A stretch of DNA of 64,000 nt. Source: an uncultured Cellvibrionales bacterium (GTDB taxonomy: Bacteria > Pseudomonadota > Gammaproteobacteria > Pseudomonadales > Porticoccaceae). The position numbers were made by a program, and so were the translations under genes. Of this stretch, positions 1 to 64,000 are shown piece after piece. The stretch spans positions 42,031 to 106,030 of the forward strand of contig CAJWCO010000001.1 of the NCBI GenBank assembly GCA_913031145.1, written 5' to 3'. How positions within the stretch are numbered: position 1 is the stretch's first letter; each line of letters begins with the position of its first letter. The notes under the pieces were generated by a model. That model saw only the letters and a list, made by a program, of their open reading frames with translations, was not told the DNA's origin and did not search any database.

Positions 1-2
1 CT

Positions 3-1826
3 GAGCCAGGCCAAATTGTCCTGACTAATATTGTTGAGCCGCCATCACGAAAACATCTTCCCGTTGGCCACATCACTGAAGTGCTGGGTGATCCCATGGC
101 TCCGGGATTAGAAATCGAGATGGCGATTCGTAATTACGGTATACCTAATGATTGGAACGACGCGGTGTCGCTGCAAACAGAGGCGATTAGTGGTGCCGTT
201 CCCCACACTCAGGATCGCGTAGACCTGCGTGCCCTGCCATTCATCACGATCGATGGCGAGGACTCCTGTGACTTTGACGATGCTGTTTATTGCGCGCCGA
301 AACAGCGTGGTGGTTGGAAACTTATTGTTGCAATTGCCGATGTGTCGCACTACGTCGAGGTAGGTTCGAAGCTTGACGAAGAGGCTTCAAATCGCGGTAA
401 TTCAGTCTACTTTCCTAACCATGTTGTACCGATGTTGCCGGAAAAATTGTCAAACGGATTGTGTTCATTGGTACCCCATCAAGATCGGTACTGTCTCGCA
501 TGTGAAATGCACTTAGATTCCGCCGGTGAAATCGTACGATTTCAGTTTTATCAAGCGACCATGCACTCCCATGCGCGTATGACATATACGCAGGTGGCAC
601 AGATAATCGCACTCGGGGCGAACGGTGAGAACCAAACGATTCGAGAGCAATTCGCTTCTATTACACCTCAAGTTGACGCTTTGTATGCGCTGTATGAACA
701 TTTGAGGCGCGGTCGCAATAAGCGTGGAGCGATTGATTTTGATTCGCAAGAAACGCGTATTCTCTTTGATGGTCAACGCAAGATCAGTCAAATTGTTCCT
801 TCTGAACGCACCGCAGCACATCGTCTGATCGAGGAATGCATGTTGTGTGCTAACGTTTGCGCTGCGCGTTTGTTGGAGAAGATTAAGGTACCCGCACTAT
901 ACCGCGTTCACGCGGGGCCAAACGAAGAGCGACTGAGCGCTTTACGGGAATTTCTGGGTGAGTTGGGTATTGGGCTTGGGGGTGGAGATGATCCGCAGCC
1001 GGAAGATTACCAGCGCGTTCTTCGAGCTGTCACTGGTCGAGATGATGCGCGAGTCATTCAGTCGGTTATGCTGCGATCAATGAGTCAGGCGATGTATCAA
1101 TCTGAAAATGAGGGTCACTTTGGTCTCGCCTATGAAGCTTATACACACTTTACATCGCCGATTCGACGTTATGCGGATTTATTGGTCCACAGAGCATTGC
1201 GTAGTGCGATGCTAAGCGATAAAAAAGTGGCTCAAGTGCAATCCATTGAACCATCTGAGAGCGCCAATGGAGCAATCATATACCCATACACGGCCGCCCA
1301 ATTGAGCGTAATCGGAGACAGTCTGTCAGTCACTGAAAGACGCGCTGATGAAGCCACGCGCGACGTTGTAAATTGGCTTAAATGTGAATATTTGACAGAT
1401 CGAATTGGCGACCGATATGGGGGTGTAGTGAGCGCAGTGACTGGCTTTGGGCTATTCGTGATGCTTGATGACCTCCATGTGGAAGGGCTGATACACATTA
1501 CTGCTCTACCGCGCGACTATTATTCCCATGAAGCGGCTCAGCATCGTTTAATTGGTGAACGAACGGGACGGGTTTTTCGGCTCGGGCAGAAACTCCATGT
1601 GTCGATTGCGCGCGTGGCGTTGGACGAACGTAAAATAGACTTTGAGCTTGTTTCGGAGACTAATTCAGCCACAAAAGGGCGGCGTTCACAGCACTCAGAG
1701 GAGACCATAGCGGCTAAACAGGATAAAAAAGGCCGCAGAAAAAGACCTCAAAAATCCCGAAACAAACCACCAGCCGCGACGGCCAAAACAGGGGACTCTG
1801 GAAAAGCCAAAGGAAGGCGCGTTTAG
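3..1826 (+). CDS. rnr: Ribonuclease R (5'-truncated by window edge)
   Basis: Reading frame is open from base 3 (EPGQIVLTNIVEPPSRKHLPVGHITEVLG). RNB motif GEDSCDFDDAVY, HFTSPIRRYADLLVHRA, C-terminal S1 domain and basic tail. Confidence 0.96.
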   Translation, partial: EPGQIVLTNIVEPPSRKHLPVGHITEVLGDPMAPGLEIEMAIRNYGIPNDWNDAVSLQTEAISGAVPHTQDRVDLRALPFITIDGEDSCDFDDAVYCAPKQRGGWKLIVAIADVSHYVEVGSKLDEEASNRGNSVYFPNHVVPMLPEKLSNGLCSLVPHQDRYCLACEMHLDSAGEIVRFQFYQATMHSHARMTYTQVAQIIALGANGENQTIREQFASITPQVDALYALYEHLRRGRNKRGAIDFDSQETRILFDGQRKISQIVPSERTAAHRLIEECMLCANVCAARLLEKIKVPALYRVHAGPNEERLSALREFLGELGIGLGGGDDPQPEDYQRVLRAVTGRDDARVIQSVMLRSMSQAMYQSENEGHFGLAYEAYTHFTSPIRRYADLLVHRALRSAMLSDKKVAQVQSIEPSESANGAIIYPYTAAQLSVIGDSLSVTERRADEATRDVVNWLKCEYLTDRIGDRYGGVVSAVTGFGLFVMLDDLHVEGLIHITALPRDYYSHEAAQHRLIGERTGRVFRLGQKLHVSIARVALDERKIDFELVSETNSATKGRRSQHSEETIAAKQDKKGRRKRPQKSRNKPPAATAKTGDSGKAKGRRV

Positions 1827-2518
1827 CTTTCAATACCGTTTTTGTCGCTTAGAAAGTTATCAATGACGCGTGTTAGAACAGCGCCTAGGTAGCTTAGAAA
1901 TAACGTACCGGTATCAGACGTGTAGAACGTATCATCCCGATTCCCAACGGCTAGAACGGCAAGGGGTCGTTTGCGCTGAATCACCACAGCGGCAACAGAC
2001 CCAATGGCCTTGGCTTCGTCGCCAAACAAAAAGCCGACTTCGCGATCACGAATCACGCCACACAGTACTTTAGACGCAAGAATTGACGGGATTTCACGTT
2101 TGGCCGCTGCTTGGCTCGCATATCGAGCTTGAGATGGCCCTATTTTTTTCTCATTGCCTAATAGCGTTAGGCTACAAAACTCTACTGAGAATTCGCGGTT
2201 CAACGCGTCATAAATAACGGTGACGACCTCATCAAGCGTGTTTGCATCCAAAATGGCAAGAATCAGGGCTTGCGTTTTCTCAAGTAATTGTTGATTTTCT
2301 GCTGCTTGCGCGCTTAGTGTTTCAAAACGCGTCCGCAATTCTTCATTGCGCTCACGCAATCGCCCGACTTGTCGCTCGACCAGAGAAATAGCTGAACCGG
2401 TGGAGTGTGGCAAGTATAGATTTTCCAAAATTTCAGGGCGATCATAAAGGTAAGTTGGATTCTCTTTTAAAAAATCGCTGACTGTTTGTGCCATATTGAT
2501 TTGTTCGTCGTTCTTCAT
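1823..2518 (-). CDS. DUF484 family protein
   Basis: ORF 231 aa (VSDFLKENPTYLYDRPEILENLYLPHSTGSAISLVERQV...), adjacent to dapF as in many gammaproteobacteria. Confidence 0.88.
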   Translation of the reverse strand: MKNDEQINMAQTVSDFLKENPTYLYDRPEILENLYLPHSTGSAISLVERQVGRLRERNEELRTRFETLSAQAAENQQLLEKTQALILAILDANTLDEVVTVIYDALNREFSVEFCSLTLLGNEKKIGPSQARYASQAAAKREIPSILASKVLCGVIRDREVGFLFGDEAKAIGSVAAVVIQRKRPLAVLAVGNRDDTFYTSDTGTLFLSYLGAVLTRVIDNFLSDKNGIES

Positions 2519-3345
2519 AATTTTATATACCCGTTAAAAACATTTACTGCCGGACCCGTCATGCTGACCGATGTCCCCTCGCCATCCCAGTCGACGGCCA
2601 GGTCCCCGCCAGGTAACGAAACGCAAACTGCAGGCCCCAATAAATCTTGTTGAATACCCGCAACCACCGCAGCACACGCGGCAGTCCCACATGCTAGCGT
2701 CTCTCCAACACCGCGCTCAAACACACGAAGCTTAATATGCTGTCGATTTTCGATTTGCATAAACCCCACATTGACCTTGTTAGCGAAGCGCGGATGCGCC
2801 TCTAACTGCGCTCCTACACCTGCCACATCCGCACAGTGGGTGCTGTCGGTTTGTAGAACAGCATGCGGATTACCCATGGACACCGCGGCTATTTCATAGT
2901 CGTTTTCACCAGCAACTATTGTATACACATTTTCGCGTTTGGGCGCGTCAAAAGGAATTTCTGCAGGTTCAAATATGGGCATCCCCATTTCAGCGGTAAC
3001 AGAGCCATTCTGGTTGATGCGTAATTCAAGCACACGCTTGGCAGTTCTAACGCGAAGGGTTCGGTTGCCAGTAAGTTTTCTATCGTAAACGTACCGTGCT
3101 ACGCACCGCGCTCCATTTCCGCACTGTTCAGCCTCACTACCGTCGGCATTAAAATAGCGAGCATTGAAATCTAGATGAGGGTCATTGGGTGGTCCTATCA
3201 TGATTAGTTGGTCGCAACCTACCCCCGTGTGTCGGTCGGCGATGCGCCGAACGATTGCCGGCGTCATGTGGACGTGCTGGGTTAGGGAATCCATCACCAC
3301 AAAATCATTACCTAGCCCATGCATCTTGGAAAACTTTGCCATCAT
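2515..3345 (-). CDS. dapF: Diaminopimelate epimerase
   Basis: MAKFSKMHGLGNDFVVMD, EQCGNGARC and ETLACGTAACAA catalytic Cys motifs. Confidence 0.97.
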   Translation of the reverse strand: MMAKFSKMHGLGNDFVVMDSLTQHVHMTPAIVRRIADRHTGVGCDQLIMIGPPNDPHLDFNARYFNADGSEAEQCGNGARCVARYVYDRKLTGNRTLRVRTAKRVLELRINQNGSVTAEMGMPIFEPAEIPFDAPKRENVYTIVAGENDYEIAAVSMGNPHAVLQTDSTHCADVAGVGAQLEAHPRFANKVNVGFMQIENRQHIKLRVFERGVGETLACGTAACAAVVAGIQQDLLGPAVCVSLPGGDLAVDWDGEGTSVSMTGPAVNVFNGYIKL

Positions 3346-4604
3346 GATGACCGTTCCTCAGGCAGCAGTTGCTCTCCCCGGGTAAGGTCTTGAATCGTTT
3401 CGCGTGCTCTGACTACATAGCTTTCAGCACCTGAGATAACAATTTCTGCAGCGCGTGGTCGGCTGTTGTAATTAGAACTCATCGTGAAGCCATAGGCACC
3501 TGCGGAATAGACACAAAGAAAGTCACCCGATTCAATTGATAGCGACCGGTCCTGACCTAAAAAGTCACCTGTTTCGCAGACTGGACCCACGACGTCATAA
3601 GTTCGAGTGGGTGCGCGCAGATCGTTGAGAAGCGGTTGAATGTCCATCCACGCTTCATACAAAGCGGGCCTCAAAAGATCATTCATGCCGGCATCTACCA
3701 TCGCAAAATGTTTACCACCGTTCGTTTTAATATATTGAACCTGTGTAATTAAACAACCAGCATCGGCAGTAATAGAGCGACCCGGTTCAAGTACGAGTGT
3801 TTCTGACCGCTGACGAAAGCGCGCGAGTAGTGCACTCAAATAAGCAGCGACTTTCGGGGGTTGTTCGTCTTGATAACGCACTCCAAGCCCACCGCCCACA
3901 TCCACATGTTGCAGTTTGATGCCTTGCGCGCCTAGTTTGTCAACGGTATCAAGAAGGTGTTCAAGTGCCTCGACAAAAGGGTCTATTTCCGTTATTTGGG
4001 AGCCAATATGACAATCAATCCCAACGATTCTTAAATTTTTTAAGGTTGCAGCGAGTTGATACACTTGTTCAGCTTCCGCAATATCGATGCCGAACTTGTT
4101 TTCCTTCAACCCGGTAGAAATATACGGATGAGTCAGTGGATCTACGTCAGGATTGACCCGCAGAGAAATAGGCGCCACGCATCCCATAGCGCCTGCTGTT
4201 TCATTTAGGAGTAATAATTCGGCGTGGGACTCAACATTAAAACAGCGGATGCCGACCTCAAGAGCGCGACACATTTCAGCCGCGGTTTTACCCACACCAG
4301 AAAAGACGATTTTGTCGGCACTACCGCCTGCCAAGATAACGCGCTCGAGTTCGCCGATCGATACGATATCAAAGCCTGCCCCAAGACGCGCCAGTATTTG
4401 TAAAACCGCGATATTGGAATTGGCTTTTACGGCAAAACAAACGAGATGTTTTTGTTCTGCAAGCCCCTGCTCGTAGGCAAGAAAGTTGGCTTCTATTCCA
4501 CGCTTACTGTAGACATAGCAGGGCGTTGAATGCTCGACCGCAAGCTCTTGAAGCGACACGTCTTCCATCCATAGTTGTTGGTTACGTCGATGCAAAGAAC
4601 TCAT
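3342..4604 (-). CDS. lysA: Diaminopimelate decarboxylase
   Basis: PLP-dependent decarboxylase fold III motifs (CFAVKANSNIAVL, GGGLGVRY, GPVCETGDFLG); overlaps dapF. Confidence 0.96.
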   Translation of the reverse strand: MSSLHRRNQQLWMEDVSLQELAVEHSTPCYVYSKRGIEANFLAYEQGLAEQKHLVCFAVKANSNIAVLQILARLGAGFDIVSIGELERVILAGGSADKIVFSGVGKTAAEMCRALEVGIRCFNVESHAELLLLNETAGAMGCVAPISLRVNPDVDPLTHPYISTGLKENKFGIDIAEAEQVYQLAATLKNLRIVGIDCHIGSQITEIDPFVEALEHLLDTVDKLGAQGIKLQHVDVGGGLGVRYQDEQPPKVAAYLSALLARFRQRSETLVLEPGRSITADAGCLITQVQYIKTNGGKHFAMVDAGMNDLLRPALYEAWMDIQPLLNDLRAPTRTYDVVGPVCETGDFLGQDRSLSIESGDFLCVYSAGAYGFTMSSNYNSRPRAAEIVISGAESYVVRARETIQDLTRGEQLLPEERSS

Positions 4605-4747
4605 TTTGAAGGCGCCGCAGGCGTCAAATACAAAGTCTCCGCGACCTCTTCTGGAAGATAGAGCGGTCCTTTATTCCCGCAGCCAAATAGCGCCAGCATG
4701 AGGCCAATGGCCAACACTGAAAGAATTTTTTTAAAGGTCATGTTCAT
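4601..4747 (-). CDS. Small LptM/YifL-like lipoprotein
   Basis: MNMTFKKILSVLAIGLMLALFGCGNKGPLYLPEE: lipobox followed by CGxKGPLYxP signature; upstream of lysA. Confidence 0.85.
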   Translation of the reverse strand: MNMTFKKILSVLAIGLMLALFGCGNKGPLYLPEEVAETLYLTPAAPSK

Positions 4748-4840
4748 CCACTCAAATTGAGCAGCTAGTATAGCGGCACTGACGGAATACACTCAATCAA
4801 TTATACTGAGAAGCCCAGCTTCACGACATGGATTGATAAA

Positions 4841-5161
4841 ATGAACGAATCGGAATACAACCAGCGGGTTGACCAGCTTATGTTTGCCATCGAAGAACGC
4901 ATTGAAGCGTCTGGAGTAGATGTAGACTTTGAACGGAGCGGCGGCTTGCTAACCCTCACAGTTGAATTGAATGCCAGCCAAATCATTCTTTCTCGTCAGC
5001 CAGCAATACGCGAGGTGTGGTTGGCAGACCTTTCAGGTGGGTTCCATTTTGTCTGTGTGGAAGGCACTTGGGCTAGCACCCAAGGTGGAGAGGTGTTGGC
5101 CGATCGATTAAGTTACGCACTTCTTCAGCAGGCAGGTGAAGCGGTGACTTTTGATATCTGA
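4841..5161 (+). CDS. cyaY: Iron-sulfur cluster assembly protein CyaY (frataxin)
   Basis: 106 aa frataxin-like ([22 protein letters not shown]...[14 protein letters not shown]); divergent from lysA as in other gammaproteobacteria. Confidence 0.92.
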
Positions 5162-6597
5162 CGCTGTTCTACGCGCGATCGAGCACTCTTAGCGGCGGCA
5201 GCGACAATTTTTGGCGCGGTACCGCCGATATGATCTCGCGATGACACTGAGCCTTCCAGAGTGAGCACGGCGAACACCTCTGAATCGATTTGTGGGGCAA
5301 ATTGCTGTAGTTCAGACAGTGACATATCAGACAGATCAATGCCTTTTTCAATACCGTAAGCCACTGACTTGCCTACAATCTCATGGGCATCGCGAAAAGC
5401 AAGGCCCTTTCTGACCAGGTAATCGGCAAGGTCTGTCGCTGTTGAAAAGCTACTTTTAGCGGCCGCGTACATCACTTCTTTGTTGGGCGCTATGGTGGGC
5501 ACCATGTCAGCGAAGGCACGCAGGCAGTCGCGCAGCGTATCGACACTATCAAACAACGGCTCTTTATCTTCCTGATTGTCTTTGTTGTAAGCCAGTGGTT
5601 GGGCCTTCATTAGCGTTAACAACGCGATTAAATTACCTGTGACACGCCCGGTTTTTCCTCGAACGAGTTCCGGTACATCCGGATTCTTTTTCTGTGGCAT
5701 GATCGATGACCCAGTACAGAAGCGGTCGGGTAGTTGGACAAAATTAAATTGCGCCGAGGTCCATAAAATGAGTTCTTCTGCCATACGCGATAAGTGTGTC
5801 ATTAGAATGCTTGCAGAAGCACAGAACTCGATCGCAAAATCGCGGTCGCTTACTGAGTCAAGCGAGTTGGCTGTAGGCCTGTCAAAAGTAAGTTTTGATG
5901 CGCTCAAATGTCGGTCGATGGGGTAGGGGGTGCCGGCGAGCGCGGCAGCACCCAGCGGGCATTGATTAAGGCGGACACGGCAATCGATTAAGCGACCATG
6001 ATCGCGCTCAAGCATTTCGTTCCATGCCAGCAGATGGTGACCGAAGGTGACCGGTTGCGCTGTCTGCAGGTGGGTAAATCCGGGCATAATAGTGTCTGAA
6101 TGTCGGCTGGCAAGATCAATTATCTCAAGTTGCAATTGGCTTAAAAGCGCGTTCAAGATGTCGATCTGATTGCGTAGCCAGAGTCGGATATCTGTCGCGA
6201 CTTGATCATTGCGCGAACGCCCGGTATGCAGTTTTTTGCCGGTGGCGCCAATGCGATCGGTCAGCGCATCTTCGATGTTCATGTGAACATCCTCTAACTG
6301 TTCAGACCACTTAAAACAGCCGTTGCTGATTTCTTGCCCAATTTGGGCTAAACCGTTTGTGATCGCTTCGCACTCGGTCTTACTTAAAACGCCAACATGT
6401 TGCAACATTTCAGCATGCGCTATGGACCCCTGAATATCTTCATGTGCAAGTCGTTGATCGAACAGAACCGACGCGGTAAAGCGGACCACAAATTCGTCCA
6501 CTGGCTCGTTAAATCGTCCACCCCAAGCCTGGTTGGGCGTTTTTGTTACGGTTGATTCTGACGATTTTTCTTTGCGATCACTCATTAGCATTACCAT
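5125..6597 (-). CDS. argH: Argininosuccinate lyase
   Basis: Signature [13 protein letters not shown]-terminal [13 protein letters not shown]. Confidence 0.97.
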
Positions 6598-6841
6598 ACA
6601 AAAATTCGTTGAGAGCGAGGATTATAGCAACGTGGACCGTCAATCCATAATTACCTAGCCTGCGAGGGGGAGAAAACAGTCCGGAAATGCGTCGGGAAAA
6701 AGTGTTAAAGGCCCTTTTGATGGATTAGCCGCCGATGTCCATGATTTTTGTTTGGCTGAATTTCAAAAGTTTTATGGATGTCTGACATTGCCATTGAAAT
6801 CGTCGATAATGAAGTCTGTTGTGATACTGCGGGCGGGAACA

Positions 6842-7780
6842 GTGACAGATTGTGTACGAATTGCTACGAGAAAGAGTCCACTGGCGCTGTGGCAGGCAGA
6901 ATTCGTGCGTGCTCAGTTGTTGGCGAAACATGTGGGTCTTCGTGTTGAATTAGTGGCTATGACCACACGCGGAGATAGGTTGTTGGATACGACTTTAGCC
7001 AAAGTCGGAGGCAAGGGCCTATTTATCAAAGAGCTTGAACATGCGTTATTTGATCGGCGCGCAGACATTGCCGTGCATTCTTTAAAGGATGTCCCAATGT
7101 CATTGCCAGAGGGTCTTCATCTGGGCGCCGTATGCCCCAGAGGCAATGCGCAAGATGCTCTCGTATCGAACACCTGCCGTGCGCTGAGTGATTTACCCGA
7201 TGGGGCAGTGGTGGGTACATCGAGTTTACGTCGGCGTTGCCAACTCTTGGCGGCCTACCCGAATCTTGAGGTCAAAGAACTTAGGGGTAACGTGAATACG
7301 CGTTTGCAAAAATTGGACGAGGGTGCCTATCACGCCATTATTCTCGCATGCGCCGGCCTTGAACGGTTAGATATGGCGCATCGAATCGCTGCAAGGTTGC
7401 CCGTTGACGATATGTTACCAGCTGCGGGTCAGGGTGCCGTGGCGATTGAGTGCCGCAAAGATGATGCCTTTCTCAGTGAGCTTTTAGCGCCTTTACATGA
7501 CGCAAATACGGCGATGTGCGTAGCGGCCGAACGCGCCGTAACGCATCGCCTAGACGGGGGTTGTCAGATGCCGGTGGCGGCTTATGCAGAGTTTGATCAA
7601 GGCTGCGATCAGCTATTTCTTCGCGCTCTTGTAGGGAGTATCGATGGAAGACAGCAAATAACAGCGCAACTGCGCGGGTCGAGCAGCAGTGGATTGACTT
7701 TGGGTCAGCACGTCGCTGAAAAACTTCTGGCGCAGGGTGCGAGTACGCTATTGGCCGAAGTCTACGAGGGCTTGCCATAA
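6842..7780 (+). CDS. hemC: Hydroxymethylbilane synthase (porphobilinogen deaminase); GTG start proposed
   Basis: VTDCVRIATRKSPLALWQAEFV start; ERAVTHRLDGGCQMPVAAYAE dipyrromethane-Cys motif. The ORF track start at 6752 is upstream of the conserved N-terminus. Confidence 0.95.
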   Translation: MTDCVRIATRKSPLALWQAEFVRAQLLAKHVGLRVELVAMTTRGDRLLDTTLAKVGGKGLFIKELEHALFDRRADIAVHSLKDVPMSLPEGLHLGAVCPRGNAQDALVSNTCRALSDLPDGAVVGTSSLRRRCQLLAAYPNLEVKELRGNVNTRLQKLDEGAYHAIILACAGLERLDMAHRIAARLPVDDMLPAAGQGAVAIECRKDDAFLSELLAPLHDANTAMCVAAERAVTHRLDGGCQMPVAAYAEFDQGCDQLFLRALVGSIDGRQQITAQLRGSSSSGLTLGQHVAEKLLAQGASTLLAEVYEGLP

Positions 7781-8550
7781 TGGCGTTACATGCGCCGTCA
7801 TTGGGCAGTAATGTTCTGGTCGTTCGAGCACCCAGAGACGACGATGAACTGGTGCGCCAACTGACTGCAGAAAAACTGAGTATCCAGCGAATTCCAATTA
7901 TGAAAATAGTCCCTTCTGAGGATAAAATTCCTATTCAAAATTTGGTGTTGGATTTTGACCGCTACGACTGCGCTGTTTTTATAAGTGCCAACGCTGCACG
8001 TTTTGGATTGAGCTGGTTAGACGAGTATTGGCCGATGTTGCCAATGCAGACCAAATATTTTGCCATTGGCGAGCAAACGGCTCAACGATTGCGCGATTAT
8101 GGTTGTGGTGTCATCGTACCGCGCGTCGATGCAACGACGGAGGGTTTACTGGAGCTTCCCTTAATGCGTGCGGTTGAGGGTTTAAATATTGCCATTTTTC
8201 GTGGTGTTGGCGGACGTGAAGTGCTTGCCGATGAACTGAAAAAGCGCGGTGCAAAAGTCACCTATATTGAGTTGTACAAGCGCGATATCATACCAGCAGC
8301 GGTCGAAAGGGCGCGAGTGGCGATGGCCTCAGCCGCCTGCCTGATCGTGCACAGTAGCGAGTTGTTGCTGGCGCTTGGAGTGCCGCCATCTGCCATTGCG
8401 TCGAGATTGCGTTTGGTGCTGCCGAGCGCCCGAATTGGCGCGGAAGCGAAGCGACTTGGATATCAGCACGTGACAGTCGGTTCTAGCGCCACACCGAGAT
8501 CGCTCTGCGAGGCGACCTTGACTGCGTTAAAGGATGCGGGGGCTTATTAA
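7780..8550 (+). CDS. hemD: Uroporphyrinogen-III synthase
   Basis: Position directly after hemC; HemD-like sequence (VFISANAARFGL, FRGVGGREVLADELKKRGAKVTYIELYKR). Confidence 0.9.
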   Translation: MALHAPSLGSNVLVVRAPRDDDELVRQLTAEKLSIQRIPIMKIVPSEDKIPIQNLVLDFDRYDCAVFISANAARFGLSWLDEYWPMLPMQTKYFAIGEQTAQRLRDYGCGVIVPRVDATTEGLLELPLMRAVEGLNIAIFRGVGGREVLADELKKRGAKVTYIELYKRDIIPAAVERARVAMASAACLIVHSSELLLALGVPPSAIASRLRLVLPSARIGAEAKRLGYQHVTVGSSATPRSLCEATLTALKDAGAY

Positions 8551-8611
8551 ATTTGTTCGAGCCACCGTGTAAGATGTCACACGCGGCTTAAATTTTACAA
8601 GGCGACATATA

Positions 8612-9703
8612 GTGAATAGTAGTTCTAGCGCAAATACTCAGCCGTCAGCAACGTCTGGCCCTCAGCGAGTTAAGCAATTTTTTAAGGGCGTCGTAGTGAT
8701 TTTTTTTGCGGCTCTGTTGGCGGTGTTGGTCTGGTTTGGGTTTGCTCAGTGGCAACATTACAGCCGCGTTCTGGTCGACTGGGGAAGCCGATTGGACCAT
8801 GTCCAACAGTCGATTTCGGAACATACGCGGAAAAACGCAAAACTCGCTGCCGATATGCAGGTTCAGTCTGAGCGCTATCGGAGTTTGATTCAGCGTACGG
8901 CCGAACTAGAGGTGCGTGCCGATACACAGGCGCAACGACTGATTGAAACGGCAGGCAGTTCGCGCACGGATTTACTCTTGGCGGAGGGCGCATACCTTGC
9001 ACGTTTAGCGTCTCAAAGACTCTACATTGAGCGCGGCACTAAAAATGCACTGGCGCTGATGATGAGCATTGACACGATTTTTATGGCGCTGGATCATTCG
9101 CAATTTTTATCGGTGCGTGAGGCTCTTGCCGCGGATATCAGTCGATTAAAAATGGTTGAAGAGACTGATATCGACGGTGTATTTATGGCTTTGAAGGTGC
9201 TTTCTGATCAGGTGCAAGAGCTAGAGGGATGGCCGTCACCGACTACACGAGAGATGCAGGATCAAGAACCGATTCAGGCCACAGTTCAAAGCGGAAAACC
9301 ATCGATGTTGAACGCAACACCGTCGGTGCTAGCGGCTGTGTCGGAAAAGTTTTTTAGCCTCATTCGAATCGAACGACGCAACACATCTTTACCGCTCTTG
9401 CTAGATCGCCGTCAAGAATTGCAAGCGCGAAGTGCGATCAGTGGTTTGGTGTTGCAAGCGCAAACGGCCTTGTTGTTGCAACAAGAGGGGATTTACCGGA
9501 CCAGTTTGCTGGAGGCCGCTAAGGCTGTGCAGACATTTTTTTCGCTAAATCCAATTGCGCAAAAGCTGTCGCAGGAGCTGAGCGAATTAGCGCGCGTTTC
9601 AGTGGTGCAAAATTTACCGTCACTTGACCGATCACGAAACGCGATCGATGAAGTGCTTATGTTGCGCCGTCAGCGCAGCACTGTTTCGGAAATAGAACAG
9701 TGA
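8612..9703 (+). CDS. hemX: HemX-like membrane protein
   Basis: N-terminal single TM plus coiled coil, ALLLAEGAYLARLASQRL-type motif; located between hemD and hemY-like genes. GTG start. Confidence 0.82.
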   Translation: MNSSSSANTQPSATSGPQRVKQFFKGVVVIFFAALLAVLVWFGFAQWQHYSRVLVDWGSRLDHVQQSISEHTRKNAKLAADMQVQSERYRSLIQRTAELEVRADTQAQRLIETAGSSRTDLLLAEGAYLARLASQRLYIERGTKNALALMMSIDTIFMALDHSQFLSVREALAADISRLKMVEETDIDGVFMALKVLSDQVQELEGWPSPTTREMQDQEPIQATVQSGKPSMLNATPSVLAAVSEKFFSLIRIERRNTSLPLLLDRRQELQARSAISGLVLQAQTALLLQQEGIYRTSLLEAAKAVQTFFSLNPIAQKLSQELSELARVSVVQNLPSLDRSRNAIDEVLMLRRQRSTVSEIEQ

Positions 9704-10920
9704 GAACCGTGTTGTTTTTAGTGGTATTTACGTTATTAGTGGGCGCATTAATGGCGGGTTTGATGCGGACAGACCCCGGATATGTGCTTGTCTATGTCGG
9801 TGAATTTGCAATTGAAATGAGTTTTTGGACCACCCTAATACTCGTTTTTTTGGCCATTTCTATGTGCAGCGGGCTAGTAGTATTCGCGCGTTGGCTGATG
9901 ACTTTAAGTCACATTGGGCGATGGTGGAAAAATCGCCGGCGCCATGGCGATCAGCGCCGAATGTTAGAAGGACTTCACGCGTATAGTTTGGGTGTTTGGG
10001 ACCGAGCAGCTCAACAACTCATTGATGCAAACGATGCATCTTTTGCACCGGGTCTAAATTTGCAATTTGCAGCTCGGGCGCAGGCTTTTAACGGCGACTT
10101 AGATCGAGCAAAGACGACCTTAAAACAGCTGAAGTTGGCGCATCCGGATTCTATCCCTGCCGCTGATCGACTCCTTGCTGATTTGCTACTACATGCTCGT
10201 CAAAACGTTGAGGCCGAGCAGGTCTTGTGGGAACTCCATGGCAACGCCCCCACCGATGGGGAGATTTTAGTGATGCTGGTTGAAGCCTGTGTGCGCAACA
10301 ACAGCCGAGCTAAGTCGGGTGACTTGCTGGCCGCACTTGGCACTGCGACAAATATCACCAGTGCTAGCAAACAGGAGTTGCAGCAGTCCCTTTGTCATAG
10401 CCAACTGAGCCAGTTTGTAGATCATTTAGCAGAGGGCAGAGACACACGAGATGCGCTCAACGAACGTTGGGATTCGATTCCAAGACGGTTTCGTAAGGTG
10501 CCGGAGATGGTCGCCATTTATGCTCGCGGTCTTGCAAGTTTGGGCTGTGTAGAAGAGGCAAAGGGGGTGCTTATTAAGGCGCTTTCGAAGCACTGGCATT
10601 CAGCATTAATAGAGCAATTTGGCGCGATCCAACACCCGGTATTTGAACAGGATTTGGTGCGCGCAGAAAAGTGGTTAGTGAAGCGTCCAACAGATGTAGA
10701 TCTGTTGATCGCATTGGGCCGCATCTGTCGGGGCCTAAAATTTAATATCAAGGCGTCTGATTATTTGCAGCAAGCGGCTGACCTGCACTCGCATCCGCTG
10801 GCACTGTGCGAACTGGCAGAACTGAAGGCGGTCATGGGTGATGTGACGGCAAGCGCCGCGCTTTATCGACGCGGGTTACAGATGGCATTGTCCAACTCGA
10901 AAAAGGGACCAGCCTCTTAG
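9700..10920 (+). CDS. hemY: HemY-like inner-membrane TPR protein
   Basis: Two N-terminal TM segments and TPR-like repeats; GDAGLALLGY-region synteny hemC-hemD-hemX-hemY. Confidence 0.85.
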   Translation: MRTVLFLVVFTLLVGALMAGLMRTDPGYVLVYVGEFAIEMSFWTTLILVFLAISMCSGLVVFARWLMTLSHIGRWWKNRRRHGDQRRMLEGLHAYSLGVWDRAAQQLIDANDASFAPGLNLQFAARAQAFNGDLDRAKTTLKQLKLAHPDSIPAADRLLADLLLHARQNVEAEQVLWELHGNAPTDGEILVMLVEACVRNNSRAKSGDLLAALGTATNITSASKQELQQSLCHSQLSQFVDHLAEGRDTRDALNERWDSIPRRFRKVPEMVAIYARGLASLGCVEEAKGVLIKALSKHWHSALIEQFGAIQHPVFEQDLVRAEKWLVKRPTDVDLLIALGRICRGLKFNIKASDYLQQAADLHSHPLALCELAELKAVMGDVTASAALYRRGLQMALSNSKKGPAS

Positions 10921-12899
10921 AGTCTTCGTTTTTTCAAGTTTCGGATTAAGAAGCGAGCGGGGTGCATGGCTAGGCGAAGCTCTAATTCGAGCGGGGGAAG
11001 TTCATTAGCAATCTCACAGGCGAGTAGTTCAGCGGTAAGGGGGGCGTAGCAAAGCCCTCTCGAGCCAAGGCCGCAGTGTACGAAGAGATTGGGAAGATAA
11101 CGACCCGTGGCGGTAATTTGACTGCGCGCGTCACGGCGCAAATCGTCAAAATCAATCCTCATCTGCTCAACATCTGGCACCGCGCCTACAATGGGTAGAT
11201 AGTCTTGCGTTGTGCAACGAAACTGAGCACGACCCCCTAGGTAGGCCGTGTCTACATCTGCAAATAGCGCCCCTAATTGAATGTCGCTAGTCGCTAAGTG
11301 AGCGATATTTTGCTGGTGGTCGCGCTCTCGAAGCGTGAGATCTTCGAGGCCCTTGTTATACGTCGCGCCGCAACTGTGGAGGTCTTTGTGCGCCGGTATT
11401 AAATAACCGCGTCCGCAGATCACTGTGCGTAAAGCTTGACTGCTTGAAGTGGCAGGCAGATGGGTAATCTGACCGCGAACCTTTTGTATCGGTAAGAAAT
11501 TCGTTTGAGAAAATTGTGAGCACCCGTACGCATTCGCAATGACTAATGTTTCTGCGGTAGCAGCGCTATTTCCCCCAGCGTCCAGCAAACGCCATGCCCG
11601 GCGTTTTTCACAGCGCTGCAGTTGTGTGATTTCTGCTTTTTGCATCTGTATATTGGGATGCTGTAACAGGTGCGCACAAACTTCGGCTGGCGGTAGCCAG
11701 CCAAGCTTTGGGAAAAATATTGCGCAGCCCGTCGCCAATTTAATACCACTGGCTTGGTAAAGATCTTCACCTTCGATTAATCGCGCCCAGTCGGTCTGCT
11801 GTTCTAAGTGTTGATCTAAAGCCCGTTGGTCACACTCTATATTCTGGGTGTGTGCGAGGACTAATACGCCGCATTGAGAGCCTATACCGGCGCGCCAAAG
11901 TGGCTGATAAAAATGTGAGGCATGCAGCATTGCGCTGAAATTGATTCGCGGTAATGGGTCGTTACGGTGTGAAATTTTAGGGTAAACAACGGCTTGCTGA
12001 TTGCCTGATCCCTCGCCACCCGCCTGCTCGTGACGGTCGATGACGGTGACGCTATAACCACGTTGCGCGAGGGCGCTGGCGGTGGTACAACCCGCGATGC
12101 CAGCACCCAAAATTGTAATATGACGGTCGCTGGGGGATTTCGTGCGCTGCTCGTTAATGTGCCAAAAGAGAGAGCGGTTAGCACTTTTTTGAGGTATTTT
12201 AACGTCTGTATTTTTGATGTAACAGCCTCGAAGAACCCACTGGGAGTCTTTAACTTGGTGAGATGCCGTCGGAATAAAGCCCGCCTTCGTCATTTGACTA
12301 TCGGTCGTTTTGAACGCACTGGTAGCGGTGAAGTCAGTTGTCGTGTCGGACAGCATCGCAAGCGCATTGAAGAGCGTGTGATTTGACGCGTCGGAGTTGT
12401 TGATAAACCAAGTGTCAACGCTGGGTTTTAGGCAGCCATCAAGGTGGGCTTTCTCTTCGAGTGAGAGGCTGGAGAATAAATCAGGCGGGTTTCCCAACAG
12501 CAGGCTTAAACGAATACGACCGCCATAAAAAAACAGGTTGTGTATACCTGCCGAGCAGGGTGGGCAGTTCTTAAGCAGCTCTTTCGCCAGCTCTGTGTAC
12601 ACGAGCTCTGGACGTTCTCTGTCAAGCAACGACGCTCTATGTACGTGAGCGTATGTTGGCAATGGCTGTGCCGCAATATAGTGAAGCCGGGCTAAAGGAG
12701 GGCTGCTTTGAAGCCAAAGATCAGCGCTGGCGAGGAATTTCTCGGCCACTTCAAAATCTGTATCGCCAATGGTAAATAAACTGCCGACAGCCGTCAGGTT
12801 TTCCCATCGTTGTTTAAGATTGTTTGGGCGTAAAAACCAATTTTTTGCATCCGTCACACTTAACAAGTCAGTCTTTTTCAAGGTTGTTGGCTTGGGCAA
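10917..12899 (-). CDS. mnmC: MnmC-like tRNA 5-methylaminomethyl-2-thiouridine biosynthesis protein; FAD oxidase half intact, methyltransferase half degenerate
   Basis: C-terminal Rossmann motif ITILGAGIAGCTTASALAQRGYSVTVID and LGSRGLCYAPLTAELLA; N-terminal half is alignable to the MnmD domain (LHYIAAQPL, FNALAMLS) but lacks its key motifs. TTG start uncertain. Confidence 0.87.
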   Translation of the reverse strand: MPKPTTLKKTDLLSVTDAKNWFLRPNNLKQRWENLTAVGSLFTIGDTDFEVAEKFLASADLWLQSSPPLARLHYIAAQPLPTYAHVHRASLLDRERPELVYTELAKELLKNCPPCSAGIHNLFFYGGRIRLSLLLGNPPDLFSSLSLEEKAHLDGCLKPSVDTWFINNSDASNHTLFNALAMLSDTTTDFTATSAFKTTDSQMTKAGFIPTASHQVKDSQWVLRGCYIKNTDVKIPQKSANRSLFWHINEQRTKSPSDRHITILGAGIAGCTTASALAQRGYSVTVIDRHEQAGGEGSGNQQAVVYPKISHRNDPLPRINFSAMLHASHFYQPLWRAGIGSQCGVLVLAHTQNIECDQRALDQHLEQQTDWARLIEGEDLYQASGIKLATGCAIFFPKLGWLPPAEVCAHLLQHPNIQMQKAEITQLQRCEKRRAWRLLDAGGNSAATAETLVIANAYGCSQFSQTNFLPIQKVRGQITHLPATSSSQALRTVICGRGYLIPAHKDLHSCGATYNKGLEDLTLRERDHQQNIAHLATSDIQLGALFADVDTAYLGGRAQFRCTTQDYLPIVGAVPDVEQMRIDFDDLRRDARSQITATGRYLPNLFVHCGLGSRGLCYAPLTAELLACEIANELPPLELELRLAMHPARFLIRNLKKRRL

Positions 12900-12934
12900 T
12901 TTGGAGGGCCTCTGAGAATTAACGGGCGATTTGT

Positions 12935-13465
12935 TTAAAGTCCAAACTCACCTATGATTTGACGGCACCAGCGGTCAATGAGAACATCGCTAACGTCGCG
13001 CTGGTTCTCATCGTCAAGCGCAAGTCCTATAAAACGCGACTGGTCTTCGGTCAAAGCTTGAGATTGGTCAAAATCATAGCCTTCATTAGGCCACGTGCCA
13101 ATGGTCTGGGCTCCGAGATCACGCACTTTTCGCCACAAATAGCCGAGAGCGTCCTGAAACCATTCAGGGTAGCCAACTTGGTCGCCAAGGCCATATAGCG
13201 CAACGGTTTTGGCGCTAAAGTCGATGTCTGCGAGTTTATCCCAATACTTTTCCCAGTCTTCTTGTAATTCGCCATAATCCCAAGTGGGGATGCCCAAAAT
13301 TAAGTAGTCATAGTGGGCCATCATTGGCAGTGTATCGAAGGCGATATTGTGCATGATCACCGTGTCCGATTCGAGTAACACGTTAATTGTATCGCGAATT
13401 TTTTCGCCTGCCATTTCTGTGTAGCATGTCGTACTGCCGTAAAACAACCCGATTTTTTGGTTCAT
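12935..13465 (-). CDS. Flavodoxin
   Basis: MNQKIGLFYGSTTCYTEMAGEKI, GIPTWDYGELQEDW, GLGDQVGYPEWFQDALGYL. Start placed at internal ATG 13465 rather than ORF start 13621. Confidence 0.93.
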   Translation of the reverse strand: MNQKIGLFYGSTTCYTEMAGEKIRDTINVLLESDTVIMHNIAFDTLPMMAHYDYLILGIPTWDYGELQEDWEKYWDKLADIDFSAKTVALYGLGDQVGYPEWFQDALGYLWRKVRDLGAQTIGTWPNEGYDFDQSQALTEDQSRFIGLALDDENQRDVSDVLIDRWCRQIIGEFGL

Positions 13466-13556
13466 TAAAAAGTCTTTCCCACGGTGATAACGACACTCGA
13501 TTCTTAATAAAAAATGTGGGGTGTCATTGGTAAAAGATTTAAACGACGAGCGAAGA

Positions 13557-14024
13557 TCATATTTGGCCGCCGAGGAAGTGAAGTTGTCGCCAAGCTTCGT
13601 AAGCGACGATCGCAGTCGCATTTGAGAGGTTAAGGCTACGACTGTTAGCGAGCATGGGGAGTTTTAGAAGCTGTTGTTCCCCAATATCAGTGCGAATGGT
13701 GCGCGGCAAGCCGCGTGTTTCTGGCCCGAATACCAGAGCGTCGTTTGCGCAGTAAGTGACGTCCGCATAAGATCTGTGACCCTTAGTACTCAAACCATAC
13801 AGGACTTGCTGTGGTTTTGTAGACCGATAGTGTTCCCAGTCATCGTAGATTTGGAGCGCTTGGAATTCACGATAGTCGAGCCCGGCGCGACGCAGTTTTT
13901 TGTCGTCGAGGTCAAATCCCAAAGGCCGTATCAAGTGAAGTGCAAATCCTGTGTTGGCGCAGAGGCGAATGATATTTCCAGTGTTAGGTGGGATTTCGGG
14001 TTGATAAAGCACAATGTCGAGCAT
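13557..14024 (-). CDS. trmL: tRNA (cytidine(34)-2'-O)-methyltransferase
   Basis: SPOUT family: MLDIVLYQPEIPPNTGNIIRLCANTG, LVFGPETRGLP, RSLNLSNATAIVAYEA. Confidence 0.95.
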   Translation of the reverse strand: MLDIVLYQPEIPPNTGNIIRLCANTGFALHLIRPLGFDLDDKKLRRAGLDYREFQALQIYDDWEHYRSTKPQQVLYGLSTKGHRSYADVTYCANDALVFGPETRGLPRTIRTDIGEQQLLKLPMLANSRSLNLSNATAIVAYEAWRQLHFLGGQI

Positions 14025-14027
14025 GAT

Positions 14028-14567
14028 TTAGTTTTCTTCGTGTATTTCCATCATTAAATCATCCGATAAGGTCTCTAACAGCTCACTCAGCGCTCTGCGA
14101 GAGAGCGACGCTGGGAGCGTCAAATCGGCGCGTGCATGAAATAGGTTGCTTGCCGCCATGGGCGCACTTTCGCAGTAGCTGTGCAGCGACTCTAGGTTAA
14201 TCTCATGGGCGGCTAGCAAACTAGCGATCTCGCCAACAATACCGTGACGATCATTGGCGACGATTGAAATGCTGACCCTGTCTGTCACCCCGAGTTGGCG
14301 AGAGTCCCAACCTTCGATGCTCTCTTCGATGTGAACGCGGATTTTGTCTTTACCCAAATTACCAAGCTCGTCAACTAACGCATCTTTGCGGTTGGTACTG
14401 ATGTCGACCATCAGTAGCCCCGCAAATTTGCCTCCTAGCCGAGTCATACTTGATTCCGTCCAGTTGCCTTGATGAAGGGCTAGAACATGCGCTATCCGTT
14501 CCACAATGCCGGGTCGGTCATTTGCGAGTATGGTCAAAACTAAATGGCTCGTGAGGGTTTTTTGCAT
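14028..14567 (-). CDS. ACT-domain protein, GcvR-like
   Basis: Two ACT-like modules (VLTILANDRPGIVERIA; VSISIVANDRHGIVGEIASLLA). Confidence 0.82.
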   Translation of the reverse strand: MQKTLTSHLVLTILANDRPGIVERIAHVLALHQGNWTESSMTRLGGKFAGLLMVDISTNRKDALVDELGNLGKDKIRVHIEESIEGWDSRQLGVTDRVSISIVANDRHGIVGEIASLLAAHEINLESLHSYCESAPMAASNLFHARADLTLPASLSRRALSELLETLSDDLMMEIHEEN

Positions 14568-14720
14568 GGGTATCTCTCTGCTGCGTTGGGCTGATAGTAT
14601 GACACTTTTTACAAGCTCTGTTATAGCCTTCCGCACCGTTAAAAAACATCACAGGCGCTGGCTAAAAATCGCCCATTCAGCTATATTCTGACGCTGAAAA
14701 CGAATGGGGGGAGAGTTATT

Positions 14721-15539
14721 ATGCCGTTGAATATTCGCAGTGTTGGTTGGATACTTTTGCTTTGCGCGTCGCCTTTGTTAGCCGCGCAAACTCCGTTTGA
14801 CGCAGCACTAAAGACGGCGGTCGACGGTGATCATCGACAACCCGAACACGTATTGAGGGACACATTTAGACACCCGTTCAAGACGATCAGTTTCTTTGGA
14901 ATACAGCCGCATATGGCCGTGGTTGAGATTAGCCCAGGCGGCGGGTGGTATACCGATGTACTCGCAGCCTACCTAAAAGAAGGGGTGCTGTACGCCGCCC
15001 ATGGGAGTTCAGAGGACCGTCGTCGTCGTGTCGCAAACCAGTTAGAGGCCCACAGAACTCGCAGTGAGCGGTACCCAGACATTTATAAAAACGTGAAGTT
15101 GGTTACGTTTGACGCCGCGTTGAATCAGCTAAATTCGCCTGAGGGAGCGGTGGATGCCGTGGTGACATTTAGGAACGTACATAACTGGTTGTCGTCTGGT
15201 AGCGACGCGAGCGCTTTTCGGTTGTTCTTTAAGACTTTGAAGCCCGGCGGGGTGTTAGGTGTTGTAGAACATCGCGCGCAACTCGACATAACACGTGAAA
15301 CGATGCAAAAAACCGGTTACATGACGCAATCGGCAGTTATCGAATTAGCGGAGAGTGCGGGTTTTGTGTTTGAGAAAAGTTCTGAAATAAATGCCAACCC
15401 CCTCGATACGACTGAACACCCGCGCGGTGTATGGACGCTTCCTCCGAGGCTGGCACTCGACGACGACCGCCGTCAAGAATATTTGGCGATCGGTGAGAGT
15501 GATCGCATGACGCTGCGATTTAGAAAGCCCCAACTTTGA
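14721..15539 (+). CDS. Predicted class I SAM-dependent methyltransferase with N-terminal signal peptide
   Basis: Signal-like N-terminus then VVEISPGGGWYTDVLAAYL motif I; COG4798-like. Confidence 0.82.
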   Translation: MPLNIRSVGWILLLCASPLLAAQTPFDAALKTAVDGDHRQPEHVLRDTFRHPFKTISFFGIQPHMAVVEISPGGGWYTDVLAAYLKEGVLYAAHGSSEDRRRRVANQLEAHRTRSERYPDIYKNVKLVTFDAALNQLNSPEGAVDAVVTFRNVHNWLSSGSDASAFRLFFKTLKPGGVLGVVEHRAQLDITRETMQKTGYMTQSAVIELAESAGFVFEKSSEINANPLDTTEHPRGVWTLPPRLALDDDRRQEYLAIGESDRMTLRFRKPQL

Positions 15540-15775
15540 TTGTCGTTCCTTATGAAAGACTTGGCGCGAGTACGCTCCGTGCAGTAGTAGAAGAATTTGT
15601 GTTGCGCGAGGGAACTGATTATGGCGATCAAACCATTTCGCTTGACACTAAAGTTACGCAGGTTGAGCGTCAGTTACAGCGGGGCGAAGTGGTTATTACC
15701 TATGATGAATCTCTCGAAACTTGTACATTAATGCGAGAGCGTGATTATCGGTCGTGGCTTCAGAAAAAACCATGA
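15536..15775 (+). CDS. YheU family protein
   Basis: 79 aa, MIVVPYERLGASTLRAVVEEFVLREGTDYG. Confidence 0.88.
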   Translation: MIVVPYERLGASTLRAVVEEFVLREGTDYGDQTISLDTKVTQVERQLQRGEVVITYDESLETCTLMRERDYRSWLQKKP

Positions 15776-17115
15776 CTCATTTTAATAAGAGCGAAGTGCA
15801 CCGTCTTTTTGCCGACGTCCAGTCAGCGTTGTCGGCCAAATCACGGGTTTTCATTGGTTACAGTGGCGGCTTGGACTCGACGGTTCTGTTAACCTTAGCC
15901 TGTGATTTTTTTAGTCCCCAGCGCGTGGTGGCGGTGCATATTAATCATGGGTTGTCCCTGCACGCAGACGCTTGGCAAGCGCATGCGGCGGCTTACAGTG
16001 CGGCTTTGCGGGTCACATTTTCTTCGCATGCTGTCACCGTCTCTTCAAAGCACAATCTAGAAGCGACGGCTCGAAGCGAACGCTATGCTGTTTTTAGACG
16101 CGTGGTAGGGCCCAGTGATGTGCTACTTTTGGGTCACCATGCCGGTGATCAAGTGGAAACAGTGCTTTATAATTTGCTGCGTGGCTCGGGCGGACGAGGT
16201 TTGTCGGGTATCCCTAAGGTTCGTGAGCTTGGGACTGCCAAATTGCTACGACCTTTATTGGAAGTGACACGCGATGATTTGGTAGCGTTCGCGCGTAAGC
16301 GCCAGTTGAGCTGGGTCGAAGATGAAAGCAATAAAGATGTTCGCTTTGACCGCAATTATCTTCGACATCGGGTGATCCCTGTTATGGCTAAGCGCTGGGA
16401 GCGATTAGAGCAGCGCATCGTGGCAACTGCTAAGCAGAGTCAAGATGGTGAGTTATTAGCCCACTCAATTTTTATGAGTGATCTTGCGACGTTGGACCTG
16501 CAAGATGCGAGGGCAGGTCTGTCTGTGTGTAATGAGCGGTACTTACAGCTCGATGTGCATAGAAGAAACAATGTGATTCGTCATTTGCCGACGCTGTTGG
16601 GCCTGTCGCTGCCCAAACGAAGTTCCTGTGCAGAAGTAGAAAAGGGCCTCGTGCATGCGCGCTGCGATGCGTCCCCGATTGTTGCTTGTGAAGGTTATCA
16701 GTTTCGCCGTTACCGCCAACGTATTTATGTGGTGAGAGTCACGCATTGCCGCAATGGCGGGCCGCATATGCCTCTGCATTGGCACCCTAAACAGGCGTTG
16801 ATGTTACCAAACGAGGGGGTATTATCCACTTCACAGACCGCTGGAGGCGGTTTGAAGTTGGCCGAGGATGTCTGTCTAAGGGTCGTATTTAAATCTGGGG
16901 GCGAACGCTGTAAGCCGGCGGGTAGGCGGCACTCTCAAACGCTAAAAAAACTCTTTCAAGAGTATTCTATTGAGCCGTGGTGGCGACCCCATGTCCCCCT
17001 GATCTATGCGGATGAAATTATGGTGGCTGTAGGCGACATTTGGGTTTGTGAGGGTTGGCAATCTGAGCCGGGGGAAACCGGTCTAAAAATTGGCTGGACA
17101 TTCAACTCTATGTAG
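15772..17115 (+). CDS. tilS: tRNA(Ile)-lysidine synthetase
   Basis: PP-loop YSGGLDSTVLL; LLGHHAGDQVETVLYNLLRGSG; ATGA overlap with yheU supports start at 15772. Confidence 0.95.
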   Translation: MTHFNKSEVHRLFADVQSALSAKSRVFIGYSGGLDSTVLLTLACDFFSPQRVVAVHINHGLSLHADAWQAHAAAYSAALRVTFSSHAVTVSSKHNLEATARSERYAVFRRVVGPSDVLLLGHHAGDQVETVLYNLLRGSGGRGLSGIPKVRELGTAKLLRPLLEVTRDDLVAFARKRQLSWVEDESNKDVRFDRNYLRHRVIPVMAKRWERLEQRIVATAKQSQDGELLAHSIFMSDLATLDLQDARAGLSVCNERYLQLDVHRRNNVIRHLPTLLGLSLPKRSSCAEVEKGLVHARCDASPIVACEGYQFRRYRQRIYVVRVTHCRNGGPHMPLHWHPKQALMLPNEGVLSTSQTAGGGLKLAEDVCLRVVFKSGGERCKPAGRRHSQTLKKLFQEYSIEPWWRPHVPLIYADEIMVAVGDIWVCEGWQSEPGETGLKIGWTFNSM

Positions 17116-17235
17116 ATCCAAGCGCCCATTTCTGTTAGCCTATTACACCATCTTGAGTTACGTGGGTTCTAGGCGTTATCCAAGCATTTACTGATGTTTT
17201 CCCGCAGATTCTCTGATAATTTGTCCGGTCGCTGA

Positions 17236-19736
<2,501 letters not shown>

Positions 19737-19757
19737 TTTTTAAGTTGCCGCTTAAAA
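19737..19757. repeat. Inverted repeat TTTTAAG-TTGCCG-CTTAAAA just 3' of kdsA
   Basis: Perfect AT-rich stem with 6-nt loop directly after the kdsA stop; no clear downstream U-tract. Confidence 0.4.
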
Positions 19758-19792
19758 ACTTAGGTGGCCCTACCATTAAGTGTTGGAGATGA

Positions 19793-21091
<1,299 letters not shown>

Positions 21092-21124
21092 CGACAAGGG
21101 TGAAGGCTGGGCAGGGGCGAAGCA

Positions 21125-21433
21125 ATGACGAAGTGGGTGTTGGTGTTGTTGATTACTATGCTGTTTGCGCTGCAAACCCAGTTGTGGTTTGGCGAAGGCA
21201 GTTTGGCGCACAAGGCCGAGTTAGAGGCTCTTTTAGAAGAAAAAGAAACTAAAAATCAGCATCTTAGGCAGCGTAACGAAGACATTGCTAAGCAGATTAT
21301 CGGCCTGAAAAATGGTCTTGATTCAGTCGAAGAAAAAGCGCGAGAAGACTTGGGTATGATCAAACGCGGGGAAGTTTTTTACTTGGTAACTGACAAGCAG
21401 ACAGAAGGTGCTGTTAATGAGTCATCACGCTAA
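21125..21433 (+). CDS. ftsB: Cell division protein FtsB
   Basis: 102 aa, N-terminal TM then coiled coil (LWFGEGSLAHKAELEALL), between eno and ispD. Confidence 0.93.
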   Translation: MTKWVLVLLITMLFALQTQLWFGEGSLAHKAELEALLEEKETKNQHLRQRNEDIAKQIIGLKNGLDSVEEKAREDLGMIKRGEVFYLVTDKQTEGAVNESSR

Positions 21434-21448
21434 CGCGGCGGGGCTCAA

Positions 21449-22162
21449 TTGAGTCGACAACGCGAGTGGATGATTGTGCCTGCGGCAGGTGTGGGTCGTC
21501 GATTCTCGGAGCGTATGCCGAAGCAGTTTTTCCCCCTCAACGGGCAGACCGTCGCACAGCTGTGCTTAGATAAATTACTGCGCGTGCCTGACGTTGAGCA
21601 GGTAATTGTGCCGTGTGATATGGGTAACCCTAACTGGTCTGATATGCCCGCCCGCAACGATGCGCGCGTTCGTTTGATTGCTGGGGGATGCAATAGGGCT
21701 GAGTCCGTGTACCAAGGCCTTCTTGCGATTTCAGATGTAGCAGAAAAACATGATTGGGTTTTAGTGCATGATATCGTCAGGCCCTGCGTAACGCTTGGAG
21801 CAATAGCGCGTCTTAAACAGGAGGTCAGCGCGCATTCTGTAGGCGGGATATTGGTAGCACCTGTTTCGGATACATTAAAGATAGTCGATGCCAAGGGCGT
21901 GATTGTGGGGACTCAGGATCGACAGGACTATCGGTTGGCACAAACGCCGCAGATGGTTCGTTACGGTGAGCTTTACGCGGCCATGGGGGTGGTTCTTGCG
22001 AGTACCAAAGTGACCACAGATGAGGCCGAGGCGCTCGAAATAGCAGGACGGCCTTTGTTGGCGGTTCAGGGTCGATCCGACAATATAAAAATTACGCGTT
22101 ATGAAGATTTACAGGTAGCTACCGCCATTTTAAAGGCACAGGAGGAATCAGTGTGCGTATAG
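21449..22162 (+). CDS. ispD: 2-C-methyl-D-erythritol 4-phosphate cytidylyltransferase
   Basis: [36 protein letters not shown] start. Confidence 0.95.
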
Positions 22163-22626
22163 GTCACGGATACGATGTGCATGCGTTCGGCATTGGGTCA
22201 GAGTTGATTCTTGGGGGCGTCAAGATCCCTCACAGTCATGCCCTCGTTGCCCACTCTGACGGTGATGTAGTGGTCCATGCGCTCATGGATGCCGTGCTGG
22301 GAGCGTTGTGTCTTGGCGATATTGGAACCCACTTTCCCGATACAGATCCTCGCTATAAGGGCTGTGACAGTCGAGTCCTGTTGGCCGAGGTGGTCGTGAT
22401 GATGATGACGCATGGTTATCGACTGGCTAATGCAGATGTGACCATTGTGGCTCAGGCGCCCAAGATGGCCCCCTACTTGAGCTCTATGCGCGACCATTTG
22501 TCCCGCGACTTGCAAATTTTGGTAGAGCAAATCAATATCAAGTCGACGACGACGGAGTACCTCGGATTTGTCGGACGTGGTGAAGGGATTTCTTGTCATG
22601 CTGTGGTTCTGATTGAGCCGGTTTAG
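22153..22626 (+). CDS. ispF: 2-C-methyl-D-erythritol 2,4-cyclodiphosphate synthase
   Basis: [32 protein letters not shown]. Confidence 0.97.
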
Positions 22627-22644
22627 GTCTGAGCTTTAGCGGAA

Positions 22645-23595
22645 ATGGTCATCGATTACGGATTCGATTTTCATCATTTGCCACGTCTGCATGAGCCACT
22701 CGGACGCGGGCAGATAAGGCGTTATGTAGAGGATTTCCAGGTCGACGAAATCCTCGGCTTTGAACCCTCAGGAGAAGGTGAGCATCAACTTCTTCGTATT
22801 CGTAAGCGCAATCAAAATAGTCGCTGGGTCGCTGCGCAGATCGCGGATTTAGCAGGTGTCCAGATCGGTGACGTAGGCTTTTGCGGTTTGAAGGACCGCA
22901 GCGCTGTGAGCACGCAGTGGTTTAGTCTTTACGTGCCTGCGCGCGAGGTGCCGGCATCCCAATTAGCGCACCTTGATTTTGATCTCATCACCACTCAGCG
23001 GCACCATAAAAAATTGCGCCGAGGGATGCATGCTGGAAACTATTTCAGCCTTGTTGTGCGCGATTTTCACGCTGATCATGCAATGCTCGATAAGCGTTTG
23101 AAGCGTCTTTGTGAGGGTGGCGTACCAAATTACTTTGCTGAGCAGCGCTTTGGCCATGCAGGGGGTAATCTTGTTCAAGCTCAGCGGTTAATCGATGCAG
23201 GTAAATTGCGCGGTGATCGCCACGGTACGGGTATGTATTTATCGGCAGCCCGCGCTTGGTTATTCAATTTGGTTCTAGCGCAGCATGTCGCCAATGACCG
23301 CGCTGGCGACTGCGCTTTAGTCGGCGAAACAGGACCCTTGTGGGGGCGTGGTAGAACGGTCGCTCTTGCACATCTTGTGTCTATTGAAGCCGAGGTATTG
23401 GCCGCGTGGCCTCAATGGCGCCATGCGTTGGAGCATGCGGGATTGGGGCAAGAGCGTCGCGAGCTCTTGTTACGGCCCCGTGATTTGTCTCTGGATTGGT
23501 TGCAGCCGGCACAGTTTAAGATTCAATTTACGTTGCCCAAGGGCTGTTTTGCCACTGCGGTATTGCGTGAAATCGGCGAATTTTTTCGCCCCTAA
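22645..23595 (+). CDS. truD: tRNA pseudouridine(13) synthase
   Basis: [18 protein letters not shown] catalytic Asp motif; NYFAEQRFG. Confidence 0.95.
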
Positions 23596-23690
23596 AGAGA
23601 ACCTCTGTGCTATATTCATGCGCAGTTATTTTTAACCGCACTGGCACGTTTGAGTGTCCGGTCGCAAACGTTCAGAAAATTGGGGTGACG

Positions 23691-24362
23691 GTGAATTCGA
23701 TTGATTTAGCAGGTGTGGGCATGACATCGCAACGCACTCGCGGTCGTTTGATTACGCGTTTGCAAGAACAAGGCATTAGCAATCACGCCGTACTCGAGAC
23801 GATTAGAATGACCCCTCGCCATATTTTTTTGGATGAGGCTTTAGCGCACCGTGCATATGAAGACACTGCTTTGCCAATCGGTTATTCGCAGACCTTGTCT
23901 CAACCCTATATTGTTGCGCGTATGACTGAACTATTGTTGGCCTCGGGCCCGCTCGAAAAGGTTTTAGAGATTGGTACCGGTTCGGGGTATCAAACTACGA
24001 TTCTTGCTCAGTTGGTTGAGCACGTGTATACAGTTGAACGGATCGAGCCGCTGTTAGTGAAAGCAAAGGCTCGGTTTCGTAAGCTGGGTCTTCGGGGGAT
24101 TGTTGCAGAGCTTTCTGACGGTAGTTTTGGTTGGCGTAAACAGGCGCCATTCAATGCCATCATCACGACGGCAGCACCGCAACAAGTGCCCGACGAGCTG
24201 TTGCGGCAGCTGGCGCCAGACGGTGTGCTGGTAATCCCAGTTGGCAACGATAAAGAGCAGCATCTTCGGGTTTTAAGGCGCGTTGGGGACTCTTATGATT
24301 TTGATGAAGAAGTGGTTGAAAAGGTCAAATTTGTGCCGCTCTTGGGTGGTATCTCGCGTTAG
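23691..24362 (+). CDS. pcm: Protein-L-isoaspartate O-methyltransferase
   Basis: [43 protein letters not shown] start proposed. Confidence 0.95.
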
Positions 24363-24374
24363 TGCAGTAGTTCG

Positions 24375-25310
24375 TTGAAAGGCTTCTCTGGCGTGCTCTT
24401 TGCTAAAGGTATGGCGATGGGTGCGGCCGACATGGTGCCAGGTGTGTCGGGTGGAACGGTGGCTTTGATCACGGGTATCTACGGCGAACTGGTTGATAGT
24501 ATAAAGGCCATTGACCTATCGGTTTTGAAGACGCTCCGACATCAGGGTGTTCGCGCGGCTTGGGAATACATTAATGGGACCTTTTTACTCACTTTGGTCG
24601 CCGGAATTGCGAGCAGCGTGCTGGTGCTCGCGCAGTTAATAGATTATCTGTTGCGAGTTCATGGCTTGCTGTTGTGGTCGTTTTTTTTCGGCGTAATTGC
24701 GGCATCTTCACTTTTTCTTTTGCGCACGCAGCGCCCAAGGTACTGGTACCATTGGTTTTTGTTGGGCATTGGTATGATGATTGCGGTGGCCCTATCGCAG
24801 TTGCCAATCATTCCTATTGGCAACAGTTATGGTGGATTATTTTTGGCCGGCACTGTGGCTTTTTGCGCGATGATCATTCCGGGACTTTCGGGCACGTTGT
24901 TACTGGTTGCCATGGGGTTGTACCCGACAATTGTTGAGGCAATTGCTGAATTTCACCTGCAGGTCTTGCTAATTTTTTGTGCTGGCGGCGCGATGGGTCT
25001 GTTAGTGTTCAGTCGCGTGTTATCTTGGTTGATGCGCGCGTATCAGACGGAATTAATTGTCACAATGTCCGGATTTTTAATCGGCAGCCTTCCTTTGGTG
25101 TGGCCATGGCAAGTTTCGTTGGCAAGTTCAAGCGAGGCTCTCTCGCCAATGACGTCGGCGAAGCTATGGCCGGCAGATTACGCGGTGCAGACACAGATGA
25201 ATCCTCAGACGCTGGAGTGTATTCTTTTCCTTAGCGCTGGATTACTTTTGGTAGCGGCTATAGGTGTGTTGAATAATCGGTCGCTGCAAGAAAAATCATC
25301 GGAAAAATAA
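24375..25310 (+). CDS. DUF368 family membrane protein
   Basis: GAADMVPGVSGGTVALITGIYGELVDSI and IIPGLSGTLLLVAMGLYPTI repeats. Confidence 0.9.
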   Translation: MKGFSGVLFAKGMAMGAADMVPGVSGGTVALITGIYGELVDSIKAIDLSVLKTLRHQGVRAAWEYINGTFLLTLVAGIASSVLVLAQLIDYLLRVHGLLLWSFFFGVIAASSLFLLRTQRPRYWYHWFLLGIGMMIAVALSQLPIIPIGNSYGGLFLAGTVAFCAMIIPGLSGTLLLVAMGLYPTIVEAIAEFHLQVLLIFCAGGAMGLLVFSRVLSWLMRAYQTELIVTMSGFLIGSLPLVWPWQVSLASSSEALSPMTSAKLWPADYAVQTQMNPQTLECILFLSAGLLLVAAIGVLNNRSLQEKSSEK

Positions 25311-25314
25311 TGTA

Positions 25315-26154
25315 GTGTTGATTCGACTGGCATTTTTTTGGTTTTTAACGGGGATATTGTTAGGTTGCACGCAGCAGCCTGCAGCGGTATCGAGCCTCGA
25401 AGTTCCTGCGCACAAAAAAATTGATACGCATCAGGTGCTGACAGGCGATACGCTTTATTCAATAGCGTGGCGCTATGATTTAAATGTGCGACGTCTTGCT
25501 GCCGCGAACGGAATGACCCAGTCGGCAACAATCTATCCGGCCCAGATATTGACGTTAGACATGCGTCTGTCGGAGTCGTCGAAAGCGACCCTTAAATCAC
25601 CGTCCAAGACCGTCTTGCCCCGTAAAGATATGTCCAGCACTCCCGTCTCTACGCGCATAGAATCGAGTTCTTCGACGCCTAAAAAATCGGTTTCGGCGTT
25701 GCTTAAATCGGAGCCGAAGCGGCCCAAATTGCCGTTGACTGCGCCAGCTACCATTTTGTCGAATCAACGGGGCGCGCAAAAGGTTGTTAAAAGTGCGTCA
25801 GTTGGAGGGTGGCAATGGCCAGTCCGTGGACGTGTCATAGAGCGCTTTAATTTGCCAAAATTACGTAAAGGAATCAAGATTAAGTCTGTCAGCGGGGCAG
25901 CGGTTCGATCTTCAGCTCCGGGAGAAATAGTCTATGCTGGAAACGGATTGAGAGATTACGGAAAATTGGTTATCATAAAGCACAGTGAAATTCTGCTGAG
26001 TGCGTATGCGCACAACGACCAGCTTTTAGTGTCCGAGGGTCAGCGCGTAGAAGGGATGCAGATTATATCCAAGTTGGGTTCGTCAGGAACTCTGCACTTT
26101 GAGATCAGGAAAGATGGGAGCCCAGTGGACCCTCATGTTTATTTGACCAAGTAG
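25315..26154 (+). CDS. nlpD: NlpD-like lipoprotein (LysM + degenerate M23)
   Basis: Lipobox LLGCTQQ, LysM HQVLTGDTLYSIAWRYDLNVRRLAAANGM, M23-like GSSGTLHFEIRKDGSPVDP; upstream of rpoS. Confidence 0.9.
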   Translation: MLIRLAFFWFLTGILLGCTQQPAAVSSLEVPAHKKIDTHQVLTGDTLYSIAWRYDLNVRRLAAANGMTQSATIYPAQILTLDMRLSESSKATLKSPSKTVLPRKDMSSTPVSTRIESSSSTPKKSVSALLKSEPKRPKLPLTAPATILSNQRGAQKVVKSASVGGWQWPVRGRVIERFNLPKLRKGIKIKSVSGAAVRSSAPGEIVYAGNGLRDYGKLVIIKHSEILLSAYAHNDQLLVSEGQRVEGMQIISKLGSSGTLHFEIRKDGSPVDPHVYLTK

Positions 26155-26200
26155 AGTCTGGCTAAGCTGACACCATGGGTCGCAAGGAACGCGGCAAAAA

Positions 26201-27146
26201 ATGATGATGAATGCAAAGGAGTTGCAAAAAGATATGGAAAGTCTACTCAAGGAAGAGCGCACGGATGTGCGACACAACACCTCCAAAGATACCCCAGCTC
26301 AACGAACCGCCAGTCCAGATGTTATGGCGCTGTACTTAAAAGAGATTGGGTGAACGCCATTACTCACCGCGCAGCAAGAAATATCTTATGCTCAGGCGTA
26401 CCGCAACGGTGATACGACGGCAAGAGCACGGCTGATTGAAAGCAACTTGCGTCTGGTGGTAAAGATTGCCCGGCGCTACGTTAATCGTGGTTTAGACCTT
26501 TTAGATTTAATCGAAGAAGGTAATCTCGGTCTGTTGCGGGCGGTGGAAAAGTTTGATCCGAACCTGGGTTACCGCTTTTCGACATATGGCACTTGGTGGA
26601 TTCGCCAAATGATCGAGCGTGGTCTAATGAATCAGTCACGAACGATCAGGATGCCGGTGGATATAGCGAAAGATCTTAACGCCTGTTTACGGGCATCTCG
26701 AAAGCTGGCTCAGCGCAAAGATCATGAGCCAACTATTGCCGAAAATAGCGGTTGAAGTAAGTAAGCTTGAGGCTGAGGTCAGAGATTTATTTGTAATGAA
26801 CGAGCGAGTTTCTAAGGTGAGTTTGGACATAAACGACAGTTTCAGTAGTTTAAATGATGTGAGTGAGGCAACCCAACAGTCAGTGCCTTGTAAAACTGCC
26901 GAGCAAGAAAATTTCTTGGCACTGTTGCAAACGTTAGTCATGGACTTGCCAGAGAAACAACGACAAGTCCTAGTTGAACGCTTTGGTTTGATGCATCATT
27001 CCGAGGAAACATTGGAGCAAGTTGGGGCCGAAGTTGGGATGACCCGCGAGCGTGTACGTCAGGTGCAACTTGATGGGCTAGCTCGACTCAGAGTTCTGAT
27101 CAGAGAGCACGGCTTAAACAGCGAAATGCTCCTGAGTCTTGGTTAG
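26201..27146 (+). pseudogene. rpoS: RNA polymerase sigma factor RpoS, disrupted by in-frame TGA and a 1-nt frameshift
   Basis: Frame 26201: MMMNAKELQKD...[30 protein letters not shown]...[43 protein letters not shown]...HEPTIAEN; continues in the next frame as [22 protein letters not shown]...EKQRQVLVERFGLMHHSEETLEQVGAEVGMTRERVRQVQLDGLARLR. Confidence 0.9.
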
Positions 27147-27336
27147 AACGCGCTGCGCAACAAGGTGAATCGACATCTGATTACCGTTCGGCGGCTAACC
27201 CTGCCACAGAGGCTCAGGCGCATCCTGTTGCGGCTCGCGCGCTAAGCGTGCGGGCCGCAAAATTACTTAGGATCAAGATGTCTTTTTTGTTATACTCCGC
27301 GCCGTTCTTTTCACACTGTTCACGATAGGATCTCTT

Positions 27337-29313
27337 ATGAATATGTTGATTTACCCGCCACTACTCGGCGTTTTTGGCATGCTTGCGGCCGTTGTTATTT
27401 ATTCTTTGGTGATGCGCTATTCAGAAGGCGATGCGCAGGTCAAAAAGATTGGCGATCAAATTCACAAAGGCGCTCTCGCTTTTATGAAAACCGAATACCA
27501 ATATCTGTTGGTCGTAGTGGCTGTTCTTGTTGTTTTGGTGGGCATTTTTCTTTCTAAAGAATCTGCAATTGCTGTGGCTGTTGGGGCGGCATGCTCCTCG
27601 CTAGCGGGTTTCATAGGAATGTATGCGGCGACCAAGGCTAATGTAAGAACAGCGACCGCGGCCCAGCAAGACGGGGCAGCAGCAGCTTTGACGGTCTCTT
27701 TTTATGGCGGCTCAGTGATGGGTCTATGCGTAGCGTCCTTGGGATTGATTGGACTTGGCACATTATATTACTTCTTTAACGAGTCACACGTGCATGCGCT
27801 TGAAGGATTTGGAATGGGTGCTTCAGTTGTGGCGCTATTCTCGAGAGTTGGGGGTGGTATCTTCACTAAAAGTGCCGATATCGGAGCGGACTTGGTAGGA
27901 AAAATTGAAGCGGGTATCCCCGAGGACGACCCCCGAAATCCTGGCGTAATTGCGGATAATGTGGGCGATAACGTCGGAGATGTTGCTGGCATGGGCTCAG
28001 ATATTTTTGAATCCTACTGCGGCGCTATGATCGCTTCGATTGCAATTGCGTACACATTAAACAATAGCGACATGATGGCGTTGCCGTTGATTTTGGCGTC
28101 AATCGGATTGGTGGCATCGATATTGGGCATCTTAATTGTCAAGGCGCGTTCGGGGACTTCGCCCGCCAACGCATTGCGGTCGGGGACACTTCTGGCGCCA
28201 TTGATCTTTATTGGCTTTGCTTATGTTGTCGTTGACCAACTTGCAGGTGTCGCCATAGCTGTTTGGTATAGCGTCATTTGTGGTGCCGTCGGCGGTGTAC
28301 TTGTGGGTTTGATTACTGAGTATTACACCGGTGGAACACCCGTCAGAAAGATCGCGGAATCAGGCGAGACAGGCTCTGCTACGGTAATGATCTCCGGTCT
28401 TGCTGTTGGTATGGAGTCAGTGGTGCTTCCAATTTTAGTTTTAGCGACTGTGATCTACACGTCCACTGAACTGGCCGGCGTTTATGGTGTCGGTATAGCG
28501 GCTGTTGGAATGTTGTCTACCGTGGGTATTACCATGGCGATTGATGCCTATGGCCCTGTTGCTGATAATGCAGGCGGTATTGCGGAGATGGCAGGAATGG
28601 GAGAGGATGTCCGTGAGATTACAGACTCTTTAGACGAGTTGGGCAACACTACAGCCGCGATTGGTAAGGGATTTGCAATCGGAGCCGCGGCATTGGCTGC
28701 GCTGGCGATCATTTCTGCCTATGCAGCGGTCGTCAAGGCGAATCACCCCAGTTTTTCACTGGCCCTGACAGAACCCGTAGTTCTTGTTGGAATGTTTATT
28801 GGGGGCGCGGTTCCTTTCTTGATTTCGTCGATTACCATGCGAGCTGTGGGCGATGCGGCGTTCGAGATGATCAACGAAATCAGACGTCAATTTCGTGAGA
28901 TTAGTGGGTTAATGGAAGGTACCGCTGATCCCGACTCAGATAAGTGCGTCGAGATTGCCACCAAAGCGGCATTAAAAAAGATGCTCCTACCCGGAATCAT
29001 TGCGGTTTCAATGCCAGTGATTGTCGGTGTGGGGCTCGGCGCTGAAGCGCTTGGTGGTATGTTAGCAGGGGGGCTTCTGGGATGCGTCTCACTCGCGTTG
29101 ATGATGGCTAACGCCGGAGGTGCTTGGGATAACGCTAAAAAGTACGTCGAAAAGGGTAACCTTGGAGGCAAAGGGTCTGACACGCATGCAGCGGTCGTGG
29201 TGGGTGATACTGTGGGTGATCCATTCAAAGACACCTCTGGACCCGCGATGAATATTCTCATCAACGTTATGGCGATTGTGAGTTTAGTGATTGCCCCGCT
29301 ATTGAGCTTATAG
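27337..29313 (+). CDS. hppA: Membrane-bound ion-translocating pyrophosphatase, K+-dependent signature
   Basis: 658 aa multi-[53 protein letters not shown]. Confidence 0.96.
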
Positions 29314-29367
29314 TCGACCAATACGCTAACGTAAGTAGAGCGAAGAGGCAATGCCAGCGGCGCAGTT

Positions 29368-30483
29368 ATGTGGCTGGCTCTTGAGGCGTTAATGATGAGC
29401 CGTAACATTCGCATTGCCATGTTAATGGCTACCGTTGTCGTTCTTTGGATGGTCAGTGGCCTTTGGGTGTCCTCGGACAACGACCCGGCAGCCGAACAGG
29501 ATGAGAGCAAAGCGGTTAATCTTACGCAGGTTCAAGCAGGATGGTATGTTGAAAAAACCTACCGTCCGGTCTTAGAGGTGCAGGCGGCGACTGTCGCCCA
29601 CCGCGATGTCGTCGTTAAAGCGCAATTGGCCGGTAATATTGTGGCCGTTTTAGCGGATCGTGGCGCATTTGTTCGGTCTGGTGAGACCATCTGCGAAGTT
29701 GACACGGAAGATCGCTCGAGCATTCATCGCAGCGCCCAGGCGGCAGTCAGTCGAGCTGAAATTGAGCATCGCGGCGTTTTGAGTTTGGATAAAAGCGGCT
29801 TTCAGTCTGACTTGGCAATTGCACGATCATCTGCCGAATTGGAAGCGGCCCGTGCGCAGTTGGCGGGGGCTCGTGAGGCGCTTGACAACCTGCGAGTGGT
29901 CGCCCCGTTTGATGGGATTTTAGAAGAACATTTTGTCGAACCCGGTGATTATGTTTCCCCCGGCGCGCCCTGCGGACGTGTCGTTGAACTAGACCCCATG
30001 CGGGTCAAGGCGCATGTTTCAGAAGCGAACATACACGCATTAACGCTTGGCCAAAGGGCGAAATTTGTCGATAGCCATGGCCGCCAACACCTCGCATCAA
30101 TCACCTATTTAGGGCGCACATCGGACCCTACTCTACGCACTTATCGCGTTGAAGTTGAGATCAGCAATCCTAATTTGGCGTTGCGTTCGGGTATGTCTGG
30201 ATCTCTCGTTATTGACGGGTCTGAGGTCAGTGCACAGTTGATACCGGGGGCCATGTTATTGCTCGATGACGCTGGCGCTACGGTGGTGAAAACCCTTTCT
30301 GAGCAAAACCGTGTGGCCAGTAAGGTGGTGGATATCATGGGCCAAAGCGATAAGGGTATTTGGGTTCGAGGGTTGCCGAGTCGGATTGCACTCATTACTG
30401 TGGGGCAGAATTACGTAGTTGAAGGCGAGCATGTTGCGCCGCGTTTTGACGCCGAATCCACCAGCCGTTTGCAGCCAAGGTAA
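29368..30483 (+). CDS. RND efflux periplasmic adaptor subunit (membrane fusion protein)
   Basis: HlyD/AcrA-like: VVKAQLAGNIVAVLADRGAFVRSGETICEVD; LRVVAPFDGILEEHFVEPGDYVSPG; followed by RND transporter. Confidence 0.93.
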   Translation: MWLALEALMMSRNIRIAMLMATVVVLWMVSGLWVSSDNDPAAEQDESKAVNLTQVQAGWYVEKTYRPVLEVQAATVAHRDVVVKAQLAGNIVAVLADRGAFVRSGETICEVDTEDRSSIHRSAQAAVSRAEIEHRGVLSLDKSGFQSDLAIARSSAELEAARAQLAGAREALDNLRVVAPFDGILEEHFVEPGDYVSPGAPCGRVVELDPMRVKAHVSEANIHALTLGQRAKFVDSHGRQHLASITYLGRTSDPTLRTYRVEVEISNPNLALRSGMSGSLVIDGSEVSAQLIPGAMLLLDDAGATVVKTLSEQNRVASKVVDIMGQSDKGIWVRGLPSRIALITVGQNYVVEGEHVAPRFDAESTSRLQPR

Positions 30484-30491
30484 ACGACGAG

Positions 30492-33400
30492 GTGGCTTTT
30501 ATTGACCGTATTATTGGTGCCCCCCGGGTTGTCTTGTTTGTCATGGCATTGGTCGTGTTATTTGGATTGATGGCACAAAATAACCTGCCAATTGAAATGG
30601 AACCCAATATTGATGTACCGGTTGCGCTTGTTGTCGTCCGACACGAGGGTATTTCACCCGAAGACGGCGCACGTTTATTAGTCAGACCCATCGAAAAAGA
30701 GATTAAAACGCTCGAAGGACTTGACGAGGTCAATGCGTCTGCGCGGGAAGATGCGGTTTATATCATTGTCAAATTTGACGTCGCTGTGGATACAAAGAAA
30801 GCGCTCTCTGACCTTCGGGACGCTGTCGACCGCGCGCGTGCCGAGTTCCCCGCAGATACCGATGAGCCGCTGGTCAGTGAGATTAGTATTCAACCGCCAG
30901 AGGTGGTCATAACATTTTCTGGAGACGCTGCGTCTCAGCGAGAATTAATTCAAATAGCAAAATATTTTCAGAGAAAAATAGAAAAATTACCCGACGTTTT
31001 AGAAGCAAAATTGACCGGACATCGCGAAGAAGTCGTTGAAATTGTGCTCAAGCCAGAACGCCTCCAGCAGTTCCGGATCACGTTTGACGAAGTGGTGCGA
31101 AGTGTTAATGCCAACAATCTGATCATCCCTGCAGGTGAGATGGATTCGGGCGCTGGCCGTTTCAGCGTCAAAGTACCTGCGTTAATTGAGACAGAGGCAG
31201 ATATCCGTGGTTTACCTATCCGCAGTAATGCGGAGGGTGTGATAACGCTGAGTGACATTGCCTTGATCCGGCGCACATTTAAAGATGCGCGTGGGTTTAG
31301 TTTATTTAACGGCGTCAGCACCACAGCCATTGATGTGAAAAAGCGTAACGGAGCTAACTCGATTGAAACCATTCAGGCCGTTCGTGACCTTATAGAGCAT
31401 GACCGCGCATCGTTTTCGCAAGAAATCGCCATCGATTTTATTTTTGACACTGCACCTTATGCGAAATCATTGGTCAGTGAGTTGTCGGGAAATATTTTAA
31501 CGGCGATGAGTTTGGTGTTTATTTTAGTCGTTGCTACCTTAGGAGTTAGGTCGGGTTTGCTGGTGGCGTTTGGGGTACCTTTTTGTCTGTTAGGTGCGTT
31601 GATTGTTATTTCTTTTCTTGGTTATAGCTACAATTTTGTTGTCATGTTTGGTTTGCTTTTGTCGTTGGGCATGTTGATAGACGGTGCCATTGTCGTCGTG
31701 GAGTTTGCCGATGCCAAGATGGCTGAAGGAGCATCCGCGAAAGAAGCCTATGGGCTTGCGGTTAGACGCATGGGATTACCCGTGGCGGCGTCTATTGGTA
31801 CAACATTAGCGGCTTTTTCACCGCTGTTGTTTTGGCCGGGAACGACGGGAAAATTTATGGCTTACATGCCCGTCACGGTGTTTGCTGTGCTCCTTTGGTC
31901 GCTACTTTATGCTCTGGTGTTCGCACCCACTCTGGGTGTGGCGATGTCGAAGGTGCAGTCAAAAGAGTCGATCGCATTAACACCGACAAGCGCACCTGCC
32001 GTGGGCATTCGCTGTTTTTCGTTTATTTCACGGCAGTATCTCTTACTTTTGTCTATTGCAATTCGTCATCCGCTCAAAAATACCTTTATTGCGCTAACTT
32101 TTTTATCCGCAGTATTTATGGGTTACTCGAAGTTCGGCGCAGGCGTGGCGTTTTTCACTGATTCTGAGAACCAATTTGGTACCGTTATAGTGCGTGCTCA
32201 AGGCAATTTTTCGGTCATGCAAAAACGGCAGCTGACTGAGCAAGTGCAGACGCGCATCAGGGCATTTAACGAGGTTCGACAATTGCATGTGTCGAGCGAC
32301 GAGACGTGGGTAGTTGCAAAGGATACCAGTCGTGATCAGATCAGCGTTTTTTATGTTGAATTAGTGCCCAGCAACGAGCGCGAGAGAAGTAGCCGCGAGG
32401 TGTTTTCTGCCATTCAACAGGCCACAGAAAATGTGCCTGGAATTTTAGTTTCTGCCAAAAATGTTGAAAATGGGCCCCCAGTGGGCAAGGATTTGCAGAT
32501 TCAAATTTCTTCAACCGACCGAGCTTCAATGTATCAGACAAGTGCTTTTATTCGACAGTGGATCGATAAAAATGTTGCAGGCTTACGCGATTTAGAAGAC
32601 ACAATGCCGCTTCCAGGCGTGCAATGGGAAATGCATGTTGATCGTTCTAAAGCGGCCATGTCTGGCGTTAGCGTGGCGACGGTCGGGCAAGCCGTACAAT
32701 TGGTCACTAATGGTTTGCTCGTCGGACAATTTCGTCCGAATGATGCGGACGAAGAGATCGAGATACGCTTGCGTTATCCCGCGCGTTTGCGGCACTTGTC
32801 GGCACTTGATGAACTCTTCGTAGAGTCCGCCGCGGGTTCGGTGCCTGTCAGTCATTTTACGCAGCGATTACCTGCTCCACGGGTCGATGTAATCCAACGG
32901 TTGGACATGCAGGAGTCTGTCATGGTTATGGCCTTTACCGAAGAGGGATATTTGATTGATGACCAGACGCGGCAAATTAGCGCGTGGTTGAAAGCGCAAA
33001 ATTTTCCGGCAGATGTCGAGGTCAGGCTTCGCGGAGCAAATGAAGAACAAGCCAAGTCAGCGAGTTTCTTACTCACCGCCTTTACGTTGGCCATGGGTTT
33101 AATGTTGGTGATGATGCTTGCGCAGTTCAACAGTTTTTATCAGGCATTTTTAATTCTTTTTGCCGTGGTGTTATCAACGGCAGGGGTCATGCTTGGGTTA
33201 CTCCTTACCAAAGGTATTTTCAGTATCACACTGACGGGCATTGGTATTGTGGCGCTCGCGGGTATTGTTGTGAACAACAATATTGTGCTGATTCATACGT
33301 ACAATTTTATTCGCGCTAGCCAGCCGGAGCTCAGTTTAGAAACCGCTGTTTACGAAGCGGCGAAGTCGCGTTGGCGACCTATTATGTTGACGTCGATTAC

Positions 33401-33635
33401 GACGATCGTCGGTTTACTCCCCTTGGCGAATGGTATCAGTGTAGATATTGTTAACCGTACGTGGGAAGAAAATGGGATGATCGTCTCGTGGTGGCAACCC
33501 TTGGCGAGCACCATTGTGAATGGCCTCACAGTCTCCACTGTCATGACGCTGTTGCTAACGCCAACCTTGTTAATGGTGCCGAGTGCGCTAAAGTATCGGT
33601 TTAAAGCCATGTGGCCATCGTCTTCAGCGTCCTAA
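30492..33635 (+). CDS. RND efflux transporter permease
   Basis: 1047 aa, two RND halves; VRPIEKEIKTLEGLDEVNASA; LSLGMLIDGAIVVVEFADAKMAEG. GTG start. Confidence 0.94.
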   Translation: MAFIDRIIGAPRVVLFVMALVVLFGLMAQNNLPIEMEPNIDVPVALVVVRHEGISPEDGARLLVRPIEKEIKTLEGLDEVNASAREDAVYIIVKFDVAVDTKKALSDLRDAVDRARAEFPADTDEPLVSEISIQPPEVVITFSGDAASQRELIQIAKYFQRKIEKLPDVLEAKLTGHREEVVEIVLKPERLQQFRITFDEVVRSVNANNLIIPAGEMDSGAGRFSVKVPALIETEADIRGLPIRSNAEGVITLSDIALIRRTFKDARGFSLFNGVSTTAIDVKKRNGANSIETIQAVRDLIEHDRASFSQEIAIDFIFDTAPYAKSLVSELSGNILTAMSLVFILVVATLGVRSGLLVAFGVPFCLLGALIVISFLGYSYNFVVMFGLLLSLGMLIDGAIVVVEFADAKMAEGASAKEAYGLAVRRMGLPVAASIGTTLAAFSPLLFWPGTTGKFMAYMPVTVFAVLLWSLLYALVFAPTLGVAMSKVQSKESIALTPTSAPAVGIRCFSFISRQYLLLLSIAIRHPLKNTFIALTFLSAVFMGYSKFGAGVAFFTDSENQFGTVIVRAQGNFSVMQKRQLTEQVQTRIRAFNEVRQLHVSSDETWVVAKDTSRDQISVFYVELVPSNERERSSREVFSAIQQATENVPGILVSAKNVENGPPVGKDLQIQISSTDRASMYQTSAFIRQWIDKNVAGLRDLEDTMPLPGVQWEMHVDRSKAAMSGVSVATVGQAVQLVTNGLLVGQFRPNDADEEIEIRLRYPARLRHLSALDELFVESAAGSVPVSHFTQRLPAPRVDVIQRLDMQESVMVMAFTEEGYLIDDQTRQISAWLKAQNFPADVEVRLRGANEEQAKSASFLLTAFTLAMGLMLVMMLAQFNSFYQAFLILFAVVLSTAGVMLGLLLTKGIFSITLTGIGIVALAGIVVNNNIVLIHTYNFIRASQPELSLETAVYEAAKSRWRPIMLTSITTIVGLLPLANGISVDIVNRTWEENGMIVSWWQPLASTIVNGLTVSTVMTLLLTPTLLMVPSALKYRFKAMWPSSSAS

Positions 33636-33647
33636 GTGGTCTAAAAA

Positions 33648-34004
33648 GTGCATCTTAGAACAAATATATCTCTAGGTTTATACCGCCTGTATCACCTGTA
33701 TAACGCAGGGTTAGTGCTTTTTTGCGGCTACCGCTGGGCACTCGAGGGTGGATTTTATTCGCTCGCTCCGTCTTACTATGGGGGGCTATTTTTGATTGCG
33801 TTAGCGCCGCTAGTGAATGTGTTCTTTTCTTATGATGCACAAAATGAGGAGAGCCACGCAGGTGTTCGCCTACCTCGCGTGTCTGCATTCGTGATGCTGG
33901 GGAGCGCTTGGGTATTGCTAGGAGTGCCGCAAGTGGATTGGATAGTTGGACTCTGGTTGATGGGTATTGCAGGTTTTTTTCTTACTACGTATGCGGTGGA
34001 TTGA
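33648..34004 (+). CDS. Small multi-TM membrane protein (faint resemblance to a PilS-type sensor N-terminus)
   Basis: 118 aa, hydrophobic segments, LYRLYHLYNAGLVL; no known full domain recognised. Confidence 0.5.
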   Translation: MHLRTNISLGLYRLYHLYNAGLVLFCGYRWALEGGFYSLAPSYYGGLFLIALAPLVNVFFSYDAQNEESHAGVRLPRVSAFVMLGSAWVLLGVPQVDWIVGLWLMGIAGFFLTTYAVD

Positions 34005-34326
34005 CGACTGAGATGCGTGTTCCGTTGCACCTCTTAGTCGCCTGATACAAACGCTTACTGCTTGGATGGGTGTCGATCCGCTACTGAGACCATAAGTCCA
34101 TTGAACGGTCGCATTCCCCAAATGGTGCGATGAGTCCAACCTGCACCTGTATTTTTCTATACAAGTGCGAAGATAAAATGCGCGGTGCTTACCATGGACA
34201 ATTGTGTTAAATATGCGGTAATTTTTCTATATGGGTTACAACTTTTTCGATAGCAGGTTACACCGTTTACACAGCGCTTTAACAGTGGCTCTTTTCTCCG
34301 GTTCGGTTTTAGCGGTCACAATTTTG

Positions 34327-34352
34327 CGAGGGTTCGAGGGTTCGAGGGTTCG
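34327..34352. repeat. Short tandem repeat, CGAGGGTT x3.25
   Basis: Direct reading: cgagggtt cgagggtt cgagggtt cg within the intergenic region. Confidence 0.85.
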
Positions 34353-34439
34353 CATTTTCTATCACGCACTGCGAAACGTGACCGGCTAACTGCAGTTCGC
34401 GTTTATGCGTGTTATTTGATACCCTTTAAAGTCGCATGA

Positions 34440-34775
34440 ATGCGGGTCGAGGTTAGTTTGAAAGCCAGTAAAAATGCTATGCGCAGAGAATTGCAGCGCA
34501 AAACAGCGGAGTTTTTAGAGCGCGGCGGTGAAATTAAACAGCACCATGCAGGCGATTCTGGGGAGCGTGCTGACCAGCCTCGGTCTAGACCCGTTTTTGT
34601 GAGCGGTCAACAGCCTCAAGAGCGCACCTATCTCAACGAGCTTGTGTTGGAACTGGACAGCCGCAAGAGGAAAACGAAATCCCCAGCGGCGTCGAAAGCA
34701 GTGTCGCGACCGCGTAAAAAAATTATTTATGATGATTTTGGAGAACCCCTGCGGGAGGTTTGGACAGAGGGGTGA
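34440..34775 (+). CDS. Hypothetical small basic protein, weakly SutA-like
   Basis: 111 aa, RELQRKTAEFLERGGEIKQ motif and basic tail; plausible gene, closely followed by the next CDS. Confidence 0.55.
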   Translation: MRVEVSLKASKNAMRRELQRKTAEFLERGGEIKQHHAGDSGERADQPRSRPVFVSGQQPQERTYLNELVLELDSRKRKTKSPAASKAVSRPRKKIIYDDFGEPLREVWTEG

Positions 34776-34781
34776 TATGAG

Positions 34782-35162
34782 GTGTCTGAACTTTCACAAT
34801 CAAGTTTTTCGGCCAAGCAGTGGCTCTTTTCTTATGGCACGTTGCAGGTAGCATCGATTCAATTACGTATATTTGGCAAGTTAGTAAAAGGGCGTCGTGA
34901 TACCCTCTGTGGTTATCGGGTCCAACATCTTGCAGTCGACGATCCACTCGAGAGGCATGCACTGGGTATTGACCACTATCCAATATTGGTGCCTTCAGGG
35001 TATCAATCTGATTGCGTAGAGGGCTTTGTTTATGCCTTGACTGAGCCGGACCTACTGTGCGCAGACAGCTACGAAGGTAATGACTATCGCCGTGTTGTGA
35101 GCCAACTTGACTCGGGTTTGTCGGCTTGGGTATATATTGCGGCTGACAGTTGTGCACCTTAG
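34782..35162 (+). CDS. Gamma-glutamylcyclotransferase (AIG2-like) family protein
   Basis: LFSYGTLQVASIQLRIFG N-terminal YGTL motif; VEGFVYALTEPDLLCADSYEGNDYRR. Confidence 0.88.
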   Translation: MSELSQSSFSAKQWLFSYGTLQVASIQLRIFGKLVKGRRDTLCGYRVQHLAVDDPLERHALGIDHYPILVPSGYQSDCVEGFVYALTEPDLLCADSYEGNDYRRVVSQLDSGLSAWVYIAADSCAP

Positions 35163-35322
35163 CTCAAGCGACGTGACGCGAATAACAGCGGCATTTTCTG
35201 TTGGCATTTCTTAAGTGGCGAAAAATCCCGAAATTGCAGAGCTATCGTGCGTGTTGCGGCTGCCTTCGTTAGAGCGTTAGAAATGCTGCCAAAAAAGACT
35301 ATATGGCTCTTTCGTGCGGTGT

Positions 35323-36771
35323 TTAAGGACATCTTCTGTGGGCGAACCCTTTGCGTTCACATACCGATAATTCCGTATCAATACCCCGGTCACCCTGTTC
35401 GACCATCCAGTTTTCTAAATACCTTTTAAGGGATTTTACGGACATTTTGTAATCTGGCTGGTCGATAAGATTGATTTGTTCAAAGGGGTCATTGATCACG
35501 TCATACAGTTCGTACTCAGGGCGCGTCACGTAGCGGGCATAGCGGTCGTTGCCCAGCTTTTTTTCGGCGGCGAGTTCTTCTTTGAACCAAGGGTCTTGGG
35601 TCAGAATATTTGAGAAATTGCCGTCGGCCATAAGGTTATGGATTAGTTTAAGACGTTTACTTCGTATCGATCGGATCGGATAAGCCGCGCCATAATGAAC
35701 GTTCAAGCTGGTTTGAATACCATATACATAGACTTTGTGTTCCGTCTGTTCGCCCAACAAAACAGACTTAAAACTACTACCATCTGTATTCGCCGGTACC
35801 GTATTGTTGACGATGTCGGTGAGCGTTGGAATTACGTCCACGTACTCTATCATGGCGTCAGAGACCGTATTGGCTGTTATTTTTCTCGGCCAGCGCACAA
35901 TAAAAGCTGTTTTTAAGCCGCTGTCGTAGGTGGTCCATTTGCCAAAAGGCAAACTACTCCCTTGCTCCGTGGTAAAGATAAAGATCGTATCGTTGTGTAA
36001 GCCCAATTTTTTTAGTTCGTCATCCACAAGGCCCACTTCACGATCGAGGTCAGAAACTTCTGCAAGATACGCTGATAGGCGTTCCCGCAGACTCTGTGTG
36101 TCATTAAGGAAGGGAGGTACTTGGAGTGCATTTGGAGGGTATTGTGTCGCATCGCCACGACTCCATGGCTCATGCGGATTAGCTGACGCCACAATCAGGA
36201 AAAAAGGTCGCGTTTTATCTCTTGCCATAAATTGTCGGGTGATTTCAATCCCAAACGAAGACTCCCCCGTTGCGCCTTTGTTTGCTTTGCCCGCCCTAAT
36301 AAACGGGTAGGCTTTTCCCGGAAAGACGTGCCCTTTACCTGCCAAGCCAACGCGGTAGCCCATGTCTCTAAAATAGTGAGCAACACTTTTGACGCCATCA
36401 TGAACACGCGTGTGATTACCAAAAGCGCCGCTACGAACAGGATAAAGACCCGTGTAAAGCTGTTGACGAGTTACTGCGCACATGGCTGTAGTGGTAAATG
36501 CATGCGAGAACATCATACCCTCTCGAGCGAGTTGGTCAATGTGGGGGGTGCGCGCATTTTTGGGTGCATAGTCACTACGTTGATGGTAGGCACCCACATC
36601 AAACCAGCTCATATCGTCGGCGAGAAACAAAACAATATTCGGATATTTAGGCGCGATTTCCGACTTCATAGACTCTGACGTTGCAGAACTCAACGTCAGG
36701 CAAAAGTAAGCACTGAAAATGGCGATTTTTATAACGCTGGACATTATTAACTTGCCTGTCAATGAGATCAT
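35323..36771 (-). CDS. S1-type sulfatase (heparan N-sulfatase/sulfamidase-like)
   Basis: NIVLFLADDMSWFDVGAY; MCAVTRQQLYTGLYPVRSGAFGNHTR; FTTEQGSSLPFGKWTTYDSGLKTAFIVRWP; N-terminal signal peptide. Confidence 0.9.
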   Translation of the reverse strand: MISLTGKLIMSSVIKIAIFSAYFCLTLSSATSESMKSEIAPKYPNIVLFLADDMSWFDVGAYHQRSDYAPKNARTPHIDQLAREGMMFSHAFTTTAMCAVTRQQLYTGLYPVRSGAFGNHTRVHDGVKSVAHYFRDMGYRVGLAGKGHVFPGKAYPFIRAGKANKGATGESSFGIEITRQFMARDKTRPFFLIVASANPHEPWSRGDATQYPPNALQVPPFLNDTQSLRERLSAYLAEVSDLDREVGLVDDELKKLGLHNDTIFIFTTEQGSSLPFGKWTTYDSGLKTAFIVRWPRKITANTVSDAMIEYVDVIPTLTDIVNNTVPANTDGSSFKSVLLGEQTEHKVYVYGIQTSLNVHYGAAYPIRSIRSKRLKLIHNLMADGNFSNILTQDPWFKEELAAEKKLGNDRYARYVTRPEYELYDVINDPFEQINLIDQPDYKMSVKSLKRYLENWMVEQGDRGIDTELSVCERKGFAHRRCP

Positions 36772-37856
36772 GTCGGCACCGCTTTTATCTTTGTTCGAGT
36801 TGCTATGGACGTCGTCGATGCTCGTATCATCAGCTCAAAAGGCAGTTCGCGAGTGCTTGATGCGGGATCTAAGCGTCCCCGTAATTGCTCAATTAACATG
36901 CGGACAGCAGCCGCGGCCATCTCTTTGATGGGTTGGCGCACCGTCGTGAGCGGTGGCCATACAACCGTCGCAACTACGCTGTCGTCAAAGCCCGCAATCG
37001 ATACATCATCCGGAACGCTCAAAGAAAATTTATGGGCTGCCGCAATCAGGCCAGCGGCCATCCCGTCGTTGCTAGCAAAAATAGCCGTCGGCCGCTCAGC
37101 ATGTCTTAAAAGAGCCTCACCGGCCACTAGGCCCGAGCGGTACTCGAATGTGCCCTCGACAATGAAGCGATCGGGCACCGTCAGGTTTGCATCACGCATT
37201 GCGGACAGAAAGCCGCTCAGCCGGCGCTTTGTTGTTACTGTTCCCCGTCGACCCGTAACAAAACCAACCGATGTATGGGCCAGAGCAATGAGTGTCTGAG
37301 TCATCTGTCGCGCCGCCTCGAAATCGTTCATTTCTACGTGAAGCCCGACGTCCGTCGAAACGCTCGGGGCAATTCGCGCAAATGGTTTACCTGATGCTCT
37401 AAGTGCTTCTAGGATGATGGGTTCATCGCACAATGGAGGGGGAAGCAGCATGCCATCTACGTTTGATTGCACCAATAAACTCGTGATGTCCTCCATCACT
37501 GTGGGTGAGGACGCCATCACGGGTTCGACAATTAGATGATAGCCTTCTTTTCGGGTTTGGTCTAACGCACCACGCAAAAGGTCAACGATGTAACTCGGGT
37601 TGGGGTTGTCGAATATCAGTCCCAGTAAGTAAGAGCGTGTTCCCACTGCAGCCCTCGGCGCTAAACTGGGCCGATACTTTAAAATTTTCATTGCCTTTTC
37701 GACAGCAGCGCGAGTTTTAGGGCTTACATTGGGTTCTTGGCGGACAACCCGGGAGGCGGTCTTAACAGACACTTTTGCTAGCTTGGCGATATCCGCAAGC
37801 GTTGATTTACTTTCGACCATTCTTGCCTCTACGTTGTTCGACGTCCGTACCCGCAT
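36768..37856 (-). CDS. LacI family transcriptional regulator
   Basis: STLADIAKLAKVSVKTASRVVRQEPNVSPKTRAAVEKAMKILKYRPS HTH; periplasmic-binding-like effector domain; 4-bp overlap with the sulfatase gene. Confidence 0.95.
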   Translation of the reverse strand: MRVRTSNNVEARMVESKSTLADIAKLAKVSVKTASRVVRQEPNVSPKTRAAVEKAMKILKYRPSLAPRAAVGTRSYLLGLIFDNPNPSYIVDLLRGALDQTRKEGYHLIVEPVMASSPTVMEDITSLLVQSNVDGMLLPPPLCDEPIILEALRASGKPFARIAPSVSTDVGLHVEMNDFEAARQMTQTLIALAHTSVGFVTGRRGTVTTKRRLSGFLSAMRDANLTVPDRFIVEGTFEYRSGLVAGEALLRHAERPTAIFASNDGMAAGLIAAAHKFSLSVPDDVSIAGFDDSVVATVVWPPLTTVRQPIKEMAAAAVRMLIEQLRGRLDPASSTRELPFELMIRASTTSIATRTKIKAVPT

Positions 37857-38014
37857 TTACCACTCGCGTTGCTTTTATCGGTACTGATTATCGTGGCGAC
37901 AACACGCGCATAATCACGCAGAAATCCTCGCCGTGAACCAATACTCGGAAGCTTTACGTGACGAAAAATTCACAGCGGCGTTGTTGTCATCTCCGTGCGG
38001 ACTATGGGAGGTGA

Positions 38015-38028
38015 AAACGGTGCCGTTT
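38015..38028. promoter_or_regulatory. Candidate LacI-family operator AAACGG-TG-CCGTTT
   Basis: Perfect 6+6 inverted repeat in the intergenic region between divergent lacI-type regulator and sulfatase genes. Confidence 0.5.
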
Positions 38029-38092
38029 CTTCGCTAAGCCAATGGCAAGTGTGTGCATGGCTTGACTCTTTCGAAGCAACTAAAACTTGATC

Positions 38093-38108
38093 ATGACATT
38101 ATTGTCAT
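38093..38108. promoter_or_regulatory. Inverted repeat ATGACA-TTAT-TGTCAT upstream of sulfatase
   Basis: Perfect 6-bp arms with 4-nt spacer, about 40 nt upstream of the proposed GTG start at 38146. Confidence 0.4.
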
Positions 38109-38145
38109 TATACTGGCTCCGGGCTCAATTATTGAGGGATTTCCT

Positions 38146-39615
38146 GTGTTGCGCGCTTCTCAATTTATACTTGGTTCAGTGGTGATCGCGAGCCTCGGTG
38201 CGTGTTCGGTTGAGCGGGCCTCTCGAGGAGCCCCCGATGATGCCTCGAAGCAGCCAAATATCCTTTTATTGTCTATTGATGATTTGCGCCCTGATTTAGG
38301 AAGTTATGGTCATCCCGTTGCGGTGACTCCGAATCTCGATGCTTTTGCAGCGACGGGTCTTTTGTTCGAGCGCGCTTACACCCAACAGGCAGTGTGTACA
38401 CCGTCGCGTGCGGCGCTGCTTACAGGCTTACGGCCTGCCACCACAGGTATAAAACGGCTCGACCAAACAGTTTCCGATACGGTGCCAAACATTATAACCC
38501 TCAATAAACTCTTTAAGCAGAACGGCTACGAGACTGTGTCTGTCGGTAAAATATATCACCATGCAAAGGACGACCGCGATGGATGGAGCCAACCCCCTTA
38601 CGACCAAGCCTATAAAGCTCGGCAAGACCGTCGGAAGAAGGGCCTGCCGAGGATAGCTCACGATGTTTGGACCTCGGATGAATTGTTGCCAGATGAAAAA
38701 AACATCGCCCATGCGATGACGGAGTTAGAGAGATTTAGTCAGCAGGGTGCACCGTTCTTTTTGGCGGTAGGCTTGCATCGTCCCCACCTTCCGTTTCGAG
38801 CGCGGGAAAAAGATTGGGGCCATTATTCGACCATCAACATACCCCGGCCGGTTTCAGATAAGCCGCCGGTAGGCGCGCCCAGATGGGCAATAGTGGCTTG
38901 GGAAATTTGGAATTATGACGATACGCCACCAAAACATGGACCCATGCCTTTCGGTAAGGCCGACGTGCTGCGCCACGGTTATCTTGCGTCCGTCTCTTAC
39001 GCGGATGATCTTGTCGGTCAGTTGTTAGATAAAGTGTCGTCTCTTGGACTCGATGATGAAACTATTGTCGTGATTTGGAGCGACCATGGTTTCAAGCTGG
39101 GTGATCACGGGGGGTGGGCAAAACACTCAACCGTAGAGCTAGATATTCATATTCCCATGATGATCCGCGTGCCGGGAATGAATACGGCGGGTCAACGCTC
39201 AAGTGCACTGGTTGAAACGGTCGATGTGTATCCCACACTGCTTGAGGCGGCGGGTCTTACCCAGCCGCATGCTTTAGAGGGGCTGTCAATGTTGCCGCTT
39301 ATTGCCCAGCCCCAGAGACCTTGGAAAGAAGCCGCGTTCGCGCAATACCCGCGGCATGTAAACAAGCAACTCCTTATGGGTAAGACAGTACGGACTGATC
39401 GCTATCGTTATACCGCTTGGGTGGTCGATAAAACCGGGGAGATTCTGGCTCAGGAATTGTATGACCACCAGATCGATCCGCACGAGACGCGTAGCGTATC
39501 GGAAAACCCAGACTATATCGATGTGCTCGAACGCCATGAAGCACTGCGTCAAGCGGGTTGGCGCGGTGCGTCTGAATTTGTAAATAAGAGACAAAGAGCA
39601 GGATTCACCAACTGA
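38146..39615 (+). CDS. S1-type sulfatase, iduronate-2-sulfatase-like lipoprotein
   Basis: NILLLSIDDLRPDLGSYGHPVAVTPNLDAFAATGLLFERAYTQQAVCTPSRAALLTGLRP; lipobox SLGAC; SDHGFKLGDHGGWAKHS. GTG start proposed. Confidence 0.94.
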   Translation: MLRASQFILGSVVIASLGACSVERASRGAPDDASKQPNILLLSIDDLRPDLGSYGHPVAVTPNLDAFAATGLLFERAYTQQAVCTPSRAALLTGLRPATTGIKRLDQTVSDTVPNIITLNKLFKQNGYETVSVGKIYHHAKDDRDGWSQPPYDQAYKARQDRRKKGLPRIAHDVWTSDELLPDEKNIAHAMTELERFSQQGAPFFLAVGLHRPHLPFRAREKDWGHYSTINIPRPVSDKPPVGAPRWAIVAWEIWNYDDTPPKHGPMPFGKADVLRHGYLASVSYADDLVGQLLDKVSSLGLDDETIVVIWSDHGFKLGDHGGWAKHSTVELDIHIPMMIRVPGMNTAGQRSSALVETVDVYPTLLEAAGLTQPHALEGLSMLPLIAQPQRPWKEAAFAQYPRHVNKQLLMGKTVRTDRYRYTAWVVDKTGEILAQELYDHQIDPHETRSVSENPDYIDVLERHEALRQAGWRGASEFVNKRQRAGFTN

Positions 39616-39652
39616 TCCATTCACAACGTTAGAGACTGAAAAGGATACGCTC

Positions 39653-40042
39653 ATGAAAAAAATTGTTGCTAGTTTTGCCTGTTTTATTTTTTTACCTGCC
39701 GTGTGTTACGCGGAGTCGACAGCGCTTTGGCGCTCGTTCGATCTCGATAAGGACAACGCCCTGAGTCTTCAAGAATTTGGCAATTATCGCTCCAACCAAT
39801 ACGTTGAGCTCGATGCTGATATGGATGGCAAGTGGACCCGACGTGAGTTCGTCCAGCGCCCAGATTACATGCAGTCCATACGGCCAGACGAATTGCGTAA
39901 AAAGTTTAAGCGTTGGGACAAAAATAAAGATGGGTATTGGACGCAGGGTGAGGCTGAAAAAGCCATAAAAGGAAATTTTTATTGGTTGGACAAAGACAAA
40001 AGCAAAGCGATCAGTATGGACGAAATGCCCAAGGGGTTTTAA
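39653..40042 (+). CDS. Secreted EF-hand protein (four DxDxD-like loops)
   Basis: Signal peptide MKKIVASFACFIFLPAVCYA; loops DLDKDNALSLQEF, DADMDGKWTRREF, DKNKDGYWTQGEA, DKDKSKAISMDEM. Confidence 0.88.
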   Translation: MKKIVASFACFIFLPAVCYAESTALWRSFDLDKDNALSLQEFGNYRSNQYVELDADMDGKWTRREFVQRPDYMQSIRPDELRKKFKRWDKNKDGYWTQGEAEKAIKGNFYWLDKDKSKAISMDEMPKGF

Positions 40043-40056
40043 GACTCACCACCAAC

Positions 40057-40083
40057 TGAGCGTGCGTGCTCACAAAGTTTTTT
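40057..40083 (+). terminator. Weak candidate Rho-independent terminator
   Basis: TGAGC-GTGCGT-GCTCA hairpin followed by CAAAGTTTTTT, just after the EF-hand gene. Confidence 0.35.
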
Positions 40084-40257
40084 GATCGCGGGCAGACGCG
40101 TGTTAGTCTGTTCTTTAAACTCGAGTCGTTGAGATTATTGTGATCCAATAGTCTGGACGCGAAACAAAATCTACGTAGGTAGTTCTAAAGAATGCTGACG
40201 ATTAAATTGAAAATGATCTGGCTTAATAGCCTGAAAATTGCGAAGTAGGTGTAAAAG

Positions 40258-42231
40258 ATGCGTATGACGAAAATCATTTTATTAACGAGCTTCTGTCTTT
40301 TTTTGGTGGCGTGTGGCGATAACGATTCGGCACCCGCCGAGGCGGAAACATGGAGTCATCTCCAGTCGATAAATTTTGTGAGTGAGAGCTACGAGATTGT
40401 CATTGGCAATATGCAGGAAGTGACAGCGACGGACGGGCTTGGTTCTGGGGTTATTACCTACAGTAGCAGTGATGAGAGTATTGCGACGGTATCGGGCGCA
40501 GGTTCTATCTCTGCGCATGCGTTGGGTAGCGTCACCATGACTGCGACGAAAGCGGCAGATAGCAAATACGCTGAAGCAGCGGCCACCACGAACGTCACGG
40601 TTATACCGCCAAAAACTCAAGTCATTAGCTTTGTGAGCACGGCGGTTTCGATCACGCTGAATACCACGAAAATGCTGGCCGCGACTGGGGGTGCAGGCAC
40701 CGGCGTCATAACTTATACCAGCAGCGACGCGAATATTTTGACGATCTCACCTGCCGGCCTAGTGGAAGCACTCGCAGTGGGCACGGCTACTATAACGGCC
40801 ACCAAGCCAGCCGATAGCGACTACCTAGAAGCGACAGCCACAGCTGAGATTACCGTCGAAGCAGAACCCGTTCCGCTTCTACCGCCGGTCATTAGTATGG
40901 TGTCTTCAGGCAATGCGAGGGCGACGATATCATGGAATGCTACAGGCGATGAAGCCACCTTAAGCCTGTATTCGGCAAAAGAGAGTATCGGCGACCCTGC
41001 GAATTATGCATCGTTGTCTGCGGGAACACTGACGTTGGATGTAACTTCGCCGTTCACAATGATTGGACTGGACAACGGCGAGCGTTATTATTTTGTTGTT
41101 ACGTCGTCTGACGGTGTTGAAGAAAGTGCGGGGAGTAATGAGCTCAGCGTCGTGCCGCAAAATCCATTGAACGACACCGGTATTTTGTTCAGTGCAAATG
41201 CGACATCTGGGCTCAATGCGACCTGCACGCAGAGCATTGATAGTGAAGGGCACGTTCCTCAGGACTGCGATCAGGGGCGTGATGCCGATACGACTCTCGC
41301 TGTCAGCAAAGTCGGCACGGGTGTGGCGAGCTTTGATTTTAGCAAACTTGCCAGCGATGGTGCCGTGCTGGCGGAGCAGACGGCGGCTTGGTCGAATGAA
41401 GGCTCTGAGGCTGTCGGAACGCAATGGAGTTGTGTTAAAGACAACGTTACCGGGCTAATTTGGGAGATTAAGACCGCGACAGGGGTGCATAGTTTTGACG
41501 AGAAAGTGAACTGGTCGAATCGCGCTTTGCTCGCTGAGACCACTAACGGGGAAATGTTATGTGGGTTAGATGACTGGCGCGTGCCAACGCCGATGGAATT
41601 ACTGAGCATCGGTAATAACGGGCGTCAGAACCCGGCATTCGACACCGACATGTTTCCAAATGGTAAGTCGCAATCTTATTGGACGTCGTTGCCCGATGCG
41701 GGCAATGCAGCCAATGCTTGGACGATAAATTTCTTTGCCGGAATTGGTAACTCGAAGACTAAAACGATGGCATTTCAGGTTCGATTGGTATCAGGTGATT
41801 ACCAAGCTAACGACACCTCTAGTGGGCGTTATACTGTTAATGAAGATGGCACCGTGACTGATCGGGTAACGGGGCTGATGTGGACGCAGTGCCCGGAAGG
41901 CCTGTCGGGTATTGACTGCAGTGTTGGAGTAGTAACGACGTCAGTGTGGGGGGCGTCGATGAAAGCGGCGAGAGATTCTACGTATGCAGGTTATGATGAT
42001 TGGCGCATACCAAACATGAAGGAATATCAATCCATCGTTGCGTTCGATCGGAATAATCCCGCGATTAACACAGCCGTGTTTCCGGGCGCGGTCATCAACT
42101 TTTGGTCGTCAAGTCCGAAAGCACAAGCAGCGGTTAATTCGTTCCGAATTAACTTTACCAAAGGTCTAATGGAGGCGAAAGCTCGAACGGGCACGGTAGC
42201 GGCGCAACGCTTTGTTCGAGATGCAGATTAA
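40258..42231 (+). CDS. Lipoprotein with two BIG2-like repeats, FN3-like domain and two tandem DUF1566/Lcl_C-like domains
   Basis: Lipobox LFLVACGDN; repeats GVITYSSSDESIATVSGAG / GVITYTSSDANILTISPAG; NVTGLIWE...CGLDDWRVPTPMEL and RVTGLMWT...GYDDWRIPNMKEYQSI. Confidence 0.85.
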   Translation: MRMTKIILLTSFCLFLVACGDNDSAPAEAETWSHLQSINFVSESYEIVIGNMQEVTATDGLGSGVITYSSSDESIATVSGAGSISAHALGSVTMTATKAADSKYAEAAATTNVTVIPPKTQVISFVSTAVSITLNTTKMLAATGGAGTGVITYTSSDANILTISPAGLVEALAVGTATITATKPADSDYLEATATAEITVEAEPVPLLPPVISMVSSGNARATISWNATGDEATLSLYSAKESIGDPANYASLSAGTLTLDVTSPFTMIGLDNGERYYFVVTSSDGVEESAGSNELSVVPQNPLNDTGILFSANATSGLNATCTQSIDSEGHVPQDCDQGRDADTTLAVSKVGTGVASFDFSKLASDGAVLAEQTAAWSNEGSEAVGTQWSCVKDNVTGLIWEIKTATGVHSFDEKVNWSNRALLAETTNGEMLCGLDDWRVPTPMELLSIGNNGRQNPAFDTDMFPNGKSQSYWTSLPDAGNAANAWTINFFAGIGNSKTKTMAFQVRLVSGDYQANDTSSGRYTVNEDGTVTDRVTGLMWTQCPEGLSGIDCSVGVVTTSVWGASMKAARDSTYAGYDDWRIPNMKEYQSIVAFDRNNPAINTAVFPGAVINFWSSSPKAQAAVNSFRINFTKGLMEAKARTGTVAAQRFVRDAD

Positions 42232-42357
42232 TCGACGTCTCTGGTTCGGATCTTAAAGATTGCGGGGCACATACAAAGAAACAGAAAAACTCGGTAGCGT
42301 CGCACTCGGCAAACGGTTTAAAGGTAGTGTGACGTCGACTAAATTAGGAGAGTTGTA

Positions 42358-45306
42358 ATGGAGCATAAGTTTTCAGCAAGACGTCAATGGGTCAAGGCGG
42401 CGAGCATGTCACTGATTTTAGGGTCAGGGTCGCTAGCTACTGCCCAAAGCGCAGAGCCCAAAGCCGAACCGAGTGATGCTGAACTCGAAGAAGTGATTGT
42501 GTACGGAATTCGCGCTAGCCTTGAATCTGCCCTAGAAGCGAAGCGCGCGCGCGCCAACCTTACCGAAATTATTAATGCAGACGATATCGGCAAACTCCCT
42601 GACGAGAATTTGGCGGAGGTCTTAGAGAACATTCCGGGCGTGCAGATCACGCGAAGTGCGGGTATTGGCGATAGCGTGTCAATTCGCGGCAGTGACCAAA
42701 ACCGCATTGAAATCAATGGGCGAACAAGCACACCATCGGGTGACGCTCGTGGGGGTATCAGCTTTTCTGATCTTCCAGCAGAGCTCGTTCGGCAGTTGGT
42801 TGTGGTCAAAGTCCCCACCGCCGATATGGTTGAGGGTTCGCTTGGCGGCACCATCAATGTCAACATGTACCGGGGCCTTAAGTTGCAAAAGCCACTTCGT
42901 ATGATTAAGTTGACGTCGGAATATGCGGATAATGCAGACCAGTGGAATCAGGACATTACCGCAACGATAGGCGACAATATGTCAACGGAGTACGGTGATT
43001 TCGGTGCCATTGTAACGCTTACACACAGGGACAAGATTGTTCGCGAAGACGCTCTTCGGAGTTCGCAGGGCGTCACGCAGGGCCACAATGGCAACGGCGC
43101 TAGCCAAATCGACTTTGATGGCGATGGTCTTGGCGATGCCTATTACAAGCCCGGCTACTCGAGCCTTCAGGTCGACCGCAGCCGTCGAAAAAATACAGCA
43201 TTCCAAGGTTCCTTGGAATGGCGGCCCAAAGAAGCGTTAAAACTTTTTGCTGAGGGAACCTATACGGATTTTGCGCAACAGAATTTAGGAAAAGTGGCCG
43301 CTTTTGGTGCCGCAGGGTCTGACTTGGAATTAGATGGTGCGGCAGATGCCACGTTTGGGCTTTCCGATGTGGCAGGGTTCACGGTGCCCGTCATGACGTC
43401 AGGTATTATTGGCGGGGGGATCAGAAATGGGCAGGTGGATTTGCCCAGCCAAACGGCTAGTCCTGATGATGGTATGCGGCTCCGCACGAACAATAAAACG
43501 GGTAATCGCGATACCCAATCTTATGTGGCAGCGCTCGGCGGTGAATGGGAGCGCGATAATGTGCGCGTGGATTTTGAGGTCAGTTCTAGCGGTTCCAAGA
43601 ACGCACAAAATAATTTGAACGCGATTTGGCAGTTCAACGATGTCAATGAAGACGGTGCTACAGTTCACGGCGCGGAGTACACCCGCATCCCGATTCAATA
43701 CGATATGCGCGGCGGCTTTTTTAGCTACGGTCCTGTCCAAGGTCGGGACCCAGACTTGCTTAAAAATCTTGCAGATCCAAGGTACTATTCGCTGTTTATT
43801 GCCCGTGATACAGATCAATACTTCGACAATGATTCGACGGAGGGAAAGGTTGATATTACTTGGAATCTCGATGATGAGCTGCCAGTCTGGTGGACGTCGA
43901 TAAAAACGGGTGTGCGGGTGAGTCAGCGATCAATAAAAAGGAACCGCGAGTCACGGTTCACGGGAAACTACCCCGGGGTATCTGGAGAGGACCTCAAAGA
44001 ATACGGGGACCTCGGGCCGGGAGATTTCTTTGCCTTTAATGAGGGCGGCAGCTATCTCGACAACTGGTTTTCGCTGGATCCATTAGCGATTGCCGGGAAT
44101 CGTGCCGAAGTACGAGAAGCGCTGACCCTGTGTGAAGATAACACGGACGCGTGTAACTCTAATACGGACGATCCCGCTCAGACCTTCACGGTTGAAGAAG
44201 ACACGGCCGCTCTTTATGTTCGGGCTGACTTCGAGACCCTATTCTTTGGCCTCCCGCTTAGTGGTAATTTGGGCATAAGAGGTGTTGAGACGGTCCAGCA
44301 CACATTTGGTTCGATCATCGGGGAAGTCGATGGCCTAGAAGTGCAGCAACCGATCGATATTCGCGAAACATATACGGAATGGCTGCCGAGTGCCAGTTTG
44401 GTCTTCCTGCCGACGGAAGATTTTCAAATCAGGTTGGGTTTTGCACAAATCCTCCGGCGGCCTGACTTTAGCCAGTTGTCTCCCACGGTACGTCTTCCGT
44501 TAAATGAAAATCCAGTAACAGTGGGAAATCCAGAGTTAAAACCCACGACCGCGGATCAATACGACCTAACCGCGGAGTATTATTTTCGTAAGGGTAGCGT
44601 ATTCAGTCTTGGCTACTACTACAAAGATTTAGACGGTGTTGTTGCCAATCAAACAAGTTTTGCACGAGACTATTGTAACTCGCAAGCGGGCAATACGAAC
44701 GCGGGTGACGAAGAGCTTTCTCAAGATTTTGGCTGCACCACGGCTTGGGGGGCGCCAGGTATTTTGGTGGCAAGAATTACCCCGGTGAATTTGCCGGGCG
44801 GCAACATCGAAGGGCTAGAGTTTTCGTTTCAGCATAGCTTTAGGGGGCTGCCGAGCCCCTACAATGGTTTGGGTGTGGTTGCCAGTTATGCCTATCAAAA
44901 GGGTAGCCGCGACTATCTGTTCAAAACGCCCAATTTTTTGCGTGAGGACGGTGAATTCCAAGAGTTCCCTGTGAACTTCAGGAAGTTATCCGAAAATTCT
45001 TACAACTTTACCGTCTTCTATGAAAAATATGGGTTTAACGCGCGCTTACGCTACACGTTTCGGGACCATTTCTTAGTCAATGAGGCCATTGATGTTGCCA
45101 ACGGGCAGCCGCTCTATCAAGATGACAGAGGGCAGTTGAATGCGTCGATGTCTTACAGGATTAATAAAATGTTCACTGTTCGGTTCAATGGCGTTAATCT
45201 CACGAAAAGTCGCAGAGTGCAACCGGCAGTCTTCGCCAGCGGGCCGATTGGACGAATGTTCGATACTGACCGGCGGTTAGCGTTGGGGATTACCGCGCGT
45301 TTTTAA
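42358..45306 (+). CDS. TonB-dependent receptor (Caulobacter/Xanthomonas-type carbohydrate TBDR)
   Basis: EEVIVYGIRASLESALEAKR, DIGKLPDENLAEVLENIPGVQITR plug, NPELKPTTADQYDLTAEYYF, C-terminal aromatic LALGITARF. Confidence 0.95.
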   Translation: MEHKFSARRQWVKAASMSLILGSGSLATAQSAEPKAEPSDAELEEVIVYGIRASLESALEAKRARANLTEIINADDIGKLPDENLAEVLENIPGVQITRSAGIGDSVSIRGSDQNRIEINGRTSTPSGDARGGISFSDLPAELVRQLVVVKVPTADMVEGSLGGTINVNMYRGLKLQKPLRMIKLTSEYADNADQWNQDITATIGDNMSTEYGDFGAIVTLTHRDKIVREDALRSSQGVTQGHNGNGASQIDFDGDGLGDAYYKPGYSSLQVDRSRRKNTAFQGSLEWRPKEALKLFAEGTYTDFAQQNLGKVAAFGAAGSDLELDGAADATFGLSDVAGFTVPVMTSGIIGGGIRNGQVDLPSQTASPDDGMRLRTNNKTGNRDTQSYVAALGGEWERDNVRVDFEVSSSGSKNAQNNLNAIWQFNDVNEDGATVHGAEYTRIPIQYDMRGGFFSYGPVQGRDPDLLKNLADPRYYSLFIARDTDQYFDNDSTEGKVDITWNLDDELPVWWTSIKTGVRVSQRSIKRNRESRFTGNYPGVSGEDLKEYGDLGPGDFFAFNEGGSYLDNWFSLDPLAIAGNRAEVREALTLCEDNTDACNSNTDDPAQTFTVEEDTAALYVRADFETLFFGLPLSGNLGIRGVETVQHTFGSIIGEVDGLEVQQPIDIRETYTEWLPSASLVFLPTEDFQIRLGFAQILRRPDFSQLSPTVRLPLNENPVTVGNPELKPTTADQYDLTAEYYFRKGSVFSLGYYYKDLDGVVANQTSFARDYCNSQAGNTNAGDEELSQDFGCTTAWGAPGILVARITPVNLPGGNIEGLEFSFQHSFRGLPSPYNGLGVVASYAYQKGSRDYLFKTPNFLREDGEFQEFPVNFRKLSENSYNFTVFYEKYGFNARLRYTFRDHFLVNEAIDVANGQPLYQDDRGQLNASMSYRINKMFTVRFNGVNLTKSRRVQPAVFASGPIGRMFDTDRRLALGITARF

Positions 45307-45498
45307 CGGGTACTCGGCCGTCGTTGTTCGCGCTTTTGGCAAGCGCACAACACGGTACCATTTGGGTCGTCGCTGGCCGTGATATCGGTTTTTTTGGGAG
45401 CGTGGGCCGACAAGTGGGTAAGTCTTGAGGCGTTTACATCGTCGCAAAATCTTTAGAGCATTCGATTAAGACGTCGGTCTTGATCTGAAAGGGGTGCG

Positions 45499-47172
45499 TT
45501 GATGCCCAATTACTTAGGTAGGTACAGATCTTCTCTGCTGGTGTGCGCGTGCGTTGTGGCATGTTATTTAGTAACCACGGCAGTCGCTGCTAAAGAAGTA
45601 AGTGCTTACTATGTTAGCGCGTCTGCTGGGAACGATAACAATGACGGACGCACCGAAAAGACCCCTTGGGCTAGCCTTGACCGCGTGGTTTCACAGCGTC
45701 TTGCTCCCGGTGATACGGTACGCTTTCGTGCAGGCGATCGTTTTATTGGCCAATTGATTATTGATGAATCGGGCGCTCCCGATGCAGTCATCACGTTTAC
45801 GTCTTATGGCGACGGTGAAAAACCCATCTTAGATGCAGCACCGATGGAAAAAGGTTCAGCGGTCGCGACGGTGGTTATCAATGACCAAGATTATATCGAG
45901 ATTGAAGGCCTTGAAATCCAAAACTTTCGCCGTAAATCACTGAGGGGCGTCAGAGACGTTGATGCCTTTGGTATTTTGGTGCGCAATACCGGAAAGCGCT
46001 TTCTCAAGGGCTTCGAATTTCATAATCTTACCGTTCAAAATATCTACCCGATCAAGCTGAAGAAGCACTTTGATAGCACCTCGGTGAGTGGTATTCGTTT
46101 TGAGACATTGCCCGCGAAGACGTATAAAGACGCTGTCAACACAAGCGAGATTTATCTGCATAATAACGTGCTCCGTCATACAGGCCGCTTTGGTATGAGC
46201 CTTCGTCATCGCCCTTCTAAGGTTGACCGATTGGCGGGCTTGCCAGTCAATTATGATGTCAATGTGCGCATTACAGGAAATACATGCGAGCACTTGGGAG
46301 GAAGCTGTGTCCTTATGAACGGTGTTTACAATGGCCTTTTAGAAGGGAATATCTTTCTGCGCTCAGGCTCAACGATCCAAGCGGAGCGGTCGGTTCAGCG
46401 CGGAAGTGGCGCTTGGTTCTTTCGTAGCCGGCATATAGTCGCGCAAAAAAATGTAGCGATTTCGTCAAGGGGGCACAACGATTCCAGTGGGATCCACGTG
46501 GACTATGGAAACGAAGATATTCTCGTTCAATACAATTTTTTATACGACAATGAGGGGTATGGAACTGAAATTCTTGGCAAGAACAAAAATATCATTTGGC
46601 GCTACAACATCAGTGTCGGTGATGGAACGCGGCGTATCAAGGTGCCGCGACCGGATGGAAAAACGAGTCACCATGCAGGTAAAACGGTTTTTGTCAGTGA
46701 TTTTTCTGTGCCACGTCGAATTCAATCTCGGGGTGTTTATATTTATAACAACACCTATGTGACTGCAGCTAATTCCCAGCCGGGCATAGAGATTAACAGC
46801 GTAGACACCCACATTATCAACAACATTTTTGTGGCCTCCCCGAACAGTCACATGGGGCATAGGGTCAAAATTGGCTGGAACGATGTGCAGATAGCTCGAA
46901 ATGCTTTTTCGGGCTCTATTGCGCCTGCGTTTATCGCCCGTGATTCTCGCCCATTGCTCGCGGATATTTCGTTTGTTGGTGAGGCCAGCGCCGTTGGCAC
47001 CTATGCGCTTCCATCGCGTTATCATGCTGAATTACGGGGGCAGTCTTTGACGCATCCCTCTTTTCCTGCCGCTGGCAAGGGTATCTTGGGTCACATCAGT
47101 GAAGTGCCTGAGGTAGATTTTTTTAATAAGCCACTCGATCACGATAGCCCACTTGTAGGCGCTGGCTACTGA
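45499..47172 (+). CDS. Secreted right-handed parallel beta-helix protein (candidate polysaccharide lyase or hydrolase)
   Basis: Signal peptide; YYVSASAGNDNNDGRTEKTPWASLDRV; repeated beta-helix segments (VRITGNTCEHLGGSCVLMNGVYNGLLEGNIFLRSG...). Confidence 0.82.
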   Translation: MMPNYLGRYRSSLLVCACVVACYLVTTAVAAKEVSAYYVSASAGNDNNDGRTEKTPWASLDRVVSQRLAPGDTVRFRAGDRFIGQLIIDESGAPDAVITFTSYGDGEKPILDAAPMEKGSAVATVVINDQDYIEIEGLEIQNFRRKSLRGVRDVDAFGILVRNTGKRFLKGFEFHNLTVQNIYPIKLKKHFDSTSVSGIRFETLPAKTYKDAVNTSEIYLHNNVLRHTGRFGMSLRHRPSKVDRLAGLPVNYDVNVRITGNTCEHLGGSCVLMNGVYNGLLEGNIFLRSGSTIQAERSVQRGSGAWFFRSRHIVAQKNVAISSRGHNDSSGIHVDYGNEDILVQYNFLYDNEGYGTEILGKNKNIIWRYNISVGDGTRRIKVPRPDGKTSHHAGKTVFVSDFSVPRRIQSRGVYIYNNTYVTAANSQPGIEINSVDTHIINNIFVASPNSHMGHRVKIGWNDVQIARNAFSGSIAPAFIARDSRPLLADISFVGEASAVGTYALPSRYHAELRGQSLTHPSFPAAGKGILGHISEVPEVDFFNKPLDHDSPLVGAGY

Positions 47173-47210
47173 TCAGGCCTTTCTTTCAAAGGGCGAGTAA
47201 AGGATTCTTT

Positions 47211-48644
47211 ATGCGAAAAATGTACGTTTTAAGCTATCTGTTTGTCGCTTTGGTGAGCGTTCACTCGCACGCTGCCAATACCCCGAATTTTATTTTAGTG
47301 TTGACGGATGACCACGGCTGGACAAGTCTATCGACCCCTATGGATCAATCGCGTCCTTGGGCGAAAAGTGATTATTACCGGACGCCCAACATGGATGCAC
47401 TGGTCAACTCAGGAATGCGTTTTTCGAATGGCTATGCAGCAGCTCCGGTTTGTGCGCCATCGCGATACAGTCTTCAATTTGGTCAGTCATCTGCTCGTTT
47501 ACACCGAACGTGGGCGCAAGGAAAGAATCAGGTCGATCACAACCAAATGGGTATTGCTCAGGTTTTAAAGGCCATTGACCCGAACTATCGTGCGGCGCAT
47601 TTTGGTAAATGGCATATCGACGCAAGCCCCGATCGCTATGGCTATGATGTTCACGATGGCATCACAAAAAATCGTGAAGGCGATTTCGTCAATAATCAAC
47701 CCAAAAGGCAGTGGCGCGGGTATGCCGATGAGGACCCCAAACGGGTTTACTCACTGACACAACGCACGATTGAATTTATTAAAGAGTCGGTCGAGGAAGA
47801 CCGACCATTTTTTGTTCAATTATCGCATTATGCAGTACATAGTAATCTCGTTTACAGTCAAGAATCTTTTGATGAAGTCGGGCGATGGAAGAAAGGAAAA
47901 ATCCACAATAATCATGCCTATGCAGCAATGACACGTGATCTCGACCTGTCAGTGGGGGCTCTTCTGGAAGCTTATGACGCGCTTGGACTGGCGGATAACA
48001 CCTATATTATCTTCACCGCTGATAACGGTGGAATGCCAGTACTGCCGCTCAAATTGACTGGAGGAAAACCTTATAAATCGGGCCTGAACATGCCTCTGCA
48101 AAGAGGTAAATGGGATTTAACCGAAGGAGGTCTTCGCGTGCCGTTTGCCATCCGTGGTCCCGGAATTCAAGCGGGAAGCCAAAGTGATACGCCAGTGGTG
48201 GGTTACGATTTACTCCCCACGCTTGCAGATCTTGCGGGGTCGTCTGAAGGGCTTCCAGCGGAGATCGATGGCGGTAGCTTACGGCCACTACTCAGTAATC
48301 CGCAGGCTGCAGTTCAACGGTCTTTCGACGGCTTGGTTTTTCATTTTCCCCACTATAACGGCGCGGGTTTAGATGAGCCGCATTCAGCCTTGCGCTCTGG
48401 CGATTATAAATTATTGAAATTTCACGCTTCCAATCGATCTCTTTTATTTAAAGTGGATTCAGACGTTGGCGAGAGTACCGATCTATCAGACCGCGATCCC
48501 GCACGTAAAGCCTACATGGAGGGTTTATTGGCCGGTTATCTCGACGATGTTGACGCTGAGCGGCCAGACGCCTGTTTTAGTTGGACAAAAAGAGGCCGGA
48601 ATGGATCGGTCAAAACATTATTTTTGAATCGCTATTTGCAATAA
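47211..48644 (+). CDS. S1-type sulfatase
   Basis: NFILVLTDDHGWTSLS; PVCAPSRYSLQFGQSSARLHRT; TADNGGMPVLPLKLTGGKPYKSGLNMPLQRGKWDLTEGGLRVPFAIRGPG; signal peptide. Confidence 0.94.
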   Translation: MRKMYVLSYLFVALVSVHSHAANTPNFILVLTDDHGWTSLSTPMDQSRPWAKSDYYRTPNMDALVNSGMRFSNGYAAAPVCAPSRYSLQFGQSSARLHRTWAQGKNQVDHNQMGIAQVLKAIDPNYRAAHFGKWHIDASPDRYGYDVHDGITKNREGDFVNNQPKRQWRGYADEDPKRVYSLTQRTIEFIKESVEEDRPFFVQLSHYAVHSNLVYSQESFDEVGRWKKGKIHNNHAYAAMTRDLDLSVGALLEAYDALGLADNTYIIFTADNGGMPVLPLKLTGGKPYKSGLNMPLQRGKWDLTEGGLRVPFAIRGPGIQAGSQSDTPVVGYDLLPTLADLAGSSEGLPAEIDGGSLRPLLSNPQAAVQRSFDGLVFHFPHYNGAGLDEPHSALRSGDYKLLKFHASNRSLLFKVDSDVGESTDLSDRDPARKAYMEGLLAGYLDDVDAERPDACFSWTKRGRNGSVKTLFLNRYLQ

Positions 48645-48668
48645 AGTGTGCACGTCACTGTGGGTGCT

Positions 48669-49958
48669 TTAGTTCGGTAGAACCGATTTACGGCAGGTTA
48701 CTGCAAAGTATACGCAATACCCGCACCTGATCAGGTACACGGCGAAAGCGCTTTTAAGGCTTACATGGTCGGCCATTATAGCCGCGATCATTGGAATAAC
48801 GGCACCGCCGAAAATAGACATGCATAAAAGCGCGGACACTCGGGGCGCAGGTGCTTGCATATTTCGAAGCGTAAGGCTAAAGATAAGCGGGAATTGCACG
48901 GAATTAAAAAATCCAACGGCCACCAGTAACGCCGCTGAGACGGCTCCCTTTGTGGCAAGCGCGGCTACAATTAACGCCGTAGTCATGGCAGCTGAGGCCT
49001 TTAACACCTGATCGGCGGGCACGCGTTGCAGAATGACCGCTCCTACAAACCGGCCGAACATCGCTAATCCCCAATACACGACTACGAAATAGGACGCGTC
49101 TGACGCGGTGAGACCCAGCACACTGCCTTGGCGCAAAAAGTTTATTAACAGGCTGCCTATGGTCACTTCAGCACCAACATAGAGAAAGACGGCGGCCATA
49201 CCTCGATGAACCTGCCACTGTCGCACGAGTTGTCTGTACGAGTTCAAGGGTTCGTGTAGTTGGGCAAAGGCCGTTGGTTTTAAGGAAGTTGGTAAAGGCT
49301 CGGGAAGTAAGCGCACAAGAAGCGATAACAGAGCGAGTATAGCGCTTAACGAGAGCGCAAAAATGACGATAGCTCGAGTGGTTTCCGCAACATAGCGCGC
49401 CTGTTCGACAGGCTCTAAGCTGGTCAATTGCGACGTTGATAAGGTGTCGATACTCAACAGTGTGACCGAAGCGATGATAGGCCCTATGGTGGTGCCAAGC
49501 GAATTAAATGCCTGGGCCAGTGTTAAGCGCCAGGCAGCTGTTTTGGCGTCACCCAGTACCACGATCATCGGATTTATGGCGACTTGCAACATCGCGATGC
49601 CACTTGCTGCGCAAAATATACCGACGAGGAAAAGCTCATAAGAGCCAACATTTACCGCGGGTACGAGAATAAATATACCCATCGCGGTTCCACTCAGACC
49701 GAAAATGATTGCTCTCTTATAACCCGAGTCTTGAATCATTTGTCCAGCAGGAATGGGTATAAACAGATAGGCCAGAAAGAAGCTAAACTGAATGAACAAT
49801 GCAGATGTGTAGGATAAATCAAACAGCGATTTCATGCGGGGGATCATCATGTCGACGGACACTGACGTCAGGCCCCATGAAAAGCAAATCGTGGCTATCA
49901 GCGGCCTCACACAGCGGTGATGTCTAGTGCCACTGGAAATACGTTCTCGATTCTTCAT
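48669..49958 (-). CDS. MFS transporter, FHS (fucose/glucose permease)-like
   Basis: FFLAYLFIPIPAGQMIQDSGYKRAIIFGL; GIAMLQVAINPMIVVLG; LTLAQAFNSLGTTIGPI resembles FucP/GlcP family signatures. Confidence 0.85.
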   Translation of the reverse strand: MKNRERISSGTRHHRCVRPLIATICFSWGLTSVSVDMMIPRMKSLFDLSYTSALFIQFSFFLAYLFIPIPAGQMIQDSGYKRAIIFGLSGTAMGIFILVPAVNVGSYELFLVGIFCAASGIAMLQVAINPMIVVLGDAKTAAWRLTLAQAFNSLGTTIGPIIASVTLLSIDTLSTSQLTSLEPVEQARYVAETTRAIVIFALSLSAILALLSLLVRLLPEPLPTSLKPTAFAQLHEPLNSYRQLVRQWQVHRGMAAVFLYVGAEVTIGSLLINFLRQGSVLGLTASDASYFVVVYWGLAMFGRFVGAVILQRVPADQVLKASAAMTTALIVAALATKGAVSAALLVAVGFFNSVQFPLIFSLTLRNMQAPAPRVSALLCMSIFGGAVIPMIAAIMADHVSLKSAFAVYLIRCGYCVYFAVTCRKSVLPN

Positions 49959-50386
49959 TAGTGGTTTAAAAAACGCCGCAAAACAGGCAATGACGGGCAG
50001 ATATTCATGCTGTGGTGAAAAGTGCGGCCACAGCCGTCAGCGTGCGTCTTAAAGAGACACATCTGGCTATGCGCATGAGATGCTCTAAAAGTTTGGTTGC
50101 TCTTGGGGTCTTGTAGGTCACGCAAACTCCCGATTTTATAAAGGCAACAGTTTGACCGTAAAGTGCGCGTTACGTCGTTGAAAGTTTTTCATGCGGGGAA
50201 AAATCGGAGGTAGTTTTTCGCTGTCGTCCATCTTGAGCTTAGGCCGACTGGCGAAAATTATCAGCAGCAGTTTTACCACAATGCGGTGCTGACCCATTTC
50301 GTCTTTCCCGAACAGCGCCATGCGCACCCTTGTGCTGAAACCTTGATCCTTACGCCGATCCCGCGCGGCAATACTCACCGGCCATG

Positions 50387-51367
50387 CTAGCAAATATTTT
50401 CACCTCGGGCTTGCTTGTCGGCGTGGTAGCTGGAGCGGACTAAGGGTCCACAAGCGGCCTGTTTAAAGCCGATACTCAGCGCATATTCAGTGTACTCGTT
50501 AAATTCGTCTGGGTGAACAAAACGGTCAACAGGCAGATGACTGACCGAAGGTTGCAAGTACTGACCAACGGTCAGCATACTGACATTGTGGTTCCGCAGA
50601 TCGTCGAGTGTTCTGAACATTTCCTCTTTATTCTCACCCAACCCGACCATCAATCCAGATTTTGTGGGCACATTGGGATTGCGGATAGCGTATTCCTTTA
50701 GGAGCTTAAGCGACCATTGGTAGTTGGCCCCAGGGCGCGCCTCACGGTAGAGACGCGGTACCGTTTCCATATTATGATTAAAGACATCGGGGGGGGTGTC
50801 GCTGAGAATATCTAAAGCAGGCGTCATACGGCCTCGAAAGTCGGGCACCAGAACCTCAACGGTGAGGTGCGGTGAAAGGTCTCTCGCCTGTTGAATGCAG
50901 TTGGCAAAATGCTGAGCACCACCATCTCTCAGATCGTCTCGATCAACCGAGGTGATAACGACATAGCGAAGTTCCATCTCAGCGATAGCGCGTGCGAGGT
51001 TGGCCGGCTCTTCAGTATCTAGAGGGTTGGGTTTTCCGTGTCCTACATCGCAAAATGGGCAACGTCGCGTACAAATCTCGCCCATAATCATAAAAGTGGC
51101 AGTGCCATGACTAAAGCACTCATTAAGGTTTGGGCAGGCGGCTTCTTCACAGACGGTCGCCATTTTGTGTTTGCGCAAAACGTTTTTCACTTGTTGCACT
51201 TTTGGCGATATGGAAAGTTTAATGCGCATCCATTCGGGTTTGCGAAGAACATCCACTGTGGGTATCACTTTGACAGGAATACGCTCGACCTTATCAGCAC
51301 TGCGCAGTTTTTCACCCTGCTGCAATCTACGCGTGCGTTTGGGGGGGCTGGTTGGTGTCAAGTTCAT
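50387..51367 (-). CDS. lipA: Lipoyl synthase
   Basis: [48 protein letters not shown]. Confidence 0.97.
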
Positions 51368-51378
51368 AGTGCAGATAC

Positions 51379-52053
51379 CTAAAGGTTGGCCGCGTTTTCT
51401 GAAGGTGTCACAGAGTCGGTTTGGGACGCCTCATAGTTTAGCAAAAGACAAAAGTGATGAAGTAACCTATTGGCAACATCGCGACATTTTATCGGAGTGC
51501 TCAAAACATCGCGCAACTGTGTCATCGTTACATTCATACCGCAGGCGTTAATACGCTGCCAAACCGAGAGATCCATATCAACGTTAAAGTTTAGACCATG
51601 ATAGCTACAACCGCGGCGAATACGCAGCCCGAGAGAAGCGATCTTGGCATTTTCTACATAAACGCCCGGTGCAGCGTCTCGCGTATGCCCTACGACCTGC
51701 CAATCCATTAGTGTTCGTAGAATGGCATTTTCCAAGTGGGAGACAAGTTGGCGTACACCTAATTTTCTGCGTTTTAGATCTAACAGGGCGTAAGCGGTCA
51801 ATTGCCCAGGCCCATGGTATGTTACGTGCCCTCCGCGGTCACTTTTTATCACCGGGATCTCCCCGGGCGATAAAATATGTGCTCTGTTGTCTGTCATCCC
51901 CTGAGTGAATACGGGTCGATGCTCAAGTAACCAAAGCTCATCAGCTGTTTTCGCATTGCGCGACTCGGTAAACTTTCGCATTGCTTGGTAGACATCATTG
52001 TAGGGTTGAAGGCCGAGCCGACGCACCATAAGACTGCGTTTAGTTAACCCCAT
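51379..52053 (-). CDS. lipB: Lipoyl(octanoyl) transferase
   Basis: [47 protein letters not shown]. Confidence 0.95.
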
Positions 52054-52328
52054 TACAATACCATACGAACACGCGAACAACTTTTTAAGCCCTCAAAAAT
52101 CGCTTTCAGTTGAGGCTCACCTGTGGCTTGGATCATCACTGTGATCGATCGCCACCGACCTCGTCGGCTATTTCGTGTTGACATGAGACGACGATCGAAC
52201 TCGACGTTATTATGCGCCAAGACATCGATCACCTGCTGCTCTAGTTCACTATGAGCCTCGCCCATGACTTTGATGGGATACGCGCAAGGAAATTCTATTT
52301 TAGGCGCTTCGGTACTCATAATATTCAC
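52053..52328 (-). CDS. ybeD: YbeD/DUF493 family protein
   Basis: 91 aa, FPCAYPIKVMGEAHSELEQQVIDVLAHN; between lipB and dacA. Confidence 0.92.
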   Translation of the reverse strand: MNIMSTEAPKIEFPCAYPIKVMGEAHSELEQQVIDVLAHNNVEFDRRLMSTRNSRRGRWRSITVMIQATGEPQLKAIFEGLKSCSRVRMVL

Positions 52329-52364
52329 TTATTTATGTCCGCAGAGTTGAGCGCGCGTTATGGG

Positions 52365-53540
52365 TTAAGAAATCAGTCGTGTAAAGAAGAGGATAATCCA
52401 GTCGTAAAATCGTGAAAAAATACCTGCTTGGATAATATCTTTCTCTGCGACTAACGGAACATCGACGAGGATTTTGTCTAAAAGTGAGACCTGAAGACGA
52501 CCCAGCTCTTGGCCTGTAAGGATAGGCGCCTCAATTTGTTCATCGACAATTGTTTTAGCGGTCAGCAATTTTTCTGAGCGCCGTGGGAACGTTAGTACAA
52601 TATTCTCGCTCACCGATAAGTTCAAGAAATCGTCTTCGCCGTACCATACTTTGGCATTTTCTTTGATGATTTGATTCGCAGAGTAGATTTGTTTAGTGTC
52701 AAAATGTCTGAAACCATAAGACAAAAGTTTCTGTGACTCTCTGGCCCGAGTTTCATCACTGGGGGCGCCCATTAGGACCGAGATGAGTCGCATATCACGA
52801 CGCTTGGCCGTTGTCACCAGACAGTAGCCGGCCTCTTGCGTGTATCCGGTCTTCAGACCATCGACGCTGCTATCGCGCCATAAAAGGCGATTACGATTAG
52901 GCTGGTTGATATTGTTATGTTGAAAATATTTTTCTGAATAGATGGCATAGTGAGCAGAATTACCTTGAATAACTTCTCTAGCGAGCACTGAAAGGTCACG
53001 CGCTGTGGACACCATGCCCTCTTCGGGAAGCCCAGTGGAATTATAGTACTGAGTTGAATCCATACCCAGTTGCACAGCTGTTTCACTCATTAATTCGCTG
53101 AACGCATCTTCGCTACCGCTAACGTGCTCAGCAAGTGCAATCGCAGCATCATTGCCCGACTGAATAATGACACCGCGCATTAGGTCAATAACGGGAACCT
53201 GACTGCGGGGATTGAGAAACATGGTTGAGCCATCAGTTTTTGCGCCGCCTTTTTCCCAAGCGTTGTCACTAATTACCACATTATCAAATTCGCCCAGAGC
53301 ACCTTTGTCGATCTGTTTAGAGACGATATAGGTAGTCATCATTTTGGCTAAACTCGCCGGCGGAAGAAGCTCGTCAGCATTGTGTTCGGCAAGGACGAAG
53401 CCGGTATCCGCATCGACTAAAATCCATGATTTAGCCGCGGTCTGAGGAACTGTTGGAATCGCTTCCTGCCCCAGTGTGTGCAAAGACGTCATAGACAAAA
53501 CAGCGCAGATAAAAGCGGTCAACAAGCGTTCTTTGAGCAT
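52365..53540 (-). CDS. dacA: D-alanyl-D-alanine carboxypeptidase (PBP5/6 type)
   Basis: SLAKMMT, SGNDAAI, LKTGYT active-site motifs. Internal ATG start at 53540. Confidence 0.95.
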   Translation of the reverse strand: MLKERLLTAFICAVLSMTSLHTLGQEAIPTVPQTAAKSWILVDADTGFVLAEHNADELLPPASLAKMMTTYIVSKQIDKGALGEFDNVVISDNAWEKGGAKTDGSTMFLNPRSQVPVIDLMRGVIIQSGNDAAIALAEHVSGSEDAFSELMSETAVQLGMDSTQYYNSTGLPEEGMVSTARDLSVLAREVIQGNSAHYAIYSEKYFQHNNINQPNRNRLLWRDSSVDGLKTGYTQEAGYCLVTTAKRRDMRLISVLMGAPSDETRARESQKLLSYGFRHFDTKQIYSANQIIKENAKVWYGEDDFLNLSVSENIVLTFPRRSEKLLTAKTIVDEQIEAPILTGQELGRLQVSLLDKILVDVPLVAEKDIIQAGIFSRFYDWIILFFTRLIS

Positions 53541-53638
53541 AAAGTTCTCGGTTGGTTGGGCGAAGAATTGAACACGAGACATCTTATCATCCTCGTCTCT
53601 CTTGGCAATGCCTGAACGCGCTTTGTTCTGTTCTAACC

Positions 53639-54475
53639 TTATGGCCAAAGTACAAAAGAAGTCATGTTAAGTTGGCTTCGCAGGCGTTCTTGCAAAGCTG
53701 TGAGTTGTTGCAGGGTCATTACGGGACCTACTGTGACTTTATAGAGTTGTTTTTGTTGTTTTACTGCAACGGAAAGATCAGTCATTGTTTCTAACTGAGC
53801 GCGCAATGTGCTCGCCGCGTCGGGGGTAGTAAATGCGCCTACTTGCAGATACGCGCCATCGACTGGGAGTGGCACATGAGGGAGGCTTGGCGTTTTTCGA
53901 GCAGCGGTTTTTTCGCTACCCTCCGGCAATGCGTTATCACGCGCAGCGGGAGGGGTGATCACCTCGACCTCTACTTGAGTAGTTCCTCGTTTGGCGAACC
54001 CTAGCTTAAGGGCAGCTACGTAGGATAGGTCTATGATGCGCTCGGAATGAAAGGGCCCTCGGTCGTTAATGCGCACGATCACAGATCGCTGGTTGTCGAG
54101 GTTGGTAACGCGCGCGTAGGCGGGGATTGGCAGTGTACGGTGCGCAGCCGTCATACCATACATACTATAAACGTCACCATTGGCAGTGCGGCGTCCGTGG
54201 AATTTCTTCCCGTACCAAGACGCTGTGCCTCTTTCGCGATACCCCTCTGCGCTCGGTAAGAGGCGATAGGTCACACCAAAAACGGAATAAGGGTTGCTAT
54301 TACCCGCGCGACGCACAGGTTCAATGACCGGTGTTGCATTGGGTATCAGAGTGACATCAACAGCATCTCCTGCCCCATCTTGGATTTCGTCGATGATCAG
54401 TGTTCGGATACACCCCTGAATGAGAAAGCTAATGGCGAATAATAGATATCCATTAACAAGGATTTTCTGGGCCAC
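53639..54475 (-). CDS. rlpA: RlpA family septal ring lytic transglycosylase (SPOR domain)
   Basis: GTASWYGKKFHGRRTANGDVY, VRINDRGPFHSERIIDLSYVAA, C-terminal SPOR. Confidence 0.95.
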   Translation of the reverse strand: MAQKILVNGYLLFAISFLIQGCIRTLIIDEIQDGAGDAVDVTLIPNATPVIEPVRRAGNSNPYSVFGVTYRLLPSAEGYRERGTASWYGKKFHGRRTANGDVYSMYGMTAAHRTLPIPAYARVTNLDNQRSVIVRINDRGPFHSERIIDLSYVAALKLGFAKRGTTQVEVEVITPPAARDNALPEGSEKTAARKTPSLPHVPLPVDGAYLQVGAFTTPDAASTLRAQLETMTDLSVAVKQQKQLYKVTVGPVMTLQQLTALQERLRSQLNMTSFVLWP

Positions 54476-55628
54476 AGTACTGACTCCGTATCAATTCACT
54501 CAATTGATAAACCGCCATGGCATACTTAATCCGCGGATTGTAACGACTGATAACATAAAAATTGTTCAAACCTAGCCAATATTCACTGCCACCGCCAATA
54601 TCGAGCTCAAGAGGTAAGGCCTTGCGGCTTTCGTCAGCGGGTTCAAGAGCTCGCAATCCTTGAGTTTTTAGATCACCCAGAGTCGTCGATGGGCGTCTTA
54701 GTTGGTTAAGTTTGAGCGGCGTGTGAATACTCAGTTCTTGGCCTACGCTGAGTTGTCTTGCGTTTTCTAAGTTATTCGTTGTCTGCAGGTCTGACACTTT
54801 TATTCCATATTGATTAGCAACTGCGTACAAGGTGTCGCCGGCTGCAACGATGTGCGTTGTTCCCTCTGGACGCGACCCATTGGCGGTATTTTCTAGCACT
54901 GCACGCAGAGCCACAGCTTGACCGGAGCGCCAGCCATGTTTCGCGAAATAATTAGCTACACTGCCAATGGCGTCGGTCGGATTGTTCCAAATGTCAGCAA
55001 ATCCGTCTGTATCGAAATCGACGGCGTAATCGCGATAGCTACTGGGCATAAACTGACCCCAACCCATGGCACCGGCGTACGAACCCAACAGACTCTGTGG
55101 ATCTTGTTTTTGATCGCGCGCTAAAAGGAACAAATTCTCGAGTTGATGAGTAAAGAACAGGCGCCGCGATTCTCGTTTGTCCACTGTCGTGTAGTAGTCA
55201 AATGCCAGTGTGCTAAGCGCGTCTATGACGCGATAGGAGCCCACATTACGACCGTAATTTGTTTCTACACCGATGATGCTGACGATCATTGCAGCGTCGA
55301 CACCAAACTCGCTCTCGGCGCGTGTTAGTGTGTCCTTGTGTTGCAGCCAAAATTCAACGCCGCGACTGATTCGAAGGTCGGAGATAAAGTGCTTTTTATA
55401 CTGATACCACGGCTTTACTTTTTCGGCGGGGCGTTCCATGGCCGAGATAATTGATTCGACACGTTTTGCATTGGACAACCAGCCATTCATTTCGGCGACT
55501 GAAAAATCATGTTTTTCAGTCATTTTTTCAGAAAATTTGACGGCGTCAGGATGCTCTGCATAGTTTCCCCATGCCGGCGAAATTAGCGCGCACGCTATGA
55601 CAAGTGCTGTGTAAAGAGTTTTTTTCAA
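54453..55628 (-). CDS. mltB: Lytic murein transglycosylase B with an internal LysM insertion
   Basis: VSIIGVETNYGRNVGSYRVIDALSTLAFDY, GAMGWGQFMPSSYRDYAVDFDTDG; C-terminal YWLGLNNFYVISRYN; LysM THIVAAGDTLYAVANQYGIKVSDL in between. Confidence 0.93.
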   Translation of the reverse strand: MKKTLYTALVIACALISPAWGNYAEHPDAVKFSEKMTEKHDFSVAEMNGWLSNAKRVESIISAMERPAEKVKPWYQYKKHFISDLRISRGVEFWLQHKDTLTRAESEFGVDAAMIVSIIGVETNYGRNVGSYRVIDALSTLAFDYYTTVDKRESRRLFFTHQLENLFLLARDQKQDPQSLLGSYAGAMGWGQFMPSSYRDYAVDFDTDGFADIWNNPTDAIGSVANYFAKHGWRSGQAVALRAVLENTANGSRPEGTTHIVAAGDTLYAVANQYGIKVSDLQTTNNLENARQLSVGQELSIHTPLKLNQLRRPSTTLGDLKTQGLRALEPADESRKALPLELDIGGGSEYWLGLNNFYVISRYNPRIKYAMAVYQLSELIRSQYCGPENPC

Positions 55629-55637
55629 GCGAGGCTC

Positions 55638-56765
55638 CTAACGTTGTTTAGAATCGGCGGCGACAGACATAAGGATACCAAATCCAGCGAACAAGGTCAC
55701 AATTGCTGTGCCGCCATAACTGACCAGCGGCAGTGGCGCGCCGACGACCGGTAAAATTCCTGAGACCATACTGAGGTTGACAAAAACAAAGATAAAAAAC
55801 GTGAACGCGACACTTCCAGCCATCAGTCGTCCAAACATAGATGGCGCATTGATCCCGATAAATAGGCAGCGACCCATCAGTAGAAAATAAATGCCACAGA
55901 GCGTTAAAACGCCCACCAAGCCAAACTCTTCAGCAAGCACCGCGATGATAAAGTCGGTATGGCTTTCTGGTAAAAAATTGAGCTGTGATTGCGTACCGTG
56001 CGTCCAACCTTTGCCATACCATCCGCCAGACCCAATCGCAGTTGTGGACTGGATAATATTCCACCCCGCACCGAGCTTATCATCTTGCGGATTTAACAGT
56101 GTTAACACCCGTTGTTTTTGGTAGTCGCGCATGACAAAGAACCACAAGCTCGGCAATGCCGCGAGCGCTAACACAAATGCGCTGATCAAATATCCGCGCT
56201 TCAATCCCGCCAAAAATAATACAAGAAATCCTGAGACCGATATCAGTAGAGCGGTCCCCAAATCAGGTTGTCTCATCACTAAAAAGACGGGTAAGGCGAT
56301 CAGCACGACGGCTAAAACCACATGCTGGAATGTCGGTGGAATCGCCTGTTTGGCGATGTAGGAAGAGATCATGAGGGGCACGCAGATCTTCATCAACTCG
56401 GACGGTTGAAGTCGGGTGAAGCCTAGGTCAAGCCAGCGTTGCGCGCCATTGATTTCTACGCCACCCAGCAACACTGCCGCCAGAGAGAGGACGCCTCCGG
56501 CGTAAAATACAAATGCCCATCGCTCCCATATTCGCGCGGGGAATTGTGCAAAAACGCTCATGATAAAAAAGCCAGCCATCATAAAAATGAGTTGTCGCTT
56601 CACATAAAACGTGTCTTGACCTGTGGCGCTGTAGATGACTAATAAACTGATAACACAGAGCACGAGCAATATCATCACCAACATATAGTCGAGGTTAACG
56701 CCCTTGGACACTTTGACATTGCCACCGGGTGTTTGTAACTGACGAACAAAATCACTGCTTTGCAT
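55638..56765 (-). CDS. rodA: Rod shape-determining SEDS protein
   Basis: Polytopic; GARRWLDLG-like NGAQRWLDLGFTRLQPSELMKI; FLPESHTDFIIAVLAEEFG. Confidence 0.96.
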   Translation of the reverse strand: MQSSDFVRQLQTPGGNVKVSKGVNLDYMLVMILLVLCVISLLVIYSATGQDTFYVKRQLIFMMAGFFIMSVFAQFPARIWERWAFVFYAGGVLSLAAVLLGGVEINGAQRWLDLGFTRLQPSELMKICVPLMISSYIAKQAIPPTFQHVVLAVVLIALPVFLVMRQPDLGTALLISVSGFLVLFLAGLKRGYLISAFVLALAALPSLWFFVMRDYQKQRVLTLLNPQDDKLGAGWNIIQSTTAIGSGGWYGKGWTHGTQSQLNFLPESHTDFIIAVLAEEFGLVGVLTLCGIYFLLMGRCLFIGINAPSMFGRLMAGSVAFTFFIFVFVNLSMVSGILPVVGAPLPLVSYGGTAIVTLFAGFGILMSVAADSKQR

Positions 56766-56769
56766 CGAT

Positions 56770-58629
56770 TTATCGCTGCCCTAACTTTGGTTTGGTTTGA
56801 GTCTTCATGTACTCATCTATTACTAAGCGAGCGACAGGTGCCGCTGTCGAACTTCCGTGACCGCCATTCTCTACGATTAATCCGATGGCGATCTGTGGGT
56901 CTTCCACGGGCGCAAATGCAATGAAAAGGGCATGATCCCACTGGCGTTGATCAATTTTCGTCTTGTCGTATTCATCGTCAGCGTTAATGCTGATCACCTG
57001 AGCAGTTCCGGTTTTGCCTGCCATAGTGTAGGTCATACCTTTACGAATACCGAAGGCGGTGCCACGCGGTGCATGAACGACGTCCTGCATGGCCTGATGG
57101 ACATAGTCCCAGTAGTGCGGCTCTATATCGATAGCGTTGGCCGGCGTGAGTGGAGGCTCTTCGACGCCATTCCTCGCTTTTATCAGACGCGGCTGAACAG
57201 CGTTGCCACGCGCGGCTAAACGCGCTGTCATAACCGCCAATTGCAGGGGGGTGGCAAGCATAAATCCTTGCCCAATACTGGCATTAATCGTGTCGCCATT
57301 AAACCATGGCTCACCGCGAGCCTGCTGTTTCCACATTTTAGTGGGCATAATACCAGCTTGTTCGCCAGGAATATCGACACCCGTTATTTTCCCTAAGCCA
57401 AACAGTTCGCTGTAATCGGCCAATGTATCGATCCCTGTCTCCAACCCCATAGTGTAGAAGTAGACATCACAGGATTCGATAATCGCTCGAGCCAGATCAA
57501 CGTCTTTACCGTGCCCCCCGCGCTTGGAATTATGATCGCGCCAAGGGCGTTCAACGCCCTCAATCGTAAAAAAGCCCGGATCGTCGACGCGATAGTCCAT
57601 GCTGATGCTTTGTTCCTGCAAACCGATGACACCAAATATCGGCTTAATCGTCGAGCCTGGGGGGTATTGTCCACGGATGGCTCGATTAAACAGCGGTCGA
57701 TCTTTTGAGTGTAATAGCGCCGAGTAATTATCTTGACTGATCCCAGCAACAAATAGATTGGGGTCAAAGACGGGTGTGCTGACCATAGCCAATATACCGC
57801 CTGTTTTAATCTCGATCGCAACTAACGCCGCGCGATAGTCTTTCAATGCAGTGTGAGCAGCTTCTTGCAGATGGCTATCCAAATGCAGTGTTAGACTTTC
57901 GCCAGCTTCGGGGTCAACTTTGCTTAGCGAGCGCATAACGCGCCCGCGCGCATTGGTTTCAACGTGCTCATTGCCAACGTTTCCGAGCAGGTTCTGCTCA
58001 TAATATTTTTCGATACCGGTTTTACCAATTGAGTCAGTGCCGCTGTAAGCCACCGAATCTACGACGCGGCTTTCAGCTTCATTGATTCGTCCGACATAGC
58101 CAACGGCGTGCGCAAACAGCTCAGCTTTTGGATAGTGCCTTGCCAACCGCGCTGAAACTTCCGCACCTGCCAAGCGATAGCTGTTGACCGCTAAAATACT
58201 TCGTTCTTCTTCGGTTAGATTGTATTTAAGGGCAGTACTTTCGTAGGGTTTTCGGCGTTTTTGTCGCTCTCTAAATTGCACTATATTTTTTTCAGGGATG
58301 TGAATTAATTGTTTGAGGCTCGTCAGTAATTCCTCTAAATCAACACTTCGCTCGCGCACTAGCGTGAGGTTATAGGTAGGTTGATTGTCTGCAAGGAGTT
58401 GACCATTACGGTCATAAATAAGCCCTCTGGGAGGGCTGACGGGACGCATTAAAACCCGATTATTGTCCGAATGCGTGACAAAATCTTGATGCCGAGAAAT
58501 CTGCAAATCAAAGTAACGAGCCACGATGATAAGGGTCATTGCGGTGGCAATAACAGACGCAATCACGACTCGGCTGATAAAGAGATTTTTTTGCTCTGAA
58601 ACATCGATAAAGGCAGAAGTGTCATTCAT
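56770..58629 (-). CDS. mrdA: Penicillin-binding protein 2
   Basis: PPGSTIKPIFG (SxxK), SCD, AGKTGTAQ motifs; operon with rodA. Confidence 0.96.
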   Translation of the reverse strand: MNDTSAFIDVSEQKNLFISRVVIASVIATAMTLIIVARYFDLQISRHQDFVTHSDNNRVLMRPVSPPRGLIYDRNGQLLADNQPTYNLTLVRERSVDLEELLTSLKQLIHIPEKNIVQFRERQKRRKPYESTALKYNLTEEERSILAVNSYRLAGAEVSARLARHYPKAELFAHAVGYVGRINEAESRVVDSVAYSGTDSIGKTGIEKYYEQNLLGNVGNEHVETNARGRVMRSLSKVDPEAGESLTLHLDSHLQEAAHTALKDYRAALVAIEIKTGGILAMVSTPVFDPNLFVAGISQDNYSALLHSKDRPLFNRAIRGQYPPGSTIKPIFGVIGLQEQSISMDYRVDDPGFFTIEGVERPWRDHNSKRGGHGKDVDLARAIIESCDVYFYTMGLETGIDTLADYSELFGLGKITGVDIPGEQAGIMPTKMWKQQARGEPWFNGDTINASIGQGFMLATPLQLAVMTARLAARGNAVQPRLIKARNGVEEPPLTPANAIDIEPHYWDYVHQAMQDVVHAPRGTAFGIRKGMTYTMAGKTGTAQVISINADDEYDKTKIDQRQWDHALFIAFAPVEDPQIAIGLIVENGGHGSSTAAPVARLVIDEYMKTQTKPKLGQR

Positions 58630-58644
58630 AGCAGGTGATCTTTC

Positions 58645-59115
58645 TCATGCTCTGTGGTACGGGTGGCCAGCGTTTATACTCCATGCCCGATACAGTTGTT
58701 CTATCAATACAAGGCGCACTAATGGGTGCGGCAACGTGAGTGCAGAAAGTGACCAGCGCATGTTGGCACGTTGTAAACAGTCCTCTGATAGTCCATCAGG
58801 CCCTCCGATTATAAAGCACACATCCGCACCTTCCCGTTGCCAGTGAAGTTGTTTTTCAGCCAACTGCTCAGTGTTCATTGCGTGCCCTAAAACGTCAAGC
58901 GCTACAACAAAGTCTTGCTTGTTTATCTGACGCATTAAAAGCAGGCTCTCTTTTTCAATCGCTTTTTTAATCAATTGATGTTTTTGACGAGCGCCTAGCG
59001 CGATTTCAATCCACTCGGGACATACGTCATTTGGGAGTCTTCGCTGATAATCACGAACGCCGGCAGTCACCCACTCTGGCATACGGGTTCCAACACCGAT
59101 AATTTTAAATTTCAT
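58645..59115 (-). CDS. rlmH: 23S rRNA (pseudouridine(1915)-N(3))-methyltransferase
   Basis: FIIGGPDGLSEDCLQRANMRWSLSALTLPHPLVRLVLIEQLYRAWSI. Confidence 0.97.
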   Translation of the reverse strand: MKFKIIGVGTRMPEWVTAGVRDYQRRLPNDVCPEWIEIALGARQKHQLIKKAIEKESLLLMRQINKQDFVVALDVLGHAMNTEQLAEKQLHWQREGADVCFIIGGPDGLSEDCLQRANMRWSLSALTLPHPLVRLVLIEQLYRAWSINAGHPYHRA

Positions 59116-59492
59116 TTATCGTGGCTTGTATCCTCTACATCCAGTTCGGTCGGTCTTTCTTCGGCAGTTTCTGGACGCAAGGTCCAGAGACGCTCTAAGT
59201 CATAAAACTCGCGCGTAGCAGGTAGCATGATGTGCCCGATGACGTCGCCAAAGTCAACGAGAACCCATTCGCCGGTGTCCTCTCCTTCGACTCCGATTGG
59301 AGTAAAGCCGCGTATCTTTGCTTCCGACACTACATTAGCAGCTAAGGACTTGACTTGTCGATTAGACGCCCCGCTGGCAACAATCATAATGTCCATGATC
59401 CCTGTAAGTGAGCGCACATCAATGACTTGTATGTCGATAGCCTTCACATCTTCTAAGGCATTTAAAACGATTTGTTGTAAGTTTTTTCCCAT
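59112..59492 (-). CDS. rsfS: Ribosomal silencing factor RsfS
   Basis: MDIMIVASGASNRQVKSLAANV; GEDTGEWVLVDFGDVIGHIM. Confidence 0.95.
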   Translation of the reverse strand: MGKNLQQIVLNALEDVKAIDIQVIDVRSLTGIMDIMIVASGASNRQVKSLAANVVSEAKIRGFTPIGVEGEDTGEWVLVDFGDVIGHIMLPATREFYDLERLWTLRPETAEERPTELDVEDTSHDK

Positions 59493-59501
59493 AAGTTTCG
59501 C

Positions 59502-60134
59502 TTATTTGTAAAGGTTGTTTTTTGAGATGTAGTCGGCGACGTGTTCGACGACATAGGAATGGATTGCCTCGCCATTTCGAACGCAATGTCTGATCTGTGT
59601 TGATGATATGTCGAGAAGGCGCAGTTCGCAAAAAAACAACGCCCCAGCCGGCTTTTGAACTGAACGGGGCTCTATCTCGCACAGGTTTTTTTGTATCCAC
59701 CGCGTGAGCGTTGGATCACTGGGGGATTCGGCCCCGGGCCTTGAAATCACTAAAATGTGACAATAGTTCAGTAGACACTCCCACTCGTGCCATGTGTGCA
59801 AGTGGTTTAGGGCGTCCATTCCCAAGCACATAAATAGCGCTTTTTTTTCGTCTATTTGAGCGCGAATCCGACGCAAACTATGAATGGTATAACTGGGCTC
59901 CGTACTCTCGATTTCCCCTAACTCAACCCCCAGTTTCGGCTGGTTAATGACGGCAAGATCAATCATCGCTTTGCGATGCTCTGCCGACGTAATGGATTGC
60001 CCGCGATGCACTGGAATTCCGCAGGGCATGAGTTTAACATGCGTTTTTCCTAAGTAATCGGTTAAATCCCTGGCGATCGCGAGGTGGCCGTTGTGGACCG
60101 GATCGAAGGTTCCGCCTAGCAGCGCGATAGACAT
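59502..60134 (-). CDS. nadD: Nicotinate-nucleotide adenylyltransferase
   Basis: MSIALLGGTFDPVHNGHLAIA; ISSTQIRHCVRNG. Confidence 0.96.
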   Translation of the reverse strand: MSIALLGGTFDPVHNGHLAIARDLTDYLGKTHVKLMPCGIPVHRGQSITSAEHRKAMIDLAVINQPKLGVELGEIESTEPSYTIHSLRRIRAQIDEKKALFMCLGMDALNHLHTWHEWECLLNYCHILVISRPGAESPSDPTLTRWIQKNLCEIEPRSVQKPAGALFFCELRLLDISSTQIRHCVRNGEAIHSYVVEHVADYISKNNLYK

Positions 60135-60135
60135 T

Positions 60136-61392
60136 CTATTGTCTGATCTGTCCGTCGCCGTGAACGACCCATTTTTGACTGGTCAGACCTTCCAGCCCAA
60201 CGGGCCCGCGGGCGTGTATTTTGTCGGTTGATATGCCAATTTCAGCACCCAAGCCGTATTCAAAGCCATCCGCAAATCGGGTGGATGCATTGACCATAAC
60301 GGAGCTCGAATCGACTTCGACGACAAAGCGTTGAGCGCGCTCAGTATTGTGTGTGACGATGGCATCGGTGTGCTGTGAGCCATAGCGGTTAATGTGGTCA
60401 ATGGCACTGTCTAGCCCGTCAACGACTTTGATCGACAATATCGGGCCGAGATATTCAGTAGACCAATCCGCCTCGGTTGCCGCATCAATGCCGGCGATAA
60501 TGTGACGAGTTTTAGCGCAGCCGCGCAGTGCAACGTTATGTGAGTCCATGATCGCTTTGAGTTGCGGTAACACTTGTGTGGCAATACCTTCTGCAATCAC
60601 TAACGATTCCATTGCATTACAGACGCCCAGGCGATGAGTCTTTGCATTGGTTGCGAGGGCCAATGCCATAGTGATATCGGCGTCGTCATCGATGTACAGA
60701 TGACAATTGCCATCCAAGTGCTTAATGACGGGAACTCGCGCTTCTGCAGAGATCCGTTCGATCAGTCCTTTGCCGCCCCGTGGCACAATGACATCCACAC
60801 AGTCAGTGAGTGTAATTAATTTGCCGACGGCGGCTCGGTCAGACGTATTGACGATCTGAATGGCGGTGTTTGGCAGACCCGTCGATGCCAGCGCGCTTTC
60901 GATGCTATCGGCAATTGCGCGATTTGACTGGAGTGACTCGCTTCCACCGCGAAGGATGCATGCGTTACCTGATTTCAAGCAAAGACTGCCTGCATCGATG
61001 GTCACATTCGGGCGGGATTCGTAAATAATGCCGATCACGCCCAGCGGAACGCGTAATTTACTCAATTGGATACCGCTAGGGCGCACACCCATGTCCGTCA
61101 TTTGGCCAATGGGGTCGGCTAGCGCAATCACTTGATTGAGGCCCTCGAGCATGCCGTTAATTCGGTCTTGCGTTAGCTCCAATCGGTCGAGTAGAGCGCC
61201 GTCGAGAGATTGCTTGTGTGCCGCGTCGAGATCGCGCTGGTTGGCCGTTAAGAGTTTGTCGCGATGCGCGTCTAGTTGCTCGCCGATGCGCGTTAAAGCG
61301 GCATTCTTTGTGTCGCTAGTCGCGGTCGCCATAGACGAGGATGCCTGGCGCGCAGCGCGCCCCATGTTCTGGATGTAGGTGGTTATATCCAT
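60136..61392 (-). CDS. proA: Glutamate-5-semialdehyde dehydrogenase (gamma-glutamyl phosphate reductase)
   Basis: [53 protein letters not shown]. Confidence 0.97.
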
Positions 61393-61599
61393 CTGCTCAC
61401 CGAGTTTATTTGTAGCACAACTTAGACACTATTATACTCCTACCCGAGGCAATGTCCTTGTTTAAAGCGTTTTATGTGAAGATGTTTTGCCTGTTATCAG
61501 TATTCGGGTTGACTTTTAAATGACCCCTATGCCACTGACGTGATGTCATTTTCTTAAATTTGCCATCTTTAACCTCACACACGCCGTTAGGACACTCAT

Positions 61600-62424
61600 G
61601 TGATGGCATTTGTCGATTTATTAATGTCCCAGCCAAAGTGGCTGGTTCTCACCGGGGCTGGTGTCAGTGCAGCGTCTGGGGTGCCAACTTATCGAAACCC
61701 TCAGGGTGAGTGGCAGCGAAAGCCTCCAGTGACTCATCAAGAGTTTGTCGCCAGCGTGTCGAGTCGTCAGCGCTTTTGGGCTCGGAATATTGTGGGTTGG
61801 CGGTTTATGGCATCAGCTCAGCCGAACAGCGCACACAGAACGCTACTGCAACTTGAACATCGAGGTGTGATTGCAGGGTTGATAACGCAGAATGTGGACG
61901 GCCTTCATCAACGAGCTGGAAGCACTGCGACGGTTGATCTGCATGGACGTATTGATCGCGTGTCCTGTCTGAGTTGCGGCGTATCCCAATCGCGGGCGTC
62001 GTTGCAACCGTGGTTTGCAACGTACAATGCAGAGTTTGTCGCGCTGACTGGGCAGATTGCCCCTGACGGCGATGCCGACATTGACGATCTCGATTACCGG
62101 CAGCTCGTCATTCCCGATTGCGCTCGTTGTGGGGGCGTTTTAAAACCTGATGCGGTTTTCTTTGGTGACTCGATTCCTGCGACGAGGGTGAGGGCAGTCG
62201 AACAGATGATGGCCCAAGCGCCCGCCTTGCTAGTGATTGGCTCATCGTTACAGACTTACTCGGGTTACCGTTTTTGTCTGTGGGCGAAACAGCAGCAAAA
62301 GCCCATTGCGCTCTTAACGAAGGGCGTGACTCGCGCAGACCATCTCGCCACGGTAAAAGCGCCGGACGATTGTATTCCGCTATTGCATCAGTGGCTGGCA
62401 CGAATGGGACGTGACCTTAAGTGA
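61600..62424 (+). CDS. Sir2-family NAD-dependent deacylase (SIRT4-like)
   Basis: LTGAGVSAASGVPTYRNPQGEW, TQNVDGLHQRAGS, LHG, four Zn Cys (CLSC...CARC), KPDAVFFGDSIP. Confidence 0.93.
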   Translation: MMAFVDLLMSQPKWLVLTGAGVSAASGVPTYRNPQGEWQRKPPVTHQEFVASVSSRQRFWARNIVGWRFMASAQPNSAHRTLLQLEHRGVIAGLITQNVDGLHQRAGSTATVDLHGRIDRVSCLSCGVSQSRASLQPWFATYNAEFVALTGQIAPDGDADIDDLDYRQLVIPDCARCGGVLKPDAVFFGDSIPATRVRAVEQMMAQAPALLVIGSSLQTYSGYRFCLWAKQQQKPIALLTKGVTRADHLATVKAPDDCIPLLHQWLARMGRDLK

Positions 62425-63433
62425 GATGCCGGCGAACAATGGCTGTTAACGCATCAAGATGCTCTGGGTGTGCATTGAGTGCGGGTATGTAGTGGAATTC
62501 GCGGCCTCCGGCTTCAATAAATATTTCCCGCGCCTCGCACTCTATTTCTTCCAAAGTTTCCAGACAATCAGAGGAAAATCCCGGACAGATCAGCGCAACA
62601 TGAGTAATGCCATCTTCAGGGAGTTTTTCAAGTGTTTTGTCCGTATAAGGCTGCAACCAAGGTTCACGACCGAAGCGAGATTGAAACGTACTCATCACGC
62701 GACTTTCCTCCAAGCCCATGTGTTCGCGGACCAAACGCGTCGTTTGATGACAGTAACAATGGTAAGGATCGCCTTTTTCAAGATATTTCTGCGGTGTTCC
62801 GTGGTACGAAAACATCAGTTTGTCAGGAAGTCCGTGTTGATCGACATGCCGCTGGATACTGTTACAAAGCGCGCTTATGTACTCGACCGATTGCTGGTAA
62901 CCGCCAATAAAGTGGATTTCGGGCACCCACCGAGAGCGCATCATTGTTTTCGCCAATGCGTCAAATGTTGAGCCGGTAGTCGCTGCGCAGTATTGGGGGT
63001 AGAGTGGAAGAACAACAATATTCCGCACATTTTGCTGGCTCAACTCAGTTAACGCAGAGGCAATCGACGGATTACCGTAGCGCATCCCTAAAACGACTGG
63101 GACTTCTTTGCCGAAGTGGGCGGCAAGTCGTTCTTTTACGCCGTCGACTTGGGCTTGGCAATTGACCAACAGGGGCGATCCTTGCTCAGACCAAACACTG
63201 CGATATAACTTAGCGGAGCGCGATGGTCGAAGACGTAAAATAACGAGGTTTAGAATCAGCCACCACAGAATCCGCGGGACTTCCACGACGCGCGGATCGC
63301 TGAGAAATTCCTTTAAATAGCGACGCAACTCGCGGGTGAAGGGGGCATCTGGCGTGCCCAAATTACACAGTAGAACGCCCCTTTTGGGGGGCTCGCCCTG
63401 ATGATCATACTCGGTTTGGCCCTGATACCGCAT
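62417..63433 (-). CDS. hemH: Ferrochelatase
   Basis: VLLCNLGTPDAPFTRELRRYLKEFLSDPRVVEVPR; FSYHGTPQKYLEKGDPYHCYC; CPGFSSDCLETLEEI. Confidence 0.97.
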   Translation of the reverse strand: MRYQGQTEYDHQGEPPKRGVLLCNLGTPDAPFTRELRRYLKEFLSDPRVVEVPRILWWLILNLVILRLRPSRSAKLYRSVWSEQGSPLLVNCQAQVDGVKERLAAHFGKEVPVVLGMRYGNPSIASALTELSQQNVRNIVVLPLYPQYCAATTGSTFDALAKTMMRSRWVPEIHFIGGYQQSVEYISALCNSIQRHVDQHGLPDKLMFSYHGTPQKYLEKGDPYHCYCHQTTRLVREHMGLEESRVMSTFQSRFGREPWLQPYTDKTLEKLPEDGITHVALICPGFSSDCLETLEEIECEAREIFIEAGGREFHYIPALNAHPEHLDALTAIVRRHLT

Positions 63434-63630
63434 AGTGGAGACCTGTTCTAATGTGGTTGGATCGGTTGCTCACCTTCGCTGATTGGATTATTCAACGTTG
63501 CAGTGACGTTTTTAATACACTTTTTAGCGGCTTTTTCAATCGCGTTTATCGGCATATACGCTGCAATGTCGTGCCAAGACTTCTTTGTGGCGCTATACTG
63601 CCGCCTGTCTTGTAATGATGTAGACGCACA

Positions 63631-64000
63631 ATGCCTTCGCAATCCTCCGACCGCCGAACCTTCGCCATTATCTCACATCCCGATGCTGGCAAAACCACGA
63701 TTACCGAAAAATTACTCCTTCTTGGCAATCTTATTCAGGTGGCAGGGACTGTTAAGGGGCGAAAAAGTGACCGCCATGCGACATCAGACTGGATGGCCAT
63801 GGAAAAAGAGCGAGGTATCTCGGTCACGTCATCGGTGATGCAGTTTCCTTACCATCAGTGCATGGTTAATCTGCTGGATACGCCCGGGCACGAGGACTTT
63901 TCTGAAGACACCTATCGCACGTTGACGGCGGTGGATTCGTCGCTAATGGTTATCGACGGCGCCAAAGGTGTCGAGGCACGGACAATTAAGTTGATGGACG
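63631..64000 (+). CDS. prfC: Peptide chain release factor 3 (3'-truncated by window edge)
   Basis: Translation from ATG 63631: [123 protein letters not shown]. Not in the supplied ORF track because it runs off the end. Confidence 0.95.

Follow-up and report, generated by a model that had tools for sequence, protein, structure and literature searches.

Glycan-related binding is known for two members of the Lcl_C family, the Legionella adhesin Lcl (PMC11162425) and, in part, the Leptospira adhesin Lsa25 (PMC3444417). Lcl binds sulfated glycosaminoglycans (GAGs) via a positively charged surface that includes K369, K380, K385 and K391, and K369 contacts a sulfate ion in the Lcl crystal (PMC11162425); sugars contribute to the binding of Lsa25 to laminin (PMC3444417). 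Since the surface lysines of Lcl are poorly conserved even among other Legionella species (PMC11162425), membership in the Lcl_C family does not carry the GAG-binding function, and a transfer of this function by family name was rejected. According to excerpts of PMC8371827 and PMC10100682, gammaproteobacterial polysaccharide loci have TonB-dependent receptors (TBDRs) but no SusC-SusD pairs. A combined search of the available paper library found no paper linking DUF1566/Lcl_C to such polysaccharide loci.

We analyzed a 64,000-nucleotide stretch of DNA (hereafter, the window) from an uncultured Cellvibrionales bacterium, where a lipoprotein with two Lcl_C domains, here termed LclLP, is encoded next to a TBDR gene. 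With moderate confidence, we propose that LclLP is an outward-facing accessory glycan-binding lipoprotein of the outer membrane, belonging to a LacI-regulated polysaccharide utilisation locus (PUL) and catching an anionic, probably sulfated glycan for the TBDR. The locus and the domains of LclLP are laid out as follows.

35323-36771, minus strand: sulfatase C, with CAVTR in place of CxPxR (family and PDB search)
36768-37856, minus strand: LacI-family regulator (Pfam)
38053-39615, plus strand: sulfatase A, CTPSR motif, best PDB match 6hhm (family and PDB search)
38093-38108, no strand: candidate LacI operator ATGACATTATTGTCAT (motif shared across loci)
39653-40042, plus strand: EF-hand protein between sulfatase A and LclLP, conserved in the ortholog loci L038 and L039 (Pfam, ortholog loci)
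40258-42231, plus strand: Lcl_C lipoprotein LclLP, 657 aa (ORF list, Pfam)
40258-40314, plus strand: signal peptide and lipobox of LclLP (LVAC, lipidated Cys19, Gly at +2; sequence and ortholog alignment)
40360-40863, plus strand: two Big_2 Ig-like repeats forming the stalk (Pfam, alignment)
40870-41166, plus strand: FN3-like segment (fn3 in members of the ortholog alignment)
41167-41424, plus strand: conserved region before the first Lcl_C domain, residues 304-389, with invariant GHVPQDCDQGRDAD (ortholog alignment)
41431-41790, plus strand: Lcl_C domain 1 (98.8 bits)
41848-42219, plus strand: Lcl_C domain 2 (92.2 bits; AF2 model, fold match 8q4e)
42100-42195, plus strand: basic patch of domain 2, K621, R630, K635, K641 and R643 (equivalent to Lcl residues about 363-392)
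42358-45306, plus strand: TonB-dependent receptor (profile TIGR01782, 530 bits, cut-off 310)
45499-47172, plus strand: right-handed beta-helix protein, distantly like the lacto-N-biosidase LnbX (profile and sequence match)
47211-48644, plus strand: sulfatase B, CAPSR motif, best PDB match 9fo1, an S1_16 kappa-carrageenan sulfatase (family and PDB search)
48669-49958, minus strand: predicted transporter of MFS type, bordering the inserted segment (recognized by eye from the sequence)

LclLP matches the Pfam profile Lcl_C (DUF1566, PF07603) in two stretches (E 3.6e-54, 182.5 bits, cut-off 34.9), as well as Big_2, also in two stretches (E 5.7e-14, 52.3 bits, cut-off 22.8). Together with the lipobox, these matches bear out the earlier note, which had read the gene as a lipoprotein with two BIG2-like repeats and two tandem C-terminal DUF1566 modules and had placed the modules at about 41425-41796 and 41827-42228, close to the limits found here. 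The three sulfatases and the TBDR flanking the lipoprotein had been recognized there as well; the EF-hand gene and the region 304-389 are additions. The FN3-like segment of the earlier note also stands: though a Pfam search of the window's own LclLP gives no fn3 match at E<1, this domain is matched in seven of the eight members of the ortholog alignment (best E 1.3e-4), and the label is therefore fair. The lipobox is present, by motif, in 8/8 aligned orthologs with Cys19-Gly20 invariant; since the +2 residue is Gly, there is no Asp for inner-membrane retention. The length of the stalk varies, as the orthologs in L034, L036 and L040 carry about two extra Big_2 repeat units. The whole protein is acidic (pI 4.35). 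No SusD Pfam family was found in LclLP at E up to 1, and a phmmer search of the whole protein against PDB yielded Ig-like and chance matches only.

The AF2 model of domain 2 alone has pLDDT 86.4 and pTM 0.82, though just two of the five models reached that quality; with both domains modelled together, pLDDT is lower and moderate (67.6). The only PDB match of domain 2 at E<=0.001 is 8q4e, the C-terminal domain of Lcl (E 3.2e-5, 26% identity, 101 columns). LclLP belongs to the Lcl_C family by both profile and fold; the domain assignment of the earlier note held up in the profile searches and in the fold match of domain 2. In the basic patch of this domain, K621 aligns with Lcl K369 and is invariant in eight orthologs, the same column being basic in only 2% of other domains; K635 and K641 contrast with the other domains to a similar degree. 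Lcl K380, K385 and K391 are unmatched by position in domain 2 and have other basic residues nearby, the loop alignment being uncertain here. The net charge of the patch is +3 to +5 in 8/8 orthologs, whereas 39 non-redundant other domains average -0.95 (sd 2.1), with three of them also at +3 or more; because the orthologs constitute a single clade, this is effectively one observation. An alignment-based charge count agrees with the segment net charge. The conserved lysines had already been seen before counting and, given also the one-clade test group, we regard the counts as supportive, not conclusive. For domain 1, a role as basic binding domain found no support: its charge counts are unremarkable and it has no distinctive basic patch.

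The gene order around LclLP is conserved. Scanning one genome per species with the C-terminal 359 residues of LclLP, we found eight orthologs (60-66% identity); a ninth (G834, L128) is cut at a contig end and has an identical downstream order. The TBDR is the next gene after LclLP in 9/9 loci with downstream sequence, the window included (L036, whose contig ends at the lipoprotein gene, was left out of this count), and the TBDRs of the ortholog loci are 47-59% identical to that of the window. In a six-frame analysis, the order is a divergent LacI gene upstream where the contig reaches it, LclLP, the TBDR, and then, on contigs long enough, a beta-helix protein and a sulfatase. Sulfatase A and the EF-hand gene of the window locus are also present in L038 and L039; other ortholog loci additionally hold GH3 and further sulfatases. 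The nine loci fall in three lineages, namely the genome of the window, a single genus of the G397 family and the family of L038 and L039, and thus do not represent nine independent cases. Orthologs were found in 7 of 140 genomes of the G397 family, all from one genus, in 2 of 111 genomes of the L038/L039 family, and, among an order-wide sample, clearly in the window genome and G397 only. None was found in the 13 congeners searched, nor on plasmids, where all matches were below 60% identity and none covered 80% of the query. In seven congeners lipA directly adjoins the genes that flank the window's locus and the cluster is absent from that site; hence the segment at about 35.2-50.0 kb of the window was inserted here or lost in the others. 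No foreign base composition of the inserted segment was seen.

The earlier note made the co-occurrence of DUF1566 lipoproteins with sulfatase and TBDR loci a test of its idea; such co-occurrence holds for the orthologous subfamily, always next to a TBDR, and fails for the family at large. A profile search of 20 loci holding other Lcl_C proteins (L041-L044, L046 and L096-L110, 6-21 kb per locus, Lcl_C about 28-54% identical in matched parts) found a TBDR or a sulfatase in none of them, the TBDR and sulfatase profiles having been built from proteins of the present analysis; linkage of the whole family was accordingly rejected. The window's own genome has Lcl_C at two places only, in LclLP and in a single-domain protein on contig 22, and 18 sulfatase matches in 2.2 Mb as well as an FGE-type maturation enzyme; 15 of these sulfatase matches lie elsewhere in the genome, on contigs without any Lcl_C lipoprotein. 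The empty control loci and the scarcity of Lcl_C among many sulfatases show that the linkage belongs to the LclLP subfamily rather than to DUF1566. The family name alone would have misled, and the linkage of LclLP rests on gene order. The single-domain protein on contig 22 (L110:17720-18292) is located amid housekeeping genes, and a similar one is present in most congeners. A family expansion is seen in G908, the genome of L041 and L042, with about 25 Lcl_C matches in 2.0 Mb, many near contig ends.

In G025, G035, G009 and G003, homologs of the TBDR and the beta-helix protein are present without LclLP, which makes LclLP an accessory rather than an obligate partner. The ORF that precedes this TBDR in G009 (L093:1731-2222) matches CBM48 marginally (21.3 bits against a cut-off of 22.4); upstream of the TBDR in G003 there is a gene for a large beta-helix/CBM4_9/esterase protein (L094:5794-9930). 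These neighbors weakly suggest that the position of LclLP beside the TBDR could be filled by other carbohydrate-binding proteins.

Although the LacI-side intergenic regions otherwise align poorly (column identity 46% on average), ATGACAATATTGTCAT or a close variant is common to them. The 14-base palindrome core is found unchanged in seven PUL loci (and in L126, part of the genome that also includes L045) but in none of the unrelated loci examined; allowing up to one mismatch, the window's genome has a single copy, at window positions 38093-38108. LclLP is the first gene past the palindrome in L034, L036, L040 and L045. That the palindrome is conserved next to the divergent LacI gene suggests a shared regulation of the locus, and the LacI protein would bind it. 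A promoter scan gave fewer matches than in shuffles. As the palindrome lies inside the called ORF of sulfatase A, the called start is probably wrong and the real one near 38146, where a downstream GTG gives a lipobox and a lipoprotein signal.

The best matches of the three sulfatases point to different glycans, that of sulfatase A being an S1_7 enzyme of an ulvan pathway (PMC9096561) and the nearest matches of sulfatase C being SGSH and S1_8, so that no substrate is named. Sulfatase C has CAVTR instead of the C/S-x-P-x-R maturation motif and may be inactive or a variant. The EF-hand protein matches lanmodulin weakly (39 bits against a cut-off of 135) and is 57-59% conserved in L038 and L039. 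A search for anti-phage defence gave no match.

LclLP has the genomic traits of a PUL surface glycan-binding protein, namely a conserved place beside a TBDR, in a locus that includes degradative enzymes and a regulator, and a lipoprotein signal. The three locus sulfatases, the FGE in the genome and the basic patch suggest that its ligand is sulfated. We propose that the acidic Big_2/FN3 stalk would keep the two C-type-lectin-like Lcl_C domains clear of the membrane, and that the anionic, probably sulfated glycan of the locus would be bound mainly by domain 2 through its basic patch. The bound glycan would be kept near the receptor encoded by the next gene, and the receptor would import the chains for desulfation and cleavage. 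Several observations speak against capture: domain 1 lacks the patch, three of the four Lcl lysines have no counterpart by position, the protein is acidic, pairs of TBDR and beta-helix protein exist without LclLP, and 15 sulfatase matches are found without Lcl_C.

The characterized Lcl_C proteins, Lcl (PMC11162425) and Lsa25 (PMC3444417), are adhesins, and the layout of LclLP, a stalk with a variable number of Ig repeats and a lectin tip, would suit one too. LclLP could then fix the cell to glycan-bearing algal surfaces or particles, being co-regulated with the locus and delivering no substrate to the TBDR. We consider this unlikely, as a general adhesin would have no need to be tied to one TBDR in all nine loci and, apparently, to one regulator. 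The adjoining TBDR gene could also mean that the partner of the Lcl_C domains is a protein, either the TBDR or one of the locus enzymes, and not a glycan; C-type-lectin-like folds bind proteins too, and domain 1 has no glycan-specific feature. Such a protein scaffold is improbable given that TBDR homologs exist without LclLP and that the subfamily-specific basic patch on domain 2 suits a polyanion better. Finally, the lipobox tells nothing of direction, and no dedicated surface-export gene was recognized in the locus, so LclLP could face the periplasm and retain enzymes or imported oligosaccharides at the outer membrane's inner leaflet; with its long Ig-like stalk and the family precedents on the cell surface, this orientation seems improbable.

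Glycan capture at the cell surface, the reading that we prefer, would give the Lcl_C domain, described so far from adhesins, a catabolic role. LclLP resembles the C-terminal domain of Legionella Lcl (PDB 8Q4E, 8QK8) in PF07603 membership, in the fold match of domain 2 and in a basic patch at the same segment. Unlike Lcl, it has Big_2 and FN3 instead of collagen-like repeats, a lipid anchor instead of an amphipathic helix, and two tandem Lcl_C domains, and its gene sits in a catabolic locus; the trimer-stabilizing Arg342 of Lcl corresponds to P445 in domain 1 and M587 in domain 2. Lacking both the collagen repeats and Arg342, LclLP is, as judged from sequence, not an ortholog of Lcl. It shares an Lcl_C-type domain with Lsa25 (DUF1566) and scores 55.7 bits to NF047850, but this is far below the cut-off of 260 bits. 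We know of no catabolic locus for Lsa25.

The LclLP gene directly adjoins the gene of a TonB-dependent transporter, in a locus that is regulated and contains sulfatases; in this it resembles the genes of SusD and further surface glycan-binding proteins in Bacteroidetes loci, and by this analogy LclLP may work like a surface glycan-binding protein. In contrast to SusD, it has no SusD Pfam match, has a different fold and is not obligate for its TBDR; the 'functional SusD/E analogue' of the earlier note thus survives as an analogy only, with neither homology to SusD nor a strict dependence of the TBDR on LclLP behind it. The TBDR loci without SusCD excerpted from PMC8371827 and PMC10100682 are of the same kind and come from related marine organisms, but those excerpts name no glycan-binding lipoprotein for them. 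We tentatively raise the possibility that a C-type-lectin-like adhesin domain was taken over into TonB-dependent uptake as a protein dedicated to the capture of sulfated glycan, and that gammaproteobacterial loci lacking SusD would thus have their own, unrelated surface glycan-binding proteins. For a protein doing the work of SusD in such loci, LclLP is a concrete candidate in marine bacteria that is conserved, apparently co-regulated and of a lectin fold.
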